Shown piece by piece: positions 1-64,000 of a DNA stretch of 64,000 nt. Position 1 is the stretch's first letter, and the number at the start of each line of letters is the position of its first letter. A model generated the notes under the pieces. The model had not been told where the DNA came from, made no database searches, and worked only from the letters and a program-made list of their open reading frames with translations. The translations under genes and the position numbers were made by a program. Source of the stretch: Thiotrichaceae bacterium (lineage in GTDB: Bacteria > Pseudomonadota > Gammaproteobacteria > Eutrophobiales > Eutrophobiaceae); assembly GCA_012960105.1 (NCBI GenBank), contig DUBV01000022.1, forward strand, positions 62,001 to 126,000, read 5' to 3'.

Positions 1-2
1 CT

Positions 3-326
3 ACAGAATATTTAGCACCGATCATGTCATTAAAGATCGTTGCCGATGTTGATGAAGCCATGCAACACATTGCTCAATACAGTTCACAACATACAGATGC
101 GATAGTCACAGAGAACTACACAACCTCGCGCCGCTTTTTACGTGAAGTTGATTCAAGTTCAGTCATGGTCAATGCATCAACACGATTTGCTGATGGTTTT
201 GAATATGGTTTAGGTGCAGAAATTGGTATTAGTACCGATAAATTTCATGCGCGCGGCCCAGTAGGACTAGAAGGCTTAACCTCGAAGAAATACATTGTCC
301 TCGGAGATGGGCATATCAGAACTTAA
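3..326 (+). CDS. proA: Glutamate-5-semialdehyde dehydrogenase (gamma-glutamyl phosphate reductase), C-terminal part
   Basis: The frame is open from the window edge and reads TEYLAPI before its first Met, so the N-terminal three quarters (family length about 415 residues) lie outside; about 107 residues are present. The tail carries the ProA signature [15 protein letters not shown]. The enzyme reduces gamma-glutamyl phosphate with NADPH to glutamate-5-semialdehyde, the second step of proline synthesis in the cytoplasm. Its stop codon shares one base with the nadD start, which points to translational coupling in a proA-nadD-rsfS-rlmH operon. Confidence 0.93.
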
Positions 327-982
327 TGCAACTCATCGGAATCCTCGGCGGTACGTTCGACCCAATCCATAATGGACACATCCGACTTGCGCTTGAAGCA
401 CAAGAGCAACTCAAGCTTAATCAAGTCAGGTTAATTCCGGTAAATATTCCGCCGCATCGTTCGATTCCAGTCGTATCGACAGAGCATCGGCTAGCGATGA
501 TGCAGTTGGCAACTGAAAATGAATCCACTCTGAGTCTCGATCTTCGTGAACTAGAAAGTGAAGAGATCTCCTTTACAATCAATACACTTAAGTCATTACG
601 GCAGGAATTTACTGACAATGCTTTATGTCTAATTGTAGGAATAGATGCCTTTAATAAAATTGATAGCTGGAAAGATTGGCAAGATCTATTAGACTACGCG
701 CATATTATCGTTGCTAACCGTCCAGATTCATTGGCGAACAAGCCAACGAATGACATTTCACCAGTGCTACAACGCTGGATTGAAAAATACCAAATTACGG
801 ATCACACACAACTTAAAAATAATTTATCGGGAAATATCGTTTTTATTAACATCCCCATGCTAGATATTTCATCAAGCATGATTCGACAGTTAAACTCAGA
901 ACATAAAACCCTCGAAGACTTACTACCGAACACAATTCAAACTTACATTAAAGACAACCACCTTTACCTGGACAGCGCATGA
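326..982 (+). CDS. nadD: Nicotinate-nucleotide adenylyltransferase
   Basis: NadD transfers AMP from ATP to nicotinate mononucleotide, giving deamido-NAD, a late step of NAD synthesis. The protein has 218 residues, the usual length. The nucleotidyltransferase motif GGTFDPIHNGH is at residues 8-18 with both catalytic His residues, and the second motif ISSSMIR is near residue 182, a variant of the SSTxIR motif. It overlaps proA by one base and rsfS by four (ATGA). nadA, from the de novo branch of the same pathway, lies 34 kb away in this window. Confidence 0.96.
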   Translation: MQLIGILGGTFDPIHNGHIRLALEAQEQLKLNQVRLIPVNIPPHRSIPVVSTEHRLAMMQLATENESTLSLDLRELESEEISFTINTLKSLRQEFTDNALCLIVGIDAFNKIDSWKDWQDLLDYAHIIVANRPDSLANKPTNDISPVLQRWIEKYQITDHTQLKNNLSGNIVFINIPMLDISSSMIRQLNSEHKTLEDLLPNTIQTYIKDNHLYLDSA

Positions 983-1347
983 AGAAAACAAAAGAACTCC
1001 TCGATATTACCCTCGCCGCATTGGAAGACGTTAAAGCCGTCGACGTTGTAGTATTCGAAGTAAGCAAATTAACCAGCATTTCCGACTACATGGTTATCGC
1101 CAGTGGACGTTCAAAACGACAAGTTGGCGCATTAGCAGAAAGCGTTGTTGAAGCCGCAAAAACATACGGCACACAACCTTTAGGCGTAGAAGGAAAAACA
1201 GAAGGTGAATGGGTATTAGTCGATCTCGGCGATATCATTGTGCACATCATGTATCCAGATACTCGCGAATACTATCAACTAGAAAAACTCTGGAGTTCAG
1301 CAGACGACAGAAAAGAAGATCAGAAAGAAAACGTTAAAGTCAGTTAA
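979..1347 (+). CDS. rsfS: Ribosomal silencing factor RsfS
   Basis: A 122-residue protein of the RsfS/YbeB/Iojap family. It binds ribosomal protein uL14 and blocks subunit joining when nutrients are short. Family motifs visible are SDYMVIASGRS in the middle and YYQLEKLW near the end; a charged, Lys/Glu-rich tail follows. The start codon overlaps the nadD stop (ATGA), and rlmH begins two bases after its stop, the standard gammaproteobacterial order. Confidence 0.95.
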   Translation: MKKTKELLDITLAALEDVKAVDVVVFEVSKLTSISDYMVIASGRSKRQVGALAESVVEAAKTYGTQPLGVEGKTEGEWVLVDLGDIIVHIMYPDTREYYQLEKLWSSADDRKEDQKENVKVS

Positions 1348-1349
1348 GA

Positions 1350-1820
1350 ATGCAAATTGATTTAATAGCCGTCGGCAAACGAATACCAGCATGGATAGAA
1401 TCAGGATTTAAAGAATACACAAAACGATTACCAAAAAATATTAATTTCAAATTAATAGAAATCAATCCAGCAGTCCGCGGCAAAAGCAACAGCGCCGAAA
1501 ACTACAAACTAAAAGAAGAAGAGAACATTAATGCTGCTTTAGCAAAAGACAGCTTAATGATTATTTTTGACGAACACGGCAAATCAATAAGCAGTACATC
1601 ACTAGCAAAGAAACTACAAAGCTGGAACGATGAACAACAACACATCAGTTTAATTATCGGCGGCCCCGATGGCTTAAGTGATGAAATAAAAAAGAAAGCA
1701 AATCAAACATGGTCATTATCAGAAATGACCTTACCACATGGGTTAGTGAGGGTGATGGTTGTTGAACAACTTTATAGAGCGTGGAGCATTACGCAGAATC
1801 ATCCATACCATCGAGAGTGA
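1350..1820 (+). CDS. rlmH: 23S rRNA (pseudouridine(1915)-N3)-methyltransferase RlmH
   Basis: RlmH is a SPOUT-class methyltransferase that methylates pseudouridine 1915 in helix 69 of 23S rRNA on assembled 70S ribosomes, using S-adenosylmethionine. The 156-residue length matches the family. The SAM-binding knot shows GGPDGLS, then SLSEMTLPHGLVRVM, and the C-terminus ends in YHRE, the expected active-site tail. It is the last gene of the proA-nadD-rsfS-rlmH run; the next gene is on the opposite strand. Confidence 0.96.
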   Translation: MQIDLIAVGKRIPAWIESGFKEYTKRLPKNINFKLIEINPAVRGKSNSAENYKLKEEENINAALAKDSLMIIFDEHGKSISSTSLAKKLQSWNDEQQHISLIIGGPDGLSDEIKKKANQTWSLSEMTLPHGLVRVMVVEQLYRAWSITQNHPYHRE

Positions 1821-1829
1821 ATTATATTT

Positions 1830-1912
1830 TAACTAGATTCCCGTTTCGGTCTCTGTTCCAGACTCGACTCTACCACCTACATCCATGTAGGCGTTCACGG
1901 TAATGACAAATC
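1830..1912. repeat. Degenerate inverted repeat between convergent genes
   Basis: Between the convergent rlmH and the next minus-strand gene, the sequence begins with AGATTCCCGT and closes with ACGGTAATGACA, which are approximate inverted copies (ATTCCCGT against ATTACCGT in reverse), with CCTACATCCATGTAGG forming a second short palindrome inside. It looks like a decayed intergenic repeat and may act as a bidirectional transcription end. No oligo-T run supports a standard terminator. Confidence 0.3.
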
Positions 1913-1919
1913 AATATAT

Positions 1920-2201
1920 TTATGACTTCTTAATCCGAACAACATTCATAAACTCAATATCAAATCCAGCAACACTCTCCACTGATGCATAATAAGTCAA
2001 ATTAACTCTTGCACCTTTTAGGTTTCGATATTCTGTTTTTCGTTTAAATCGGAACGGCACATCGTAGCCTTCAATAGTAATGGTATTAATTATCCATTCA
2101 GAATTTTTCTCATTCCTTTGTACGTGTGATGCAACTTTCTGCATTTCCATATGAATGAGCTCTCTATGAGCTTCAAGTAATTTCTTAACGGGTGATTTCA
2201 T
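1920..2201 (-). CDS. Small protein of unknown function
   Basis: About 93 residues from the ATG at 2201; an upstream TTG at 2234 would add 11 residues and cannot be excluded, as neither start has a convincing ribosome binding site. The product is basic, without signal peptide or membrane segment. The N-terminal third looks helical (KSPVKKLLEAHRELIHMEM) and the rest beta-rich, with alternating hydrophobic residues. I do not recognise the family. It is divergent from rdgC and convergent with rlmH, so it is probably transcribed alone from the 2202-2316 gap. Confidence 0.6.
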   Translation of the reverse strand: MKSPVKKLLEAHRELIHMEMQKVASHVQRNEKNSEWIINTITIEGYDVPFRFKRKTEYRNLKGARVNLTYYASVESVAGFDIEFMNVVRIKKS

Positions 2202-2316
2202 AGATAAAATATTATCACACTGGGATGTAGACAACGATTCAAAATAAATTACCTTGCTTATGTCAGCTCAAGTACGAGATAATTCGCATCTTTTTTCAAA
2301 CAGAATAAACATCAAA

Positions 2317-3219
2317 ATGTGGTTCAAAAACCTTCGTATTTACCGACTAACTAAAGATATTGATCTTTCCCCTGAAACACTAGAAGCAGCTTTAGCTGAA
2401 CAGAACTTCAGCCCTTGCGCCAATATGGATTTTTCCAAGTATGGCTGGGTACCGCCTTTAGGTAAGAACAGCGAGATGTATACGCACAGTACTAGTGGCT
2501 ACGTTATGATTTGTGCACGTAAGCAGGAAAAGATTTTACCTCCGGCTGCGGTGAATGAAGTTGTTGAAGAAAAGGTACTTGATTTTGAACAGGAGCAAAC
2601 GCGTCCTATTTACCGTAATGAAAAACGTACGCTCAAAGAAGATGTCATACATTCTTTATTGCCACGTGCTTTAACACGTTCTTATCTGGTCTATGCTTAC
2701 TTCGATCCTGCTAGTAAGTTATTAATTATTGATTCTGCCAGTGCAAATAAATGTGAAGAGTTCATGGATCATTTGCGTGCGACTTTAGGCAGCCTTCCTG
2801 TCGTACCTTTGAAGTGTCATGGCGATGCGGCGAATATCATGACTCATTGGTTGCAGGACACTGCACCGAAAACAATTGAGCTTGATAACGAATGTGAATT
2901 ACAAAATCCACGTGAGAGTAAAAATATTGTTCGTTGTAAAAATCAGGAATTGGAAAGCGAAGAAATACTAACGCATTTAAAAGCCGGTAAGCGCGTCACG
3001 CAACTCGCAATGGTTTGGCGTGAAGCTATACGGTTTATTTTGACCGATGACTTTGTTATTAAACGTTTACGCTTTGAAGAAATCATTCAAGAGCAAGCTG
3101 AAGGCGAAGCTGACGATAGAGCGACGCAATTTGATCAAGACTTTGCTGTAATGGTTTTACAATTACATGAATTCATTAAAGAGTTACTTGAAGAATTCGG
3201 TGGCGTAGAAAAAGATTAA
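2317..3219 (+). CDS. rdgC: Recombination-associated protein RdgC
   Basis: RdgC is a ring-shaped, non-specific DNA-binding protein that limits RecA filament formation and is associated with nucleoid replication and recombination. I place the start at the ATG of MWFKNLRIY, because the family begins there and this gives 300 residues, close to the E. coli length; a longer reading from 2254 adds 21 unrelated residues. The N-terminal strand WFKNLRIYRL and the C-terminal acidic helix are typical. It is followed directly by a 151-bp repeat element. Confidence 0.94.
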   Translation: MWFKNLRIYRLTKDIDLSPETLEAALAEQNFSPCANMDFSKYGWVPPLGKNSEMYTHSTSGYVMICARKQEKILPPAAVNEVVEEKVLDFEQEQTRPIYRNEKRTLKEDVIHSLLPRALTRSYLVYAYFDPASKLLIIDSASANKCEEFMDHLRATLGSLPVVPLKCHGDAANIMTHWLQDTAPKTIELDNECELQNPRESKNIVRCKNQELESEEILTHLKAGKRVTQLAMVWREAIRFILTDDFVIKRLRFEEIIQEQAEGEADDRATQFDQDFAVMVLQLHEFIKELLEEFGGVEKD

Positions 3220-3224
3220 AAGAG

Positions 3225-3375
3225 CCTCTGATTAAGTCTGGGTCGAATAGATTGCTTGTTAAAATATTTTGATTCAAGACGTGAAACTCGCGTAATAGCA
3301 GGCTATTGCGAAGTTTTACAACACAGAAGCAGGATGTTTTAATCGCAAGATACCGATTCATGACTTAATCAGAGG
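3225..3375 (+). repeat. MITE-like element A, copy 1 (151 bp)
   Basis: The element begins with CCTCTGATTAAGTC and ends with GACTTAATCAGAGG, a perfect 14-bp terminal inverted repeat. The interior (GTCGAATAGATTGC, GTAATAGCAGGCTATTGCGAAG, GATATTTTAATCGC-like segments) is present again, in reverse orientation and about 85-90% identical by eye, at 53042-53193. There is no credible coding frame. Size, defined ends and dispersal to unrelated intergenic sites fit a non-autonomous mobile element; no transposase is in the window. It fills most of the rdgC-maf gap. Confidence 0.8.
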
Positions 3376-3385
3376 TTCCTAAACT

Positions 3386-3940
3386 ATGAAAGTTGTCCTC
3401 GCTTCAAGATCACCGCGTCGTCGCGAATTACTCGAACAGATTGGTGTTGAATATGAAGTTATCGATATTGATATCGATGAAAGCTGGAATGGCGTTGAAT
3501 TTGCTGAAGACTATGTCTGCCGCATTGCCCGTGGAAAAGCACGTGCGGGTAAATCATTAGTTAATAATAGTTTACCAATTATTGCTGCTGATACTGCTGT
3601 AGTTTTAGATGGCCATATTTTAGGTAAAGCAGAAAGCAAAGACGATGCTATAGCTATGCTCTGGCAGCTATCCGGCAAAACACATGAAGTACTATCTGCT
3701 GTTACCGTTATCAATTCTGATGAACAGACCAAACTCAGCATTAGTAAAGTTACTTTTAAATCCTTAAGCAAAAAAGAAATCGAAAATTACTGCAGTTCTG
3801 ATGAACCCATAGGCAAGGCTGGTGGTTATGCTATACAAGGTAAGGCGGCTGTTTTTATTGAACGACTCGAAGGTAGTTATAGTGGGGTTATGGGATTACC
3901 TTTATATGAAACCCAACAACTATTATTAAAGATTGTTTAA
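3386..3940 (+). CDS. maf: Maf family nucleoside triphosphate pyrophosphatase
   Basis: A 184-residue Maf protein. Members hydrolyse non-canonical or excess NTPs to the monophosphate and pyrophosphate; the YhdE-type branch acts on dTTP and UTP. The N-terminal loop ASRSPRRRELL (residues 6-16), the Asp pair in IIAADTAVVLDG and the closing GKAGGYAIQGKAA motif are present, and the latter is typical of the dTTP/UTP branch. It begins 10 bases after repeat element A, which may have displaced its original promoter region. Confidence 0.92.
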   Translation: MKVVLASRSPRRRELLEQIGVEYEVIDIDIDESWNGVEFAEDYVCRIARGKARAGKSLVNNSLPIIAADTAVVLDGHILGKAESKDDAIAMLWQLSGKTHEVLSAVTVINSDEQTKLSISKVTFKSLSKKEIENYCSSDEPIGKAGGYAIQGKAAVFIERLEGSYSGVMGLPLYETQQLLLKIV

Positions 3941-3987
3941 AATTAGTAATTTTATTCTCAGACAAGCATGAGGACAAAAGAACTATT

Positions 3988-4467
3988 TTAAATCGAACGT
4001 AGGCAATACCCGTAATAATGTTCGACAATATAAAAGTAGATCGATGACCAATCCGGCTGACCTGCATCATTGGTCGGCCAAATCATTTTTTGATTGCGCC
4101 AATGGTCATGGAAATGTTCTGCACAGAATTTAACCGTGTCTTTACTGATTGTTCGGGTGATACCTTTTTCTGCTTCGGCCATAAAGTAATCATCCAAGAC
4201 ATCTAGATATGCATTATTTAATAGAGGTTTGTTGTCTTCTTCCCGGATTGTGCGATTCAATGTTCCAGCAAACTTATCACCTAACTCGACGATCCTATCG
4301 GCATGCTGCTCACCGTAGAGCATGGCTTCAGCACGTTTACAGCTATCTTTGTCGCCGTTATGACACTGACGCTGATGATATTCTCGTAGAGATTCTGCTG
4401 AAACTAGATTCGAAACGCTTAATCCTGCCAATATCAGAAATATCGATAAAAGTAACTGTTTACGCAT
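3988..4467 (-). CDS. Secreted protein of unknown function
   Basis: A 159-residue protein with a clear Sec signal peptide: basic MRK, hydrophobic LLLSIFLILAGLSVSNLV and likely cleavage after VSA near residue 24. The mature part has five Cys (two early, in QCHNGDKDSC, the others near FCAEHF and at YGYCLRSI), which suggests periplasmic disulfides. The C-HNGDKDSC segment faintly recalls Sel1-type repeats but I see only one. Family not recognised. It is convergent with maf and divergent from hppA. Confidence 0.7.
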   Translation of the reverse strand: MRKQLLLSIFLILAGLSVSNLVSAESLREYHQRQCHNGDKDSCKRAEAMLYGEQHADRIVELGDKFAGTLNRTIREEDNKPLLNNAYLDVLDDYFMAEAEKGITRTISKDTVKFCAEHFHDHWRNQKMIWPTNDAGQPDWSSIYFYIVEHYYGYCLRSI

Positions 4468-4548
4468 ACCCTTCTCTCACCATTTTGATTCCCGTTTATT
4501 ATAATAATATTAATTATTACATCACAATCATAGCGCGTTATTTCCTTG

Positions 4549-4554
4549 TATAAT
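4549..4554 (+). promoter_or_regulatory. Probable -10 element upstream of hppA
   Basis: A consensus TATAAT preceded by TTG lies 130 bases before the hppA start. No good -35 hexamer is found at 17 bases, so the promoter is only suggested by the -10 box and by the lack of other promoters in the 216-base gap. A TCCGGC / GCCGGA inverted pair in the leader (about 4562 and 4608) could fold. Confidence 0.35.
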
Positions 4555-4683
4555 GCGGTTTTCCGGCGTCATTACTTTACAGAAAGAGCCTATATCGGTA
4601 TAAGAATGCCGGAGAAAGTTATAATCATTTCAGTCGCTCAGCTCACAATTAGCGAATCGTTACAAAAATAAGAGGAATCTTTA

Positions 4684-6702
4684 ATGAATTCAATTGCTTT
4701 TATACCCATTGGTTTGGGTTTATTCGGCCTTTTTGCCGCGTTTATGGTCTTTATGAATATTAAAAAGGCGCCAGCAGGTGACGGTAAATTAAAAGAAATT
4801 GCCGATGCCATTCATCTTGGCGCTATGGTCTTTATGAACAGTGAATACAAACGTTTAGCTATATTCTGCGTAGTTTGTATCACTGCTATTGCCGTGTCAG
4901 ATTTAGGCATGAACACCGCACTCGCTTTCTTGCTTGGTGCTTTATGTTCTGGCTCCGCGGGTTATTGGGGAATGTACACCGCAACTCACGCAAACGTACG
5001 AACTACCGTTGCTGCTAATACCAAGGGTGCTGCTGAAGCACTGAATATTGCCTTCTTCGGCGGCTCTATCATGGGCTTAACTGTTGCAGCTATGGGCTTG
5101 TTAGGTATTGGTATCCTTTATTATTTCTTCGCTGGAGACACTCATACGATTCACGCTATTGAAGGTTTCGCTATGGGCGCTTCTTCAGTTGCTTTATTCT
5201 CTCGTGTAGGCGGTGGTATTTTCACCAAGAGTGCTGACATTGGTGCTGACTTGGTTGGTAAACTCGAAGCCGGTATTCCTGAAGATGATCCACGTAACCC
5301 TGGCGTAATTGCTGATAACGTTGGAGACAACGTTGGTGACGTTGCTGGTATGGGTTCTGATATCTTTGAATCTTATTGTGGTGCGATGATCGCAACCATT
5401 GCATTAGCAGCGACCATGTCTGCTCCTGACGCAATGAAATTACTAACCAGTGGCGACACAGATACGCTTACCTTCATGCCTTTAGCTTTAGCTTCGGTTG
5501 GTTTGATTTGCTCAATGGTCGGCATCTACTCAATAAAACTCTTCTCATCAAAAAGCCCTGAAGTAGCATTACGTATAGGTACGATGGGTTCATCAATTAT
5601 TTTCATCATTGCTGCATATATACTGGTTCATTGTATGGGCGCTTCAATTAATGTCTGGGTAGCGGTTCTTACTGGTGCTGCTGGCGGCATTATCATTGGC
5701 CTAATCACTGAATATTACACAGGTGGAGCTCCAGTTCGAAAGATTGCTGCTGATGGCGAAACCGGTGCAGCAACCGTATTAATCAGTGGTCTTGCTACAG
5801 GTATGCAATCTGTTGCTATTCCAGTACTAACCATTTGTGCAATCATCTTAATCTCCAGTAATTATGCTGGCCTTTATGGTGTTGGTATCGCAGCTGTCGG
5901 TATGTTGAGTACCGTTGGTATTACCATGGCAATTGATGCTTATGGCCCAGTTGCTGATAACGCTGGCGGCATAGCTGAAATGGCAGGACTCGGCGAAGAC
6001 ACACGTAAAATTACTGATTCACTTGATGAAGTGGGTAATACCACAGCTGCTATTGGTAAAGGCTTTGCAATTGGTGCAGCAGCTTTAGCAGCTCTCGCAT
6101 TAATCAGTGCTTATATCGAAAGAGTCTCTATGGGCGATGATAATTTTGTCTTAGCTATTAACGATCCGTTAGTACTAAGCGGCATGTTCTTAGGTGGCAT
6201 CTTCCCATTCCTGGTTAGTGCTATGACCATGACTGCAGTAGGTGATGCAGCTGGTGACATGATTAAGGAAATCCGTCGTCAATTTAAAGAAATCCCGGGT
6301 TTGATGGAAGGTACTGCAAAACCTGATAACGGACGTTGTATAGAAATCGCAACTGAAGCGGCGTTAAAACGTATGGTAGCTCCAGGCGCACTTGCTGTAC
6401 TTGCTCCTGTAGTTGTTGGCTTCTTACTTGGACCAAAAGCTCTTGGCGGTATGTTAGGTGGCGCACTCATCTGTTGTGTGATGATGGCGTTATTCATGGC
6501 GAATGCCGGTGGTGCTTGGGACAACGCTAAGAAATATGTTGAGAAGGGCAATCTTGGTGGTAAAGGTTCTGATGTTCATACCGCTGTTGTTGTTGGTGAT
6601 ACCGTAGGTGATCCATTAAAAGATACCTCTGGTCCTGCTATGAACATTCTTATCAATGTAATGGCTATTGTTAGTTTGGTAATAGCTCCGCTACTTGTTT
6701 AG
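4684..6702 (+). CDS. hppA: Membrane-bound cation-translocating pyrophosphatase, K+-dependent type
   Basis: This 672-residue polytopic inner-membrane enzyme couples hydrolysis of pyrophosphate to pumping of H+ or Na+. The catalytic stretch [20 protein letters not shown] is near residues 187-206, followed by DNVGDNVGD; a C-terminal [15 protein letters not shown] is also present. The K+-dependence site reads [10 protein letters not shown] (about 450-459): Ala rather than Lys after GNTT marks the K+-dependent class. Known K+-dependent members pump Na+, H+ or both, and the pumped ion cannot be read safely here. A good AGAGGAA ribosome binding site precedes the start. With the PPi-type PFK in this window it suggests pyrophosphate as an energy currency. 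Confidence 0.96.
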
Positions 6703-6723
6703 TCTGTAACATTTAGTTGTTTT

Positions 6724-6757
6724 AAAAAGCCGCATCGTAATGATGCGGCTTTTTTTA
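6724..6757 (+). terminator. Rho-independent terminator of hppA
   Basis: The stem AAGCCGCATC / GATGCGGCTT is perfect over 10 bp with the loop GTAAT, followed by a run of seven T. It begins 22 bases after the hppA stop. The A-run on the left side also makes it usable on the other strand. Confidence 0.95.
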
Positions 6758-6785
6758 TGTTTATGATTCATAGATAATTTACAAT

Positions 6786-7298
6786 ATGACAAACAGCATT
6801 GGCTTTCCTCCTATCGTAAAATCAGATGCAACGATCCTGATACTTGGCTCTATGCCTGGACAAAAGTCACTCGATGAAAACCAATACTATGCTCATCCAA
6901 GAAATAATTTTTGGCCGATTATGTTTCAATTATTTAATGTTAAAAATGATCTAGTCTATGAACAACGTAAACAACTTTTATTAGATAATAAGATTGCTGT
7001 ATGGGATGTGTTAAAGAGTTGTTATCGTGAAGGCAGCCTGGATTCTGATATAGATAATTCATCTATTGAAGCGAATGACTTCGTATCATTCTTTGAAAAT
7101 AATCCTAAAGTAAAAGCTGTATTTTTTAATGGTGCTAAAGCTGAACAAATTTTTAATAATGAAATGCTACATCGTTTGCAACAAGTTGAGGGCATCGAGT
7201 ATTACAAATTACCTTCTACTAGTCCGGCTCATGCGGTTATGACACGGGAACAGAAATTAATTGAGTGGGAAATTATAAAACAGTTTAACGAAGTATAA
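6786..7298 (+). CDS. Hypoxanthine-DNA glycosylase (uracil-DNA glycosylase superfamily)
   Basis: A 170-residue protein of the UDG superfamily, most like the family 6 hypoxanthine (deoxyinosine)-DNA glycosylases. These excise deaminated adenine from DNA, starting base excision repair. Motif 1 is LGSMPGQKSLDENQYYAHP (about residues 25-43), followed by RNNFWPI; the C-terminal motif is STSPAHA with the expected His. The substrate could instead be another deaminated base, since the superfamily is mixed. It stands alone between the hppA terminator and a convergent cupin gene only 3 bases away. Confidence 0.85.
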   Translation: MTNSIGFPPIVKSDATILILGSMPGQKSLDENQYYAHPRNNFWPIMFQLFNVKNDLVYEQRKQLLLDNKIAVWDVLKSCYREGSLDSDIDNSSIEANDFVSFFENNPKVKAVFFNGAKAEQIFNNEMLHRLQQVEGIEYYKLPSTSPAHAVMTREQKLIEWEIIKQFNEV

Positions 7299-7301
7299 TT
7301 A

Positions 7302-8144
7302 TTAAGCTCTTAATGCTAGGCGCTTTTTCCATTTGAACCAATTCTTCGGTGCTATCTTATTCATCAAACGATCGATGCTGGACATAATTATTAAGTTATA
7401 AAAACCATGTAACTTACCTAATAACGTCTGATTAGCGCAACGAAGTGAAACCGCGTAACCTGCCTCATCATAAATAAAATGATGCCAGTAACCTGCGGGG
7501 ATATATAAAGTATCACCTGCTTCAATTTCAACTTTATAACCTTGAGCGTCTTTTAATCCTGGGTAACGTTTAAAATCTGGCTGTTCAACATCAACATAAC
7601 TCCGGCAGGTAAATGGATAACGATGCAGCTTCTTTCCTTGTTCAAAAGGAAAAAGATAAACCGTTTTTTTGCCGTAGAGAACACTATGAAAAACATGTGA
7701 CATATCAATGTCGAAATGCATTTGCGTGACAGAACCTTTGCAGCCAAAAAACATAAAAATAAAACTTTTGGAAATGCCATCAACCAAAGAGGGGAAAGTA
7801 ATATCGTTAGCTAGCTCAGGAATTTCTGATTTAATATTGTAGAGAAACATCCGTAGATCTTGTGACTTAGTCATCACCTGATTGATGTAATCACGTAAAG
7901 GAATGAGCTGCGCATTAGACATGTAATTGTCGCCAGCCGTGACAAAACTTTCGTCATAGACTTTTACTTTTTTGTCACCGTGCTGTTTTTTGAAAAACTC
8001 AGGTGTCCACTTCTCAAATGCTGGCCATGATCTCGCTATATCATTAATAACCAGTGGTTTATTAGTATTGAAATAGGAAGAAGTAAATTCTTCCTTATTG
8101 ATTGAGGAGATTCTTTCTACTGAACGGAATTCCAAACCGGACAT
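7302..8144 (-). CDS. JmjC-type cupin protein (putative Fe(II)/2-oxoglutarate oxygenase)
   Basis: A 280-residue cupin-like protein. The metal triad is visible: HFD (His-x-Asp) in TQMHFDIDMSHVF and the distal His in IPAGYWHHFIYD; an N-terminal segment NKPLVINDIARSWPAFEKW is typical of this family. Relatives hydroxylate proteins or other molecules with Fe(II) and 2-oxoglutarate; the substrate here is unknown. It starts 24 bases after the RhlA/PhaG-like gene on the same strand, so the two are probably co-transcribed and might act in one pathway. Confidence 0.82.
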   Translation of the reverse strand: MSGLEFRSVERISSINKEEFTSSYFNTNKPLVINDIARSWPAFEKWTPEFFKKQHGDKKVKVYDESFVTAGDNYMSNAQLIPLRDYINQVMTKSQDLRMFLYNIKSEIPELANDITFPSLVDGISKSFIFMFFGCKGSVTQMHFDIDMSHVFHSVLYGKKTVYLFPFEQGKKLHRYPFTCRSYVDVEQPDFKRYPGLKDAQGYKVEIEAGDTLYIPAGYWHHFIYDEAGYAVSLRCANQTLLGKLHGFYNLIIMSSIDRLMNKIAPKNWFKWKKRLALRA

Positions 8145-8168
8145 GGCTCGCTACTTATCTAGCCAAGA

Positions 8169-8978
8169 TTATCTAGCTAGAAACTCGCTATAAGTATGCA
8201 GGAGATTCGGTTGTTCCCAATGCAAGAAATGTCCCGCCCCAGGAATCAATTTATATTCACAGTCTGGAATTTTGGACGATACTTTTTTGATATCACTCTG
8301 ATCGAGAATAGCATCATACTCACCTGTCAAAATTAGCGTGGTAGCGGTTATCTTTCCCAGTTCTATATATTCTTCGATATCAGAAGCTTTATCGACAAAT
8401 TCACAATGTTCATAAAAGCTAAGAAATTGTTCTCGGCTCATATCGCGAAATTGATCAATCATCTGTTTCTTTTGCGTTTCAGGTATATGTTGTCCGAATT
8501 TTTCTATCATCAACGGCGCGATTTCTTCAGTTTTATTACCATTGAACAAATTCTGCCCCGCCTTGATAATGTCTCTGACAGCTTTGCTTGGTTTTGCACC
8601 AAAGCTGCCTAGGATCATTTTGTCGATTAATTCAGGATGACGTGCGGCAATTGCAGTAGAAATGATGGTTCCCCATGATGCTGCGGCTAAAATTACAGTA
8701 CCATTGCGATTCGTTTCTTTAATAATATTGTGCAAAATATCAACTTGCTCATCGAAACTAATACCATACGAGCCTGACAGGATAGACGCTCGACCCTGAC
8801 CAGGCAGATCAAATAGCACAACTGAGTAATCGGCAACGAAATGACTTACAAACGAACGCCAAGCCGCCATCGTCTGTTTGGCACCACTAATACAGATAAT
8901 AGTCTTTTTAGCCTCACCATAGATTCGATAAGGAACTAGGAATCGTCCTAGCTTAAGTTCGCCTTTCTTAATTTTCAT
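8169..8978 (-). CDS. Alpha/beta-hydrolase-fold protein resembling RhlA/PhaG acyltransferases
   Basis: A 269-residue alpha/beta hydrolase. The order ISGAKQTMAAW, VVLFDLPGQG, AASWGTIIS, LTGEYDAIL and GAGHFLHWEQ follows RhlA and PhaG closely, including the nucleophile elbow ASWG in place of the usual GxSxG. RhlA/PhaG proteins make or transfer 3-hydroxyacyl chains from the fatty-acid pathway to CoA or to each other. Predicted triad: Ser in ASWG, Asp in GEYD, His in GHF. No signal peptide, so cytoplasmic. An ordinary esterase remains possible. It leads a two-gene unit with the JmjC-type cupin. Confidence 0.75.
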   Translation of the reverse strand: MKIKKGELKLGRFLVPYRIYGEAKKTIICISGAKQTMAAWRSFVSHFVADYSVVLFDLPGQGRASILSGSYGISFDEQVDILHNIIKETNRNGTVILAAASWGTIISTAIAARHPELIDKMILGSFGAKPSKAVRDIIKAGQNLFNGNKTEEIAPLMIEKFGQHIPETQKKQMIDQFRDMSREQFLSFYEHCEFVDKASDIEEYIELGKITATTLILTGEYDAILDQSDIKKVSSKIPDCEYKLIPGAGHFLHWEQPNLLHTYSEFLAR

Positions 8979-9114
8979 CGATTAAATATATTGTATGTAT
9001 TTGATTATATTGATAAATTTAATGTGCATCAGTAAATTAATAAATAATTTAGATTCCCATCTATTTTTTCAGGAAATTGCGAAAAATTCTAGGCACTCCT
9101 GAACAATTCAAGAA

Positions 9115-9264
9115 CTAGTTATCAATTCTTTTATTAGTAAATCTCGGTCTACGACGGTATATTTTCGACCAGATTATTCTGACAAAGTTCTCATTCTTGA
9201 TTGAACCGATCTCTTTACCTTGAAATAGTGACTCCATTGTACCATCAGGTAACCAGCGGATGAC
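9115..9264 (-). pseudogene. Remnant of a coding frame, possibly a chalcone-isomerase-like domain end
   Basis: The 8979-9381 gap holds no complete gene. Read on the minus strand, 9264 to 9115 is open for 49 codons after a stop and gives VIRWLPDGTMESLFQGKEIG and then a basic tail RRRPRFTNKR before TAG. The pattern WLPDGT...GKEIG...FVRIIW resembles the C-terminal part of bacterial chalcone-isomerase-like proteins, but there is no start codon and no upstream domain. I read it as a decayed fragment; it may also be chance. Confidence 0.28.
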
Positions 9265-9381
9265 AAATTAATAAACACCTAACACTCAATATTGGGTTAT
9301 TACACAACAGTGAAAGTCACTATTAATGCAGTTTGAAAAGCTCTAATCCGCGTATTCTAAACAATTGTTTTCAAAATAAAA

Positions 9382-12120
9382 CTATTTATTCTTTGAGCTT
9401 GCCACCATATCGGCCAAACGTTGACCCAGAATATAGCAAATATTGAAATTTAATTTGGCGACAATATTCGGGAAGAATTTCAGATCATCCTGCATGCGTT
9501 CATAATCAAATCGTAATACAGAGACATCATCTATTGCCACTACGTCGGCGGTTCTTTCAGTTTCACGAATATAGCCAATCTCACCAAAGACCTGCCCCGG
9601 CATCAATATGGCCAAGGAACGAGATTCACCATCATCTTTTCTGACTACTTCTGCTTTGCCAGAAAGAATTAAATACATATCTCGACCAATTGAACCTTGC
9701 TCAACTAATAGATCGCCTTTTTTAAACTCATTCAACTCAGAGATTAAAATTGCTTTGCGACGCTGATAATCCGTCATGTTCTGTAATAATGGACTGCCAT
9801 CCAGCACATCACGATCAACAGACATGGCGAGTATTTGATACAGACCTACAAGCCGTATGCGCGACATAATAATTGGCGTAATCAATAGATTAGCAAAGAT
9901 TGAAAACAACATGGTTGCTGCAGCCAACGCCCCAAACTGAGCAACGATAGTAAAATTTGAAAAGATAAGAACGCCAAAGCCCAGAGCCAGCGCGATACTG
10001 GATACTATCAGCGGCGTGGCTTCTTCACGTACAGCCGTATTGACTGCTTCGATATAATCGGAGGTGTATCTACATAGCTCATTATAGCGCGCTAACAAAT
10101 GAATAGTGCCATCAATAGCAATACCAATCGCTATTACCGCAACCATCGCCGTACCCGGATTTAGTGGAATATCTAAATAGCCCATAATACCAAACATTAA
10201 AGTGATTGGAATGATCGCCGGTACTAATGCAATGAGTCCACCTTTAAAAGAGGTAAACATCGCTGACATAATTAGAAAGATTAACGTCAATAAAATCACT
10301 AGCGCTTTTACCTGCGCAACCATCAAGCTTTCAGCCGCATGATTCACCATTAAGTTTTCACTAACGATATGAGATGTCATATGTGAGCCGGCAATTTCCT
10401 TCATGACATCTTCCAACTCTCTAATATACTTATTAAGCGAATGTGAGTCGGTAATGTTATGGCGCACAACAATATTGGCGCGACTGTAATCATGACTAAC
10501 ATAACTATCCAGATCACTTCGGTGAAAAAACATCAAATATTGAGCGATTAGTTTACGAGTTTCCGGAATGGAATCTTCTATACCGCTATTACGAAATTCA
10601 CGATTAATAAATTTTAAATGATCGGCTAAAGAGATGCTGCGATCGTAAACGCCCTGACTATCAAGGAAATCCTGTATGTCAGATAGTTTTTTAATATTTT
10701 TTGGTTCTTGAAATGCTTTTGCATGTTTAGATTCTAGCGATATAAAAAATATTTTTACCCCGGCAAGATCTTCATGTATGCGTTTGACATCTTGTATCAA
10801 CGGACGATCACTTTGAAAATACGATAATGGATCATTGGTAACGTAAAGTTTGGATGCCTGAAATACAAAAAACAAACATAACGCAGCAGTCATCATTAAT
10901 GTCGACAATGGAAAATGATCCTGAGAGTAACGAAATATACGCATCAAACGATTAGGCACACTATTCGTTTCTTTATCTTTAACCAGGCTGGTATTTTTAT
11001 CTGAAGCAAATATAGACAACATTAGAGGCAGAACTAATACCGTAATAAAGCCATTCGCCAGCATGGCAAAGGTTGCTGCAATTGAGAAATGCTGGATTAA
11101 CCCAATATTGCTAAAGAGATTACTGGCAAAACCTAATGCTGTCGTTAAGACGGTTAATACTAGCGGCAAGCCAATATGTTTTGCCATGTACTTAACAGCG
11201 TGTTTCCGTGCATCAGCTTGATCCTTATTTTCATCTAGTCCCCGCAAAAATGCCGCCATCAAATGCGTGTCTTCGGTCGATCCAATCACAATGATTAATG
11301 ATGGGATCATTGCGCTTAAAATATTTAGCGGTATCCCGACCCAGCCCAAAAATCCAAATGTCCAGATGATGGTAATTATCGATGTAACCAAAGGGACTAT
11401 GGCTGATAACCAGCTGCGCATGAATATTAAAATGGATAACACCAAAATCACAGCAGACAATGGACCGAGCAACATAAAATCTTCATAAAGACTTTGTTTT
11501 AATTCGGCATTAATTCTCGGCGGACCAACTTGTGTAATATACTCAAACTCGGAAAGATGAACATTAATATGATCTTCCAGCGCTTGATAAATTTCTCGGC
11601 TAAAATTATTTCTATCATCTGCGTCAACAATCGAAACGATCATTGCCGTAACATTGCCATCCTCGGAAAAGAAGTTACCTAGATACAAAGGATTCGCCAA
11701 AGCACTTTCTTTTGCGCTTAATGCTTCCTCGACAGTCTTCGGTGCAGACCGGAGTACTGGCCGGGAAACTATTTTTCCATCGACACCATGAATCGTATGT
11801 AAACTAAATATACCGTCTACACGACTAACACCTTGCGTCTTTTCTATAGCAAGATGTAATTGTTCAAGATGTAGTAATTTTTCCGGCGTCCAAAGATTCT
11901 CATCTTTGATATAGATAATGGTTTTATTATCGGTACCAAATTCACCCATCACTTTTTGATAAATAACACGTGCGGGATCATCTGCTGGAATTAAGCTATC
12001 AATACCTGTATCGACTTGTAATCGTAACATGCCGATAACAGCGAGCAGCGTGACCATTAATAAAAACGCCGCTACAGGAACACGGCGTTTATAACCCAAC
12101 ATGCACGCTTGCACTATCAT
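9382..12120 (-). CDS. MMPL/RND-type exporter with C-terminal cyclic nucleotide-binding domain
   Basis: A 912-residue inner-membrane RND-superfamily transporter of the MMPL/HpnN type. It has TM1 at about 14-34, a large periplasmic loop, a first sterol-sensing-like bundle starting near 220, a second loop and a second bundle ending near 755. Residues about 780-905 form a cNMP-binding (CRP-like) domain: FKKGDLLVEQGSIGRDMYLI, then GQVFGEIGYIRETERTADVV, with a phosphate-binding-cassette-like GEIG...R-T pattern. The domain suggests gating by a cyclic nucleotide, but binding is not proven. Its start overlaps the upstream LolA-like gene (ATGA), so both are translated together. Family members export lipids or hopanoids; substrate unknown. 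Confidence 0.88.
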   Translation of the reverse strand: MIVQACMLGYKRRVPVAAFLLMVTLLAVIGMLRLQVDTGIDSLIPADDPARVIYQKVMGEFGTDNKTIIYIKDENLWTPEKLLHLEQLHLAIEKTQGVSRVDGIFSLHTIHGVDGKIVSRPVLRSAPKTVEEALSAKESALANPLYLGNFFSEDGNVTAMIVSIVDADDRNNFSREIYQALEDHINVHLSEFEYITQVGPPRINAELKQSLYEDFMLLGPLSAVILVLSILIFMRSWLSAIVPLVTSIITIIWTFGFLGWVGIPLNILSAMIPSLIIVIGSTEDTHLMAAFLRGLDENKDQADARKHAVKYMAKHIGLPLVLTVLTTALGFASNLFSNIGLIQHFSIAATFAMLANGFITVLVLPLMLSIFASDKNTSLVKDKETNSVPNRLMRIFRYSQDHFPLSTLMMTAALCLFFVFQASKLYVTNDPLSYFQSDRPLIQDVKRIHEDLAGVKIFFISLESKHAKAFQEPKNIKKLSDIQDFLDSQGVYDRSISLADHLKFINREFRNSGIEDSIPETRKLIAQYLMFFHRSDLDSYVSHDYSRANIVVRHNITDSHSLNKYIRELEDVMKEIAGSHMTSHIVSENLMVNHAAESLMVAQVKALVILLTLIFLIMSAMFTSFKGGLIALVPAIIPITLMFGIMGYLDIPLNPGTAMVAVIAIGIAIDGTIHLLARYNELCRYTSDYIEAVNTAVREEATPLIVSSIALALGFGVLIFSNFTIVAQFGALAAATMLFSIFANLLITPIIMSRIRLVGLYQILAMSVDRDVLDGSPLLQNMTDYQRRKAILISELNEFKKGDLLVEQGSIGRDMYLILSGKAEVVRKDDGESRSLAILMPGQVFGEIGYIRETERTADVVAIDDVSVLRFDYERMQDDLKFFPNIVAKLNFNICYILGQRLADMVASSKNK

Positions 12121-13031
12121 TCTCTTGCTTCCTCTATCATGTCCTCAAACATTTCAAAATCAACTTCATCCATAGTCGGTTCCTCTACAGGTTCTTCATA
12201 CGGATAATGCTCATATAACCATTGGGCAGTAAATACTTCGGCAGGAACATAATCATGTGAAAACACACGCCTGGTTATTTTGATTAATGATTGATGCTGT
12301 AGTTTTTTATCTTCCATTAAAATCATATTCGCGCGCCACATATCGCCATCAACGGCTTTAAGATTATGGTGCGTCTGTGTACGTGATATACGTCCCCGCT
12401 TATCATAATGATACGTTAATGTAATATATAAGTTATCCTGCTGCACAAAGTGCTTTCGTAAAATTTGTTTTTTTTCAAACTCATCATCAGCGCGATAAAC
12501 ATCCAGTATAAAATATTTAATACCTTCCATTTCTCCATCATCACGACGTTCATAATAATGATCAGACAATACTTCGCCAGTCAGATTTTCTACCGAAAAA
12601 TCGGTGCCAAGAAAATTATCATTACTACCTTCGCCGGCACTTTCGATTAACTGCTCACCAAACGCAGGCAAATAAATATATTTCTTTGTATTGCCATCAA
12701 CATCACGATTCGCTAACAGAGCGACACCTTTTACTTCTCTTGGGTATTCAAACAATAATAAAAAATCTACCGAACCATCTTTCTCTACTCTTGAGTAACG
12801 TTTGGCTTTACGTGTATCACGTTTACCATGTCGATCTTCCATCACCATGGATTGTTCCTCATAAATATAGGGAAACTGTTGATGACGCTTTTGAACTTCT
12901 TCCATTATTTCATCACCACTAGTTTCTTTACTGACATAAGCAAAGCTCTCTTGCGCAAGCAGACAACTAATCAGTAAAACAAATACAGTAGATTTATAAG
13001 GTAAAGATTTCATCAGAATTTGTTTATGCAA
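12117..13031 (-). CDS. Outer-membrane lipoprotein-sorting (LolA-like) periplasmic protein
   Basis: A 304-residue secreted protein with a signal peptide (hydrophobic FVLLISCLLAQESFA, cleavage probably after SFA near residue 32). The body matches the LolA-like family often paired with MMPL exporters: YSRVEKDGSVDFLLLFEYP, VKGVALLANRD, KKYIYLPAF and the late GRISRTQTHHN. The fold would give a hydrophobic half-barrel for carrying a lipid through the periplasm. The tail is strongly acidic. It overlaps the exporter by four bases and begins 3 bases after pqiC, so it sits inside the pqi unit and probably takes lipid from or to the exporter. Confidence 0.8.
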   Translation of the reverse strand: MHKQILMKSLPYKSTVFVLLISCLLAQESFAYVSKETSGDEIMEEVQKRHQQFPYIYEEQSMVMEDRHGKRDTRKAKRYSRVEKDGSVDFLLLFEYPREVKGVALLANRDVDGNTKKYIYLPAFGEQLIESAGEGSNDNFLGTDFSVENLTGEVLSDHYYERRDDGEMEGIKYFILDVYRADDEFEKKQILRKHFVQQDNLYITLTYHYDKRGRISRTQTHHNLKAVDGDMWRANMILMEDKKLQHQSLIKITRRVFSHDYVPAEVFTAQWLYEHYPYEEPVEEPTMDEVDFEMFEDMIEEARE

Positions 13032-13034
13032 ACA

Positions 13035-13640
13035 TTACTCTTGGTTAATTATAGAGTCGGCAATACGCGCACTGAGTTCACCGTATAATTGTCGCATTGA
13101 TGCGACCATCTGGTCATAGTTATCTTTTTCTATGCTCTTTTCACTTTGAAGTTCAGCACTAAATACGCCTAGCGATTCTGTTTGAGCGCTGCTGCTAAGT
13201 TGCCAACGCGCAACAAGTTGTACGATGTTATTAACATCGAGTTCAAATTGTTCGATGTGAATTTGCACACGATAGTCCGGTGATGACGTAGAACGATTTA
13301 AAGGCGTGGCAACATCAATTGTTGATAATAAGCGTGATAAGTTTCTTGCCATGCTGCGTAGCAAGTTCTTACGTAAGTTTTCTCCCCACTGATTTCCATC
13401 TGAAAACTCCAGTCGACTTTCACCAACACGTGAAGCAATTTGAAAACGTTCCAGATATTGCGGAATATGTAAATCAAGTATCTCAATACTAAGAGGTCTA
13501 ACTGCTGAGACCGTTTCGCTAGCGTAGTCGACCGGCTCTACCAAATAATATCGTGTTGGTGTTGTGCCTCCGCCCATACAAGCACTTAATAGGCTGGTAA
13601 CAAATAACAACAGACTTAATTTACAACTCGAATTCAACAT
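13035..13640 (-). CDS. pqiC: PqiC-type lipoprotein (ABC-type transport auxiliary component)
   Basis: A 201-residue lipoprotein with signal peptide and lipobox LLSAC, Cys at residue 21. The mature start TTPTRYYLVEPVDYA and the pattern IEILDLHIPQYLERFQI fit the PqiC/DUF330 family. PqiC is an outer-membrane lipoprotein that forms rings docking with the PqiB tube, completing the route between membranes. It lies 21 bases after pqiB and 3 bases before the LolA-like gene. Confidence 0.85.
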   Translation of the reverse strand: MLNSSCKLSLLLFVTSLLSACMGGGTTPTRYYLVEPVDYASETVSAVRPLSIEILDLHIPQYLERFQIASRVGESRLEFSDGNQWGENLRKNLLRSMARNLSRLLSTIDVATPLNRSTSSPDYRVQIHIEQFELDVNNIVQLVARWQLSSSAQTESLGVFSAELQSEKSIEKDNYDQMVASMRQLYGELSARIADSIINQE

Positions 13641-13661
13641 TATTTTTTATACTCCATAGGT

Positions 13662-15341
13662 CTACTCATCCTTGCCAAAAATCAAAGATTGCGGGTTACG
13701 TTCCAGAGTCTCAACTAATGAGCGAATAGAACGTGCCGTCTCTTCCAGTTCGCCGGTTAATTTAATCAGGTTATATTGTGCCGGCGAATTTGGCTCGAGT
13801 ATTTTATTGGTTCTGCCCAAGGTGACGATTAAACTTTCCAGCGCTAGATGACCGGCATTGATTGCTTCCTGAATATTCGACTCGTCTACTTTCTGCATAA
13901 TAGTCTTGAATTTATTCAACGATATTTGCAAGTCTTCTACTGCTGTAGGAATACCCGGTAAGGTAATTAATTTGTTTGCATTGCCTATTGTTTTATCGGC
14001 AGTAATTAATGTTGAGTTAGCATTCTTAATAGTATCGAGTAATACCGTTGTTACTTCATCAATATCAATGGCATTAAACTTGGCTAACAAGTCTTCAACC
14101 GACTTAGTAATGGCACCAAAATTCGCCGTTCCTAATGTTGGTAATTCTGGAAACTGTGTTTCTTCGCCGCTGAGACTAATCGGCGTATCCGGATGCATGT
14201 CTAGTTCGACATATAACTGACTGGTTAATAAGCTACCTGTTTTCAAACGCGCTCTAAGTCCACGTTCAACTAATGTATCCAGAGTTCGATAAGAGGAACT
14301 GGTATCTTCGCTACCACGCTCGATAATTCTTTGTAATTCAATCTCAATCAAAACAGGAATACGGAAAGTTGTATCTTCTTTATCAAACTCGAGACGGACA
14401 TCTAACACCGAACCTACTTTAATACCTTTAAATTCAACTGGTGCGCCTAGACTTAAGCCGCGCACAGAGCTGTCGAAGAACATAATGAATTTTAGCTTGC
14501 GGGTATAGGAACGTTCTTCAAGCACGTCAAAACTTTCATTCAACGTAAAAACCAGGTTATCTACATCAGTTGACGCTTGTTCCAAAGTTTCTGGCGTATC
14601 AAATGCAATACCGCCAAACATCAATGAACGTATCGATTCGGTTTGTACTTTAAATCCATCTGCACCCATAGAGACATTAATACCGCTAACATTCCAGAAA
14701 TAAGTATTACCTCGGATAAGTTGATCAAAGGGATCTTTAATAAAAGCATGAACATAAACGCTCTTACGATCATTACCCAGCTCATAGCCTAAAACTTCAC
14801 CGGCAAGCAAACCTTGATAATAAATTGGAGAACCACGATCAATCGAACCAAGCTTCTGAGTTACCAGCACGATTTCTTTACCTTGCTCGTCAGCTTTAAC
14901 AACGGGTTGTTTTTCCAAGCCAACGAAATGTCGCTGTGCAGCACCGGGACCAGGTTCAATTTCAATATATGCGCCTGATATTAATGTACTCAGACCAGAA
15001 GCACCTTGTAAACCAAGTTGCGGTTTCACTACCCAGAAACGAGTACTACGGCGTAGAAATTTCTCTGAACCCTGACTGAATTCGGCCGTTAGGATGACAT
15101 TCGAAAAATCATCACTGAATTTAATGCGTTCAACAACGCCGATATCTACATTCTTATATTTGACCTTGGTTTTACCTACTTCAATTCCTTCCGCCGTTTT
15201 AAAGCTAATACTGATCTGCGGACCTTGTTCAGATAGAGTTTTCACCACTAGCCAGCCTCCTACCAACAAGGTAATAAGAGGGATTATCCAGACGATAGAA
15301 GGGCCGGATTGTTTACTTACTTGTGGGCTTGAGATTTCCAT
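13662..15341 (-). CDS. pqiB: PqiB-type intermembrane transport protein (three MCE domains)
   Basis: A 559-residue protein, close to E. coli PqiB (546). One TM near residues 17-35 (IVWIIPLITLLVGGWLVV) anchors it in the inner membrane. Three MCE domains follow, roughly residues 40-130, 160-225 and 285-390; each opens with a beta motif such as GIEVGKTKVKYKNVDIGVV, YQGLLAGEVLGY and LGAPVEFKGIKVGSVL. A C-terminal helical needle (about 405-545) ends the protein. Such hexamers form a periplasm-spanning tube for lipids. It is separated from pqiA by a 160-bp repeat element. Confidence 0.92.
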   Translation of the reverse strand: MEISSPQVSKQSGPSIVWIIPLITLLVGGWLVVKTLSEQGPQISISFKTAEGIEVGKTKVKYKNVDIGVVERIKFSDDFSNVILTAEFSQGSEKFLRRSTRFWVVKPQLGLQGASGLSTLISGAYIEIEPGPGAAQRHFVGLEKQPVVKADEQGKEIVLVTQKLGSIDRGSPIYYQGLLAGEVLGYELGNDRKSVYVHAFIKDPFDQLIRGNTYFWNVSGINVSMGADGFKVQTESIRSLMFGGIAFDTPETLEQASTDVDNLVFTLNESFDVLEERSYTRKLKFIMFFDSSVRGLSLGAPVEFKGIKVGSVLDVRLEFDKEDTTFRIPVLIEIELQRIIERGSEDTSSSYRTLDTLVERGLRARLKTGSLLTSQLYVELDMHPDTPISLSGEETQFPELPTLGTANFGAITKSVEDLLAKFNAIDIDEVTTVLLDTIKNANSTLITADKTIGNANKLITLPGIPTAVEDLQISLNKFKTIMQKVDESNIQEAINAGHLALESLIVTLGRTNKILEPNSPAQYNLIKLTGELEETARSIRSLVETLERNPQSLIFGKDE

Positions 15342-15348
15342 ATTTCCT

Positions 15349-15508
15349 ATACCCGTGATACTTGGAAATGTATATTTAGAGTGCGTCTGTTTTCATTCAG
15401 GACAAGGCGCGACGATGCCGCATGGTCATTCCCTGCAAAGAGGAGTAACGCCGTCATGGATGAAAACAGGCGTGCTATGGATATTGCATTTTCAGGTATC
15501 ATGGGTAT
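15349..15508 (-). repeat. MITE-like element B, copy 1 (160 bp)
   Basis: The left end is ATACCCGTGATACTTGGAAATG and the right end reads CATTTTCAGGTATCATGGGTAT on the same strand, an imperfect terminal inverted repeat of about 22 bp (one or two mismatches plus one inserted base). The interior (GCATGGTCATTCCCTGCAAAG, GATGAAAACAGGCGTGCTAT) recurs at 25476-25656. It fills nearly the whole pqiA-pqiB gap, ending 5 bases from the pqiA stop codon. No coding frame; non-autonomous mobile element is the best reading. Orientation sign here is arbitrary. Confidence 0.8.
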
Positions 15509-15513
15509 CTATC

Positions 15514-16767
15514 TTATTGTTCTTTTTCTCTAACATTATCCCAAATCAGTCTAGGATCAAAACTTTGCGCGGCAAACATGGTAATAACGACGGCAGCCGC
15601 AAAGAAAATAGCGCCAATTCCTGGCCGTATTGTTGATAATGCATCGAGACTCACCAAAGCAGATAGTAGGCCAACCAGAAAAATATCGACCATAGACCAG
15701 GCACCGACTATTTCGGTTATTCGATATAATAGTGTGCGATCACGAGGCCGCCAGACGGACTTTTTTTGCACACTGATTAATAGAAAACTCAGTGTAAATA
15801 ATTTTGTTACCGGCACAATAATACTGGCGACAAAGATAATCAGAGCTAATCCCCACATACCCGATTCTATTAAATGTAAGATACCGCTAATAATAGTACT
15901 GGGCTCACCTTTACCAAACCGTATTACTGTCATCACAGGATAGACATTAGCCGGGATTAACATCACCATTGCTGCGACCAACAACGCCCAGGTCGTTTCG
16001 ATGCTGTCCTTTTTTCTATGATGCAATACCGAATTACATCGAGGACAGTGTTGATCTTCATCAGAATCAAGGTTCAAATCAATACTCAAAAAGCCACAAG
16101 TATGGCAATTCAGAACGTTCTTATTCTCTCTATGAGCATTGGATAAATCGACAGAGGCATGTCCGGTTAATACCCAAAATTCATGAGGATTAAAACTTGC
16201 TCGTGCCGCTGTATAAATAATTAGCAAAAAAGCAAGAGCAAGAAGAGCTGGACCGAAAATCACATTTGCCAAATCTTGTAACTTAACAATGCCAATTAAT
16301 ACACCGAGCATGAATACACCGATCAGACTCCACGGCATCAGAGCATTCACCAAACTGTATACCCGACCCACATATGGAGCCACTTTCCCCAAACTTGCCG
16401 GAATCAATAAATACAACATGCCGATGATAACAATTAGTGGGAATAGGATACTGGTGATAAATATAAGTATGCCAAGTTCGCCCATACCCATCTCGTACAT
16501 AGCCCAACCACTGGAGAATAAAATATTTTCAACGACACGACCGCTCAATTCCAAAGAGATAAAAGGAAAACTATTGGCAATAATGAAAAGTATTAAGGCA
16601 GCAACATACAACGCTAATGTGCGGTTTAATGAATCGGGGACATGACGATAAAGCAAGTTGCCGCAATGCAAGCAATTCGCCTTTGCGCCCACAGGGATCA
16701 ACTCGTAATGATGCAGATTATCGCACTCGTGACAGGCGATGATTTCCCCAATTAAACTATCAGCCAT
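15514..16767 (-). CDS. pqiA: PqiA-type inner-membrane protein
   Basis: A 417-residue polytopic membrane protein built from two similar halves. Each half starts with a zinc-ribbon-like four-Cys module: CHEC...CLHC at residues 12-36 and CHTC...CPRC near residues 221-245. Each is followed by about four TM helices (first half about 50-200, second about 258-405). PqiA is the inner-membrane partner that feeds lipid to the PqiB tube. It is the first gene of the minus-strand set pqiA-pqiB-pqiC-LolA-like-MMPL exporter. Confidence 0.92.
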   Translation of the reverse strand: MADSLIGEIIACHECDNLHHYELIPVGAKANCLHCGNLLYRHVPDSLNRTLALYVAALILFIIANSFPFISLELSGRVVENILFSSGWAMYEMGMGELGILIFITSILFPLIVIIGMLYLLIPASLGKVAPYVGRVYSLVNALMPWSLIGVFMLGVLIGIVKLQDLANVIFGPALLALAFLLIIYTAARASFNPHEFWVLTGHASVDLSNAHRENKNVLNCHTCGFLSIDLNLDSDEDQHCPRCNSVLHHRKKDSIETTWALLVAAMVMLIPANVYPVMTVIRFGKGEPSTIISGILHLIESGMWGLALIIFVASIIVPVTKLFTLSFLLISVQKKSVWRPRDRTLLYRITEIVGAWSMVDIFLVGLLSALVSLDALSTIRPGIGAIFFAAAVVITMFAAQSFDPRLIWDNVREKEQ

Positions 16768-16811
16768 GTGTTATTCCGGGTTTAGAACTTCTTATTATTT
16801 GATATTGCTTC

Positions 16812-16851
16812 CTCAGATACCCTCCTTTACCTCTGAGAATCTTGAATTATA
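16812..16851 (-). promoter_or_regulatory. Possible pqiA promoter and leader hairpin
   Basis: On the minus strand TATAAT is at 16851-16846, about 80 bases before the pqiA start. The transcript leader would contain CTCAGA (16837-16832) and TCTGAG (16817-16812), a perfect 6-bp inverted pair around a purine-rich loop. No convincing -35 is seen. The hairpin could be a protein site or an RNA structure; this is inference. Confidence 0.35.
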
Positions 16852-16902
16852 GCTGATTATGACCACTATTTTCCGTAACTTGGTAAAACTATAAATCTAA
16901 AC

Positions 16903-16926
16903 TTAAGGGGTCAGAGCCCTTTAATT
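16903..16926. repeat. Short imperfect palindrome, GGGGTCAGAGCCC type
   Basis: The 16768-17129 gap holds no gene. Apart from the pqiA promoter region it contains TTAAGGGGTCAGAGCCCTTT, an imperfect palindrome of a kind often found near IS200-like/Y1 transposase genes in proteobacteria. No transposase is present, so it may be a footprint of a lost element. The rest of the gap is AT-rich with no further structure that I can support. Confidence 0.35.
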
Positions 16927-17129
16927 CTTTAATTAGTATCTATGCAGAAGAGTTCTAAAGAATTTGGAATAATCCCCGAAGACAAGGTATTACCTTTTAC
17001 TATTTCTGCACATGTGGCAATAATAATTAAAATTAGAGTATCAGACAGACAACCATTAATATCTATAAAATACAACGTCTTACTTATTAATTAATACTTA
17101 CAGTCTAAATAGATACTATTATTAATTTA

Positions 17130-20100
17130 ATGAACCTAAGACTATTTACTTCCAATATTCTTGTTGCGTTTGCTTATTTCGTAGGCGGTTACGCCGGTTT
17201 ATCACTGACCAATCTACTTGGCAATGCAGCAGCTATTTGGCCTGCGGCAGGTGTCGCTTTAGCTGCAATTCTGGTTTGCGGAACCCGAATATTACCTGGA
17301 ATATTATTAGGTAGCATATTTGTTCAAACCACGGCTTTTCTTGATACATCCAGCACTGAAAGGATTATTTCATCTTTATCAATCGGCACCATTATTTCAG
17401 TAGCAGCAATGTGCCAGGCATGGATTGGGGCAAAGCTTGTGCGTCACATTTTTGATCATGACGAAGCCTTGTTGAAGGAACGATCTATTATTCTTTTCTG
17501 CCTGTTGGCTGGGCCCGTTAGCTGCTTACTCTCTGCTACCGTTAGTATTAGCACCCTATGGTTTAAGGAAATCATAACCGCGACTGACATGCCTCTTGCA
17601 TGGAGCACATGGTGGATTGGCGATTCTATAGGCGTTCTGGTTTTTACTCCGATATTACTTTGTTTTTTTGCAAGGCCACGTCACATCTGGAGACAACGTA
17701 TTAACAACGTTGCCCTGCCTTTGTGTGTCCTGTCCATGACTGCATTTATTGTATATAAATTTTCTTATAATCAGGAATTACAATACATTGAAGATGCGTT
17801 TGAAAAAAATACAATAAATTTTAAATATGAATTGGAAAGCAGTATCAATTTACATTTGAATACGGCCAAGAATTTAAAGGAATTTTTTGATAGTTCTAAT
17901 AAAGTATCCCCTGAAGAATTTCCGCTTTTTGTCCAGCCAAAATTATCTCGACATCCCGAAATACAAGCGCTTGAATGGATCCCAAAAGTGCTCCATAAGG
18001 ATCGTGAATCTTTTGAAGATCGTTTAGGCACACAAATCAAAATACCAAATCACATAGGGAAAATGGAAGTTTCTAGCGAAAAGGAATTCTATTTTCCCAT
18101 ACAGTATCTGGAGCCCATTGCAGGCAATGAAAATGCACTGGGTTTCGATATCAGTAACAATCCTGAGGCACTAAAAGCAGCAGAAGCAGCATGTGTTTCT
18201 GGCAAGGTTGCTGTGACCGATGCAATAAAACTTGTACAAGAATCAAGCGATCAGATTGGCGTTGTTTTTTATGCGCCAGTGTACAAAAAAAATGACCCTG
18301 ATAAAAAATGCGAGACCTTATCCGGCTTCACTGCCAGTGTTTTTCGTCTGGAAAAAGAAATTATAAACATTCATAAAAAACATCCAGATATAAAATTATC
18401 TGTTTTATTAAAAAATAATTCGCTTTTATTATTTAGCGATGCTCCAGTAAAAGAAAAAACGCATACTATCCCAAATGAATTTCAACTTGAACGCAGCTAT
18501 CAATTACCTGTTGCAAACCAGCAATGGGATCTTGTTTTTTTTCCTGCAACCGAATTCATCTCTTTTTACTCTTCATGGACAGTATGGCTGATCATTGTTG
18601 GCGGATTTTTAATTGCAGGATTATCTGGCATGGGTTTGTTGATGTTGACAGGACGAACTTTACAAACCGAGCAAAAGATAAAATTAAGAACGGCAGAACT
18701 TCAAATTGAAGTCATAGAACATAGACTATCTAAAAAAGCGATTGCAGACAGTGAAGTTAAATTTCGTAACCTCGTTGAAGGCTCATTACAAGGCATCTTC
18801 GTGCATGATAATTTCAAGCCTCTTTTTGCAAATCAAAAATGTGCTGATATATTTGGCTATAGTAATCCTGAAGAAATACTGGAACTGGATTCAATATTAG
18901 AAGCATTCTGGGTACCGGAAGAACAAGAACGGATGGAACGTTACAAGACAAGTCGGATGAATGGAGATGAAGTCTTCGACTTTTTCGAATGTCGAGGTAA
19001 GCGTAAAGATGGTGGCTTATTCTGGTTTGAGAACTACGTGACTTTGGTTGACTGGTCAGGTGAAAAAGCAATCATGGGCACCGTAATCGATATTACTCAA
19101 CGTAAACAAGCGGATGAACAACTCAACTATCAGGCCAGTCATGATGCCTTGACAGGACTCATCAACCGTCATGAATTTGAGCGACGTGCTGAACGTTTAC
19201 TTGCCACAGCTCGCGCGGATAAAAGTGAACATGCATTCTGTTACATGGATCTTGATCAATTCAAGATAGTGAACGATACCAGTGGTCATACCGCGGGCGA
19301 TGAAATGCTACGTCAACTTAGTGCTTTGCTAAATGGTATCGTAAGACACCGTGATACTGTGACTCGTCTGGGCGGCGATGAGTTTGGCGTATTAATGGAA
19401 CACTGTTCACTTGATGATGCACATCGGGTTGCTACGTCAATACAAAAGGCGATACAAGAATTTCAATTTTCATGGGAGGGACATAGTTTTAAAGTTGGTG
19501 TCAGTATGGGCTTAGTAGCCATTACTGAAACTGACTTGAGCCTATCCAGAATTTTAAGCGATGCAGATATTGCCTGTTATATGGCCAAGGACAAGGGACG
19601 TAATCGTATCCAAGTCTATTATCCAGAAGATGCTGAGACAGCACAACGTCATGGTGAGATGCAATGGGTAACACGAATTAATCAGGCCATTGAAGAGGAA
19701 AAATTTTGTCTCTATGCACAAGTCATCGATCCACTGGATAAATCTAACGACTCACACTATGAGATCCTAATCAGGATGTATGGTGAAAATGATGACGTCA
19801 TTCCACCGGACGCTTTTCTACCTGCTGCTGAACGTTACAACTTGATTTCAAAAATTGATCGCTGGGTTATTAATGCGACTTTTGATTTACTCGAAAACCA
19901 TACATCTTTTTTAATGAAGAATGGCTTTTGTTCCATTAATCTCTCGGGACAATCACTAGCCGATATGGATTTTCAGGAATATGTTATTAATGAATTTATC
20001 CATCGAAATATACCACCAGGAAAGATTTGTTTTGAAATAACAGAGACGGCAGCAATAACAAATTTAAGTGTCGCTACCTTGTTTCTCTCAAAAATGAGAG

Positions 20101-20420
20101 TGCTGGGCTGCCGTTTTGCACTGGATGATTTTGGTAGTGGATTATCATCATTTGGTTATTTGAAAAATATGGAAGTGGATTATTTAAAGATCGACGGCAT
20201 GTTTGTTAAAGATATTGTCGATGACCCTATCGATCACGCCATGGTTAAATCGATTAATGAGATTGGTCATGTCATGGGCATGCAGACCATTGCTGAATTT
20301 GTCGAGAATGATGAAATCAAAGGTATGCTACGGGAAATCGGCGTAAATTATGTGCAAGGTTATGGTATCGGCAAGCCAATACCTTTTAACGATCTATTAA
20401 TAAACTTTAAAAATAATTAA
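17130..20420 (+). CDS. MASE1-CHASE-PAS-GGDEF-EAL cyclic-di-GMP enzyme
   Basis: A 1096-residue sensor enzyme. MASE1 membrane region is at about 1-215 (GNAAAIWPAAGVALA typical), a periplasmic CHASE domain at about 225-440, a TM near 487-510, PAS at about 540-655, GGDEF at about 665-830 and EAL at about 850-1090. The diguanylate cyclase site is intact (RLGGDEFGVL near 745) and RHRD five residues before it is a product-inhibition I-site. In the phosphodiesterase domain EAL is replaced by EIL (HYEILIRM), but NLSGQSL, FEITE, DDFGSG, YLKID and QGYGIGKP are kept, so activity is likely. Such proteins make or break c-di-GMP in response to an extracytoplasmic signal. The upstream ribosome binding site is weak. 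Confidence 0.92.
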   Translation: MNLRLFTSNILVAFAYFVGGYAGLSLTNLLGNAAAIWPAAGVALAAILVCGTRILPGILLGSIFVQTTAFLDTSSTERIISSLSIGTIISVAAMCQAWIGAKLVRHIFDHDEALLKERSIILFCLLAGPVSCLLSATVSISTLWFKEIITATDMPLAWSTWWIGDSIGVLVFTPILLCFFARPRHIWRQRINNVALPLCVLSMTAFIVYKFSYNQELQYIEDAFEKNTINFKYELESSINLHLNTAKNLKEFFDSSNKVSPEEFPLFVQPKLSRHPEIQALEWIPKVLHKDRESFEDRLGTQIKIPNHIGKMEVSSEKEFYFPIQYLEPIAGNENALGFDISNNPEALKAAEAACVSGKVAVTDAIKLVQESSDQIGVVFYAPVYKKNDPDKKCETLSGFTASVFRLEKEIINIHKKHPDIKLSVLLKNNSLLLFSDAPVKEKTHTIPNEFQLERSYQLPVANQQWDLVFFPATEFISFYSSWTVWLIIVGGFLIAGLSGMGLLMLTGRTLQTEQKIKLRTAELQIEVIEHRLSKKAIADSEVKFRNLVEGSLQGIFVHDNFKPLFANQKCADIFGYSNPEEILELDSILEAFWVPEEQERMERYKTSRMNGDEVFDFFECRGKRKDGGLFWFENYVTLVDWSGEKAIMGTVIDITQRKQADEQLNYQASHDALTGLINRHEFERRAERLLATARADKSEHAFCYMDLDQFKIVNDTSGHTAGDEMLRQLSALLNGIVRHRDTVTRLGGDEFGVLMEHCSLDDAHRVATSIQKAIQEFQFSWEGHSFKVGVSMGLVAITETDLSLSRILSDADIACYMAKDKGRNRIQVYYPEDAETAQRHGEMQWVTRINQAIEEEKFCLYAQVIDPLDKSNDSHYEILIRMYGENDDVIPPDAFLPAAERYNLISKIDRWVINATFDLLENHTSFLMKNGFCSINLSGQSLADMDFQEYVINEFIHRNIPPGKICFEITETAAITNLSVATLFLSKMRVLGCRFALDDFGSGLSSFGYLKNMEVDYLKIDGMFVKDIVDDPIDHAMVKSINEIGHVMGMQTIAEFVENDEIKGMLREIGVNYVQGYGIGKPIPFNDLLINFKNN

Positions 20421-20434
20421 TACCTAATTAATAA

Positions 20435-20956
20435 TTTAACTTTATATCTCATATATTCCTTCTAATCTGTTTCATTTACAATAATAATGATGAACGACGG
20501 GAAATAATAATACAATTTCTGACAGCAGCATTCCAACACAATGAAACGGTCGTTTTTTTTGCTCACCATTGGGACAAGGATCAACTAAGAAATAAACTCT
20601 CTAGCAAAGGCATTGGTGTCTCAGCTGCGGAAGATTCCGGTCAGTTAAGCATTAGTGATGTTGCCGCAGTCTACTATCCTGAAGGTTCATTTACAGCAGA
20701 AGAAATGTGGCAAAGACTACGTATTTCTTATGATAAAAGTATTGAAGATGGCTACAAGGGATGGCGTGGTACAGGTGAAATGTCATGGGCACTGAATGAT
20801 ATTCCAGGAAATGATCAACTGATTCGATATGAGAATGGTCTAAATAATGAAATCCTGAAGAGACCATTCACTGCTATTTGCCAATACGATGCAAACTTAT
20901 TTAGTGGCGCAATGTTGATGGAAGTATTACGGGTTCATCCTTATATGATAGATTGA
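20435..20956 (+). pseudogene. MEDS-domain protein without a usable start codon
   Basis: The frame is open from 20435 and reads LICFIYNNNDERREIIIQFL, VVFFAHHWDKD, DVAAVYYPEGSFTAEEM, then GYKGWRGTGEMSWAL, IRYENGLN, ICQYDANLF and VLRVHPYMID before the stop. This is the full course of a MEDS (methanogen/methylotroph DcmR sensory) domain of about 170 residues. The first ATG in frame is at 20705, in the middle of the domain, and no GTG or TTG lies near the true N-terminus. I therefore call it a decayed gene; a rare start codon such as ATT or ATA is the alternative. It follows the c-di-GMP enzyme by 14 bases and could once have been its signalling partner. Confidence 0.6.
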
Positions 20957-21097
20957 AGTGAAGTCGTTAAGAATCCTCATTTTGAAGGAATGGGTAATTC
21001 GATAAAGTGACATAAAATAGTTTGCGGCAGTAAGCAGGTAACGACGATAGCTGATTTTTATTATTTACCTTTTTGCTCCGTCAAATTGATGACCTCG

Positions 21098-21697
21098 TTA
21101 AGTCTTTTGTACAATAAAGTAAGTATGTAATTCTGGATATTGGTCATACTCAAGATGTCTACAAGTACAGTTTAAATCTGAAATTACTTTTAAAAATCGA
21201 GAGATACCCAATGTAGAGTAGTATACTTCTGACCCCATACAATCATCTCTGTGATATCCCGGTTCATCGACCCCGCCACCAGAAAAAATGCAAACTCCAC
21301 CGCTATTTAGGGCAGAGAATAATTTTTCTAACACGTTTTCTTGTTGATCAAGAGGAATATGCCAGATGCTATCCCATGCGGTTATGAAGTCATATTTTTT
21401 AGGTAATTCCCATTCACATATATTTCTATGATGAAATTTAATTTCAGGGTGTCTTTTCTTAGCTAGCCTGACCATTTCAATCGAAATATCTATGCCTTCA
21501 GGACTAAATCCTTTTCCAAGAAGTAAGTCTATAAAGCGTCCAGTACAACCGCATCCAACATCCAGTGCATTGCCTCTGTTTTTTACAAAAGCGATTGCAC
21601 GCTCATGTTGCTCAATACCATTTCTTCTATCAAAATCTTCACGATCCCATAAATGAGTGATTTGATCATAGGCTTGACCGATGTCTTTAGGATTCAT
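21098..21697 (-). CDS. Class I SAM-dependent methyltransferase
   Basis: A 199-residue Rossmann-fold methyltransferase. Motif I is ALDVGCGCTGRF (about residues 38-49), the acidic end of strand 2 is EGIDIS, and motif IV is FITAWDSIWHIP; a C-terminal beta hairpin closes the fold. The methyl acceptor cannot be told. It is convergent with the MEDS remnant and lies 69 bases downstream of the SulP gene on the same strand, probably as a separate unit. Confidence 0.82.
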   Translation of the reverse strand: MNPKDIGQAYDQITHLWDREDFDRRNGIEQHERAIAFVKNRGNALDVGCGCTGRFIDLLLGKGFSPEGIDISIEMVRLAKKRHPEIKFHHRNICEWELPKKYDFITAWDSIWHIPLDQQENVLEKLFSALNSGGVCIFSGGGVDEPGYHRDDCMGSEVYYSTLGISRFLKVISDLNCTCRHLEYDQYPELHTYFIVQKT

Positions 21698-21766
21698 ACT
21701 TGATGTGCCTAACAGTATGATTAAATGGAGTTCCGTATGATTTTTCTCATATAACCTAAATCATAT

Positions 21767-23398
21767 TTACTTTTTCAAAATCTCTTCAGCTAATTGCAAT
21801 GCTTGTAAACGCGTTTTCTTGATGTAGTTATAAGGTAGTAATTTATTCACGCCAATATCACGAATAACTTTTTCGACTGATTCACACATGCCACAAAGAA
21901 TGACGTGATCATCATCTGCTTGCGCTTGGCTTATTGCTTCTTCAACCGCAATTGACGCACTACTATCGATAAAAGTGACATTGGTGAAATCCAGTATCAA
22001 TACATCTTGATCCCGATCTGCTGTAAGTAGTTGTACGATATCTTTACATGAAGCAAAACTCATTGGACCTTCGACATGGAACAAAACGACATGACCTTTA
22101 GCGCGTTCAAATAATCCAGCTTCTTCTTCAGTAAGTTCTTGCCAATCACTCGCTCCGCTAACTATCTTCATACTGGCCGCTTGTGTATTCGCCATACGCT
22201 TTACAAATAACATACTTGCCATAATAGTACCGACGGCAACGGCGGTAACTAAATCAACAAACACGGTCAATGCTAATGTCGTTAACATGATCAACACACC
22301 TGAACGTGGCACTTGATGTAAGCGGCGCACATAGTTCCAATCAATAATGTCGTAGCCGACTTTTAATAAGATACCTGCAAGTACCGCGTGCGGGATTAAT
22401 TCGGCAAGACCACCTAAACCTAACACCATTAATAATAAAACTAGTGCATGCAAGGCACCTGAGATAGGGGTGCGACCACCGGCACGTACATTGACCACTG
22501 TACGCATGGTTGCGCCAGCACCTGGAATTGCACCAAATAGTCCGGCAATAATATTACCAATACCCTGACCAAGTAATTCACGATCAGATTTATGATGCGT
22601 ACGCGTGACACTGTCGGCAATCAAAGAAGTTAACAGTGAATCGATAGAGCCCAGAAACGCTAGAATTAATGAGAATTTAATTATCGTGGCAAATTCATCC
22701 GCAGAAAAAACCGGCAATTGCATGCTCGGCAAACCCGTTGGGATCTCACCAATGACACTTGCATTCTTAAAAAAGAATACACCCATGATGGTTCCGACGA
22801 TTAATGCTAGTAATGGTCCAGGTATATAACGACTGATCTGTTGCGGAAGAAAGCAAACAATAGCTAAAGCAATAAGGCCGAGACTCAAAGCATGTGTTTG
22901 TATCTGACCGATTAATTCAGGAATATGTAGAACCGATTGCAATACACCCTTTACAGATTCGCCACCGACAAATGGTGCTAGTTGCAAAATGATGATGATA
23001 CAACCAATGCCACTCATAAATCCGGAGATAACAGGATACGGCACCAAGTTGATAAAGCGTCCGAACTTGAGCAAGCCGAAGATGATCTGAAATACACCGC
23101 CAAGCATAACCACGGTAAACGCCATTGCCGGGTTTCCTGAGAAATGCATGATGATACCGGTCATGACCACAGTCATTGGGCCTGTAGGGCCAGAGACTTG
23201 TGAAGGCGTACCACCGAAAACAGCAGCAAAGAACCCAACGAGAATAGCGCCATACATTCCAGCTAATGGACCAGCGCCGGATGCTACGCCAAATGCAAGT
23301 GCTAGCGGTAAGGCAACAACCGCAGCGGTTAAACCACCATAGATATCGCCGCGTATATTATCGAGAGAGAAACCGTGTATAAAGCGTGTCATATTCAT
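21767..23398 (-). CDS. SulP family anion transporter with STAS domain
   Basis: A 543-residue inner-membrane protein. The N-terminal two thirds hold the SulP transport core, starting with GDIYGGLTAAVVALPLALAF and including the GPTGPM element; residues about 440-540 are a cytoplasmic STAS domain (VLILDFTNVTFIDSSA). Family members carry sulfate, bicarbonate (BicA) or other anions, often with H+ or Na+. The early PLALAFGVASGAGPLAG sequence looks rather like BicA-type proteins, but substrate cannot be fixed. A TATAAT at 23433-23428 may be its promoter. Confidence 0.88.
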   Translation of the reverse strand: MNMTRFIHGFSLDNIRGDIYGGLTAAVVALPLALAFGVASGAGPLAGMYGAILVGFFAAVFGGTPSQVSGPTGPMTVVMTGIIMHFSGNPAMAFTVVMLGGVFQIIFGLLKFGRFINLVPYPVISGFMSGIGCIIIILQLAPFVGGESVKGVLQSVLHIPELIGQIQTHALSLGLIALAIVCFLPQQISRYIPGPLLALIVGTIMGVFFFKNASVIGEIPTGLPSMQLPVFSADEFATIIKFSLILAFLGSIDSLLTSLIADSVTRTHHKSDRELLGQGIGNIIAGLFGAIPGAGATMRTVVNVRAGGRTPISGALHALVLLLMVLGLGGLAELIPHAVLAGILLKVGYDIIDWNYVRRLHQVPRSGVLIMLTTLALTVFVDLVTAVAVGTIMASMLFVKRMANTQAASMKIVSGASDWQELTEEEAGLFERAKGHVVLFHVEGPMSFASCKDIVQLLTADRDQDVLILDFTNVTFIDSSASIAVEEAISQAQADDDHVILCGMCESVEKVIRDIGVNKLLPYNYIKKTRLQALQLAEEILKK

Positions 23399-23427
23399 AC
23401 CGTTATAGAGATTTAAAAAATGTGGAG

Positions 23428-23433
23428 ATTATA
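23428..23433 (-). promoter_or_regulatory. Possible -10 box of the SulP gene
   Basis: Minus-strand TATAAT preceded by CTTG, placed 30 bases before the SulP start in the 87-base gap after the DsbA-type gene. No clear -35 element. It would give a leader of about 22 bases. Confidence 0.3.
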
Positions 23434-23485
23434 CAAGTAAACGGCCTTTAGGCGAGCCACTGACCCATATTATTGATATGTCTTA

Positions 23486-24100
23486 TTAAAAACACGGCAG
23501 CATCTTTTTCAACATTATGTCAGCGTTTAGATATTCAGGATCGATTCTTATTTGTTTATCCCCAGTATCCAGCAACAAACCCGGGAAACTATTTAAACCC
23601 AATTGTCGGGATAGATTTATTTCCTTTTGCAATATTTCATCTGTTTCTGCCGACAATAAACCAGCATTAAATTTATCCTTGTCCAAGCCTACCTCAATGG
23701 CAAGCTCAGTCAAAACTGATACGTCCGAAGGGTTTCGCGCTTGTAGGTAATACGCTTGTTGAATTGCCAACGTCATTTTCTTATCAAACTCCTTACCCTG
23801 CGCTCGTGCCGCAATAACAGCTCGACAGGCCGGATAAGTACTCCGGCGAGGCTGACAGTACTCCCAAAAATCGTAATTAAATTTTGTCTCTGGCACACGT
23901 TGTTCAATTGCTTGCCAGTTCCTCTGCACATAGGCTTTTGTCGCATCGGGCATAGGCTCATCACTGTCTACCGCCAAACCACCTAATAAACGGATAACAT
24001 CTATTTGTTCTGGCAGCTCGGCAAGCAGTGCATTAAGCGATGGTCGAAACGCCCAACACCAACTACACATTGGATCATGCACATAATAGAGCGTTGTCAC
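23486..24100 (-). CDS. DsbA/FrnE-like thioredoxin-fold protein
   Basis: A 204-residue protein with a thioredoxin fold and helical insertion, of the DsbA_FrnE-like group. The active site is DPMCSWCWAF at residues 9-18 (CxxC = CSWC). A proline-containing cis-loop LNSFPGLLL is near residue 173. There is no signal peptide, so it is cytoplasmic, like FrnE-type oxidoreductases and unlike periplasmic DsbA. It starts 8 bases after the PPi-PFK stop codon and is likely co-transcribed with it. Confidence 0.85.
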   Translation of the reverse strand: MTTLYYVHDPMCSWCWAFRPSLNALLAELPEQIDVIRLLGGLAVDSDEPMPDATKAYVQRNWQAIEQRVPETKFNYDFWEYCQPRRSTYPACRAVIAARAQGKEFDKKMTLAIQQAYYLQARNPSDVSVLTELAIEVGLDKDKFNAGLLSAETDEILQKEINLSRQLGLNSFPGLLLDTGDKQIRIDPEYLNADIMLKKMLPCF

Positions 24101-24108
24101 GCTATTAA

Positions 24109-25374
24109 TTAGATCTCAAATTCAGTATTCAAAATCTTTGCCACCGGATTATTTTTCAACGTCACGTATTTAGGCATACCGTTTTCATAAGGAGGATAAT
24201 CTTCGCCTTCGATTAGTGGTGTGAGATAACGACGACAGGCATCGGTAATACCAAAACCATCTTCAGTAATAAATTCTTTCGGCATCATTTTTTCTACGTT
24301 TGCCACATCTTCCAAATTCGCTTGTCCAATATCCCAGACATAAGGCAGATCTGACTTTCTATCAATCGTAGGCATAACTGCATTATCACCGGCAAGTGCC
24401 ATTTCTACGGCGGCTTTGCCTAAAGCATAAGCTTGTTCTACATCAGTCTTAGACGCAATATGTCTTGCAGCACGTTGTAGATAATCTGCAACCGCCCAAT
24501 GAAATTTATGGCCCAAGGCATCTTTCACCATATTGGCTACTACTGGAGCTGCTCCGCCTAATTGCGCATGTCCAAAAGCATCTCGCGTACCTTGTTCTGC
24601 CAAGAACTTTCCATCTGGCCAATGCGCACCTTCGGAAACAACAATAGAGCAATAACCATACTGTTCAATTTTCTCTTTAACCTTATTAATAAATGCATCT
24701 TGATTGAATTCAACTTCAGGAAAAAGAATCACTACCGGAATATCATTATCAGCATCGGCAGCTAAGCCACCCGCCGCCGCTATCCAGCCGGCATGACGCC
24801 CCATTACTTCTAGTACGAATACTTTGGTTGAAGTCTTAGCCATCGAGTTAACGTCGTATGAAGCTTCGCGAGTAGAAATGGCAATATATTTGGCTACAGA
24901 ACCAAAACCCGGACACACATCGGTTATGGGTAAGTCATTATCAACGGTTTTAGGCACGTGTATCGCTTGAATAGGAAAACCCATTTTTTCCGAGATTTGA
25001 GAGATCTTATGACAAGTATCGGCTGAGTCACCGCCTCCATTGTAAAAGAAGTAGCCAATATTATGTGCTTTGAATATTTCAATCAGGCGCTCATATTCTG
25101 CTTTGCTTTCTTCCAGACCTTTTAATTTATAGCGACAAGACCCGAAAGCACCGGATGGCGTGTGTCTAAGCGCCGCTATATCTTCGGCAGATTCCAGACT
25201 GGTATCAATTAAGTCTTCTGTTAATGCACCAATAATGCCGTTGCGACCAGCATATACATTTGTAATCTTGTCAGTGTGTTTTCTAGCCGTTTCAATCACA
25301 CCGCAGGCACTGGCATTAATTACTGCCGTTACTCCGCCAGATTGTGCATAAAACGCGTTTTTGGCCGCTGCCAT
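24109..25374 (-). CDS. pfp: Pyrophosphate-dependent 6-phosphofructokinase
   Basis: A 421-residue cytoplasmic enzyme that phosphorylates fructose 6-phosphate reversibly with PPi. It begins with AQSGGVTAVINAS; the phosphate-donor loop reads GGGDSADT (about 105-112), with Asp where ATP-dependent enzymes have Gly, and the substrate loop reads PKTVDNDLP, with Lys where ATP enzymes have Gly. These two changes are the usual marks of PPi use. Some methylotroph enzymes also act on sedoheptulose 7-phosphate or ribulose 5-phosphate. It leads a short minus-strand unit with the DsbA/FrnE gene. Its by-product economy fits the membrane pyrophosphatase at 4.7 kb. Confidence 0.92.
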   Translation of the reverse strand: MAAAKNAFYAQSGGVTAVINASACGVIETARKHTDKITNVYAGRNGIIGALTEDLIDTSLESAEDIAALRHTPSGAFGSCRYKLKGLEESKAEYERLIEIFKAHNIGYFFYNGGGDSADTCHKISQISEKMGFPIQAIHVPKTVDNDLPITDVCPGFGSVAKYIAISTREASYDVNSMAKTSTKVFVLEVMGRHAGWIAAAGGLAADADNDIPVVILFPEVEFNQDAFINKVKEKIEQYGYCSIVVSEGAHWPDGKFLAEQGTRDAFGHAQLGGAAPVVANMVKDALGHKFHWAVADYLQRAARHIASKTDVEQAYALGKAAVEMALAGDNAVMPTIDRKSDLPYVWDIGQANLEDVANVEKMMPKEFITEDGFGITDACRRYLTPLIEGEDYPPYENGMPKYVTLKNNPVAKILNTEFEI

Positions 25375-25475
25375 ATTCTTTATTCTCCTGATTATTTAGG
25401 CTCACCTTTTTTTGATTGAGATAGATGACCTTTAAATTAAACGAATCGCAATAAATGCGGTCTATTTGTTGTGAG

Positions 25476-25656
25476 ATACCCATGATACTTGGAAATGCAG
25501 AAATTAGGGTGCGTTTGTTTTTATTCAGAGTAAGACGCGATGACACGCATGGTCACTCCCTGCAAGGAGTAGCACCAACAGTAGGCGCTTTAGGCGACGC
25601 TGCACTGGATGAAAACAGGCGTGCTATAAACCTGCATTTCGAAGTATCATGGGTAT
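25476..25656 (+). repeat. MITE-like element B, copy 2 (181 bp)
   Basis: The ends are ATACCCATGATACTTGGAAA and TTCGAAGTATCATGGGTAT, extending to a 23-bp terminal inverted repeat with one mismatch (TTGG against TTCG when reversed). The interior is shared with 15349-15508 in the same orientation, but this copy has about 28 extra bases (CAACAGTAGGCGCTTTAGGC and following) after GGAGTAGCAC. It lies between the divergent PPi-PFK and bepA-type genes. No coding frame. Confidence 0.82.
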
Positions 25657-25701
25657 AAACTGTCATGATAAAGCAAACGAGAGAGAATATGTTGCCGCAG
25701 A

Positions 25702-27198
25702 ATGCAACGCGATATTAGATTTATGCCTTTTTCTAAAAAAATACGAATAGACAACTTCAAGAAAGTCCTGACTTTTCTTGTTTTGTTACCAATACTGACA
25801 TTTGCTGCAGGTAATAGTGATCTGCCTGACTTTGGTGATTCCGCCGGAAGTGTCGTCTCGCCTGAATTTGAACGACGACTTGGCAAAATGTTTTTAAATC
25901 AAGTACGACACTTTGAAGAAGTCATCAGTGACCCTGAAGTTGAGTCCTATATCAAATCTATCGGTTATCAATTAGCTTCTCACAGCGACAATACCACACA
26001 GCCTTTTACATTCTTCGTTGTTAAGAACCCGGGCATTAATGCGTTTGCAGGTCCAGGCGGCGTGATAGGAATTAATAGCGGCGTTATTCTCAACTCAAGT
26101 AATGAAAGTGAATTAGCGGCAGTAATGGCGCACGAAATTGCGCACGTTACCCAACGTCATCTCGCGCGTATGTTTGAACAAGCTGACCTGCTTAGTATAC
26201 CTACTGCTGCTGCAATGGTTGGCGCTATTCTTGTTGCTGTGGTTAACCCAGAAGCCGGTGCAGCAGCATTGGTTGGGGTATCTGGTTTAAGTGCGCAAAA
26301 CAAAATCAATTTCACCCGAGCTAATGAAGAAGAAGCGGATCGTGTTGGCATTCAAACGCTGGCAAGAGCTGATTTTAATCCACGCGGCATGCCTGCTTTT
26401 TTTGAAACTTTGCAGCGTATCTCACGTTACTCGCAACATGCGGCTCCCGAATTTCTAAGCTCTCATCCTTTAACAACTTCTCGTATTTCGGATTCAATTG
26501 CACGAGCTGAATCGTATCCTGAGAAAGTGTTTACTAATACACACACTTATGAATTGATTCGCTATAAATTATTGGCCGGTTCATTCGAGTCGGCAACAAA
26601 AGCAACCGCGCAACTACGTGATGAGTTAAATAAACACGAAGGCACTGCTAAAGAAAAATTACCTGTTCGTTATGGTCTGGCTTATGCCTACATTCTTGAT
26701 AATGATTTTAAACGCGCCAAGCAACAAACAGATATATTGCTTAAAGATAACCCGGATCATGTTGCTTACCTGTTGTTGGCAGCAAAACTTCACTCCACGC
26801 AATCACATTACGATGCCGCGTTTAAAATTTATAAAAAGGCTTATGAATTATACCCAGACTATAAACCAGTCATAATGGCCTATAGTCGTGCCTTACTTGA
26901 TGTAAAAAAAGCAAAAGAGGCTCGTGATTTATTAAAAAAATATGAGCGTTTCTATACACACGATCTGAACACATACTCTCTACTCGGTCAGGCAGAAGCT
27001 ATGCTCGGCAATGAAATTGAAACGGCGTTTATTCAAGCAGAATATTATTATCTTGCCGCCAATACTCAGCTAGCTATCGATAAACTCAAATTCATTAAGC
27101 AACGCTATAAACTTGATTACTACCAGGAACAACGCGCGACAGCTCGCATGACGGAATATGAATACGAACTTGCTCTGGAAAAAAGACTAGAACTATAA
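25702..27198 (+). CDS. bepA: M48 metalloprotease with TPR repeats, BepA-like
   Basis: A 498-residue periplasmic protease/chaperone; E. coli BepA has 487. A signal peptide is present (VLTFLVLLPILTFAAG, cleavage near residue 34); translation may start at the inner Met of MPFSKK (residue 8). The zinc site is HEIAH near residue 148, with the third ligand in NEEEADRVG. TPR-like helices fill residues 290-490. BepA assists LptD maturation and degrades stalled outer-membrane proteins. It starts 45 bases after repeat element B and is followed closely by soxY, an unusual neighbour. Confidence 0.9.
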   Translation: MQRDIRFMPFSKKIRIDNFKKVLTFLVLLPILTFAAGNSDLPDFGDSAGSVVSPEFERRLGKMFLNQVRHFEEVISDPEVESYIKSIGYQLASHSDNTTQPFTFFVVKNPGINAFAGPGGVIGINSGVILNSSNESELAAVMAHEIAHVTQRHLARMFEQADLLSIPTAAAMVGAILVAVVNPEAGAAALVGVSGLSAQNKINFTRANEEEADRVGIQTLARADFNPRGMPAFFETLQRISRYSQHAAPEFLSSHPLTTSRISDSIARAESYPEKVFTNTHTYELIRYKLLAGSFESATKATAQLRDELNKHEGTAKEKLPVRYGLAYAYILDNDFKRAKQQTDILLKDNPDHVAYLLLAAKLHSTQSHYDAAFKIYKKAYELYPDYKPVIMAYSRALLDVKKAKEARDLLKKYERFYTHDLNTYSLLGQAEAMLGNEIETAFIQAEYYYLAANTQLAIDKLKFIKQRYKLDYYQEQRATARMTEYEYELALEKRLEL

Positions 27199-27200
27199 GC

Positions 27201-27653
27201 ATGCTACGCAGAGACTCTCTAAAGTTTATTAGCTCCGCAACACTTGTATTGTTTTCCGGGTTACTTAAACCTGTCTCTGCTTTAGCTAAATGGAATCAAG
27301 TTGCTTTTGATGATACCGATTACGATACTGCGATCAATAGTTACTTTCCTGATCAGCAAATGCAAGTAAGCAATAAAATTGCTATAAAAGTTCACCCTAT
27401 TATTGAGAATGGCGCGGTGGTTCCTGTAGAGATAAAAACGGACTTGGCTGAACCTGAGTCTATAACTATATTTGTTGATAAAAACCCAACTCCTTTAATT
27501 GCCAACTTTGATCTTTTTGCTGGCAGCATTGGTTTTGTCTCGACCCGTATTAAAATGGAACAACCTTCAAATATCATCGTCGTTGTTAAGTCTGAAGGAA
27601 AATTTTATACGACTAAAACGTTTGTTGAAGTACAGGAAGGTGGTTGCGGGTAA
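27201..27653 (+). CDS. soxY: Thiosulfate oxidation carrier protein SoxY
   Basis: A 150-residue periplasmic sulfur carrier. The N-terminus LRRDSLKFIS is a twin-arginine motif followed by a hydrophobic stretch ending in ALA (about residue 29), as expected since SoxY folds before export. The C-terminus ends GGCG: the Cys carries the sulfur chain during thiosulfate oxidation; the usual final Gly of GGCGG is absent. It starts 2 bases after the bepA-like stop and is followed by soxZ. No soxAX, soxB or soxCD is in the window. Confidence 0.92.
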   Translation: MLRRDSLKFISSATLVLFSGLLKPVSALAKWNQVAFDDTDYDTAINSYFPDQQMQVSNKIAIKVHPIIENGAVVPVEIKTDLAEPESITIFVDKNPTPLIANFDLFAGSIGFVSTRIKMEQPSNIIVVVKSEGKFYTTKTFVEVQEGGCG

Positions 27654-27659
27654 TTCTTT

Positions 27660-27974
27660 ATGACATCAACGATTCGATTAAAAACTAAAACCAGAAATAA
27701 CATCACTACGGTGCGCGCAATCATTCGACATCCGATGGAAACCGGTTTTAGAATCGATGAGGATTCAGGAGAACTTATTCCGGCACACTTCATAAATCTG
27801 GTTACGGTAGAACATAATGACAATACCGTTTTATCCTGCGACTGGAGTCGAGCAGTATCTAAAAACCCTTATGTCTCTTTTATGTTTGCTGGAGCTAAAG
27901 TCGGGGACAAACTGCAACTAAGTTGGGTTGATACTCAAGGTAAAACCGACTCCATTGAAACACTAATAAATTAA
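27660..27974 (+). CDS. soxZ: Thiosulfate oxidation protein SoxZ
   Basis: A 104-residue immunoglobulin-fold partner of SoxY. Typical features are the start TIRLKTKTRNN, then VRAIIRHPMETGFR, FINLVTVEHN and the late KVGDKLQLSWVDTQGK. SoxYZ is a heterodimer that presents the SoxY Cys arm to the other Sox enzymes. It has no own signal peptide and is exported bound to SoxY. Spacing of 6 bases from soxY shows co-transcription. Confidence 0.93.
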   Translation: MTSTIRLKTKTRNNITTVRAIIRHPMETGFRIDEDSGELIPAHFINLVTVEHNDNTVLSCDWSRAVSKNPYVSFMFAGAKVGDKLQLSWVDTQGKTDSIETLIN

Positions 27975-28003
27975 CAGCATAAAAAACCTCTGCGATTATT
28001 CCC

Positions 28004-28882
28004 ATGCGTGCAATTTTTGTATTCTTCTTATTTGTCGTATCAGCTTTTCTGCTCGGTGCAGTACTAGCATATCCTTTAAAACTATTACTCGATCCGGTTC
28101 TGGCTCTAGCTTTTCGTAAATACCTAACTTATGCAACACTGATTAGTGGTTTAATTATTAGTGGCGTTTATTTACAGCTCTATAATTTACTTTCGTTGAA
28201 AGCCTTTGGCTATAATGGCAAAGCAATTAAGTTCTTCGGCAACATGCGTGATGGTTTTATTTATGGCTTAAGTATTATGCTGATAATCGAAGCGTTATTG
28301 CTATTGTTGGGCATACATGAAATAGATGCGACTCGCAGCTATACTTTGCAATCAGTTGCCTTACTTATAACTAAGGCAGTTGTTGTCGGTTTATTAATTG
28401 CGTTTATAGAAGAGTCTATTTTTCGTGGCGCGTTATTTACTGGGCTATATAAACAAACTGGCGCCGTTATTGCCACGTTCTTTTCAAGTCTATTATACGC
28501 AACCGTACATTTTATTCGTTATCGCGATCTTCCTGCTGATGTTGACATAGGTTGGCTCACTGGCCTAACCATGATTCCCGAAGCATTTCGCCGCTTCTAC
28601 CATTGGTCGATCCAGGATTATTTCTTGACGCTATTTATCTTTGGCGTACTGCTTGCGTTATTAAGATTGAAACATAAAAGTATTGCCGCCTGTATAGGGG
28701 TACACGCTGGAATAGTCATGTTAATAAAAATATCAGACTACGTTACCAATCGGACTCACAACAGTAACTTTGATTATTTAGTCAGCCAATACAACTCAAC
28801 CTTTGGCTGGATAAGTTTTATGGTGATATTTATATTTACAATATTTTATTTCGTAAAATTACAAAGAAAAAAATTATTATAA
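28004..28882 (+). CDS. CPBP (CAAX/Abi) family intramembrane metalloprotease
   Basis: A 292-residue membrane protein with about eight TM helices. The catalytic motifs of the family are present: EESIFRG at about residues 137-143, SLLYATVHF near 163-171 with the His ligand, and a late CIGVHAGIV with a second His. Relatives cleave prenylated or other membrane peptides; the substrate here is unknown. It follows soxZ by 29 bases and may belong to the same transcript, ending at a long palindrome. Confidence 0.85.
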   Translation: MRAIFVFFLFVVSAFLLGAVLAYPLKLLLDPVLALAFRKYLTYATLISGLIISGVYLQLYNLLSLKAFGYNGKAIKFFGNMRDGFIYGLSIMLIIEALLLLLGIHEIDATRSYTLQSVALLITKAVVVGLLIAFIEESIFRGALFTGLYKQTGAVIATFFSSLLYATVHFIRYRDLPADVDIGWLTGLTMIPEAFRRFYHWSIQDYFLTLFIFGVLLALLRLKHKSIAACIGVHAGIVMLIKISDYVTNRTHNSNFDYLVSQYNSTFGWISFMVIFIFTIFYFVKLQRKKLL

Positions 28883-28897
28883 TTCCATAAGGCCTTT

Positions 28898-29017
28898 GCA
28901 CAAGCAGGGATTTTGTTCACTGGTTAGGCAAAACTGCACGGAAAGAGGGAGCTTATAACTATAAGTGACCGATTGAGTACAGTTTTAACGACACCAGGGG
29001 ACAAAATAACAATTGTG
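28898..29017. repeat. Long imperfect palindrome (about 120 bp) between convergent genes
   Basis: GCACAAGCAGGGATTTTGTT at the left is mirrored by ACAAAATAACAATTGTGC at the right; further in, GGTTAGGCAAAACTG faces CAGTTTTAACGACACC, and the centre is CTTATAACTATAAG. The whole can fold into one interrupted hairpin. It fills the gap between the CPBP protease and the TupA-type gene, both of which point into it, so it may serve as a shared transcription end. The structure also resembles a small mobile repeat. Confidence 0.6.
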
Positions 29018-29025
29018 CGATGGAC

Positions 29026-29835
29026 TTATTTGATTACGTCGGGATGGAATAAAACCTCTCCGTTAACCTTAAAGTTTCGAATTAAACTTTGTCCTTCTTC
29101 GCTACGAATAAATTCAGAATACTTTCTGGCTAGATCAATCTTAGTGTGCGGATGTTTTTCCGGATTAACCATGATGACATGATAAGGGTTATATAAGGCA
29201 TCATCTTTTTCAAACAATACTCTTAACTTCATCTTATCCTTATAGGCTAGATAAGTACCCCGATCAGTTAAAGTATACGCTTCTTTATCATCGGCAATTC
29301 TTAAAACTATTCCCATGCCTTGGCCCACAGAAAGATACCATGTGCCAGTTGGTTGTTCGCCAGCCATAGCCCAAAGATTTTTTTCTTTTTTATGAGTTCC
29401 TGAATCATCTCCTCGTGAAATAAAAATATGTTTTTCTTCCATTAGACGAGTCATTGCTTGTTTCATGTCTTTTGCGTTTTTAAGTTTTGCAGGATCATTT
29501 GCCGATCCAACAATAACAAAATCATTATGCATAACCGGTTGACGTTCTATACCTGAACCTTCGTTAACAAACTTTTTCTCAGCACCCGGCGCATGAACTA
29601 AGATTAAATCGACATCACCATTTTTGCCTAAGCGAATAGCCTTGCCAGTACCAACCGAAATAACGTCTAGTTTTACACCGTATTTCTTTTCAAACGGGGG
29701 GTTTAATACAGCAAGTAAAGCCGAATTATCAGTGCTAGTTGTCGTTGCCATTTTTAAACGTTCAACTTCCGCTGATGAATAAACTGATGCGCAACACAGC
29801 AAAACAAAAATAGTTAATGAATAAAATCGTTTCAC
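29026..29835 (-). CDS. tupA: Tungstate-type ABC transporter substrate-binding protein (TupA-like)
   Basis: A 269-residue periplasmic binding protein with a signal peptide (FVLLCCASVYSSA, cleavage near residue 22). Oxyanion-binding loops of the TupA family are clear: ATTTSTDNSALL near residue 30, VGTGKAIRLGKNGDVDL, then LVHAPGAE and SRGDDSGTHKKE. TupA binds tungstate very tightly; molybdate or other oxyanions are alternatives. No permease or ATPase gene (tupB, tupC) is adjacent. It lies 71 bases after an OprP-type porin on the same strand. Confidence 0.88.
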   Translation of the reverse strand: MKRFYSLTIFVLLCCASVYSSAEVERLKMATTTSTDNSALLAVLNPPFEKKYGVKLDVISVGTGKAIRLGKNGDVDLILVHAPGAEKKFVNEGSGIERQPVMHNDFVIVGSANDPAKLKNAKDMKQAMTRLMEEKHIFISRGDDSGTHKKEKNLWAMAGEQPTGTWYLSVGQGMGIVLRIADDKEAYTLTDRGTYLAYKDKMKLRVLFEKDDALYNPYHVIMVNPEKHPHTKIDLARKYSEFIRSEEGQSLIRNFKVNGEVLFHPDVIK

Positions 29836-29906
29836 ACTTTTTCCTTATAATTTAAAAGAGATTTCACACTAGCAGAGGATAAAAGAACAATCCTGAAATG
29901 GTCTAT

Positions 29907-31289
29907 TTAGAATTCAACCTGACCCCGAACTTGAAACGCCTCCGGCTCATCACCATCGCCCGCACCACCTTCAACATCCAGTACCTTCACATAGTTAGCG
30001 CTCATACGAATACTATTTGTTGCAAACCAATTTAAACCCACACTAAAGTTTTGTGCATCACCACCTGTTATATCAGCGTCATTTAAATCAACGCTGCTAA
30101 ACCGCATGGCTATTTGCCAAGCACCGATGCCACCTTTACCAACAATAGAGTGAGGTTTGATTTTTCCATACGCTCCTTTACTGCCACTGTAATTACGCAT
30201 GTCATCAGTTAAGAACAAACTACTTTCAACGTAGTAGCCAGAAAAATCAAGATCTGCAAGCGTTGCCGAATCGCGATCGATATCAACGTAGTAATATTCA
30301 CTTTGTAATGAGAAAGGACCGTAGGTATAAGCTGCTTCTGCAACGGTGCGTAAATTTGATTCCGCATTAATTGAACCGGTACTTACTTCACGGGCATTAG
30401 TCACATGTGACTCAGGACGTTCACTAAAAGAAATAGCATCATCTGAACCACTATGCCGGTAAGAAATGGAGCCACCAAGATGCATATGTTGTTGCTTACT
30501 TAACAACGGTGCATAGGTAGCACGACCACCAACTGCAAATCCTTCATCTTCATCACCGCTAGCACCATCAATACCTTCACCAAACACACCTGTATTAAAA
30601 CTCCAGTTGTTACCACTACTTCCAACACCAATACCAATGGCACGACTCGGCGTAAATAAATGAGGTAAGCCACGCTCAGTAAATGTAATGTACTTGGAGC
30701 TGGTCATGTTCTGTAAGCTAAAAGGCTGTTTGAAATGGCCGGCTTTTATCTTCCATGGCAAGCCATCATATGAAACATAGGCATCAGCAATGCCGCTACT
30801 ACCCGTACTCACAAAATCGTATTGAAATTTATATTTCCAGGCATCCCATAATTTGCCCTGAACAAATAACCGCGCCCGACGCATTTCGGATCCATCATTT
30901 TGTCGGCGTGTATCTTCAGAGTAGACCGCCGCATCGGCCTGTATCCGACCACCCATACGTAGACTAAAATCACCATCGGCTGATTTAACCTCAAACTTAT
31001 CTTTCATGGTTATTGTTGCCTGATTTTTTGCCTGCTCTTTCGCTGCAACTTTGATTTCTTGCTGAACGATTTCCTTTACTTCTTCTTTTGCAACAGCTGG
31101 AGCTGTTACTGTATGCCCCTCTTCAGCAACTTTAATCACCAACTCGTAGACATCCCTGGTAATCGTGCCGTTTACCTCCAAAGCCTTTAACAATTCGACT
31201 AAAGCTTGATTGGTTCCCGCTTGTGCCACAGGCGCAATCAGTACAGCCGAAACCCACAAGAATAAAGAGATAAACCTGAATTTTTTCAT
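29907..31289 (-). CDS. Phosphate-selective porin O/P family outer-membrane channel
   Basis: A 460-residue protein with signal peptide (cleavage after AQA near residue 24). Residues about 30-100 form a Lys/Glu-rich, probably coiled-coil segment; then a 16-strand barrel follows with the OprP hallmarks RMGGRIQADAAVY, RRARLFVQGKLWDAWKYKF and KIKAGHFKQPFSLQ. The last residue is Phe (QVEF), as needed for BAM-dependent insertion. OprP-type trimers pass phosphate or other oxyanions. Its partner gene for a tungstate-binding protein suggests oxyanion uptake. It begins 115 bases downstream of tRNA-Lys. Confidence 0.88.
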   Translation of the reverse strand: MKKFRFISLFLWVSAVLIAPVAQAGTNQALVELLKALEVNGTITRDVYELVIKVAEEGHTVTAPAVAKEEVKEIVQQEIKVAAKEQAKNQATITMKDKFEVKSADGDFSLRMGGRIQADAAVYSEDTRRQNDGSEMRRARLFVQGKLWDAWKYKFQYDFVSTGSSGIADAYVSYDGLPWKIKAGHFKQPFSLQNMTSSKYITFTERGLPHLFTPSRAIGIGVGSSGNNWSFNTGVFGEGIDGASGDEDEGFAVGGRATYAPLLSKQQHMHLGGSISYRHSGSDDAISFSERPESHVTNAREVSTGSINAESNLRTVAEAAYTYGPFSLQSEYYYVDIDRDSATLADLDFSGYYVESSLFLTDDMRNYSGSKGAYGKIKPHSIVGKGGIGAWQIAMRFSSVDLNDADITGGDAQNFSVGLNWFATNSIRMSANYVKVLDVEGGAGDGDEPEAFQVRGQVEF

Positions 31290-31404
31290 TCTATTTCCTC
31301 GTACAAATAGTAAGCAATTAATTACGCTGACTTATAACATCAAACTTACAGGAAAGTTATCCCGAATAGCTTTATGTACTCAAATTGAATTAAAAAAGAA
31401 GAAA

Positions 31405-31480
31405 TGGTGGGCCGTGCGCGATTCGAACGCGCGACCAATGGATTAAAAATCCACTGCTCTACCGACTGAGCTAACGGCCC
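31405..31480 (-). tRNA. tRNA-Lys (anticodon UUU)
   Basis: On the minus strand a full cloverleaf can be drawn. The acceptor stem is GGGCCGT / ACGGCCC followed by A and an encoded CCA. The D arm contains AGCTCAGTCGGTAGAGC. The anticodon stem is TGGAT / ATCCA-like around TTTTTAA, giving anticodon TTT. The T arm has GCGCG / CGCGC around TTCGAAT. Length is 76 bases including CCA. Confidence 0.96.
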
Positions 31481-31640
31481 CATATTGAGAATCTCTTAAT
31501 ATCCGCTAGCAGAAAATAACTTGCTGACCTAAGAAAGGCGGCGATAATACCCAAGAATTGCCTGTGCGTAAAATATAAACTGCCAATTGAGCGTAATATC
31601 TTGCTTTTATTTGTCCATACCCCTATTTTCTGCCCTGATC

Positions 31641-31646
31641 TATAAT
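31641..31646 (+). promoter_or_regulatory. Possible -10 box before the FmdB-type gene
   Basis: TATAAT lies 28 bases before the GTG start at 31675; a GGAG ribosome binding site is at 31662-31665. No matching -35 hexamer at standard spacing. This region also carries the divergent tRNA-Lys promoter, which I could not assign. Confidence 0.35.
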
Positions 31647-31674
31647 CAAACGAGTTTTTTTGGAGTTTTAATAA

Positions 31675-31995
31675 GTGCCGATTTACGAATATAAGTGCGG
31701 TGAATGTGATCATCGATTAGAAATATTACAAAAAATTAGTGATGATCAGGAGACAACTTGCCCGGAATGTGGCAAAGAAGGCTTACGCAAACTGATTTCT
31801 GCCGTTGCTTTCAAATTAAAAGGCACTGGTTGGTATGAAACTGACTTCAAGGATAAAAAGCCTAAAAAAGAAGAAAAATCATCCGGCAGCAAAAAATCAG
31901 AGACTAAAAAAACTTCTAGTTCTGAAACAAAGAAATCAACAAGCTCTGATAAGAAAAACTCTTCTTCATCAGCTAGCCGTTCTAGTTCAAAGTAA
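31675..31995 (+). CDS. FmdB-type zinc ribbon protein
   Basis: A 106-residue protein starting at GTG, chosen because PIYEYKCGEC is the conserved FmdB-family N-terminus and GGAG lies 9 bases upstream. A single zinc ribbon is formed by CGEC (residues 8-11) and CPEC (about 34-37). The C-terminal 50 residues are a low-complexity Lys/Ser tail without fold. The family was first noted in formamidase regulation; its role in proteobacteria is unclear. It forms a probable operon with the DUF502 gene and aspS, a common arrangement. Confidence 0.88.
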   Translation: MPIYEYKCGECDHRLEILQKISDDQETTCPECGKEGLRKLISAVAFKLKGTGWYETDFKDKKPKKEEKSSGSKKSETKKTSSSETKKSTSSDKKNSSSSASRSSSK

Positions 31996-32006
31996 AACTA
32001 GCCAAT

Positions 32007-32630
32007 ATGATGACCACGCTTAGAAAATATATTATTGCTGGTCTTCTTGTTTGGTTGCCCTTTGCGGCAACCGTCGTCATTATAAAATTAGTCGTAGACT
32101 TACTCGATCAAACCATATTGTTATTACCACCAGAATGGCAACCCGCCTCAGTATTAGGAATTTCCATTCCTGGATTTGGTGTCATCCTGGCTATTTCTAT
32201 CTTGCTAATCACTGGCATGTTAGCTGCCAATTTATTCGGTCGCCGACTAGTAAGCTTTTGGGAAGCAATATTAAGTCGTATCCCTCTAGTCAGATCGATC
32301 TATAGCAGCGTAAAGCAAATCTCCAGCACCATACTCGACTCCAGTGGTAACTCCTTTCGTAAAGTGGTCATGCTGGAATATCCCCGAAAAGGCATATGGA
32401 GCATAGGTTTTTTGAGTAATGAAAATATAAATATAGACGGGTTAGATAAAGATCTTGTTGCTGTATTTGTACCGACCACGCCAAATCCAACCTCGGGATT
32501 TATACTCATGGTGCCGCGAAATGATGTGACTGAGCTAAATATGACGGTAGAAGAAGGTTTTAAATTCATCATTTCCATGGCCGTCATCGTCCCCGAAGGC
32601 CCAATACGCACAGAAATATCTCCTAATTAA
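32007..32630 (+). CDS. DUF502 family membrane protein
   Basis: A 207-residue protein with two TM helices (about 8-30 and 50-72), then a cytoplasmic or peripheral domain with the DUF502 pattern: IPLVRSIYSSVKQIS, VMLEYPRKGIWSIGF, VFVPTTPNPTSGF and a late VEEGFKFIISMAVIVPE. Function is unknown. It lies between the FmdB-type gene and aspS, as in many beta- and gammaproteobacteria. Confidence 0.9.
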   Translation: MMTTLRKYIIAGLLVWLPFAATVVIIKLVVDLLDQTILLLPPEWQPASVLGISIPGFGVILAISILLITGMLAANLFGRRLVSFWEAILSRIPLVRSIYSSVKQISSTILDSSGNSFRKVVMLEYPRKGIWSIGFLSNENINIDGLDKDLVAVFVPTTPNPTSGFILMVPRNDVTELNMTVEEGFKFIISMAVIVPEGPIRTEISPN

Positions 32631-32733
32631 GTGATAGCTCTGAAAATAGTGCATTTTCATAGCTATCTTGTTGCGTAAACGGCTGTTGCCTCGTAAGATT
32701 CCGCTCCTTTATTCATAGCAGACGGAACAAACA

Positions 32734-34536
32734 ATGCGCAGTCACTATTGCGGGGAATTAAATAGCAGCCATACCGATCAAGAAATCGAGCTTAACGGCT
32801 GGGTTCATCGTCGCCGAGACCATGGTGGCGTCATCTTTATTGACCTTCGAGACCGTGAAGGCATCACTCAGATAGTATTTGATCCTGATCGTGCAGAACC
32901 TTTTACTATTGCCGATTCCGTTAGAAATGAATTCGTAATAAAAATCACAGGTAAAGTGCGTGCCCGACCTGAGGGCACTGTTAATCCTGACATGGCCACC
33001 GGCGAAATCGAAATTCTCGGCTATAGCATCGAAGTTCTAAACAAATCTAAAACACCGCCGATTCAAATGGACGATGAACATGTCCATGATGATATAAAAC
33101 TGCGCTATCGCTATATCGATTTACGTCGACCAGCAATGCAGCGTAATTTACGATTACGTTCTCAAGTTGCTAAAGAAATGCGCATCTTTCTTGATGATCG
33201 TGGTTTCCTCGATATTGAAACGCCAATGTTGACCAAGGCAACGCCTGAAGGCGCGCGCGATTATTTAGTACCAAGTCGTACTCATCCTGGAAATTTCTTT
33301 GCGCTACCTCAATCACCACAATTATTTAAACAATTGTTAATGATGTCGGGTATGGATCGTTATTATCAAATCGTGCGTTGTTTTCGCGATGAAGATTTAC
33401 GTGCCGACCGTCAACCTGAATTTACTCAGCTTGATATCGAAACTTCATTTATGAATGAGGATGAGATCACCGGCTTGATGGAAGAGATGATGATTACATT
33501 ATTCAAGAACGTATTGGATGTGGATCTACCGTCACCTTTCCCACGCATGACTTACGCTGATGCGATGGAACGTTATGGTAGTGATAAACCAGACTTAAGA
33601 AATCCGCTGGAGTTAATAGATGTCAGCGATTTAATGAAAGAGGTTGAATTTAAAGTTTTCTCTGGCCCAGCCAATATGGAAAATGGTCGTGTTGCTACAT
33701 TACATGTACCGGGCGGCAGTTCACTTTCGCGCAAACAAATTGATGATTATACAAAGTATGTCTCTAATTATGGTGCAAGAGGATTAGCGTATATTAAAGT
33801 TAATGATGTCGCCGCTGGTGCTGAAGGTTTGCAATCACCGATTCTTAAATTTTTACCTGAAGAAGTAGCTGCAAGCATAGTCGAACGTACCAAAGCTAAA
33901 GATGGTGATTTAATCTTCTTTGGTGCAGATAAAACCAAAGTCGTAAATGACGCACTTGGTGCTTTACGTAATAAGGTTGCACAAGATCTTGATCTACTTG
34001 AAGGTGAGTGGGCGCCATTATGGGTTGTCGACTTTCCAATGTTTGAATACAACGAAGATGAAAAACGTTGGGATTCACTACATCATCCGTTTACCGCGCC
34101 TGATACAGACGATATTAACAGCATCAAGGAAAACCCCGGTAAAACACTATCTCGTGCTTATGACATGATTCTTAATGGTACTGAGCTTGGTGGCGGTTCA
34201 ATACGTATACACGATGCAGCAATGCAATCTTCAGTACTGGAATTACTCGGCATCGGCGAAGAAGAAGCCCAGGAAAAATTTGGTTTCCTATTAGATGCGC
34301 TTGAGTACGGCTGTCCTCCACACGGTGGTATTGCTTTTGGTTTAGACCGAACAGTCATGTTAATGGCAGGTTGTGATTCAATACGTGACGTTATTGCTTT
34401 CCCAAAAACACAATCAGCAAGTTGTTTGCTCACTTCTGCTCCATCAGTTGCAGGCTCAAGACAATTGAAAGAATTGGGAATTAAACTAGCGAAATCAAAT
34501 AAGCCTGAAGATAAAGCCGAAACAAAAGCTGAATAA
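32734..34536 (+). CDS. aspS: Aspartate-tRNA ligase
   Basis: A 600-residue class IIb aminoacyl-tRNA synthetase of bacterial type. The N-terminal OB fold ([21 protein letters not shown]) binds the anticodon; motif 2 is [14 protein letters not shown], with a GAD insertion domain in the middle (about 280-425); motif 3 is GLDR near residue 538. It charges tRNA-Asp with aspartate; whether it also charges tRNA-Asn cannot be told here. The tail is Lys/Glu-rich. It stands 103 bases after the DUF502 gene. Confidence 0.97.
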
Positions 34537-34606
34537 AAGTTTCATCTCGTTTTATACTTGAGCTTTGCATTTGTCTGCAATCGCCTAGTAAGCGAATATT
34601 TTTATT

Positions 34607-35677
34607 ATGACAACAGACGCTATTCTTAATCGTTCTTACTCTTTAGAAAAAGAACAGATCCCGCCGACTGTAGTAGAGCAGATCGATGATGCTGAACGCG
34701 CGGCATTAACGGAAAAAATCAAAGCCCAACTGAAACAGCAAAATGCTGTTATCGTTGCACACTATTATACCGAGCCAGAATTACAAATACTCGCTGATGA
34801 ATCTGGTGGTTATGTTTCTGATTCATTAGACATGGCGCGCTTTGGCAAAGAGTCTGATGCCGAAACTCTAATCGTTTGTGGCGTTAAGTTCATGGGCGAA
34901 ACCGCCAAGATATTGAGTCCAGAAAAACGTATCCTCATGCCAGATCTCGATGCCAATTGTTCATTGGATCTTGGTTGCCCTACCGATGAGTTCTCTGATT
35001 TTTGCGATACACACCCTGATCACGTCGTTGTTGTTTATGCCAATACCAGCGCTGCTGTTAAAGCTCGCGCTGATTGGATGGTCACTTCTGGTAGCGCTGT
35101 TGATGTAATTAAACATCTGGCGGCAGAAGGCAAAAAAATAATCTGGGCCCCGGATAAATATCTAGGTGATTATGTACAGAAAGAAACCGGCGCAGATATG
35201 CTGATCTGGCAAGGCGCCTGTATAGTCCATGAAGAATTTAAAGGACAGGAACTCGAAACCCTACGCGCACATCATCCTGATGCAAAAGTATTAGTGCATC
35301 CAGAATCACCGGCATCGGTTATTGAACAAGCCGATATGGTAGGTTCAACCACGGGTATTATTAAAGCAGTTGTTGAAATGGATGCGACAAAATTTATCAT
35401 TGCGACTGACACCGGCATCTTTCATAAAATAAAAGAAGCGGCTCCCGATAAAATATTAATAGAAGCACCAACGGCAGGCAAAAGCGCGACTTGTATTAGT
35501 TGTGCTCACTGCCCGTGGATGGCGATGAACAGTCTGCGTAAATTATTACGCGTTCTGGAGACCGGAGACAATAAAGTTCTGGTTGATGCTGATATTGCAC
35601 AGCGAGCAACCGGTTCGATTCAACGCTTACTCGACTTCACACGTGATCAAGCTAGTAAACTTGCAGGTGATGCCTAA
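34607..35677 (+). CDS. nadA: Quinolinate synthase
   Basis: A 356-residue iron-sulfur enzyme that condenses iminoaspartate and dihydroxyacetone phosphate to quinolinate in de novo NAD synthesis. Substrate residues appear in [17 protein letters not shown] and [11 protein letters not shown]. The three Cys for the [4Fe-4S] cluster are in [20 protein letters not shown] and the CISCAHCPW region. Length fits the long form (E. coli 347). No nadB is adjacent. A PAS/GGDEF-like gene follows after 62 bases. Confidence 0.96.
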
Positions 35678-35739
35678 AAAATTAAAGTTTTCCCACCACC
35701 GGTCGCTATATCATTAAGCTCACTCCTCAAAAAAGTGCT

Positions 35740-36564
35740 ATGACCGATCAACTCAAAATACCCGATGTTCTTCTTCAACAATCTCTAATTAATGAAATCA
35801 ACATTGGCATCATAATATGCAATATGGAAGATATCATTGAATGGGTAAATCCTTATTTTTGCGAATTACTGTCAGTCAGTCATGACAAGCTCATAGGTAC
35901 TCCTATCGCCGACTTGATGGATATGGATCCTTTATTACCGCCTAATACCAACTTTCGAATTAAGGTTAAGACACATGAAAACAAGGAGCTTTGGTTGGCT
36001 TGTGTACAAAAAAGAAACAAAGACAAGACTCAAAATGACAAGATTGTTCGATATTTTACAGATATCTCTGATTTACAACGTCGAAAACCCTTACGTCAGA
36101 TGGTTAGTGCTGGATATGATACTTCACGACTCGACCCACATACCGGAACCCTCAACCGACGGGCCATTATTCAGGAATTGAATACTCAAATTTCACGCAC
36201 TCGACGCTATAACAATCCCTTAAGCGCGATTCTCTTACAATTCCAGCTGCATACAGATATGCAAAACGATGAACAAAAAGAATACATACTGACCATGGTA
36301 AACGCTATTAACGCCAAATTACGTTGGGTCGACGTAATTGGTAGCTTATCGGCGGGAATATTCTTAATCATTCTCCCTGAATCTAGTGGTACAGCTGCTG
36401 CTCAGGCCTGGAAAAAGATTGACAATGATATTCGAAAATTGGCACTGGAAAAGGGACAAACCGAGAATGCATACCAGGTTAATTATAGTGCCCGGGAACA
36501 GGACAATAGTGCCGATGAAATGATTCAGAGATTGGAAACTTTTTCGGGTCAAAAGGTAGCTTAA
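35740..36564 (+). CDS. PAS domain protein with degenerate GGDEF domain
   Basis: A 274-residue soluble protein. Residues about 12-115 are a PAS domain (INIGIIICNMEDIIEWVNPYF, ending YFTDISDLQ). Residues about 130-272 follow a GGDEF domain: LDPHTGTLNRRAIIQEL is the start, but the catalytic motif reads SLSAGIFLIILPES, so the GGDEF Gly-Gly-Asp-Glu-Phe is lost and GTP turnover is not expected. It may bind GTP or act as a protein partner in signalling. Its place behind nadA is not explained. Confidence 0.8.
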   Translation: MTDQLKIPDVLLQQSLINEINIGIIICNMEDIIEWVNPYFCELLSVSHDKLIGTPIADLMDMDPLLPPNTNFRIKVKTHENKELWLACVQKRNKDKTQNDKIVRYFTDISDLQRRKPLRQMVSAGYDTSRLDPHTGTLNRRAIIQELNTQISRTRRYNNPLSAILLQFQLHTDMQNDEQKEYILTMVNAINAKLRWVDVIGSLSAGIFLIILPESSGTAAAQAWKKIDNDIRKLALEKGQTENAYQVNYSAREQDNSADEMIQRLETFSGQKVA

Positions 36565-36782
36565 GCACTGCGAGCGTATTAAAAGTCAGCCCAACAAGTT
36601 TGTAGGCTACTGCTTTTTAAATTTTCTACCTTATGGATAAGCTAAATTCCGAAATCAACTCGCAAAAACTTTCTTCTCTCTCGTCTAAAAATATTTAATT
36701 GTTAAACGAACATAACAATTTCGCTGACAGATGTTAAAATCCCCACCAACTTTAAACCAACAAGATACAGTGGAACAACTAA

Positions 36783-37529
36783 ATGGCAGGTCATAGTAAA
36801 TGGGCAAATATTCAGCATCGTAAAGGCAAACAAGACGCCAAACGCGGAAAGCTCTTCACCAAACTTATTCGAGAAATCACCGTTGCTGCAAAATTAGGCG
36901 GTGGCGACTCAGATGCTAACCCTAGATTGCGCGCAGCAATTGATAATGGGTTGTCTAATAACATGACCAGAGACACCATCGAACGCGCTGTAAAACGTGG
37001 CGCTGGCGGCGAAGAAGGTGGCAACGTTGATGAACTTCGATATGAAGGTTATGGCCCTGGTGGTGTAGCGGTACTAGTCGACACCATGACAGATAATAAA
37101 AATCGTACCGTAGCTGAAGTGCGACATGCTTTTACTAAATTCGGCGGCAACCTAGGCACCGATGGTTCCGTTTCTTATTTGTTTACCAAGGTCGGACTTA
37201 TATCTTATCCTAGTGGTACTGATGAAGATGCCATTATGGAAGTGGCTTTAGATAGTGGCGCAGATGATATTGTCAGCAATGATGATGGCTCGGTTGATGT
37301 AATCACTGAACCCGACAATTTTGTAGATGCAAAAGAAGCATTAGTCGTTGCAGGCTTTGAACCTGAAAATGCCGAGATTACCATGCGCGCATCAACCTCT
37401 AGCGAACTCAATGTAAAAGAAGCAACAAGTATGTTGAAGCTACTCGACTTACTGGAAGATCTGGATGACGTACAAAAGGTTTATTCCAATGCAGAAATCT
37501 CAGAAGAAGTATTAGCTCAATTAGATTAA
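36783..37529 (+). CDS. yebC: YebC/PmpR-family transcription and translation regulator
   Basis: A 248-residue YebC protein. The start [15 protein letters not shown] and then [13 protein letters not shown] are family signatures, and the acidic C-terminal half (about 80-240) is typical. Members bind DNA as regulators and at least some help ribosomes through difficult peptide sequences. It sits just before ruvC, as in many gammaproteobacteria, with 21 bases between them. Confidence 0.96.
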
Positions 37530-37550
37530 CACTATGACATTACTATTATC

Positions 37551-38081
37551 ATGTCGTCACAAGTAATCCGAGTTCTTGGAATAGATCCCGGATCAATTAA
37601 CACCGGTTACGGTATTATTGATACTAAGGGCAATCATTCCAAACATGTTGATAATGGCGTCATTAAAATCAAAGGCGATACACTCGCTGATAAACTAAAA
37701 ATTATTCACCAAGGCATCACCGCTCTTATTGAAGAATACCATCCCGAAGAAGTATCCATCGAAAGAATATTTATGAATCGTAATGCCGATTCAGCAATCA
37801 AACTGGGTCAGGCCCGCGGCGTCGCAATCGCTGCTGCGGCTATAAAAGACTTACCTGTTTATGAATATACGGCGAATCAAGTTAAACAAGCGACTGTTGG
37901 CAAAGGTCATGCAGCAAAAGAACAAGTACAACATATGATTAAAATATTACTTTGCTTAGACAAAGCACCTAAAGCCGATGCTGCTGATGCATTAGCGATT
38001 GCCTTATGCCACGCAAATTCACGCGAAGGATTATTACGTATGCAAGGTGTGTCCGGCATACGTTACGGAAGACTACAATGA
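37551..38081 (+). CDS. ruvC: Crossover junction endodeoxyribonuclease RuvC
   Basis: A 176-residue Holliday-junction resolvase. The RNase H fold with four acidic residues is present: VLGIDPGSINTGYG (Asp at about 11), SIERIFMNRNADSAI (Glu near 71), and the late KADAADALAIALCH with two Asp. It cleaves junctions as a dimer in complex with RuvAB. ruvA follows 34 bases downstream. Confidence 0.97.
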   Translation: MSSQVIRVLGIDPGSINTGYGIIDTKGNHSKHVDNGVIKIKGDTLADKLKIIHQGITALIEEYHPEEVSIERIFMNRNADSAIKLGQARGVAIAAAAIKDLPVYEYTANQVKQATVGKGHAAKEQVQHMIKILLCLDKAPKADAADALAIALCHANSREGLLRMQGVSGIRYGRLQ

Positions 38082-38115
38082 GGACATTTTCGAAAATGCC
38101 CTTGAGAATTGTTCG

Positions 38116-38718
38116 ATGATTGGATATCTACGCGGCGTCATCATTAAAAAACAACCGCCACTTTTGCTATTAGATGTACAAGGTGTCGGTTACGAAATCG
38201 AAGCACCGATGACGACCTTCTATGCTTTGCCCGAAGTAAAAAACGAAGTTGAAATATACACACATTTAATCATACGTGATGACGCTCATTTATTATTTGG
38301 CTTCGCAACAGAAAATGAACGCCACATGTTTCGCACCTTAATAAAGGTTAATGGCGTAGGCGCAAAAATGGGATTAACAATCTTATCCGGCATGGAAGCA
38401 AATGAATTTGCCTCATGCGTTAAAAATAATGATATCGATCGTTTAGTTAAATTACCGGGCGTCGGCAAGAAAACCGCCGAGCGATTAATTGTAGAAATGA
38501 AAGATCGACTCGAAGGCTTTGGCGATAGTTCTGTCACAACACAAAGTAGCAACACAAAAACTATTAACACCGATCCAGTCAATGAAGCTGTTAGTGCTTT
38601 AATAGGATTAGGTTATAAACCACAAGAAGCCAGCAAATTTGTACTTGCCGTTGCTAATGATGACATGACTAGCGAAGAACTTATCCGCGAAGCATTAAAG
38701 AACTCTGTTAAAAAATAA
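38116..38718 (+). CDS. ruvA: Holliday junction branch migration protein RuvA
   Basis: A 200-residue protein; I use the ATG of MIGYLRGVI because all RuvA proteins begin there, while a longer reading overlaps ruvC. Domain I is an OB fold (about 1-64), domain II has two helix-hairpin-helix motifs (VNGVGAKMGL, LPGVGKKTAERL), and a flexible linker (about 140-153) leads to domain III, which contacts RuvB. It holds four-way junctions for branch migration. Confidence 0.97.
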   Translation: MIGYLRGVIIKKQPPLLLLDVQGVGYEIEAPMTTFYALPEVKNEVEIYTHLIIRDDAHLLFGFATENERHMFRTLIKVNGVGAKMGLTILSGMEANEFASCVKNNDIDRLVKLPGVGKKTAERLIVEMKDRLEGFGDSSVTTQSSNTKTINTDPVNEAVSALIGLGYKPQEASKFVLAVANDDMTSEELIREALKNSVKK

Positions 38719-38811
38719 TTAAAGAGCACGCCTCCCGTTAATATTGTTAGTGGAGAATCGTTCCTCATTAACATACTGTTAAATGTATTAAATTAAACAA
38801 AGGAAATTAAT

Positions 38812-39048
38812 ATGAAAACTATGAATTGCAAACAACTCGGAGGAGCATGTGGTTTAGAATTTAATGCCGACTCTTTTGATGAAATTGCACTGATGAGTAG
38901 AGAACATGGCATGGAGATGTTTCAAAAGAAAGATGAAGCGCACCTTCTAGCCATGAATGAAATGCAAGAACTTATGCAAGAAAAAGATGCGATCAAAGAG
39001 TGGATTGAAAATAAGAAAAAAGAATTTGATGCATTACCTGAGAATTAG
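38812..39048 (+). CDS. Small DUF1059-like protein
   Basis: A 78-residue soluble protein beginning MKTMNCKQLGGACGLEF, with a predicted long helix from about 20 to 75 (REHGMEMFQKKDEAHLLAM). The N-terminal Cys pair and the overall layout resemble small DUF1059-type proteins; role unknown. An AAAGGAAATT ribosome binding site lies 7-9 bases upstream. It is one of two small genes between ruvA and ruvB. Confidence 0.7.
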   Translation: MKTMNCKQLGGACGLEFNADSFDEIALMSREHGMEMFQKKDEAHLLAMNEMQELMQEKDAIKEWIENKKKEFDALPEN

Positions 39049-39136
39049 AAAAATATACATCGCTGTTCAAAGCCCTGAGCTCAGATGCTCTGTTTCCCGA
39101 AATATGTTTTGAAAGCAATCGAATTAATAGAAAAGC

Positions 39137-39346
39137 ATGAGAACAGGTCGTAAGAAAGATCCCGTGAAAATTAAAACGAAACCAGTGCAGTATTTTAGTG
39201 ATGAATATCTAGAGCAATGTAAATCCTTCTCTACCGAAGCAATTCTGCAATATCTGGAAGATTTTAGATTAATGCAACAACCATCATCAGATAGAACATC
39301 AAATGCTGATAAATACCTAATAACTGACTGGGCTAAGAATCAGTAG
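39137..39346 (+). CDS. Small protein of unknown function
   Basis: A 69-residue basic, soluble protein starting MRTGRKKDPVKIKTKPVQYF; a short helical centre (EAILQYLEDFRLMQQ) is the only visible feature. I do not recognise it. It lies between the DUF1059-like gene and ruvB on the same strand. The upstream sequence has no strong ribosome binding site, so it could be a chance frame. Confidence 0.5.
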   Translation: MRTGRKKDPVKIKTKPVQYFSDEYLEQCKSFSTEAILQYLEDFRLMQQPSSDRTSNADKYLITDWAKNQ

Positions 39347-39451
39347 TTTGTCATTTTTTACCCACTAAATTGCCACATTTATATTACAAAATAATAAAAG
39401 TGCTGCAAAAACATGTCTTATTTTTGTGAGAGAAAGGAAGCACCGCGCACA

Positions 39452-39556
39452 GAATCAGAGTGCATGAGTAATACATGAAGATTCGAGCACGGAACTGACG
39501 CTGCTTACCATGAATCATTTATAGGGAACGACATATTAATCGCGAGAAGAAGGCAT
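39452..39556. other. Structured intergenic segment before ruvB
   Basis: The 259-base gap before ruvB holds nested inverted repeats: GAATC (39452-39456) against GATTC (39480-39484) with CATG pairs inside, and lower down GGTATCTTTTTGATAC. It could be a small RNA or a dispersed repeat with one copy in this window. No promoter or terminator is firmly visible. Confidence 0.25.
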
Positions 39557-39605
39557 TTTTTGCGGTATCTTTTTGATACGTTTACAGGGAAAATAGACAT
39601 CTAAC

Positions 39606-40649
39606 ATGGTTGAACTAAACGAAGTCATTTCACCCCAAAACTCAGCAGATGATGATGCCGCTGATAGAGCGCTGCGCCCTAAGCGTCTGCAGGATTATCT
39701 TGGACAAGCCTCTGTCCACGAACAAATGGAAATTTTTATCGGCGCAGCACGTCAACGTGCTGAACCTTTAGACCATGTCTTAATTTTTGGCCCACCCGGA
39801 CTAGGTAAAACCACATTGGCACACATCATTGCCAATGAAATGGGCGTAAATATGCGCCAAACCTCAGGCCCGGTGCTGGAACGACCCGGTGATCTTGCGG
39901 CTTTATTAACTAATCTTGAACCACACGATGTTTTATTTATTGATGAAATACATCGATTAGGCGCGGTTGTTGAGGAAGTGTTGTATCCAGCGATGGAAGA
40001 TTATCAAATCGATATCATAATCGGTGAAGGCCCTGCTGCACGTGCGATCAAGCTTGATGTACCGCCGTTTACTTTAGTCGGCGCAACAACACGTGCTGGT
40101 TTATTAACATCTCCATTACGGGATCGCTTCGGTATTGTTCAAAGATTGGAATTTTATTCACCCGAAGAACTCTGCGAGATTGTTACTCGTTCAGCAAAAA
40201 TTCTTGATGTAGAAATTGAAAGCAAAGGTGCTGCTGAAATTGCCGCTCGTTCTCGTGGCACACCACGTATTGCGAATCGTTTATTACGTCGTGTGCGCGA
40301 TTACGCTCAAGTTAAAGGTGACGGCATTGTCACTGGCGATATCTCATCAAAAGCATTGGATATGTTAAATGTTGATGCACATGGTTTTGATATGATGGAC
40401 CGCAAATTATTGCTCGCTATATTACAAAAGTTTGATGGCGGCCCTGTTGGAGTCGATAGTCTTGCTGCTGCCATAAGCGAAGAACGAGATACCATTGAAG
40501 ATGTACTCGAACCTTATTTAATACAGCAAGGTTTTTTGATGCGTACTTCAAGAGGTCGAATTGCAACAAAGACAGCATGGTTACACTTTGGTATGAAAGT
40601 ACCAAAGAACCTGATTAAAGATGATTTGTTTGATGAGGTTGAGGAATAA
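39606..40649 (+). CDS. ruvB: Holliday junction branch migration ATPase RuvB
   Basis: A 347-residue AAA+ motor. Walker A is GPPGLGKT near residue 64, Walker [12 protein letters not shown] near 112, sensor 1 ATTR near 162, and the arginine finger lies in [10 protein letters not shown] winged-helix DNA-binding domain ends the protein. Hexamers pump DNA through the RuvA-bound junction. Unlike the usual ruvCAB spacing, it is separated from ruvA by 887 bases with two small genes. Confidence 0.97.
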
Positions 40650-40661
40650 AAAATAATTTAA

Positions 40662-41072
40662 ATGATCAGTGAATTTACATGGAAAGTACGCATCTATTAT
40701 GAAGACACTGATGCAGGTGGCGTGGTTTTTTATGCAAACTATTTACGTTTTATGGAGCGCGCCCGTACAGAATGGTTACGTAGCATTGGTTTTGAACATG
40801 AAACTTTGATTAATGAACATGGTGTTCTATTTGCTGTAAGAAGTGTGACAATAGATTATAAAAAGTCTGCTCGTCTGGATGACCTGATAAGTATTACATC
40901 ACAGTTAATCAGTAATCGTGGTGCCAGCATTAATTTTAGACAGTTAATTAAAAATGAAACGGACGAATTACTCGCACAGGCAGAAGTTAAAGTCGCCTGT
41001 TTGAATGCAATAACAATGAAAGCATCACCGATGCCTAAAGAATTACTCTTGGAGCTCTCAAATGACCACTGA
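40662..41072 (+). CDS. ybgC: Tol-Pal-associated acyl-CoA thioesterase YbgC
   Basis: A 136-residue hot-dog-fold thioesterase. The active-site segment YYEDTDAGGVVFYANYL (Asp near residue 15-17) and RFMERARTEWLR are diagnostic. It hydrolyses acyl-CoA, and the E. coli enzyme is linked to phospholipid metabolism at the inner membrane. It heads the tol-pal operon; its end overlaps tolQ by 11 bases. Confidence 0.95.
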   Translation: MISEFTWKVRIYYEDTDAGGVVFYANYLRFMERARTEWLRSIGFEHETLINEHGVLFAVRSVTIDYKKSARLDDLISITSQLISNRGASINFRQLIKNETDELLAQAEVKVACLNAITMKASPMPKELLLELSNDH

Positions 41073-41736
41073 TCATTCAATTATCGATCTCATTCTTAAC
41101 GCCAGCATTTTGGTGCAACTTGTAATGCTAACTTTGGCATTAGCATCTATAGTTTCCTGGTCGATGATCATTAATAAACGTGTTGTATTAAAACGTGCAA
41201 AAAAAGATGCTGATGTTTTTGAAACTAAGTTCTGGTCAGTTGATGATCTTAGTCCGCTATACAAACAAATTACCGGTAAGCGTTATGTGCCTAGCGGCAT
41301 GGAAAAAATATTCGAGGTCGGTTTTAAAGAATTCGTACGTTTAAGTAAGCAACAAAACATCGATCCCAAAGCAGTACTAGATGGTTGTCAACGTTCTATG
41401 CGTATTGCTTTGAATAAAGAAATGGATCATCTGGAAACAAGCCTGTCTTTTCTGGCAACGGTAGGATCTACCAGCCCCTATGTTGGTTTGTTCGGTACAG
41501 TATGGGGAATTATGAATAGTTTTCAGGCTTTGGGTGCGGTACAGCAAGCCACTATCTCTATGGTTGCACCCGGTATTAGTGAAGCTTTGATTGCAACAGC
41601 GATGGGTTTATTTGCAGCCATACCAGCGGTTGTTGCCTACAACCGTTTTTCCTATGAATCTGAACGCTTGATTAATCGTTATGATAATTTCACCGAAGAG
41701 TTTGCGTCGATATTACATAGACACGCACACTTGTAA
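41062..41736 (+). CDS. tolQ: Tol-Pal system proton channel subunit TolQ
   Basis: A 224-residue inner-membrane protein of the TolQ/ExbB/MotA family with three TM helices (about 13-35, 130-155, 165-190). LATVGSTSPYVGLFGTVWG and GISEALIATAMGLFAAIPA are the conserved channel helices. With TolR it uses the proton gradient to move TolA. Overlaps ybgC by 11 bases. Confidence 0.96.
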   Translation: MTTDHSIIDLILNASILVQLVMLTLALASIVSWSMIINKRVVLKRAKKDADVFETKFWSVDDLSPLYKQITGKRYVPSGMEKIFEVGFKEFVRLSKQQNIDPKAVLDGCQRSMRIALNKEMDHLETSLSFLATVGSTSPYVGLFGTVWGIMNSFQALGAVQQATISMVAPGISEALIATAMGLFAAIPAVVAYNRFSYESERLINRYDNFTEEFASILHRHAHL

Positions 41737-41763
41737 TATAGAACCTAAAACCTAACTAAAAGA

Positions 41764-42186
41764 ATGAGACAACGCATACGTAAAAAACCGATGTCTGAAA
41801 TCAATGTCGTTCCGTACATTGATGTGATGCTGGTGTTGTTGATTATTTTTATGATGACGGCACCGTTATTGAATCAAGGGATTGAAATTGATTTACCTCA
41901 AACATCTTCTGAACCATTACCACCGAATGAAAAAGAGCCGGTCATTGTAAGTGTTGACAAGGATGGAAATTATTTTATTAATTATGGTGATAACCAGGAT
42001 AAACCTGTCTCTACCGAAGAATTGTTAAAGCGCGTTAATGGTCTACTAAAGTATCAACCGAATATACCCATATTAATTGGCGGTGATGCTAATGTAGCCT
42101 ATGGCAAAGTTATCGAGGCGATGTCTTTGCTGCAACAAGCCGGCGCACCTTCTATCGGCATGATGACCGAGCCGCCGACAAAATAA
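41764..42186 (+). CDS. tolR: Tol-Pal system protein TolR
   Basis: A 140-residue inner-membrane protein with a single N-terminal TM (about 15-37) that carries the essential Asp in PYIDVMLVLLIIFM. The periplasmic domain (about 45-138) binds peptidoglycan when freed. It forms the stator-rotor unit with TolQ. tolA begins 4 bases after its stop. Confidence 0.96.
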   Translation: MRQRIRKKPMSEINVVPYIDVMLVLLIIFMMTAPLLNQGIEIDLPQTSSEPLPPNEKEPVIVSVDKDGNYFINYGDNQDKPVSTEELLKRVNGLLKYQPNIPILIGGDANVAYGKVIEAMSLLQQAGAPSIGMMTEPPTK

Positions 42187-42190
42187 ATAT

Positions 42191-43054
42191 ATGCGCAATA
42201 ACTGGTTGCTGAGTTCCGGGTCATTTTTATTATCAATTATTCTCCATGTTATTTTGGGAATAGTACTGGCATTTAGTTTTAAATTTACATCGGAGCCAAC
42301 ACCACCGCCGATACCTGATATTCCTATTATTCAGGCGACTGTTATTGATAAAAAGGAAGTAGACAAAGAACTCAAACGTATAAAAGAAAAGAAACAAAAG
42401 AAGATAGATGATGAATTAAAACGTAAAAAAGATCTTGAGAAGAAAAAGCAAAAGAAACGCGATGATATAAAAAAGAAAAAAGCAGCGGCAAAGAAAAAGA
42501 TTGAAGATGAAAAAATACGTTTAAAGAAACTAGAACAAGAAAAGAAAGAAAAAAAGGAACTTGAGAAGAAGAAGAAACTCGAAGAAGAGGAAAAGAAGAA
42601 ACGCGACGCTGAAAATAAAAAGAAAGACGAACAGCAAAAAATATTAGATGAAGAAAAACGCAAGGCAAAAGAAGAAGCTGATCGACTAGTACGAGAAAAG
42701 GCAATAAATGATGCTATACAACAAGAAATAGATGATGAAATTGAGGCCGTAAAAAAGGCTGAACAGCTAAAACGTGATTTTTCAATAATAGCGAGATTTC
42801 AACAACGAATAAGAAGACAACTTGAGAGTAAATTTAATAAGATCGGACTAGATCCAGGTTTGTCCTGCGTAATCCTGATCCGAATGATTGAAGGTGGTAA
42901 AGTAGTCGAAACATCAATAGCAAAATCCAGTGGTAATGCATTGTTTGATCAACGTGCTGAAAACGCAGTATATTTGGCATCACCACTACCCGTGCCAGAA
43001 GAAATAAGAGTATTTGAAAAGATGCGTAGTATTAGATTCACATTTGAACCTTAA
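42191..43054 (+). CDS. tolA: Tol-Pal system protein TolA
   Basis: A 287-residue protein with one TM (about 13-30), a long Lys/Glu/Ala-rich helix (about 50-190, repeated KKK and EEE blocks) that spans the periplasm, and a C-terminal domain (about 195-287: VILIRMIEGGKVVETSIAKS) that contacts TolB and Pal. It transmits proton-motive force to the outer membrane at the division site. The low-complexity helix is A-rich DNA. Confidence 0.94.
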   Translation: MRNNWLLSSGSFLLSIILHVILGIVLAFSFKFTSEPTPPPIPDIPIIQATVIDKKEVDKELKRIKEKKQKKIDDELKRKKDLEKKKQKKRDDIKKKKAAAKKKIEDEKIRLKKLEQEKKEKKELEKKKKLEEEEKKKRDAENKKKDEQQKILDEEKRKAKEEADRLVREKAINDAIQQEIDDEIEAVKKAEQLKRDFSIIARFQQRIRRQLESKFNKIGLDPGLSCVILIRMIEGGKVVETSIAKSSGNALFDQRAENAVYLASPLPVPEEIRVFEKMRSIRFTFEP

Positions 43055-43081
43055 GATAGAATTTAGGATAAAACATCGATT

Positions 43082-44377
43082 ATGAAAGTCTTATTTAAAA
43101 TTATTATTTGTAGTTTGTTACTAGTCTCGTTACAAGCGCAGGCAGTACTCGACATAAAAATAACTCAGGGCATAGAACAAGCCTTACCAGTTGCCATCGT
43201 CCCATTTGCCTGGATGCAAGCTGGTAAAGTCGCTCCGCTCGATTTAACCGAGATCATTAGCAATGATCTAGAACGTAGTGGTCACTTTGATGTCATGGAT
43301 CAGCAAGATTTACCTCAGCAGCCTAGTGAATTTGATAATATTAATTTTGGTGACTGGCGTAAGTTGGGGATGGAAAATATTCTGATTGGTAAGCTAAACC
43401 TTACTGATTCTGGCGATTATAAAGTCACTTTTAAATTAGTTGATGTGTATCGAGGTATAGAAATCGCCAGCTTGGGAAAAATCGTGAAACCTAATCATCT
43501 TCGTCGAGTTGCCCATCAAATCAGTGACCTCATTTTCAATAAACTCACCGGCATACCCGGTGCATTTGATACACGCGTAGCCTATATAACGGTTAAGAAG
43601 AATAAAAATAAAACCATTCATACCCTTAATATAGCGGATGCCGATGGCCACAATATAAAACGCTTACTGGAATCTCCAGAACCATTACTATCGCCATCCT
43701 GGTCGCCCGATGGCAGAAAAATAGCTTACGTTTCTTTTGAAAACAAAAACTCGGCTATTTATATTCAAAATGTAATAACCGGTCATCGAAAGCGGGTTTC
43801 TGCATTTGAAGGCATTAACAGTTCGCCATCCTGGTCACCCGATGGTACTAAACTGGCAATGACCCTATCTAAAGACGGTAACACTGAAATTTATATATTA
43901 GACCTGAATAATAATTCATTGAAACGTATTACCCGTCACGGCGGTATTGACACCGAACCAAACTGGTCACCCGATGGTTCTAAGTTAGCATTTACTTCCG
44001 ATCGTAGCGGCGGCCCACAAATTTATGAAATTAATGTTGCAGGCGGCAAACCCAAACGTATTAGTTTCGAAGGAAAGTATAATGCGCGCCCTGTGTATTC
44101 TCCAGATGGGAAAGTCATTACTCTGATACATGCTCAATCTGGTTCTTACCGAATTGCCACGCTCGACCTTGGGAATGGCTATATCAATGTATTAACCGAT
44201 TCACGACTGGATGAATCCCCCAGTTTTGCCCCTAATGGCGGCATGATTATTTATGCGACTACAGGTGTCCGCGGTGGCCAACTCGCTGCTGTTTCGGCTG
44301 ATGGACGTATTCATCAACGCCTTGGTATTCAGGAAGGCGGGGTTCGTGAACCTGTATGGGGACCTTTTTTAAAATAA
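43082..44377 (+). CDS. tolB: Tol-Pal system protein TolB
   Basis: A 431-residue periplasmic protein. The signal peptide ends at AQA (about residue 21). An N-terminal alpha/beta domain (about 22-160) is followed by a six-bladed propeller with repeated SPSWSPDG-type motifs ([54 protein letters not shown]). TolB binds Pal and regulates its contact with peptidoglycan. Confidence 0.96.
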
Positions 44378-44456
44378 GCCGCTTTATAAGGCTGGCTTTA
44401 GAATGTTATGCTGTTTAAATAGCAGCACGATTTAGATGCTGATAAGGAGAAAATAT

Positions 44457-45005
44457 ATGTCGATCCGTTTATTATTGATTTTGAGTTTATCCAGCTTACT
44501 TTTTGGCTGTGGTATGAATCCCTTTGCCAAGGACGAGCCTGTTGCTGTTGAGGAACAAAGCCAACAAACAACGTCTACTCCCGTTGAAATGAATAACGAT
44601 AATTCTAATGCTCAGGCTTATGGCACTGATGACAGCTCAACATCGGCCTTTAGTCCGCTTGACGATCCGCAAAGCGCCTTGTCTATTCGCGTTATTTATT
44701 TCGAATACAATAGCAACGAAATAAGCTCTGAATATCGATCTGCAATAGAAGCACATTCAGCTTATCTCAGCCAAAATATAACAACGTCAATAACCCTTGA
44801 AGGACATGCAGATGAACGTGGCTCACGTGAATACAATTTGGCGTTAGGTGAAAGTCGTGCAAAAGCGGTTAAAAAGCAAATGTTGTTACTTGGCGCATCA
44901 TCAAGCCAAATAAGATTGGTGAGTTACGGTGAAGAAAGACCTTCTGATGATGGACATGATGAGTCTTCATGGCAACAAAACCGACGTGTTGAGATCTTAT
45001 ATTAA
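44457..45005 (+). CDS. pal: Peptidoglycan-associated lipoprotein Pal
   Basis: An 182-residue outer-membrane lipoprotein. I use the ATG of MSIRLLLIL, which has AAGGAG at 44444-44449; an upstream ATG at 44436 would place charged residues before it. The lipobox LLFGC gives Cys near residue 18. The C-terminal OmpA-like domain shows VIYFEYNSNEI, LEGHADERGSREYN and the NRRVEI ending. It anchors the outer membrane to peptidoglycan. Confidence 0.95.
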   Translation: MSIRLLLILSLSSLLFGCGMNPFAKDEPVAVEEQSQQTTSTPVEMNNDNSNAQAYGTDDSSTSAFSPLDDPQSALSIRVIYFEYNSNEISSEYRSAIEAHSAYLSQNITTSITLEGHADERGSREYNLALGESRAKAVKKQMLLLGASSSQIRLVSYGEERPSDDGHDESSWQQNRRVEILY

Positions 45006-45028
45006 TAATTATTTAGTGATTTTTAAGT

Positions 45029-45883
45029 ATGCGAATTTTTATTTGTTTAATTAGTTTTTTATTTCTTAATGCTGCCCTAGTAGAAACTACTCTGGCAGAA
45101 GAGACCCCGGTAGAGGATAGAACAGCAGAAATAACAAAAGACAGCGCAGCAACACCTGCTATTCAACCCATAACGCAAGATATGAATGCGCGTCTTGAAA
45201 AAGTAGAAAGAATAGTCAATAACAGTGCGTTACTCGATATGCTTGAATTACTGGAATCGCTAAAATTAGAAATAACGACGTTACGCGGTGAAGTTGAAGT
45301 TCAAACGCATACCATTGACCAACTTAAACAAAAACAACGTGATTTATATACTGATGTAGATAATCGTATACAACGTATCGAGTCAAACTCCTCAGCTAAT
45401 GATACGACGACAGATTCAATAGCTGACGAAGAAGCTATGGCAAATGTTAATGTCGATGAAGATGCAGATGCAGAGCCTGTTGATCCGCTAAAAGCAGAGG
45501 CCGTTTACCAAAAAGCATTTAAGCTACTTAAAGAAGCGCAATACGATCAAGCACTCGTTGCTTTTAAAAAATTCTTAAAAGATTATCCGGACAGTCCTTT
45601 CTCTGATAACGCGCAGTATTGGTTAGGTGAAGCCAACTACGTTACGCAGAATTATGAATTAGCGATCAATGAATACCAGGCATTATTAAACACGTTTCCA
45701 GATAGCAAGAAAGTATCTCATGCTTTATTAAAAATTGGATATAGCTATGCAGAACTTGGCAATGCTGCTGATGCCACGAAAACCTTAAATGAAGTTAAAC
45801 TTCAATATCCGGGCACAACAGCGGCACGTTTGGCTGACGAGCGCTTGAGAAAGATAGGCTCCGAAGAAGAAACCAATACCTAA
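45029..45883 (+). CDS. cpoB: Cell division coordinator CpoB (YbgF)
   Basis: A 284-residue periplasmic protein with signal peptide (cleavage near residue 23, TLA). An N-terminal coiled coil (about 50-120) mediates trimerisation, an acidic linker follows, and TPR repeats cover residues 155-280 (EAVYQKAFKLLKEAQYDQAL, FSDNAQYWLGEANY). CpoB links Tol activity to peptidoglycan synthesis at division. Last gene of the tol-pal block; queE begins 1 base after the stop. Confidence 0.94.
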   Translation: MRIFICLISFLFLNAALVETTLAEETPVEDRTAEITKDSAATPAIQPITQDMNARLEKVERIVNNSALLDMLELLESLKLEITTLRGEVEVQTHTIDQLKQKQRDLYTDVDNRIQRIESNSSANDTTTDSIADEEAMANVNVDEDADAEPVDPLKAEAVYQKAFKLLKEAQYDQALVAFKKFLKDYPDSPFSDNAQYWLGEANYVTQNYELAINEYQALLNTFPDSKKVSHALLKIGYSYAELGNAADATKTLNEVKLQYPGTTAARLADERLRKIGSEEETNT

Positions 45884-45884
45884 A

Positions 45885-46568
45885 ATGCTACCCCGCGCTC
45901 AAGCTGACTCGCCCGCGCAAAAACAAGCTTCAGAGTTAAGCATCAATGAAATCTTTTTTTCCATCCAAGGTGAATCAACAAAGGTTGGTTTGCCAACAAT
46001 ATTCATACGTTTGAGCGGTTGCCCACTACGCTGCCAATATTGTGATACCGCATATGCATTTCATAAGGGTGACAAAATATCGATTAACAATATCATTGAA
46101 AGCATCAGTCAATATCAAACGAAACACGTTACTGTTACCGGTGGCGAACCTTTGGCACAACGCGCATGTCATGAACTACTTAGCCGATTATGTGATGAGA
46201 AATATCAGGTTTCATTAGAAACCAGTGGCGCTATTGATATTAGCAATGTTGATAAACGCGTGATGAAAATAGTTGATATAAAAACGCCGACCTCAGAAGA
46301 AGAAAGTAAAAACAAATATGAGAACCTGAAATATTTAAATAAAGATGATCAAATAAAATTTGTTATTTGCGATCAAACTGATTATGAATGGTCGAAACAA
46401 AAGTTAAGCGAACTAAATTTAACCGGTCATTGTGAAGTTCTTTTTTCACCGGAACACCAAACACTAAATCCGACAGATCTTGCTAACTGGATACTTGAAG
46501 ATAATTTGAATGTTCGTATGCAAGTACAACTCCATAAGTATTTGTGGGGCAATGTTCCCGGTAAATAA
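45885..46568 (+). CDS. queE: 7-carboxy-7-deazaguanine synthase
   Basis: A 227-residue radical-SAM enzyme that makes 7-carboxy-7-deazaguanine, a queuosine precursor. The cluster motif is CPLRCQYC (about 46-53), the CxxxCxxC of the family, preceded by EIFFSIQGES. TVTGGEPLAQ is the SAM-binding GGEP. A start at 45885 adds 15 or so residues before the conserved LSINEIF; an internal start is possible. queC follows. Confidence 0.95.
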   Translation: MLPRAQADSPAQKQASELSINEIFFSIQGESTKVGLPTIFIRLSGCPLRCQYCDTAYAFHKGDKISINNIIESISQYQTKHVTVTGGEPLAQRACHELLSRLCDEKYQVSLETSGAIDISNVDKRVMKIVDIKTPTSEEESKNKYENLKYLNKDDQIKFVICDQTDYEWSKQKLSELNLTGHCEVLFSPEHQTLNPTDLANWILEDNLNVRMQVQLHKYLWGNVPGK

Positions 46569-46588
46569 ATGAGAATTGATCTTTTTCC

Positions 46589-46614
46589 CGCTAACTTCGT
46601 TGTAGCGTTTTTTT
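46589..46614 (+). terminator. Possible terminator after queE
   Basis: CGCTA / TAGCG form a 5-bp stem around ACTTCGTTG and are followed by seven T. The stem is short, but the place, 20 bases after the queE stop, is right. Confidence 0.5.
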
Positions 46615-46628
46615 CGATGCTCATTTAC

Positions 46629-46634
46629 TATAAT
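46629..46634 (+). promoter_or_regulatory. Possible -10 box of queC
   Basis: TATAAT in the context ACTATAATG, 78 bases before the queC GTG start and just after the likely queE terminator. No consensus -35. It suggests that queC has its own promoter. A preQ1 riboswitch was looked for in the leader by eye and not recognised. Confidence 0.35.
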
Positions 46635-46711
46635 GTAAACTGCGCTTTTTAAAAATATCACGCCTCGTTATCAGAAAATTTCTCAAATATTCGACTTACA
46701 AATAAAATATC

Positions 46712-47389
46712 GTGACTAATTTTAATAAAGCCATTGTACTCGTATCCGGGGGTTTGGATTCAACCACTACATTAGCCTTAGCCAAAGACCTGGGCTTTGA
46801 TTGTTATGCCTTAAGTTTTAATTATGGTCAGCGCCATATCAGCGAATTGAATGCCGCAAAGATAGTAGCCGATTCGTTTAATGTAAAAGAACATAAGACG
46901 ATTAATATTGATATGGGTCAAATCGGCGGATCCGCTTTAACAGACTCAAACATCGATATCCCGGAAGTCTATGAAGAAGGTATTCCCGTCACTTACGTTC
47001 CTGCACGCAACACAATTTTCTTAAGTTATGCATTAGCCTGGGCAGAAGTGATTGATGCGAATGATATCTTTATCGGCGTCAATGCCGTGGACTACTCCGG
47101 CTACCCTGATTGTCGACCCGAATATATTAAAGCCTATGAACAGCTCGCAACACTCGCAACTAAAGCAGGCGTTGAAGGCGCTTCCTTTAAAATACACACG
47201 CCTCTGATAGAATTAACTAAAGCAGACATAATCAAAAAAGGAACCTCACTAAATGTCGACTACGCATTAACTGTCTCCTGCTATCAGGCAAATGAAGAAG
47301 GAAAAGCCTGTGGTGTTTGTGATTCTTGCCGCTTCAGAAAAGAAGGTTTTGAAGTAGCAAACCTGACTGATCCAACACGCTATAAATAG
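46712..47389 (+). CDS. queC: 7-cyano-7-deazaguanine synthase
   Basis: A 225-residue ATP-dependent enzyme converting 7-carboxy-7-deazaguanine to preQ0. The start is GTG (no ATG precedes the conserved [14 protein letters not shown]). The PP-loop is [12 protein letters not shown] (about 13-24); four Cys bind zinc in [19 protein letters not shown]. It works directly after QueE, encoded next door. Confidence 0.96.
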
Positions 47390-47416
47390 ACTGTTTTAGA
47401 GTATTAAAATATAATG

Positions 47417-47435
47417 ATACGGAAAATTTCCGTAT
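47417..47435. repeat. Perfect 19-base palindrome after queC
   Basis: ATACGGAAAATTTCCGTAT is symmetric around one base. It lies 28 bases after the queC stop. It may be an operator or part of an ended transcript, but no T-run follows. Downstream, the frame GFATQTNSFDTIELLQANEY ending IEIKLN (about 47449-47538) looks like the end of a lost coding sequence. Confidence 0.45.
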
Positions 47436-47670
47436 AACAAATACCAGGGTAAAGACAGGCTTTGCTACTCAAACAAATAGTTTTGATACTATTGAATTAC
47501 TACAAGCGAATGAATATATCGAAATTAAACTAAACTAAACAATATGACTGTCAAAAAATGCAACAGCATTTTTAAACCAAACATTGAACGGTCTCTGACC
47601 TAAGACTAGACTTGCTTATATATCTTGTTAATCAGCAACAACGATCATATTTCTTGAATAGGAGATAACA

Positions 47671-48195
47671 ATGCAAAATTTAACAGCATCTCAAAAAGAA
47701 ATGCTGGAAGTTTTCCAGAAGCATGTCACTGCTGAACTTGAAGGTGATATCGAAACCACGATGGCCACAATGACGGATAATCCCCATCTGATCAACGCAC
47801 CATTGGGCATGGGCGGCGTTGGTAAGGAAAGCGTGTACAATTTTTACGCCGATCATTTGGTGGGGAAATTCTTCCCGCCTGATGTTGAAATGATAGACGT
47901 GTCGCGCACCATCGGAGAAGAGCAAATTGTCGATGAATTGGTCATTAAGTTTACGCACACCATGGTTATTGAGTGGATGTTACCTGGTGTACTACCTACT
48001 GGAAAGAGTGTTGAAGTGGCATTCGCAGTAATCGTAAAATTCGAGGATGGAAAAATTGCTCATGAGCATATTTACTGGGATCAGGCCAGTGTCTTAGTTC
48101 AGCTTGGTTTACTTGATCCTACGGGCCTGCCTGTGGGCGATGCTGAAGGTGCTCGAAAGATTCTCGATCCGAAATTACCATTACGTGAAATCTGA
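47671..48195 (+). CDS. NTF2-like / SnoaL-like fold protein
   Basis: A 174-residue soluble protein with the NTF2-like cone fold pattern: helix QKEMLEVFQKHVTAELEG, then TMATMTDNPHLINAP, a middle FYADHLVGKFF, and strands ending with KFEDGKIAHEHIYWDQASVL. Members include cyclases, dehydratases and isomerases of small molecules; the reaction cannot be told. A GGAG ribosome binding site (AATAGGAGATAACA) precedes the start. Alone in its unit. Confidence 0.8.
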   Translation: MQNLTASQKEMLEVFQKHVTAELEGDIETTMATMTDNPHLINAPLGMGGVGKESVYNFYADHLVGKFFPPDVEMIDVSRTIGEEQIVDELVIKFTHTMVIEWMLPGVLPTGKSVEVAFAVIVKFEDGKIAHEHIYWDQASVLVQLGLLDPTGLPVGDAEGARKILDPKLPLREI

Positions 48196-48354
48196 TTGCA
48201 GAACCGGCTAATATCTAACAAGATGATACATGCCGAATTCGGTAAGTACGCCACATCTGTAAATAAGCAGATAGACACTACAAGAAACTAAAGGTTTGAA
48301 GTCACCATGCACAGTTTTGATCTGCTTCAGCAGATAATTAGTAGAGGAAATAAA

Positions 48355-48588
48355 ATGTATACAAATGAAAAACTAGAAGAAATTAAACTATTAGATCAAT
48401 TTGATCTTGGCTCTACTTCAAGCGGCCTGAAGATTCACACTCATGAAGCATCGGAAGAAACAATTGCTGCTGCTGCGCGTTTGTTTGAGAAGGGTTTAAC
48501 GAATCATGTTGATGGCGGTTATCTTACTGATCGCGGTATAGAAGCAGCGAATCACGCACAGAGTTTGATGAGATTGTTATCTGACTAA
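48355..48588 (+). CDS. TIGR02647-type small protein
   Basis: A 77-residue soluble protein. The ATG of MYTNEKLEE is chosen because AGAGGA stands at 48343-48348; a start at 48307 would add 16 residues. The pattern LLDQFDLGSTSSGLKIH, then AAARLFEKGLTNHVDGGYLTD and the C-terminal GIEAANHAQSLM fit the TIGR02647 family, of unknown function, found in many gammaproteobacteria. Confidence 0.82.
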   Translation: MYTNEKLEEIKLLDQFDLGSTSSGLKIHTHEASEETIAAAARLFEKGLTNHVDGGYLTDRGIEAANHAQSLMRLLSD

Positions 48589-48610
48589 TAAGTTAGACTA
48601 AAAATATCTC

Positions 48611-48802
48611 GTGTCTAGAAAGAATAAACTTTTAGCCGAGAAAACCAATAATGATACTCGGGTCGGCTTGCTTGAATTTGTTAAAGATGGCGTCACTCTT
48701 TACGAAGTCATCTCCCACCCGCTCCCTTTTGATCACACTATTCAACCTTCGTTATTTATTACCAAGAATAAACAGAACGCTTTAAATAAATTCGAGGAAT
48801 AG
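48611..48802 (+). CDS. Small protein of unknown function
   Basis: A 63-residue frame with a GTG start 22 bases after the preceding gene. It is basic, without membrane segment; VGLLEFVKDGVTLYEVISHP is the only hydrophobic core. I do not recognise it, and with no strong ribosome binding site it may be a chance frame. Confidence 0.4.
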   Translation: MSRKNKLLAEKTNNDTRVGLLEFVKDGVTLYEVISHPLPFDHTIQPSLFITKNKQNALNKFEE

Positions 48803-48842
48803 TGTGCTGATATATAATAACAATTGCTATTAACTAATTTAG

Positions 48843-51005
48843 TTAATTAAGAACTTTCCATTTTCTATTCGATACTGTCAGACCAGCAATGCTTTGGGTT
48901 TCCAGTAAGCGGATGTAATTGAAGTAACGTGTGCGTATCTCGCGAACGTATACCACAGTTTGACCACAACGACAATAACGTACCTTCGCACCATTTTTGT
49001 AATACGGTTTTGCCAAGTCCAGCATTGCTAACTCGACATTATCGAACCATTTGTTTTTATCCAGGCCCTGTTCTTCCGCTAAAGCGCGTGCACGTTTAAC
49101 TCGCCCATAACCGGCATTGTAGGAAGCTAGCGTAAACCACATACGATCTTGCAGTAATAATGCATCTTCAAACTTGCCCCTTAAATAATTTAAATAACGC
49201 ACACCGGCATAAATACTACTCTCGGCATTATTGCTATCTTTAATACCCATGAGTTTTGCTGTCGCCGGAATTAACTGCATCAATCCTTTTGCGCCTGCAT
49301 AGGAAGATGCTTTTGGATCGAACTGACTTTCCTGAAACATCAACGCAGTTATTAAGCGCCAATCAAAACCATATTTGTCTGCATAGTGTTGCGTGACATC
49401 ATCATAGGGAGAAAGTGAACTGATGCGGGTTAGACTTTCTCTGTTTTCATTTATTTGCTCTTGTTCAAAATACCGAGCATGCATGACATTGTAATTCGTG
49501 CCTCGGTATTCTTTTTCGATAAACGTATTTAAAGCTTTGTTTAATTGTTTGTCATTGCTTCTCACTACCCAACGATGAGGCAGTGGCTCGGATAAAACAA
49601 ATTGAGATTTTAGACCAACATCTTTTGTATACGCGGAATTTATTTGATGATTGCCGACAACAGATAAGTCGTACATACCTAATGCCACCATTAATAATAT
49701 ACCTTCGGTATTAACGCCGGCATCGGCTTTTACTAACTGGAAACCTAGGCCTTGTTGTTGTAGTTGCTGCATGTAATCCCAATAAGGACTGTCGTTTGCC
49801 AGAGTAATTCTGCGCCCGCTTAAATCACGAATATCGATAATGCTATTACTACTGTCACGACCAACAATAACTGGGCTGGCATAATGATAAGGTGAGGTGT
49901 ACTGAATTGATTGATCGATATTAATCAAGCTGCCCGGTAACGACGCAGCGATAACATCACCCTTTCCTTCTTTCAGCAAAGTAAACATTTCTTCCGGTGA
50001 ATTTGCCAGAACCACATCAAGACGTAATCTGTGTTTTGATGCAAATTCACTTAATAATTCATATTCAAAACCACGTAACTTGCCTTTATGAAGATAATAA
50101 TGAGACGGGTTTGCACTAGTAATGATTCGTAAAACACCTCGGTCTTTTATGGATGAAAAATCTTCAAAATATTTACTGACAACATCATGCGTTAGATATT
50201 GCTGATTTAAATATTGATTTAAGGTTTTATGTAAGTCTCCCGCGTCTGCTCTTACTGCCCAGGCCATATTTCTTTTATTTGATAGGCTGAAGTTTGCTTG
50301 TAGATCAGAGTCCGTAGGTAAATAAGCATCAAGAAAAAGACTATCGGCTACCGCTAGATCGTATTCACCGGTTTTTACTCGCTGCATCACGTCTTGATAT
50401 GAAAGCCTTGCTGGTATTTCCTGTAGAGCGAATCCCGCTTGCGAATTTTTTAATGCGAGTAAATCATTCCATACGGGTGATGATTTGTATGCAGCGACTT
50501 GTCTACCTGTAAGGTCATCGACATCGCGTAGGCGTGTGTGGTCTGCTCGGCCAACTATTTTATAAGCGGCGTTAGTCCAGGAATGAGTAAAATTAATTTG
50601 GCCTTTAATACTCGCAGATAAACTTTGATCCTGTGCAAGAATAATATCGCCACGTCCCTTTATTAATTCTGGCAATAATTCCCAATCGTTATCGACATAA
50701 ACCCAGTACAAGTCCAGATCATTGATATGCGCGAACTCTTGAATTAATTGTCGTTCGGTTTGGCTAATAGTGCAGGTATTCGCTTTTCGATGCAGTAACA
50801 CGCGTAAAGAACCACGCTGATTAATAGCCTTCAGGTCATGAAGATTTTCTAATGAAGAGGCAACAGTCGAAACATCGGTTAATTCAGAAACAACTTCCGG
50901 AGCCTGACAATAATCAACATCCTTACTCTTACCTTTCGCCTGCACAGAAACAGGCGCGATAAGCGCAAGAAGCATAAATTTTAGAATTAAATGAATATTT
51001 TTCAT
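48843..51005 (-). CDS. Lytic transglycosylase, MltF-like, with two substrate-binding domains
   Basis: A 720-residue periplasmic enzyme from the ATG of MKNIHLILKFM (a start at 51035 adds 10 residues without the usual signal-peptide layout). Signal peptide to VQA near residue 23. Two SBP_bac_3-type domains follow, about 60-280 (INQRGSLRVLLHRK) and about 285-510 (IKDRGVLRIITSANPSHYY); the C-terminal SLT domain (about 545-690) carries the catalytic Glu in FQESQFDPKASSYAGAKG. E. coli MltF has only one binding domain and 518 residues. It cleaves peptidoglycan to 1,6-anhydro-muropeptides. murU and amgK upstream reuse such products. Confidence 0.88.
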   Translation of the reverse strand: MKNIHLILKFMLLALIAPVSVQAKGKSKDVDYCQAPEVVSELTDVSTVASSLENLHDLKAINQRGSLRVLLHRKANTCTISQTERQLIQEFAHINDLDLYWVYVDNDWELLPELIKGRGDIILAQDQSLSASIKGQINFTHSWTNAAYKIVGRADHTRLRDVDDLTGRQVAAYKSSPVWNDLLALKNSQAGFALQEIPARLSYQDVMQRVKTGEYDLAVADSLFLDAYLPTDSDLQANFSLSNKRNMAWAVRADAGDLHKTLNQYLNQQYLTHDVVSKYFEDFSSIKDRGVLRIITSANPSHYYLHKGKLRGFEYELLSEFASKHRLRLDVVLANSPEEMFTLLKEGKGDVIAASLPGSLINIDQSIQYTSPYHYASPVIVGRDSSNSIIDIRDLSGRRITLANDSPYWDYMQQLQQQGLGFQLVKADAGVNTEGILLMVALGMYDLSVVGNHQINSAYTKDVGLKSQFVLSEPLPHRWVVRSNDKQLNKALNTFIEKEYRGTNYNVMHARYFEQEQINENRESLTRISSLSPYDDVTQHYADKYGFDWRLITALMFQESQFDPKASSYAGAKGLMQLIPATAKLMGIKDSNNAESSIYAGVRYLNYLRGKFEDALLLQDRMWFTLASYNAGYGRVKRARALAEEQGLDKNKWFDNVELAMLDLAKPYYKNGAKVRYCRCGQTVVYVREIRTRYFNYIRLLETQSIAGLTVSNRKWKVLN

Positions 51006-51239
51006 ATTGGATTGCAAACAGACAGACACGAACACTGAAACGTGCGCGTATTATAAACTTTTCAACGCTATTATTCTATATATAGTGGTTATTAGTATTA
51101 GTAACTACAAGATGTAGGATTCAATCCTTGAGAGCAACGTACGATATCATGCTCAACATTATGTCGCTAGAGTAACGACAAATGATCTCATTATTAATTT
51201 AGCCCGATGGATTCAGATCACGGAGAAGGAAACTGTTTG

Positions 51240-51917
51240 TTAGTGTTTACTCTTAAGATTATCAATGCTGCTATTAATTTCTTCTAAGCGCTGCGGCGTA
51301 CCGACATCTGTCCACGAACCCTTGAAATGCTGCCCCGTTAAGCTATTAGCTTGAGCAGAGGCTCTTAATAATGGTGCTAAAGCAGCTCGACCTGGACTGC
51401 AATTTTTAAAAAAACGCGGATGAAAGAGCGAAATACCACTATAGGTCAACTTTTCATCACCTTCATTTAAAACTCGACCGTCTTCTAAAGCAAAATCACC
51501 TTGTAAATTATGCGACGGATTATTAACTAGAACTAAATGGGCATCTGAATCCAATTGACTAGGTAAAGCTTTGTAAGCAAAATCAGTATAAATGTCGGCA
51601 TTTGTCACTATGAAGTGGCTATCTCCTAATAAGGGCAATGCTTTAATAATGCCGCCAGCGGTTTCTAGTATGTCGTCGCCTTCGTCCGAATAAACAATCT
51701 GAACACTAAAAGAATCGCCCGCACCCAACTCATATTGAAGCTGATCACCCAAATGACCGGTATTAATTACTATGTTTTCAATACCCGCAGATTTCAGCGC
51801 TTCAATTTGATACACAATCAGTGCTTTGCCAGCAATCTCTAATAAAGGTTTGGGTTTCTTATCCGTAAACGGGCGCATTCTTTCGCCACGCCCAGCCGCA
51901 AGAATCATGGCATGCAT
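51240..51917 (-). CDS. murU: N-acetylmuramate alpha-1-phosphate uridylyltransferase
   Basis: A 225-residue nucleotidyltransferase. The start MHAMILAAGRGERMRPFTD is the UTP-binding loop; KPKPLLEIAGK, NTGHLGDQL and TNADIYTDF are the further family motifs. MurU makes UDP-MurNAc from MurNAc-1-phosphate in the recycling route that bypasses de novo synthesis and fosfomycin. It starts at the base where amgK stops (one-base overlap). Confidence 0.92.
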   Translation of the reverse strand: MHAMILAAGRGERMRPFTDKKPKPLLEIAGKALIVYQIEALKSAGIENIVINTGHLGDQLQYELGAGDSFSVQIVYSDEGDDILETAGGIIKALPLLGDSHFIVTNADIYTDFAYKALPSQLDSDAHLVLVNNPSHNLQGDFALEDGRVLNEGDEKLTYSGISLFHPRFFKNCSPGRAALAPLLRASAQANSLTGQHFKGSWTDVGTPQRLEEINSSIDNLKSKH

Positions 51918-52903
51918 TAACTGACGGCCTCAAACTTTGGTAAAACGGATGCTTCTATTAATAAACATAGCGCTGCCAACTCCGAGTAATCCTGTTTTAA
52001 ATCGACGATATAGGAAAGTGTACGCGTGATATCGTTTAAATAACCGTGCTTACCATCGCGATGAGATAAACGCGCAAAAATTCCGCTGGCCTTGAGGTGA
52101 CGTTGCACTCCCATTAAATCAAACCAACGCTGAAATTTTTGGCGATTAATTTCCGCCCCTTTTTCTGCTTGTTGCTGAAGATATAAATCGACCCATTTAT
52201 CAATCTCATCTTTAGACCATTTTATATAACAATCTTTTAATAAGGACACCAGGTCATAAGTAATAGGGCCATGTACCGCATCTTGATAGTCAATCACGCC
52301 CGGATTATTGTCTGCTGTTATCATCAGGTTTCTTGAGTGAAAGTCCCTATGTACAAAGCTTTGCGGCTGTTCCAATGCATTTTCTACAAGCAGATCAAAT
52401 AAAGCAGCTATCGATTTATTTTGTGCATCACTAAGTTCTAGCTCTAGATGTTTGCCTAACAACCATTCGCTAAATAACTGCATTTCACGACGCAATAAAG
52501 CTTCATCATAGAGAGGCAAGTCATTTACATCAGCAGATGATTGCATACGAACCAAAGCCTTTATTGCATCGGAATAAAGTTGGTTGGCGGTATTTGCATC
52601 AAGTTTATTCAGATATAAATCGTTGCCAAAATCATCCAGTAGCAAGAAACCTTGTTTCAGATCCATCTGGTGAATCGTTGGTGCATTCACATCGCTAGCT
52701 AGCAAGATTGTAGTTACCTGCACAAATGGCGCGCAATCTTCCTGTGGGGGCGGCGCATCCATGACGATAAAAGTGTTGTTATCAATAAACAGACGATAAT
52801 AAGAGCGAAAGCTGGCATCTTCCGAAGCAGGTTTTAATTTATAGTCACTACTATCAAGGACTTCATTTAACCAGTGTTTTAAAGATTTGAGACGTTCGGA
52901 CAT
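51917..52903 (-). CDS. amgK: N-acetylmuramate/N-acetylglucosamine kinase AmgK
   Basis: A 328-residue kinase with the aminoglycoside-phosphotransferase fold. The catalytic loop SFVHRDFHSRNLM (about 180-192) and the metal-binding GVIDYQDAVHGP are clear. AmgK phosphorylates the anomeric hydroxyl of MurNAc or GlcNAc, giving the substrate of MurU, which follows with one base overlap. The pair with the lytic transglycosylase forms a cell-wall recycling block. Confidence 0.92.
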   Translation of the reverse strand: MSERLKSLKHWLNEVLDSSDYKLKPASEDASFRSYYRLFIDNNTFIVMDAPPPQEDCAPFVQVTTILLASDVNAPTIHQMDLKQGFLLLDDFGNDLYLNKLDANTANQLYSDAIKALVRMQSSADVNDLPLYDEALLRREMQLFSEWLLGKHLELELSDAQNKSIAALFDLLVENALEQPQSFVHRDFHSRNLMITADNNPGVIDYQDAVHGPITYDLVSLLKDCYIKWSKDEIDKWVDLYLQQQAEKGAEINRQKFQRWFDLMGVQRHLKASGIFARLSHRDGKHGYLNDITRTLSYIVDLKQDYSELAALCLLIEASVLPKFEAVS

Positions 52904-53041
52904 AAGCGCTATTTAATTAATTGTGCTGTATTTCTAATTATCATAAGGCAACAGTCTATGTTTTTTTCGTTTTCAGGTAAAAACTTAGGCGACGATTAAT
53001 TTCTCAGAATCCGCATATTCTGGCATCATCTCATTGAGGAA

Positions 53042-53193
53042 TCTCTGATTAAGTCATGAATCGATATCTTGCGATTAAAATATCCTGTTTCTGCGTTGTA
53101 AAACTTCGCAATAGCCCTGCTATTACGCGCGTTTCACGCCTTGAACCAGAATATTGTAACCAGCAATCTATTCGACCCAGACTTAATCAAGGA
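53042..53193 (-). repeat. MITE-like element A, copy 2 (152 bp, reversed)
   Basis: Reverse complement of the element at 3225-3375. The left end TCTCTGATTAAGTC differs from copy 1 at one base; the right end GACTTAATCAAGGA is slightly decayed. Shared internal blocks include GCGATTAAAATATCCTGTTT, TTGTAAAACTTCGCAATAG and GCAATCTATTCGACCCAG. It lies in the 323-base gap between amgK and the divergent antiporter gene; the remaining gap shows no gene. Confidence 0.8.
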
Positions 53194-53226
53194 CTCCTAA
53201 AATTTCTTAAGGAGAATTTCTGTTAG

Positions 53227-54210
53227 ATGCTGGTTTCATGTTTATTTGTATTAATTGGCTTCGGCTTACTTATTTATGGCGCTGATATTTTTGTTGATGG
53301 CGCTGCTAACATTGCTCGCCAATTGAGAATGCCACCATTAATTATTGGTTTAACCATTGTTGGGTTTGCCACTTCCGCACCTGAAATCATTGTTGGTACG
53401 GTCTCTGCCTGGCAAGGCAAAACTGCGATTGCCATTGGTAATGCGCTTGGATCAAATATCACTAACATAGGACTGGTTCTCGGCTTGAGCATTCTAGTTT
53501 TTCCTATCACCCTCGCATCAGAAACGATTAAAAAAGAATACGGCCTCATGTGTGTAGCCATCATGATTGGCTTGGCAGTAATGATAGACGGCCAATTAAC
53601 TCGAGGTGATGCCACAATACTACTCATTTCTCTCGTTGTATCCATAGCCTGGATCGTCTGGATTGCAAAACAAAGCTCAGCAAGCGATCCCATTGTAAGT
53701 GAATTTGTTCAAGAGTTTGGTGACAAACAAAGCAAACCCGATTCATTAACAAAGGCTTTTGTAAAATTATTATTCGGTCTTATCGTATTATTACTCGGTG
53801 CCGACTTGCTCGTTCGAGGGGCTGTATCTATTGCTGAATTTTATGGTGTTCCCGACCTCATCATAGGCTTAACTATTGTTGCTATAGGCACTAGCCTGCC
53901 TGAATTGGCAGCCTCAATTATCAGTTTAAAGAAAGGTGAAGCTGATATTGCTATTGGCAATGTTATCGGCTCTAACATGTTTAATATGTTCGCCGTATTA
54001 GGTATTCCAACGTTAATAAAACCCGATTATTTCCCTGAGGAGGTTTTAACTCGAGACTTTCCGACAATGATCAGCTTAACTTTATTGTTTGGCGCTATGG
54101 TATTCGTCTCAAGCAAGGGTAAACTGATACGACCTGAAGGAGCGGTCTTATTGTTTTGTTTTGTTGCATATCAATGCCTGCTGTTTTCACAAAATATAGC
54201 GCTGACATAA
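53227..54210 (+). CDS. Calcium/sodium antiporter (CaCA family, YrbG-like)
   Basis: A 327-residue inner-membrane protein with about ten TM helices in two repeats. Each alpha-repeat contains the GNALGSNITNIGL or GNVIGSNMFNMFAV motif and the LxxxAPE-type element (FATSAPEIIVG, IGTSLPELAASI) that binds cations. It exchanges Ca2+ or another cation for Na+ or H+. As in E. coli (yrbG) it heads the kdsD-kdsC-lpt block, 9 bases before kdsD. Confidence 0.92.
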   Translation: MLVSCLFVLIGFGLLIYGADIFVDGAANIARQLRMPPLIIGLTIVGFATSAPEIIVGTVSAWQGKTAIAIGNALGSNITNIGLVLGLSILVFPITLASETIKKEYGLMCVAIMIGLAVMIDGQLTRGDATILLISLVVSIAWIVWIAKQSSASDPIVSEFVQEFGDKQSKPDSLTKAFVKLLFGLIVLLLGADLLVRGAVSIAEFYGVPDLIIGLTIVAIGTSLPELAASIISLKKGEADIAIGNVIGSNMFNMFAVLGIPTLIKPDYFPEEVLTRDFPTMISLTLLFGAMVFVSSKGKLIRPEGAVLLFCFVAYQCLLFSQNIALT

Positions 54211-54219
54211 TAATAAATC

Positions 54220-55218
54220 ATGAGTGAAATAAGCCCCGACAAACTTAAAACCCTTGAACTTATAACTTTGGGAAAAGCGGTTATAGAAACCGAACAATCC
54301 GCGCTCGCCGCGCTAATTGATCGTATCGATGAAAGGTTTGTTGCCGCATGCAACACCATACTGCAATGTGATGGACGAGTTATCGTTATAGGAATGGGCA
54401 AATCCGGCCATATTGGCAACAAAATCGCCGCCACATTAGCCAGTACTGGCACACCTGCTTTTTTTGTTCATCCCGGTGAAGCCAGTCATGGTGATTCCGG
54501 CATGATCACCAGCAAAGATACTGTCATGCTCTTATCTAATTCAGGCGAAACCGATGAAGTCGTTGCTTTATTGCCTGTTATCAAAAGACTCGATATACCA
54601 ATGATTGCGTTAACAGGTAATCCGGAATCTACTTTGGCAAAAGCAGCAACTGTCGATATTGATGTCAGCGTTAAGAAAGAAGCATGTCCTTTAGGTCTGG
54701 CACCAACAGCAAGCACAACAGCAACATTGGCGATGGGCGATGCCATAGCCATAGCTTTGCTTGAAGCACGTGGTTTTAATGAAGATGATTTTGCACGATC
54801 ACACCCTGGCGGTACATTAGGCCGACGATTGTTATTACATGTCAGCGAAATTATGCATACCGGCGACGGCATTCCAAAAGTTCCCAAAGATGCCTTACTC
54901 AGTGAAGCATTAATTGAAATGTCGCAAAAAGGTTTAGGCATAACAACCGTCGTTGATGATGACGAAAATGTGTTGGGTATTTTTACTGATGGTGATTTAC
55001 GCCGAGCACTCGATTCACAACATATTGATGTAAAAACCTGTCATGTTAAAGATGTCATGACTGTCGACGGCAAAAATATTACGGCTGATTCGCTAGCTGC
55101 TTCAGCACTAGCATTAATGGAGTCTCATAGCATTAATGCTCTGGTTGTTGTAGATGATAACGATAAGTTAACAGGAATATTAAACATGCATGATCTATTA
55201 AGAGCTCGCGTTGTTTAA
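54220..55218 (+). CDS. kdsD: Arabinose-5-phosphate isomerase
   Basis: A 332-residue enzyme interconverting ribulose 5-phosphate and arabinose 5-phosphate, the first step to Kdo for lipopolysaccharide. The SIS domain (about 35-180) has VIGMGKSGHIGNKIAATLAS and SNSGETDEV; two CBS domains fill residues 205-330. kdsC starts within its stop codon (one-base overlap). Confidence 0.95.
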   Translation: MSEISPDKLKTLELITLGKAVIETEQSALAALIDRIDERFVAACNTILQCDGRVIVIGMGKSGHIGNKIAATLASTGTPAFFVHPGEASHGDSGMITSKDTVMLLSNSGETDEVVALLPVIKRLDIPMIALTGNPESTLAKAATVDIDVSVKKEACPLGLAPTASTTATLAMGDAIAIALLEARGFNEDDFARSHPGGTLGRRLLLHVSEIMHTGDGIPKVPKDALLSEALIEMSQKGLGITTVVDDDENVLGIFTDGDLRRALDSQHIDVKTCHVKDVMTVDGKNITADSLAASALALMESHSINALVVVDDNDKLTGILNMHDLLRARVV

Positions 55219-55748
55219 TGGATAGAAAAGCACTCATAGAGAAAGCCGCCAAGATTAAACTTGCTGTATTTGATGTTGATGGCGTATTAACTGACGGCAG
55301 ACTTATTCTTGGCGAAAGCGGTAACGAATATAAATCATTTCATGCGCGAGATGGGCATGGTCTGGTGATGTTATTGGAGTCCGGCTGTAACATTGCTGTT
55401 ATTACTGCACGTTCATCAAAAATTGTCGCTGAACGAATGGCTTCCCTTGGTATCAAATATGTTTATCAAGGCGAAAAAGACAAGGGCGGAAGATTAATGA
55501 CACTAATTGAAGAATTAGGTCTAGAACGCGAACAGGTAGCTTATGTTGGCGATGATGTTATTGATTTACCGGCGATGATTAAAGTTGGTTTGCCCATTGC
55601 CGTTGCCGATGCCCGACCTGAAGTAAAACAACATGCCGACTGGACAACGGAAGACTCAGGAGGCCAGGGCGCAGTTCGAGAAGTGTGTGAATTAATCATG
55701 AAAGCTCAAGGTAAATTTGACGCTCGAATCGAAGCTTACCTGTCTTGA
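55218..55748 (+). CDS. kdsC: 3-deoxy-D-manno-octulosonate 8-phosphate phosphatase
   Basis: A 176-residue HAD phosphatase of the small, cap-less C0 type. The nucleophile motif is FDVDGVLTDG (about 18-27), the Lys motif KGGRL and the late acidic motif YVGDDVIDLP. It releases Kdo from Kdo-8-phosphate and follows kdsD in the same pathway. Confidence 0.95.
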   Translation: MDRKALIEKAAKIKLAVFDVDGVLTDGRLILGESGNEYKSFHARDGHGLVMLLESGCNIAVITARSSKIVAERMASLGIKYVYQGEKDKGGRLMTLIEELGLEREQVAYVGDDVIDLPAMIKVGLPIAVADARPEVKQHADWTTEDSGGQGAVREVCELIMKAQGKFDARIEAYLS

Positions 55749-55764
55749 GTAAACGTTAATATAA

Positions 55765-56346
55765 ATGTTCACAGGCAGATGGAAACTGGCTCTGTTACTG
55801 GCCATTATCGCCAGTGTGAGTTATTGGGTATTGGATAAGTTGAACGAGGACGGTGTTTCGCAACTAAGTAAACTGGCACATTATCCGGATTACTATATGG
55901 AAAACTTTACCACCTTAACAATGAATCAGGACGGCACGCCAAAGAATCGTTTGAATGCGACGTATATAGCGCACTATCCGGATGACAATACCTCCGAATT
56001 ACATGAACCGCAGCTTGAGATTTTTCGCCAGGATAAACCGCCCATTATTGTTAAATCTGATAAAGGCTGGATTACATCAAATAATGACGTGATTCTATTA
56101 AGCGGTAATGTTTATCTGCATCAAAATGATGCTGATGGCAATCCCAAGCTAGAATTAATAACTGAAGACGCGCGTATTTTGGTAGGTGAAAAATACGCAG
56201 AAACCGATAAAGCGACGACACTGATCAGTAAAAAGTCGATCACCACTGCAATTGGCATGCGCGCTTATCTACAAGAACAACGAATGGAGTTTCTCAACAA
56301 TGTACAGACAACTATCGAAGCACGTGATCCAGCTAAAAACCCTTAA
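55765..56346 (+). CDS. lptC: Lipopolysaccharide export system protein LptC
   Basis: A 193-residue bitopic protein: one N-terminal TM (about 6-22) and a periplasmic beta-jellyroll (about 45-190). The motif ADKGWITSNNDVILLSGNVY-like stretch is typical. LptC passes lipopolysaccharide from LptB2FG to LptA. lptA follows after 4 bases. Confidence 0.9.
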   Translation: MFTGRWKLALLLAIIASVSYWVLDKLNEDGVSQLSKLAHYPDYYMENFTTLTMNQDGTPKNRLNATYIAHYPDDNTSELHEPQLEIFRQDKPPIIVKSDKGWITSNNDVILLSGNVYLHQNDADGNPKLELITEDARILVGEKYAETDKATTLISKKSITTAIGMRAYLQEQRMEFLNNVQTTIEARDPAKNP

Positions 56347-56350
56347 AAAC

Positions 56351-56878
56351 ATGTTAAAACTAATCTCGACGGCCATTCTGCTATTAATGATGAACGGTAC
56401 TTTTGCTTTATCGACGGATAAACAGAAGGATATCGAAATTGAAGCCGACTCTGCAGAAATGGACGATATTAAAGGCGTGACTATCTATAAAGGCAGAGTC
56501 GTAGTCAATCAGGGCAGTATTCGTATGACCGGTCATACGATGACGGTACATTTTGATGAAGGTGGTGATATGGAGTTGGTTATTATGCAGGGCAATCCTG
56601 CAACCTATCGTCAGCTACCAGATAATAGTAAAGTATATGATGAAGCCGAAGCTCGGCAAATGGAGTACTATTCCTTAAAGGATTTCGTTATCTTGATTGA
56701 TAATGCTTTAGTCACGCAGGAAGGCTTAAAATTTAGTGGTAGTCGAATTGAATACGATACCGTACTTAGTAAGGTAAAAGCGAAAGGTTCGACTAAAACG
56801 GTCACGACCAAAGACGGCAAGACCCAAAAGAAACAAGATGGTCGCGTGAAAATAACAATAAAAAAGAAAAAACAATAA
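56351..56878 (+). CDS. lptA: Lipopolysaccharide export system protein LptA
   Basis: A 175-residue periplasmic jellyroll protein. I start at MLKLISTAI, which gives a proper signal peptide ending at FALS (near residue 19); the longer frame from 56252 overlaps lptC. The OstA-like core IEIEADSAEMDDIKGVTIY and GRVVVNQGSIRMTG is plain. LptA oligomers form the bridge to the outer membrane. The Lys-rich tail is longer than in some relatives. Confidence 0.93.
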   Translation: MLKLISTAILLLMMNGTFALSTDKQKDIEIEADSAEMDDIKGVTIYKGRVVVNQGSIRMTGHTMTVHFDEGGDMELVIMQGNPATYRQLPDNSKVYDEAEARQMEYYSLKDFVILIDNALVTQEGLKFSGSRIEYDTVLSKVKAKGSTKTVTTKDGKTQKKQDGRVKITIKKKKQ

Positions 56879-56971
56879 CAGGAAAGAAATAAGTTTGTCT
56901 TTAATCAGCGTTAAAGTTTACGTTTAAAACTGTTCATTGCTGTCATTGGCTAATTATTCAGACATATCGCT

Positions 56972-57697
56972 ATGAGCATTTTATCTGTACGTCATCTCTC
57001 AAAATCTTATCGATCCAGAAAGGTCGTCTCGGATGTCAGCCTGACTATCCAAAGTGGAGAAACGATTGGTTTACTTGGACCGAATGGTGCCGGGAAAACA
57101 ACCAGTTTTTATATGATAGTCGGTCTGGTGGCATCAGATGACGGCACTATACATCTGAACAATCGCGAAATTAGTCGTTTATCGATGGATGAACGTTCAC
57201 ACTTGGGTTTAGGCTATTTGCCTCAAGAAGCATCCGTGTTCAGAAAATTGACAGTAGAAGAAAATATAATGGCTATACTGGAAACACGTTTGCCAGATAA
57301 GCCTGAAAAAGCGAAGCGACGTCTGGAATTATTATTACAAGAATTTCATATTTCTCACCTCAGAGACAACCTCGGAATGAGTCTCTCTGGTGGAGAACGC
57401 CGCCGTTTAGAAATCGCCCGGGCATTAGCCTCTGAACCACGTTTTTTATTGCTAGACGAGCCTTTTGCAGGCATAGACCCTATTTCAATCAATGATATAC
57501 AGCGCTTAATCCGTCGCCTCAGTGAACACGGAATAGGCATATTAATTACCGATCATAATGTTCGCGAGACCTTAGGAATCTGCGATCGTGCCTATATAGT
57601 TAATGATGGCCGGATTCTTGCTGAAGGATCCCCAGAGCAGATACTTAATAACGAACAAGTTCGAGAAGTTTACCTAGGAAAGGAGTTTTCGCTATAA
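56972..57697 (+). CDS. lptB: Lipopolysaccharide export ABC transporter ATPase LptB
   Basis: A 241-residue ATPase. Walker [12 protein letters not shown] (about 35-45), signature [15 protein letters not shown] (about 137-151), Walker [14 protein letters not shown], and the switch His in ITDHNVRE. It powers extraction of lipopolysaccharide with LptF and LptG, which are not in the window. The lptCA-lptB-rpoN order is standard. Confidence 0.96.
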
Positions 57698-57754
57698 ACT
57701 TATTTAACTTTATAGCGACTTCAAACATAGGAATTATAAGTTACACTTAATAAT

Positions 57755-59245
57755 ATGAAAGCATCTTTACAGTTAAGGATTGGCCAAAGTTTAACCATGA
57801 CCCCTCAACTTCAACAGGCCATACGCCTGTTGCAGTTATCCAGTATTGAACTACAAGCCGAAGTTCAAGATGCCTTGGAATCCAATATGATGCTGGAGGT
57901 CGACGAAGGTGAGGCTGGACAAAATGCATCATCCGAAGAAAACCCGGGTAAAACTGAAGAAGTAAAGGCAGAATCTTCCGAACAACCTGAACCTTCCGAT
58001 CAAGTTCCTGAAATGAATCAGGAAACTATACCCGATGAGCTCCCGGTTGATAGTGGCTGGGATGATGTTTATGACAGCACCCCTAGTTTTACAAAAACCA
58101 GCAGTGGCGATAATAATTATGATGGTTTTGAGAATCAGGATACCAGCGAGAAAACACTACGCGAACATATTAAATGGCAACTTAATCTGACACCAGCATC
58201 AGATGCCGACAAAGTCATAGCTATGACGATAGTCGACTCGTTGGATGATGATGGCTACTTAACTGAATCATTGGAAGATATTCTGGCAACGATAGGCGAC
58301 GATTTGGCAGAAGAGGAAGTTGGGATTGAAGAGGTTGAAGCGGTACTAAGAATGATTCAATCGATGGACCCTGTCGGCGTTGCTTCGAGAGACATCAAAG
58401 AATGTCTCAGTTTACAATTAAACCACTGTGAGCCGGATACACATCGGCTGGAAGAAGCAAAAAAATTGGTTGCTAATTATCTGGATCTACTCGCCGGCCA
58501 TGACTACAACCGGCTCATGCGCAAGATGAAACTGGATAAAGCCGAGTTAACAGAAGTCGTTGCCTTAATTCAGTCCATGAATCCCAGACCCGGCAATCAA
58601 GTCAGCGATGCTCGTACTGAATACGTCATTCCTGATGTTTATGTAAAAAAAATAAAAGGCGTTTGGAAAGTTGACTTAAATACTGACTCTATTCCTAGTC
58701 TCAAAATAAATTCGGTTTACGCTAATATGATTCGTCGCGCTGACAATAGCCATGATAACAATTCTCTTAAGAACCATTTACAGGAAGCACGCTGGTTTAT
58801 TAAAAGTATACGTAGTCGTAGTGAAACGTTATTGCGTGTAACCACTTGCATAGTAGAACGACAACGCCCTTTTCTCGATTATGGTGAAGAAGCTATGAAA
58901 CCATTGGTGTTACATGATGTAGCTGAAACACTAGGCATGCATGAATCCACTATTTCACGCGTAACCACACGTAAATATATGCATACACCACGTGGTATTT
59001 TTGAATTAAAATATTTTTTCTCCAGCCATGTCAGCACAAGTTATGGAGGCGCTTGCTCATCAACCGCTATTCGCGCGATGATGAAAAAATTAGTCCGCGC
59101 TGAAACACCAGACAAACCATTAAGTGATAGTAAAATAGCCGCCATACTGGAAGACCAAGGAATTAATGTTGCACGAAGAACTGTAGCAAAATATAGAGAG
59201 GCCATGGCCATACCTCCTTCAAACGAACGAAAAAGGTTGGCTTAA
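57755..59245 (+). CDS. rpoN: RNA polymerase sigma-54 factor
   Basis: A 496-residue sigma factor. Region I is the Gln/Leu-rich LQLRIGQSLTMTPQLQQAIR (about 5-24), an acidic region II spans about 55-125, the core-binding part covers 130-310, a helix-turn-helix follows (HDVAETLGMHESTISRVT) and the RpoN box ARRTVAKYREAM is near residue 470. It directs nitrogen and many other regulated promoters with an AAA+ activator. Confidence 0.96.
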   Translation: MKASLQLRIGQSLTMTPQLQQAIRLLQLSSIELQAEVQDALESNMMLEVDEGEAGQNASSEENPGKTEEVKAESSEQPEPSDQVPEMNQETIPDELPVDSGWDDVYDSTPSFTKTSSGDNNYDGFENQDTSEKTLREHIKWQLNLTPASDADKVIAMTIVDSLDDDGYLTESLEDILATIGDDLAEEEVGIEEVEAVLRMIQSMDPVGVASRDIKECLSLQLNHCEPDTHRLEEAKKLVANYLDLLAGHDYNRLMRKMKLDKAELTEVVALIQSMNPRPGNQVSDARTEYVIPDVYVKKIKGVWKVDLNTDSIPSLKINSVYANMIRRADNSHDNNSLKNHLQEARWFIKSIRSRSETLLRVTTCIVERQRPFLDYGEEAMKPLVLHDVAETLGMHESTISRVTTRKYMHTPRGIFELKYFFSSHVSTSYGGACSSTAIRAMMKKLVRAETPDKPLSDSKIAAILEDQGINVARRTVAKYREAMAIPPSNERKRLA

Positions 59246-59276
59246 ATAATAACAACACATCTTGTAAGGGGATGAT

Positions 59277-59603
59277 ATGCAAATAAATGTAACCGGTAGA
59301 CATATTGAGATTACTGACTCTTTAAAATCCTATGTAGAAAGTAAATTTGAAAAACTAGAACGACACTTCGAACACATCACCAACACCCATGTCATATTAT
59401 GCGTAGAAAAAGAACGGCAAAAAGCCGAGGCAACCGTGCACGTTAATCGAGGCAATCTATTTGCCGATAACGAACAGGAAGATATGTACGCTGCAATAGA
59501 TGGCTTAGTAGATAAACTTGACCGACAATTAAAAAAACATAAAGAAAAATTAACCGATCACCATCAAGCAGAAGGTAGCTTAAAAAGCCAACTTGTTGAA
59601 TAA
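59277..59603 (+). CDS. hpf: Ribosome hibernation promoting factor
   Basis: A 108-residue short HPF/YfiA-family protein: MQINVTGRHIEITDSLKSYV at the start, and the basic helix KLDRQLKKHKEKL near the end. It binds the 30S decoding centre in stationary phase. Short HPF without the C-terminal dimer domain is the gammaproteobacterial form. A GGGGATGAT ribosome binding site precedes the start. Confidence 0.94.
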   Translation: MQINVTGRHIEITDSLKSYVESKFEKLERHFEHITNTHVILCVEKERQKAEATVHVNRGNLFADNEQEDMYAAIDGLVDKLDRQLKKHKEKLTDHHQAEGSLKSQLVE

Positions 59604-59632
59604 GCTCCTTTAAGTTTTTATATTATAAACCT

Positions 59633-60079
59633 ATGAATATTTCAGATATTTTGTCACCTGACTGTGTCTTCCCAGACATGGAATGCCACAGTAAAAAAGA
59701 TGCCCTGGATACTTTGGCAAAAACCATTGCGCATTCTGATAATTCAACTTCACAAACCGAGGTCTTTGATTGCTTGATCGCCCGTGAGAGATTAGGTAGC
59801 ACAGGCCTCGGCAATGGTATTGCCATACCCCATGGCCGATTAAAAAACGGCCAACAAACCATCGCAGCATTTATGCAGCTTAGTACTAGCATTGATTATG
59901 ATAGTGTTGATAACGCCCCTGTCGACTTACTCTTCGCTTTAATCGTGCCAGAAAACTCAACTGAAGAACACTTGAAAATATTAGCCACATTAGCCGAGAT
60001 GTTTAGTAACACTGAAACGCTAAATAAACTCCGGCAATCCAGTTCTTCAGAAGAAATGTATACTATATTAACGGGCTGA
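59633..60079 (+). CDS. ptsN: PTS IIA-like nitrogen regulatory protein PtsN
   Basis: A 148-residue EIIA-Ntr protein. The phosphorylated His is in GNGIAIPHGRL (about 60-70), preceded by ERLGSTGLG. In relatives it regulates K+ transport, sigma-54 genes and phosphate sensing. Here it is followed by hprK after 4 bases. Confidence 0.95.
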   Translation: MNISDILSPDCVFPDMECHSKKDALDTLAKTIAHSDNSTSQTEVFDCLIARERLGSTGLGNGIAIPHGRLKNGQQTIAAFMQLSTSIDYDSVDNAPVDLLFALIVPENSTEEHLKILATLAEMFSNTETLNKLRQSSSSEEMYTILTG

Positions 60080-60083
60080 TCCT

Positions 60084-61055
60084 ATGGCAGGACTAACAAA
60101 CCAGTTAAGTATAGAAAACCTCTACAATATTCACCGTGATAAACTAAAGCTTGAATGGGTAGCCGGCCAACAAGGCGGTAAGCACTCCATCATTCGCGAT
60201 GATGAAGTAACAACCACAGAATCGTTACACAGTCTCTCGCTAGTCGGCCATTTAAACTTGATCCATCCGCATCAGGTGCAAATCATTGGCAAAATTGAAA
60301 TCCAGTTTCTTGAAGGCTTGAGAAATATTTCCATGCAGGATTCCATCACACAATTATTTAATAGCAAACCTGTTTGTATTATTGTTGCTGATGGTTGTGA
60401 AGCACCAACTCTACTGAAACGTAAAAGTGATGAATATAATACACCATTATTTTCTTCTCCGAAGAGCGGCAACAAGCTAGCAAATGTACTACATTATTTT
60501 TTAACAAATCTTTTTGCCGACATGTTAACGTTGCATGGCGTTTACATGGAAGTTACTGCGATTGGTGTTTTAATAACAGGGCCTAGTGGCATAGGAAAAA
60601 GTGAGCTTGCTCTAGAGTTAATCTCTCGAGGCCACCGTTTGATTGCGGATGATGCGCCTCTATTTTCAAAGATTGGACCGGAGATTATTAATGGCACATG
60701 CCCAAAGACCTTGCAGGATTTTCTTGAAGTCCGCGGACTCGGTATTATTAATGTGCGTGAATTATTTGGCGACAGCGCTATTAAGAAAAATAAATATCTT
60801 AAATTGATCGTGCAATTACAACCTATGGATGCGGATGAACTACTCTCTCTGGATAGACTTGAAGGTAGTTATCACACACGCAGCATTCTTGATATAGATG
60901 TACCGCAAATCACCTTGCCAGTAGCACCCGGACGTAACCTGGCTATCATGATGGAATGTGCGGCTCGCAATCATGCTTTGCGCGTTAGTGGTTATAACGC
61001 ATCTGAAGTATTTGCCAGGCGACAAAAAAGGCTAATGGAATCAGGCAAAGAATAA
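60084..61055 (+). CDS. hprK: HPr kinase/phosphorylase
   Basis: A 323-residue bifunctional enzyme that phosphorylates HPr on Ser46 and reverses this. The N-terminal domain covers about 1-130; the catalytic Walker A loop GPSGIGKSELALE is at about 166-178, and RGLGIINVRELFG is the second family signature. E. coli lacks this gene, while many other proteobacteria carry it in a regulatory PTS cluster like this. Confidence 0.95.
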   Translation: MAGLTNQLSIENLYNIHRDKLKLEWVAGQQGGKHSIIRDDEVTTTESLHSLSLVGHLNLIHPHQVQIIGKIEIQFLEGLRNISMQDSITQLFNSKPVCIIVADGCEAPTLLKRKSDEYNTPLFSSPKSGNKLANVLHYFLTNLFADMLTLHGVYMEVTAIGVLITGPSGIGKSELALELISRGHRLIADDAPLFSKIGPEIINGTCPKTLQDFLEVRGLGIINVRELFGDSAIKKNKYLKLIVQLQPMDADELLSLDRLEGSYHTRSILDIDVPQITLPVAPGRNLAIMMECAARNHALRVSGYNASEVFARRQKRLMESGKE

Positions 61056-61056
61056 A

Positions 61057-61923
61057 ATGAAACAGGGACGTCGACTTATCATTGTTAGTGGTTTATCTGG
61101 AGCGGGTAAAACTGTTGTACTAAATACGCTTGAAGATCTCTCTTATTACACTATTGATAATCTTCCTCTAAGTTTGCTTAATACATTAATAGAACAGTTT
61201 TCCGATAAAGATAATGAACTCGCCAGACAAATTGGTATAGGTATTGATGCACGAAATAGTCATGATGATTTTTCATCTCTTCCTAAAATGATCGCCTCGT
61301 TACGCGAACAGAATATATCAGCCGAGTTAATTTTCATTGAAGCGAACGATGAGGTCTTAACTAAACGTTTTAGCGAAACTCGTAGAAAACATCCGCTTTC
61401 TACAGAGTCGGTTTCATTAACCGATGCGATCAAACATGAACGTGAAATTATTGGTGCGCTTGCCGAAACAGCTGACTTATGTGTTGACACCAGTCATATG
61501 CAACTACGAGAGTTACGTGAAATTGTTCGCAGGCGTGTCGACCAACGTAAAAAGGCTCGGCTATCATTACAGTTTATGTCTTTTGGATATAAAAATGGTA
61601 TACCGAAAGATGCTGATTTTGTTTTTGACTTAAGATGTCTCCCCAATCCTTATTGGAAAAAAAACCTGCGCCAATATTCAGGAAAAGATAAACCGGTAAT
61701 CGAATTTTTATCATCGCAAGATACGGTTGGAAAAATGCTAAATGACCTTGAGCATTTTCTAACATATTGGATTCCACAATTTGAAGCGGACAGTCGTAGT
61801 TATTTAAGTATTGCCTTTGGTTGTACTGGCGGCCATCATCGTTCAGTTTTTATCACTGAACAACTTGCAACTAAATTTAAAGACACAAACAAAATGATTA
61901 TTATCAGACATAGAGATTTATAA
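61057..61923 (+). CDS. rapZ: RNase adapter / nucleotide-binding protein RapZ
   Basis: A 288-residue protein. Walker A VSGLSGAGKTVVLNTLED at about 9-26 and C-terminal CTGGHHRSVFITEQLA near residue 250 define the family. In E. coli RapZ presents the small RNA GlmZ to RNase E and so controls glucosamine-6-phosphate synthesis. Whether the RNA target exists here is unknown. hprK precedes by 1 base; the EIIA gene follows by 1 base. Confidence 0.95.
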   Translation: MKQGRRLIIVSGLSGAGKTVVLNTLEDLSYYTIDNLPLSLLNTLIEQFSDKDNELARQIGIGIDARNSHDDFSSLPKMIASLREQNISAELIFIEANDEVLTKRFSETRRKHPLSTESVSLTDAIKHEREIIGALAETADLCVDTSHMQLRELREIVRRRVDQRKKARLSLQFMSFGYKNGIPKDADFVFDLRCLPNPYWKKNLRQYSGKDKPVIEFLSSQDTVGKMLNDLEHFLTYWIPQFEADSRSYLSIAFGCTGGHHRSVFITEQLATKFKDTNKMIIIRHRDL

Positions 61924-61924
61924 C

Positions 61925-62323
61925 ATGGGTGTAGGTATTTTAATCATTTCACATGATGGCATAGGTGAGTCCCTATGCGATACGGCAGACCATATGGTTG
62001 AAGATAGTCCGTTAAAGGTGAAATGTCTTTCGGTAAGTCGTGAGTGCGATCCGGATAAAGTACTTGATGCCGCAAACTCATTAATTAATGAACTTGATAA
62101 AGGCAATGGCGTTTTGGTGTTAACTGATCTATTAGGATCAACACCGAGCAATATTGCGCATCGTTTAAACCAGCATAAAAATGCGAACATAAATATCATT
62201 ACTGGAATTAATTTGTCGATGTTAATTCGAATTTATAATTATCCCGATTTAAATTTGACTGACATGACAACCAAAGCCTATAGCGGCGGAATAGATGGCA
62301 TTACAATAGCTAACAAGTTATAA
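61925..62323 (+). CDS. PTS EIIA component, mannose family
   Basis: A 132-residue protein of the EIIA-Man fold. The phosphorylation His is in IISHDGIGE (about residue 10), with TDLLGSTPSNIA in the middle. No EIIB, EIIC or EIID gene lies nearby, so it probably acts as a regulator that reads the state of HPr and EI rather than in sugar uptake. Between rapZ and the HPr gene. Confidence 0.9.
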   Translation: MGVGILIISHDGIGESLCDTADHMVEDSPLKVKCLSVSRECDPDKVLDAANSLINELDKGNGVLVLTDLLGSTPSNIAHRLNQHKNANINIITGINLSMLIRIYNYPDLNLTDMTTKAYSGGIDGITIANKL

Positions 62324-62332
62324 CCTTTAAAA

Positions 62333-62605
62333 ATGATGAATCAAAAAGAAATTACAATAATAAATAAATTGGGCTTGCATGCTCGTGCAGCAGCTAAATT
62401 TGTCAAAATTGCATCTGGCTTTCAAGCTGAAATAAATGTCTATGCCGGCCATAAAGAAGTTAGTGGCAAGAGCATCATGGGCATAATGATGCTGGCTGCT
62501 GGCAAAGGAACAACGATAGAAATAAAAGCCTGTGGTGCTGATGAAGATGCCGCTATGGATGCATTAGCAGCATTAATCAACGATAAGTTTGGCGAAGACG
62601 AATGA
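62333..62605 (+). CDS. ptsH: Phosphocarrier protein HPr
   Basis: A 90-residue HPr. The active His lies in KLGLHARAAAKFV (residue about 16) and the regulatory Ser in SGKSIMGIMML (residue about 47), so both EI- and HprK-dependent phosphorylation are possible. A double ATG at 62333/62336 leaves the exact start open by one residue. The stop overlaps the enzyme I start (ATGA). Confidence 0.94.
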   Translation: MMNQKEITIINKLGLHARAAAKFVKIASGFQAEINVYAGHKEVSGKSIMGIMMLAAGKGTTIEIKACGADEDAAMDALAALINDKFGEDE

Positions 62606-64000
62606 CGATATCGTTACAGGGCGTTAGCGTATCTCGTGGCATTGCCATTGGCCCTGTGCATATCATTCAGCACGATCAAATTGATGTTCGTGAATACAAT
62701 ATAGAAAGAACTCAACTCGAAGATGAAATTTCTCGTTTTAATGATGCAATAGCTAATGCTCGCCAACAGCTGCGTGCAATACGTGATCATATTCCAAGTT
62801 CAACATCCGTAGATATATCTGCCTTCATAGATACGCACCTGTTAATGCTTGAAGACATCGCATTAACTGAAGAGCCAAAACGTATTATTAAAGAACAATT
62901 ATGTAATGCTGAATGGGCACTTAAATTACAGCGTGATGCTTTAGTTAGTGTCTTTGATGAAATGGCAGATGCTTATCTCAGTACTCGAAGAGATGATGTT
63001 GATCATGTTGTAAATCGAATCTTACGACTACTGCTAAAGCAAAAACCTTTGCTACATGAAGTACCGGAAGATCATTTAAAAAATAAAATTATTATAGCCG
63101 GTGATCTGACGCCTGCTGATACAGTACTGATGCAGCATTATGGTATCGCTGCATTTGCAACAGAATTTGGTGGGCCAACATCACATACAGCCATTCTCGC
63201 TCGTAGCCTGGGCATCCCTGCTATCGTTGGTTTACATAATGCTAGACGCTTTATAAAAAACAGTGACCAGGCCATTATCGATGGCAGTACCGGCACAGTA
63301 TTAATTAATCCCGATAAAAAAACTCAGCTTTTTTACGAAAAGAAACAAAAAGAAGTAAAACGTTATTACTCTTCACTGAAAAAACTTAAAAATGCCCCGA
63401 CTGAATCTATCGATGGAATTACCGTTGAACTCATGGCAAATATTGAATTACCTAAAGACTTTGATACGGTAAGAAATGTTGGCGCAAAAGGAGTAGGTTT
63501 ATATCGAACTGAATTTCTTTACATGAATCGTGAGTCGCCTCCTGAAGAAGAAGAACATTTTGAAACTTATATAGCGGTAATTAAAGCCTTGCGTGGTTTG
63601 CCTTTAACCATACGCACTCTTGATTTAGGCGCAGACAAACAAGTAGACGGCGCCGGCAAACAAACTGGCTCGGTTAAATCCAATCCGGCATTGGGCTTAC
63701 GTGCGGTCAGATTATGTTTGCGAGAACCTGAACTCTTTAGACCGCAATTACGCGCGATGCTAAGAGCATCAGCACATGGGCCGGTACGAATCATGGTTCC
63801 AATGCTAACCAACACACAGGAAATGCAACAAGTACTGCAAATGATCGACGATTTAAAAGCCGGTCTTGATGCTGATTCAATCGCCTATGACCCCGATATA
63901 CAAATTGGCGGCATGATAGAAGTACCCGCTGCCGCAATTTGCGCAGATATCTTTGCAAAAAAACTGGATTTTCTATCTATTGGAACAAATGACCTTATCC
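62602..64000 (+). CDS. ptsI: Phosphoenolpyruvate-protein phosphotransferase (enzyme I), 5' part
   Basis: The frame starts at the ATG overlapping the HPr stop and runs off the window after about 466 codons; the whole protein is usually about 570-590 residues. It begins LQGVSVSRGIAIGPV, lacks a GAF domain (so it is of PtsI not PtsP form), has the active His in GGPTSHTAILARSLG (near residue 193), and the PEP-binding part YRTEFLYMNR and KLDFLSIGTNDL at the edge. It takes phosphate from PEP and passes it to HPr. Confidence 0.95.
   Translation, partial: MTISLQGVSVSRGIAIGPVHIIQHDQIDVREYNIERTQLEDEISRFNDAIANARQQLRAIRDHIPSSTSVDISAFIDTHLLMLEDIALTEEPKRIIKEQLCNAEWALKLQRDALVSVFDEMADAYLSTRRDDVDHVVNRILRLLLKQKPLLHEVPEDHLKNKIIIAGDLTPADTVLMQHYGIAAFATEFGGPTSHTAILARSLGIPAIVGLHNARRFIKNSDQAIIDGSTGTVLINPDKKTQLFYEKKQKEVKRYYSSLKKLKNAPTESIDGITVELMANIELPKDFDTVRNVGAKGVGLYRTEFLYMNRESPPEEEEHFETYIAVIKALRGLPLTIRTLDLGADKQVDGAGKQTGSVKSNPALGLRAVRLCLREPELFRPQLRAMLRASAHGPVRIMVPMLTNTQEMQQVLQMIDDLKAGLDADSIAYDPDIQIGGMIEVPAAAICADIFAKKLDFLSIGTNDLI

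Follow-up and report, generated by a model that had tools for sequence, protein, structure and literature searches.

A pqiABC operon joined to a LolA-like carrier and an MMPL transporter with a cyclic-nucleotide-binding domain: a possible extended Pqi system

The window analyzed here, a stretch of 64,000 nucleotides from a Thiotrichaceae bacterium, carries on its minus strand five genes in the order pqiA, pqiB, pqiC, LolA-like, and MMPL, as read from the list of open reading frames and the profile matches. These genes are a real unit, a conclusion supported by the data on their anatomy, order, and co-occurrence, and the chances are about evenly balanced that they also encode one joint machine, an extended Pqi that couples PqiABC with an MMPL pump and a LolA-like carrier. 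The spacing along the row is 172, 21, 3, and -4 bp, the last value being an ATGA overlap between the LolA-like and MMPL genes. The original prediction of five minus-strand genes, with 21, 3, and -4 bp over the last four, is thus confirmed by the reading frames and the family matches.

The first gene, pqiA (15514-16767), encodes an inner-membrane protein of the PqiA/LetA family (417 aa) with two PqiA domains (PF04403 twice, E 2.4e-90). It is followed by pqiB (13662-15341), whose product is a periplasmic tube protein of 559 aa with three MCE domains (PF02470, MlaD/MCE, in three stretches, E 1.9e-35), and by pqiC (13035-13640), for a predicted outer-membrane lipoprotein of 201 aa (PF03886, ABC_trans_aux, E 5e-30) with a lipobox, LSAC, read from the sequence at residues 18-21. 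The same three components, including a three-MCE PqiB and a lipoprotein PqiC, are found in the same order in Escherichia coli (MG1655 b0950-b0952; PMC10897342), where, unlike in the window, rmf is the next gene downstream and no LolA-like or MMPL gene adjoins. Identity to the E. coli proteins amounts to 30% for PqiA, 32% for PqiB (over nearly the full length), and 20% for PqiC. Since PqiA exceeds the cut-off of the family model TIGR00155 (286 bits versus 260), while PqiA, PqiB, and PqiC stay below those of the NCBIfam equivalogs (252 of 562, 475.9 of 525 for NF008070, and 33.7 of 200 bits, respectively), the three genes are regarded as a Pqi-type set, and not as a set of orthologues of the E. 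coli type.

The LolA-like gene (12117-13031), which starts with a TTG codon and has an ATG at 13010, encodes a candidate periplasmic carrier of 304 aa with a signal-peptide-like N-terminus. A LolA fold is predicted for this protein, as supported by its match to PF17131 (LolA_like, E 4.8e-22) and by an AlphaFold2 model (pLDDT 90.9) for which Foldseek returned LolA3 from Porphyromonas gingivalis as the best hit (9tp6, E 5.6e-19), together with a Vibrio parahaemolyticus structure (3bk5) and LolA/LolB entries. The possibility that this gene is the cell's own lipoprotein carrier LolA was rejected, as its product has no match to PF03548 (LolA), and the only match to that family in the genome belongs to another gene (G000:C51).

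The last gene, MMPL (9382-12120), encodes a transporter of 912 aa in which two MMPL repeats (PF03176 twice, E 3.5e-27) and an RND fold are predicted. The structural model (pLDDT 84.5) is closest to MmpL4/5, NPC1, Patched, and HpnN, with the best Z score for NCR1 (44.7) and a value of 41.4 for MmpL5, and it is similar to HpnN, NPC1, and MmpL3, which transport lipids. Pumps with an RND fold do not necessarily have lipids as their cargo. The protein lies far under the equivalog cut-offs of HpnN (103.7 of 751.85 bits) and BstA (32.6 of 1400 bits); its likeness to these two transporters and to MmpL3/4/5 is that of the MMPL/RND fold, and a fused nucleotide sensor and other partners set it apart from them. 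Among 44 sequences, D670 and H674 in TM10 are invariant, and E283 and H286 in TM4 are found in at least 90%, a pattern that suggests a proton relay formed by these four residues.

The sensor is a cyclic-nucleotide-binding domain (PF00027, E 7.2e-20) at the C-terminus of the MMPL protein, presumably cytoplasmic, which spans residues 798-878 (9487-9729, minus strand). The data support a nucleotide-binding motif in this domain: its phosphate-binding motif reads FGEIGYIRETERTA, and the pattern GE-x(7-9)-R-[TSV]-A is kept in 73 of 75 homologues. Its relatives in the PDB include cAMP and cGMP binders, and the genome encodes three class III cyclase domains, which makes either nucleotide a possible ligand. 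The domain was overlooked in the original prediction.

That the five genes belong together is indicated by several samplings. All 15 nearby genomes with an orthologue of the LolA-like gene (the window's own included) keep the five-gene order, a few of them being cut by contig ends. When loci were collected solely through the similarity of their MMPL protein, 54 of the 80 obtained, which come from several phyla as judged from the record names, were complete and collinear, and nine more were cut by a contig end. Mariprofundus sp. EBB-1 (L108) is a cultured carrier of the set. In a blind check based on LolA similarity, the five genes were present in 4/4 new members versus 0/16 ordinary LolA_like loci (p 2e-4). 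As for the co-occurrence check proposed in the original prediction, across 398 Pseudomonadota genomes PqiB is encoded in all 20 with the MMPL-sensor protein, versus 161 of the 378 others (p 8e-8), and in 15 of those 20 both genes lie within 10 kb. The order, whose presence elsewhere that prediction depended on, occurs in dozens of further genomes, and the stretch separating pqiC from the LolA-like gene showed nothing resembling a terminator or a promoter. Because the arrangement recurs across classes and phyla, it is not attributable to chance.

Departures from the standard order point both ways. In favor of one machine, the genes are rearranged in Magnetococcales-type loci (L124/L198, L199, and L200) with their linkage retained, and in another locus (L121) LolA and MMPL are fused; against it, in some Magnetococcales (L205 and L208) the MMPL gene lies apart from pqi. 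No further gene in the flanks is common to more than six of the 80 loci, so no sixth constant gene was found there, and the downstream genes for an alpha/beta hydrolase and a Cupin_8 protein were discarded as members of the system because their recurrence is confined to the same genus. In a literature search with few subscription journals in its scope, no paper combined PqiB with MMPL and LolA, or PqiABC with MMPL, which is consistent with the earlier view that this combination is not known as a described system.

The relationship between PqiABC and the other two genes is illuminated by MMPL-sensor/LolA pairs that are not linked to pqi (L118, L135, L136, and L138), which mostly have a barrel-like gene after MMPL. 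This gene is absent from all 51 testable pqi-linked loci, and the exchange of one partner for the other maps as a single change on the MMPL tree. The barrel-like gene (in L118, at 12780-14168) has no Pfam or NCBIfam name, and its label is based on a signal-like N-terminus, an aromatic C-terminus of the OMP type, low similarity (E 3e-4 and weaker) to the gene in third position of ordinary LolA_like/MMPL clusters, and the case of Thalassolituus oleivorans, in which the MMPL-LolA protein TOL_3187 is followed by a predicted porin (PMC6304351). Such ordinary clusters, also represented by PG1175-81 of P. gingivalis (PMC10434189), share with the window an MMPL pump next to a PF17131-type carrier; however, in the loci read for this analysis their MMPL proteins are ~22% identical and lack the nucleotide-binding domain, and their third gene is barrel-like, with an OMP-type C-terminus, where the window has pqiABC. 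The partner swap is supported by the data, and, since the barrel-like gene accompanies pqi-less pairs but not pqi-linked ones, PqiABC appears from these sequence comparisons to serve the MMPL-sensor/LolA pair as its outer-membrane end in place of the barrel. The single set foreseen in the original prediction is strongly supported, and its joint machine is a possible reading favored by the PqiABC/barrel exchange.

According to the mechanism proposed, the five genes would constitute one trans-envelope lipid-moving system with two inner-membrane parts, PqiA and the MMPL protein. The latter would most likely draw on the proton-motive force (PMF), by way of the acidic residues and histidines of its TM4 and TM10, to extract a lipid or another hydrophobic molecule from the inner membrane and deliver it to the LolA-fold protein, acting as a soluble carrier in the periplasm. 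The carrier could then contact and hand over its cargo to PqiB (the MCE tube, hexameric in PqiABC systems) and PqiC (an outer-membrane ring, octameric in such systems), which would lead the cargo on to the outer membrane, and the pump might be switched on or off when its C-terminal domain binds cAMP or cGMP. Taken as a whole, this picture of a lipid exporter of five parts, driven by protons and gated by cyclic nucleotides, where the MMPL protein and its carrier give the Pqi tube energy and direction and PqiABC has replaced the barrel-like partner of an older LolA/MMPL system, is put forward tentatively, at somewhat less than even confidence.

No ATPase belongs to the Pqi system, and the published account of it (PMC10897342) gives neither an energy source nor a direction of transport. 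It states that PqiA, if it is a transporter, acts passively, through an unidentified ATPase, or through the PMF, and describes mechanism, regulation, and directionality as open. The Mla system and Mpc from Brucella, a Mla-Pqi chimera (PMC12436622), likewise combine an MCE route between membranes with an energized inner-membrane part, but they are powered by an ABC ATPase of the MlaFE type, where the window's set has an MMPL pump. The locus points to a possible source of power and a possible switch for the Pqi tube, and a natural operon in which pqiABC is accompanied by a pump of the RND fold, a carrier, and a nucleotide sensor offers a direct handle on Pqi power, direction, and regulation. In addition, MCE tubes and LolA/MMPL exporters, families mostly studied apart, are linked by the apparent swap of an outer-membrane partner.

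The most serious alternative, which is possible though rather doubtful, is that two separate routes are co-regulated, with the MMPL protein and its carrier taking one lipid outward unaided and PqiABC working independently, perhaps inward. The operon would then keep a single lipid pool in balance with no joint machine. Each half does occur without the other: besides the pqi-less pairs mentioned above, pqiABC without the pair is found in the same Pqi clade (L182-L188), where it can thus work by itself, and in L214-L220, and the window's genome holds a second, plain pqiABC (G000:C36, L215). Pairwise distances of all five proteins are correlated (r 0.76-0.91), which favors one machine but can also result from shared descent and joint transfer; the highest values fall within the halves (0.91 for LolA-MMPL and 0.88 for PqiA-PqiB). 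Nevertheless, the exchange described above, with a barrel-like partner at most pqi-less pairs and none at pqi-linked ones, is more easily read as PqiABC providing the pair with its outer-membrane step. It is improbable that the LolA-like protein is instead a dedicated chaperone that takes PqiC to the outer membrane, with the MMPL protein releasing it, which would make the pair an aid to Pqi assembly with no lipid movement; PqiC is indeed a lipoprotein whose gene directly precedes that of the LolA-fold carrier, but the same type of carrier accompanies MMPL and a barrel-like gene where PqiC is missing, the genome has its own true LolA, and plain pqiABC sets, that of E. coli included, manage without such a carrier. 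An accidental or merely inherited neighborhood of five envelope genes is very improbable, for although the closest sampling around the window is largely one family, the order is conserved over classes and phyla, rearranged loci retain the linkage, the blind check separates members from ordinary loci completely, and the set trades places with the barrel-like gene.

One feature of the locus, a repeat element, did not appear in the original account. The 172-bp gap between pqiA and pqiB is filled by a palindromic, MITE-like repeat of ~160 bp (15349-15508, no strand) with 22-nt inverted ends, its arms pairing 15349-15370 with 15487-15508 and 15372-15403 with 15453-15484. In two relatives of the same genus (L040 and L041) the gap measures 2 and -23 bp, so the larger distance is explained by the insertion of the repeat, and its reading as a true operon break was rejected. 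The element gives 15 matches at ~9 places in the genome; the alignment of its copies is poor for two of them and was used solely for the two copies in the window. As RNA, the element is predicted to fold with -54 kcal/mol (z -4.5).

The five minus-strand genes of the original prediction, pqiA (15514-16767), pqiB (13662-15341), pqiC (13035-13640), a LolA-like gene (12117-13031) and an MMPL gene (9382-12120), were confirmed in the window, with spacings of 172, 21, 3 and -4 bp in that order. According to Pfam, their products hold two PqiA domains, MCE in three stretches, ABC_trans_aux, LolA_like (PF17131) and two MMPL domains. The MMPL protein also carries a C-terminal cyclic-nucleotide-binding domain (PF00027), absent from that prediction, and proteins of this type are referred to here as MMPL-sensor. 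PqiA, PqiB and PqiC are 30%, 32% and 20% identical to their E. coli counterparts, and do not reach the E. coli-type equivalog cut-offs. A second, plain pqiABC of the same genome (G000:C36:1-4159, L215) has pqiA split into two ORFs, a PqiB 32% identical to that of the window, and, over the length of its short contig, no LolA-like/MMPL partners. Divergent from the operon, a plus-strand gene (17130-20420) encodes a MASE1-CHASE-PAS-GGDEF-EAL protein, a possible link to nucleotide signalling.

The LolA-like orthologue is present in 15 of 58 genomes, that of the window included, and in all 15, even where identity falls to 35%, its operon neighbours and their order are unchanged; contig ends truncate two of these loci, in G026 and G032, which leaves them without pqiA, or without most of LolA and the whole of MMPL. 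A scan of the MMPL alignment against 84,980 species genomes returned 80 loci. The five-gene order, whose recurrence in other genomes had been proposed as a check, is complete in 54 of them, and nine more lack pqiA, the contig ending upstream; the remainder are rearranged, fused, at contig ends or pqi-less. By record name, which is fallible for MAGs, these loci belong to Gamma-, Beta- and Zetaproteobacteria, Magnetococcales, Nitrospinota and Desulfobacterota, and one MAG each is labelled Verrucomicrobia and Anammoxibacter; one locus, from Mariprofundus sp. EBB-1 (L108), is a pure-culture record. The Nitrospinota copies nest beside the window clade in the MMPL tree and again in the PqiB tree; this placement suggests, provided that the MAGs were binned correctly, that the five-gene set was transferred as a unit. 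At L076 (11088-13588), L073, L077 and L078, the set adjoins an Mla/Mpc-like cluster, consisting at L076 of an ABC ATPase, a single-MCE protein and an ABC_trans_aux-like lipoprotein.

Co-occurrence of LolA-like/MMPL genes with pqi, likewise proposed as a check, was also seen. Among 398 Pseudomonadota genomes, PqiB (E<=1e-60) was found in 181 and MMPL-sensor in 20, all of which contain PqiB (Fisher p 8e-8, genomes treated as unrelated), at <=10 kb in 15 of the 20 by match coordinates. In a blind check, a LolA profile run on 369 genomes of the window's class gave seven high scores (332-410 bits), well apart from ordinary LolA_like proteins (<=163 bits). The four high scorers previously unseen all show the full five-gene order, whereas pqi genes occur at 0/16 ordinary LolA_like control loci (p 2e-4, kinship ignored).

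At the Magnetococcales-type loci L198/L124, L199 and L200, LolA and MMPL adjoin pqiABC in differing orientations, and in the PqiB tree their Pqi proteins sit in an adjacent region, among mostly plain relatives. Linkage that outlasts rearrangement is stronger evidence of coupling than a single inherited order. In a single MAG (L121, 9314-12439), LolA_like, MMPL and the cyclic-nucleotide-binding domain form one ORF, with the first MMPL helix missing. Near Mariprofundaceae in the PqiB tree, L182-L188 hold same-clade pqiABC without LolA/MMPL, the pump part having apparently been lost.

In each of six MMPL-sensor/LolA pairs without pqi, one gene of about 440-465 aa directly follows the MMPL-sensor gene: L118 (Thalassospira; 12780-14168), L135 (12717-14114), L136 (Sulfurimonas; 12697-14010), L138 (Methylobacter; 12810-14126), L209 (4339-5700) and L125, whose copy is cut by the contig end. 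The encoded barrel-like family, to which neither Pfam nor NCBIfam gives a name, begins with a signal-like segment and has an OMP-type C-terminus whose last residue is F. It shows weak similarity (E 3e-4 at best) to the gene in third position of ordinary LolA_like/MMPL clusters, a gene present in 14 of 16 control loci. The barrel-like gene occurs in none of the 51 testable pqi-linked loci versus four of seven testable pqi-less ones (p 8e-5), the exceptions being L101, L117 and L119. In the MMPL tree, pqi versus barrel amounts to one change, with the barrel rows closest to the outgroup; because this is a quick tree with a long-branch warning, it is only likely, not certain, that the barrel partner came first and pqi later. 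The main rival explanation considers LolA/MMPL and PqiABC as two co-regulated routes without contact. The barrel/pqi swap suggests that PqiABC provides the outer-membrane step for an older LolA/MMPL export system. In the preferred reading of such a putative machine, MMPL would be the pump, driven by PMF, the LolA-like protein the carrier and PqiB/PqiC the conduit, with a cyclic nucleotide as the gate.

The closest structures to the LolA-like model, which is good (pLDDT 90.9), are those of P. gingivalis LolA3 and then 3bk5 of V. parahaemolyticus as the two top hits, followed by LolA and LolB proteins, and the MMPL model (pLDDT 84.5) matches MmpL4/5, NPC1, Patched, HpnN and AcrB-type pumps. TM10 of MMPL holds the invariant D670 and H674, and TM4 holds E283 and H286; the proton relay of RND pumps is sited at the corresponding TM4/TM10 positions. 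Of 75 homologues, 73 retain the phosphate-binding motif of the sensor domain. Kinases dependent on cGMP and cAMP are among this domain's relatives of solved structure, and the window genome encodes three class III cyclase domains.

As the literature search omits most subscription papers and preprints, its lack of papers on PqiB+MMPL+LolA, on PqiABC+MMPL, or on 'paraquat-inducible protein' together with MMPL or lipoprotein-sorting makes the five-gene combination provisionally undescribed. The energy source, regulation and direction of Pqi have been left open (PMC10897342). On C28 alkane, an MMPL-LolA protein is reported to be induced along with the predicted porin next to it (PMC6304351), and a Bacteroidetes MMPL/LolA operon responds to iron (PMC10434189).

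Nested inverted repeats fill the pqiA-pqiB gap, where a palindromic MITE-like repeat of ~160-180 bp lies at 15349-15508, with a second window copy at about 25476-25656. Across the genome the gap stretch finds 15 matches, spread over about nine places, and its RNA fold reaches -54 kcal/mol (z -4.5). Given this repeat content, and since pqiA-pqiB spacing in same-genus relatives is 2 and -23 bp, the 172-bp gap is an insertion into a once-tight operon, whose transcript the repeat could affect.
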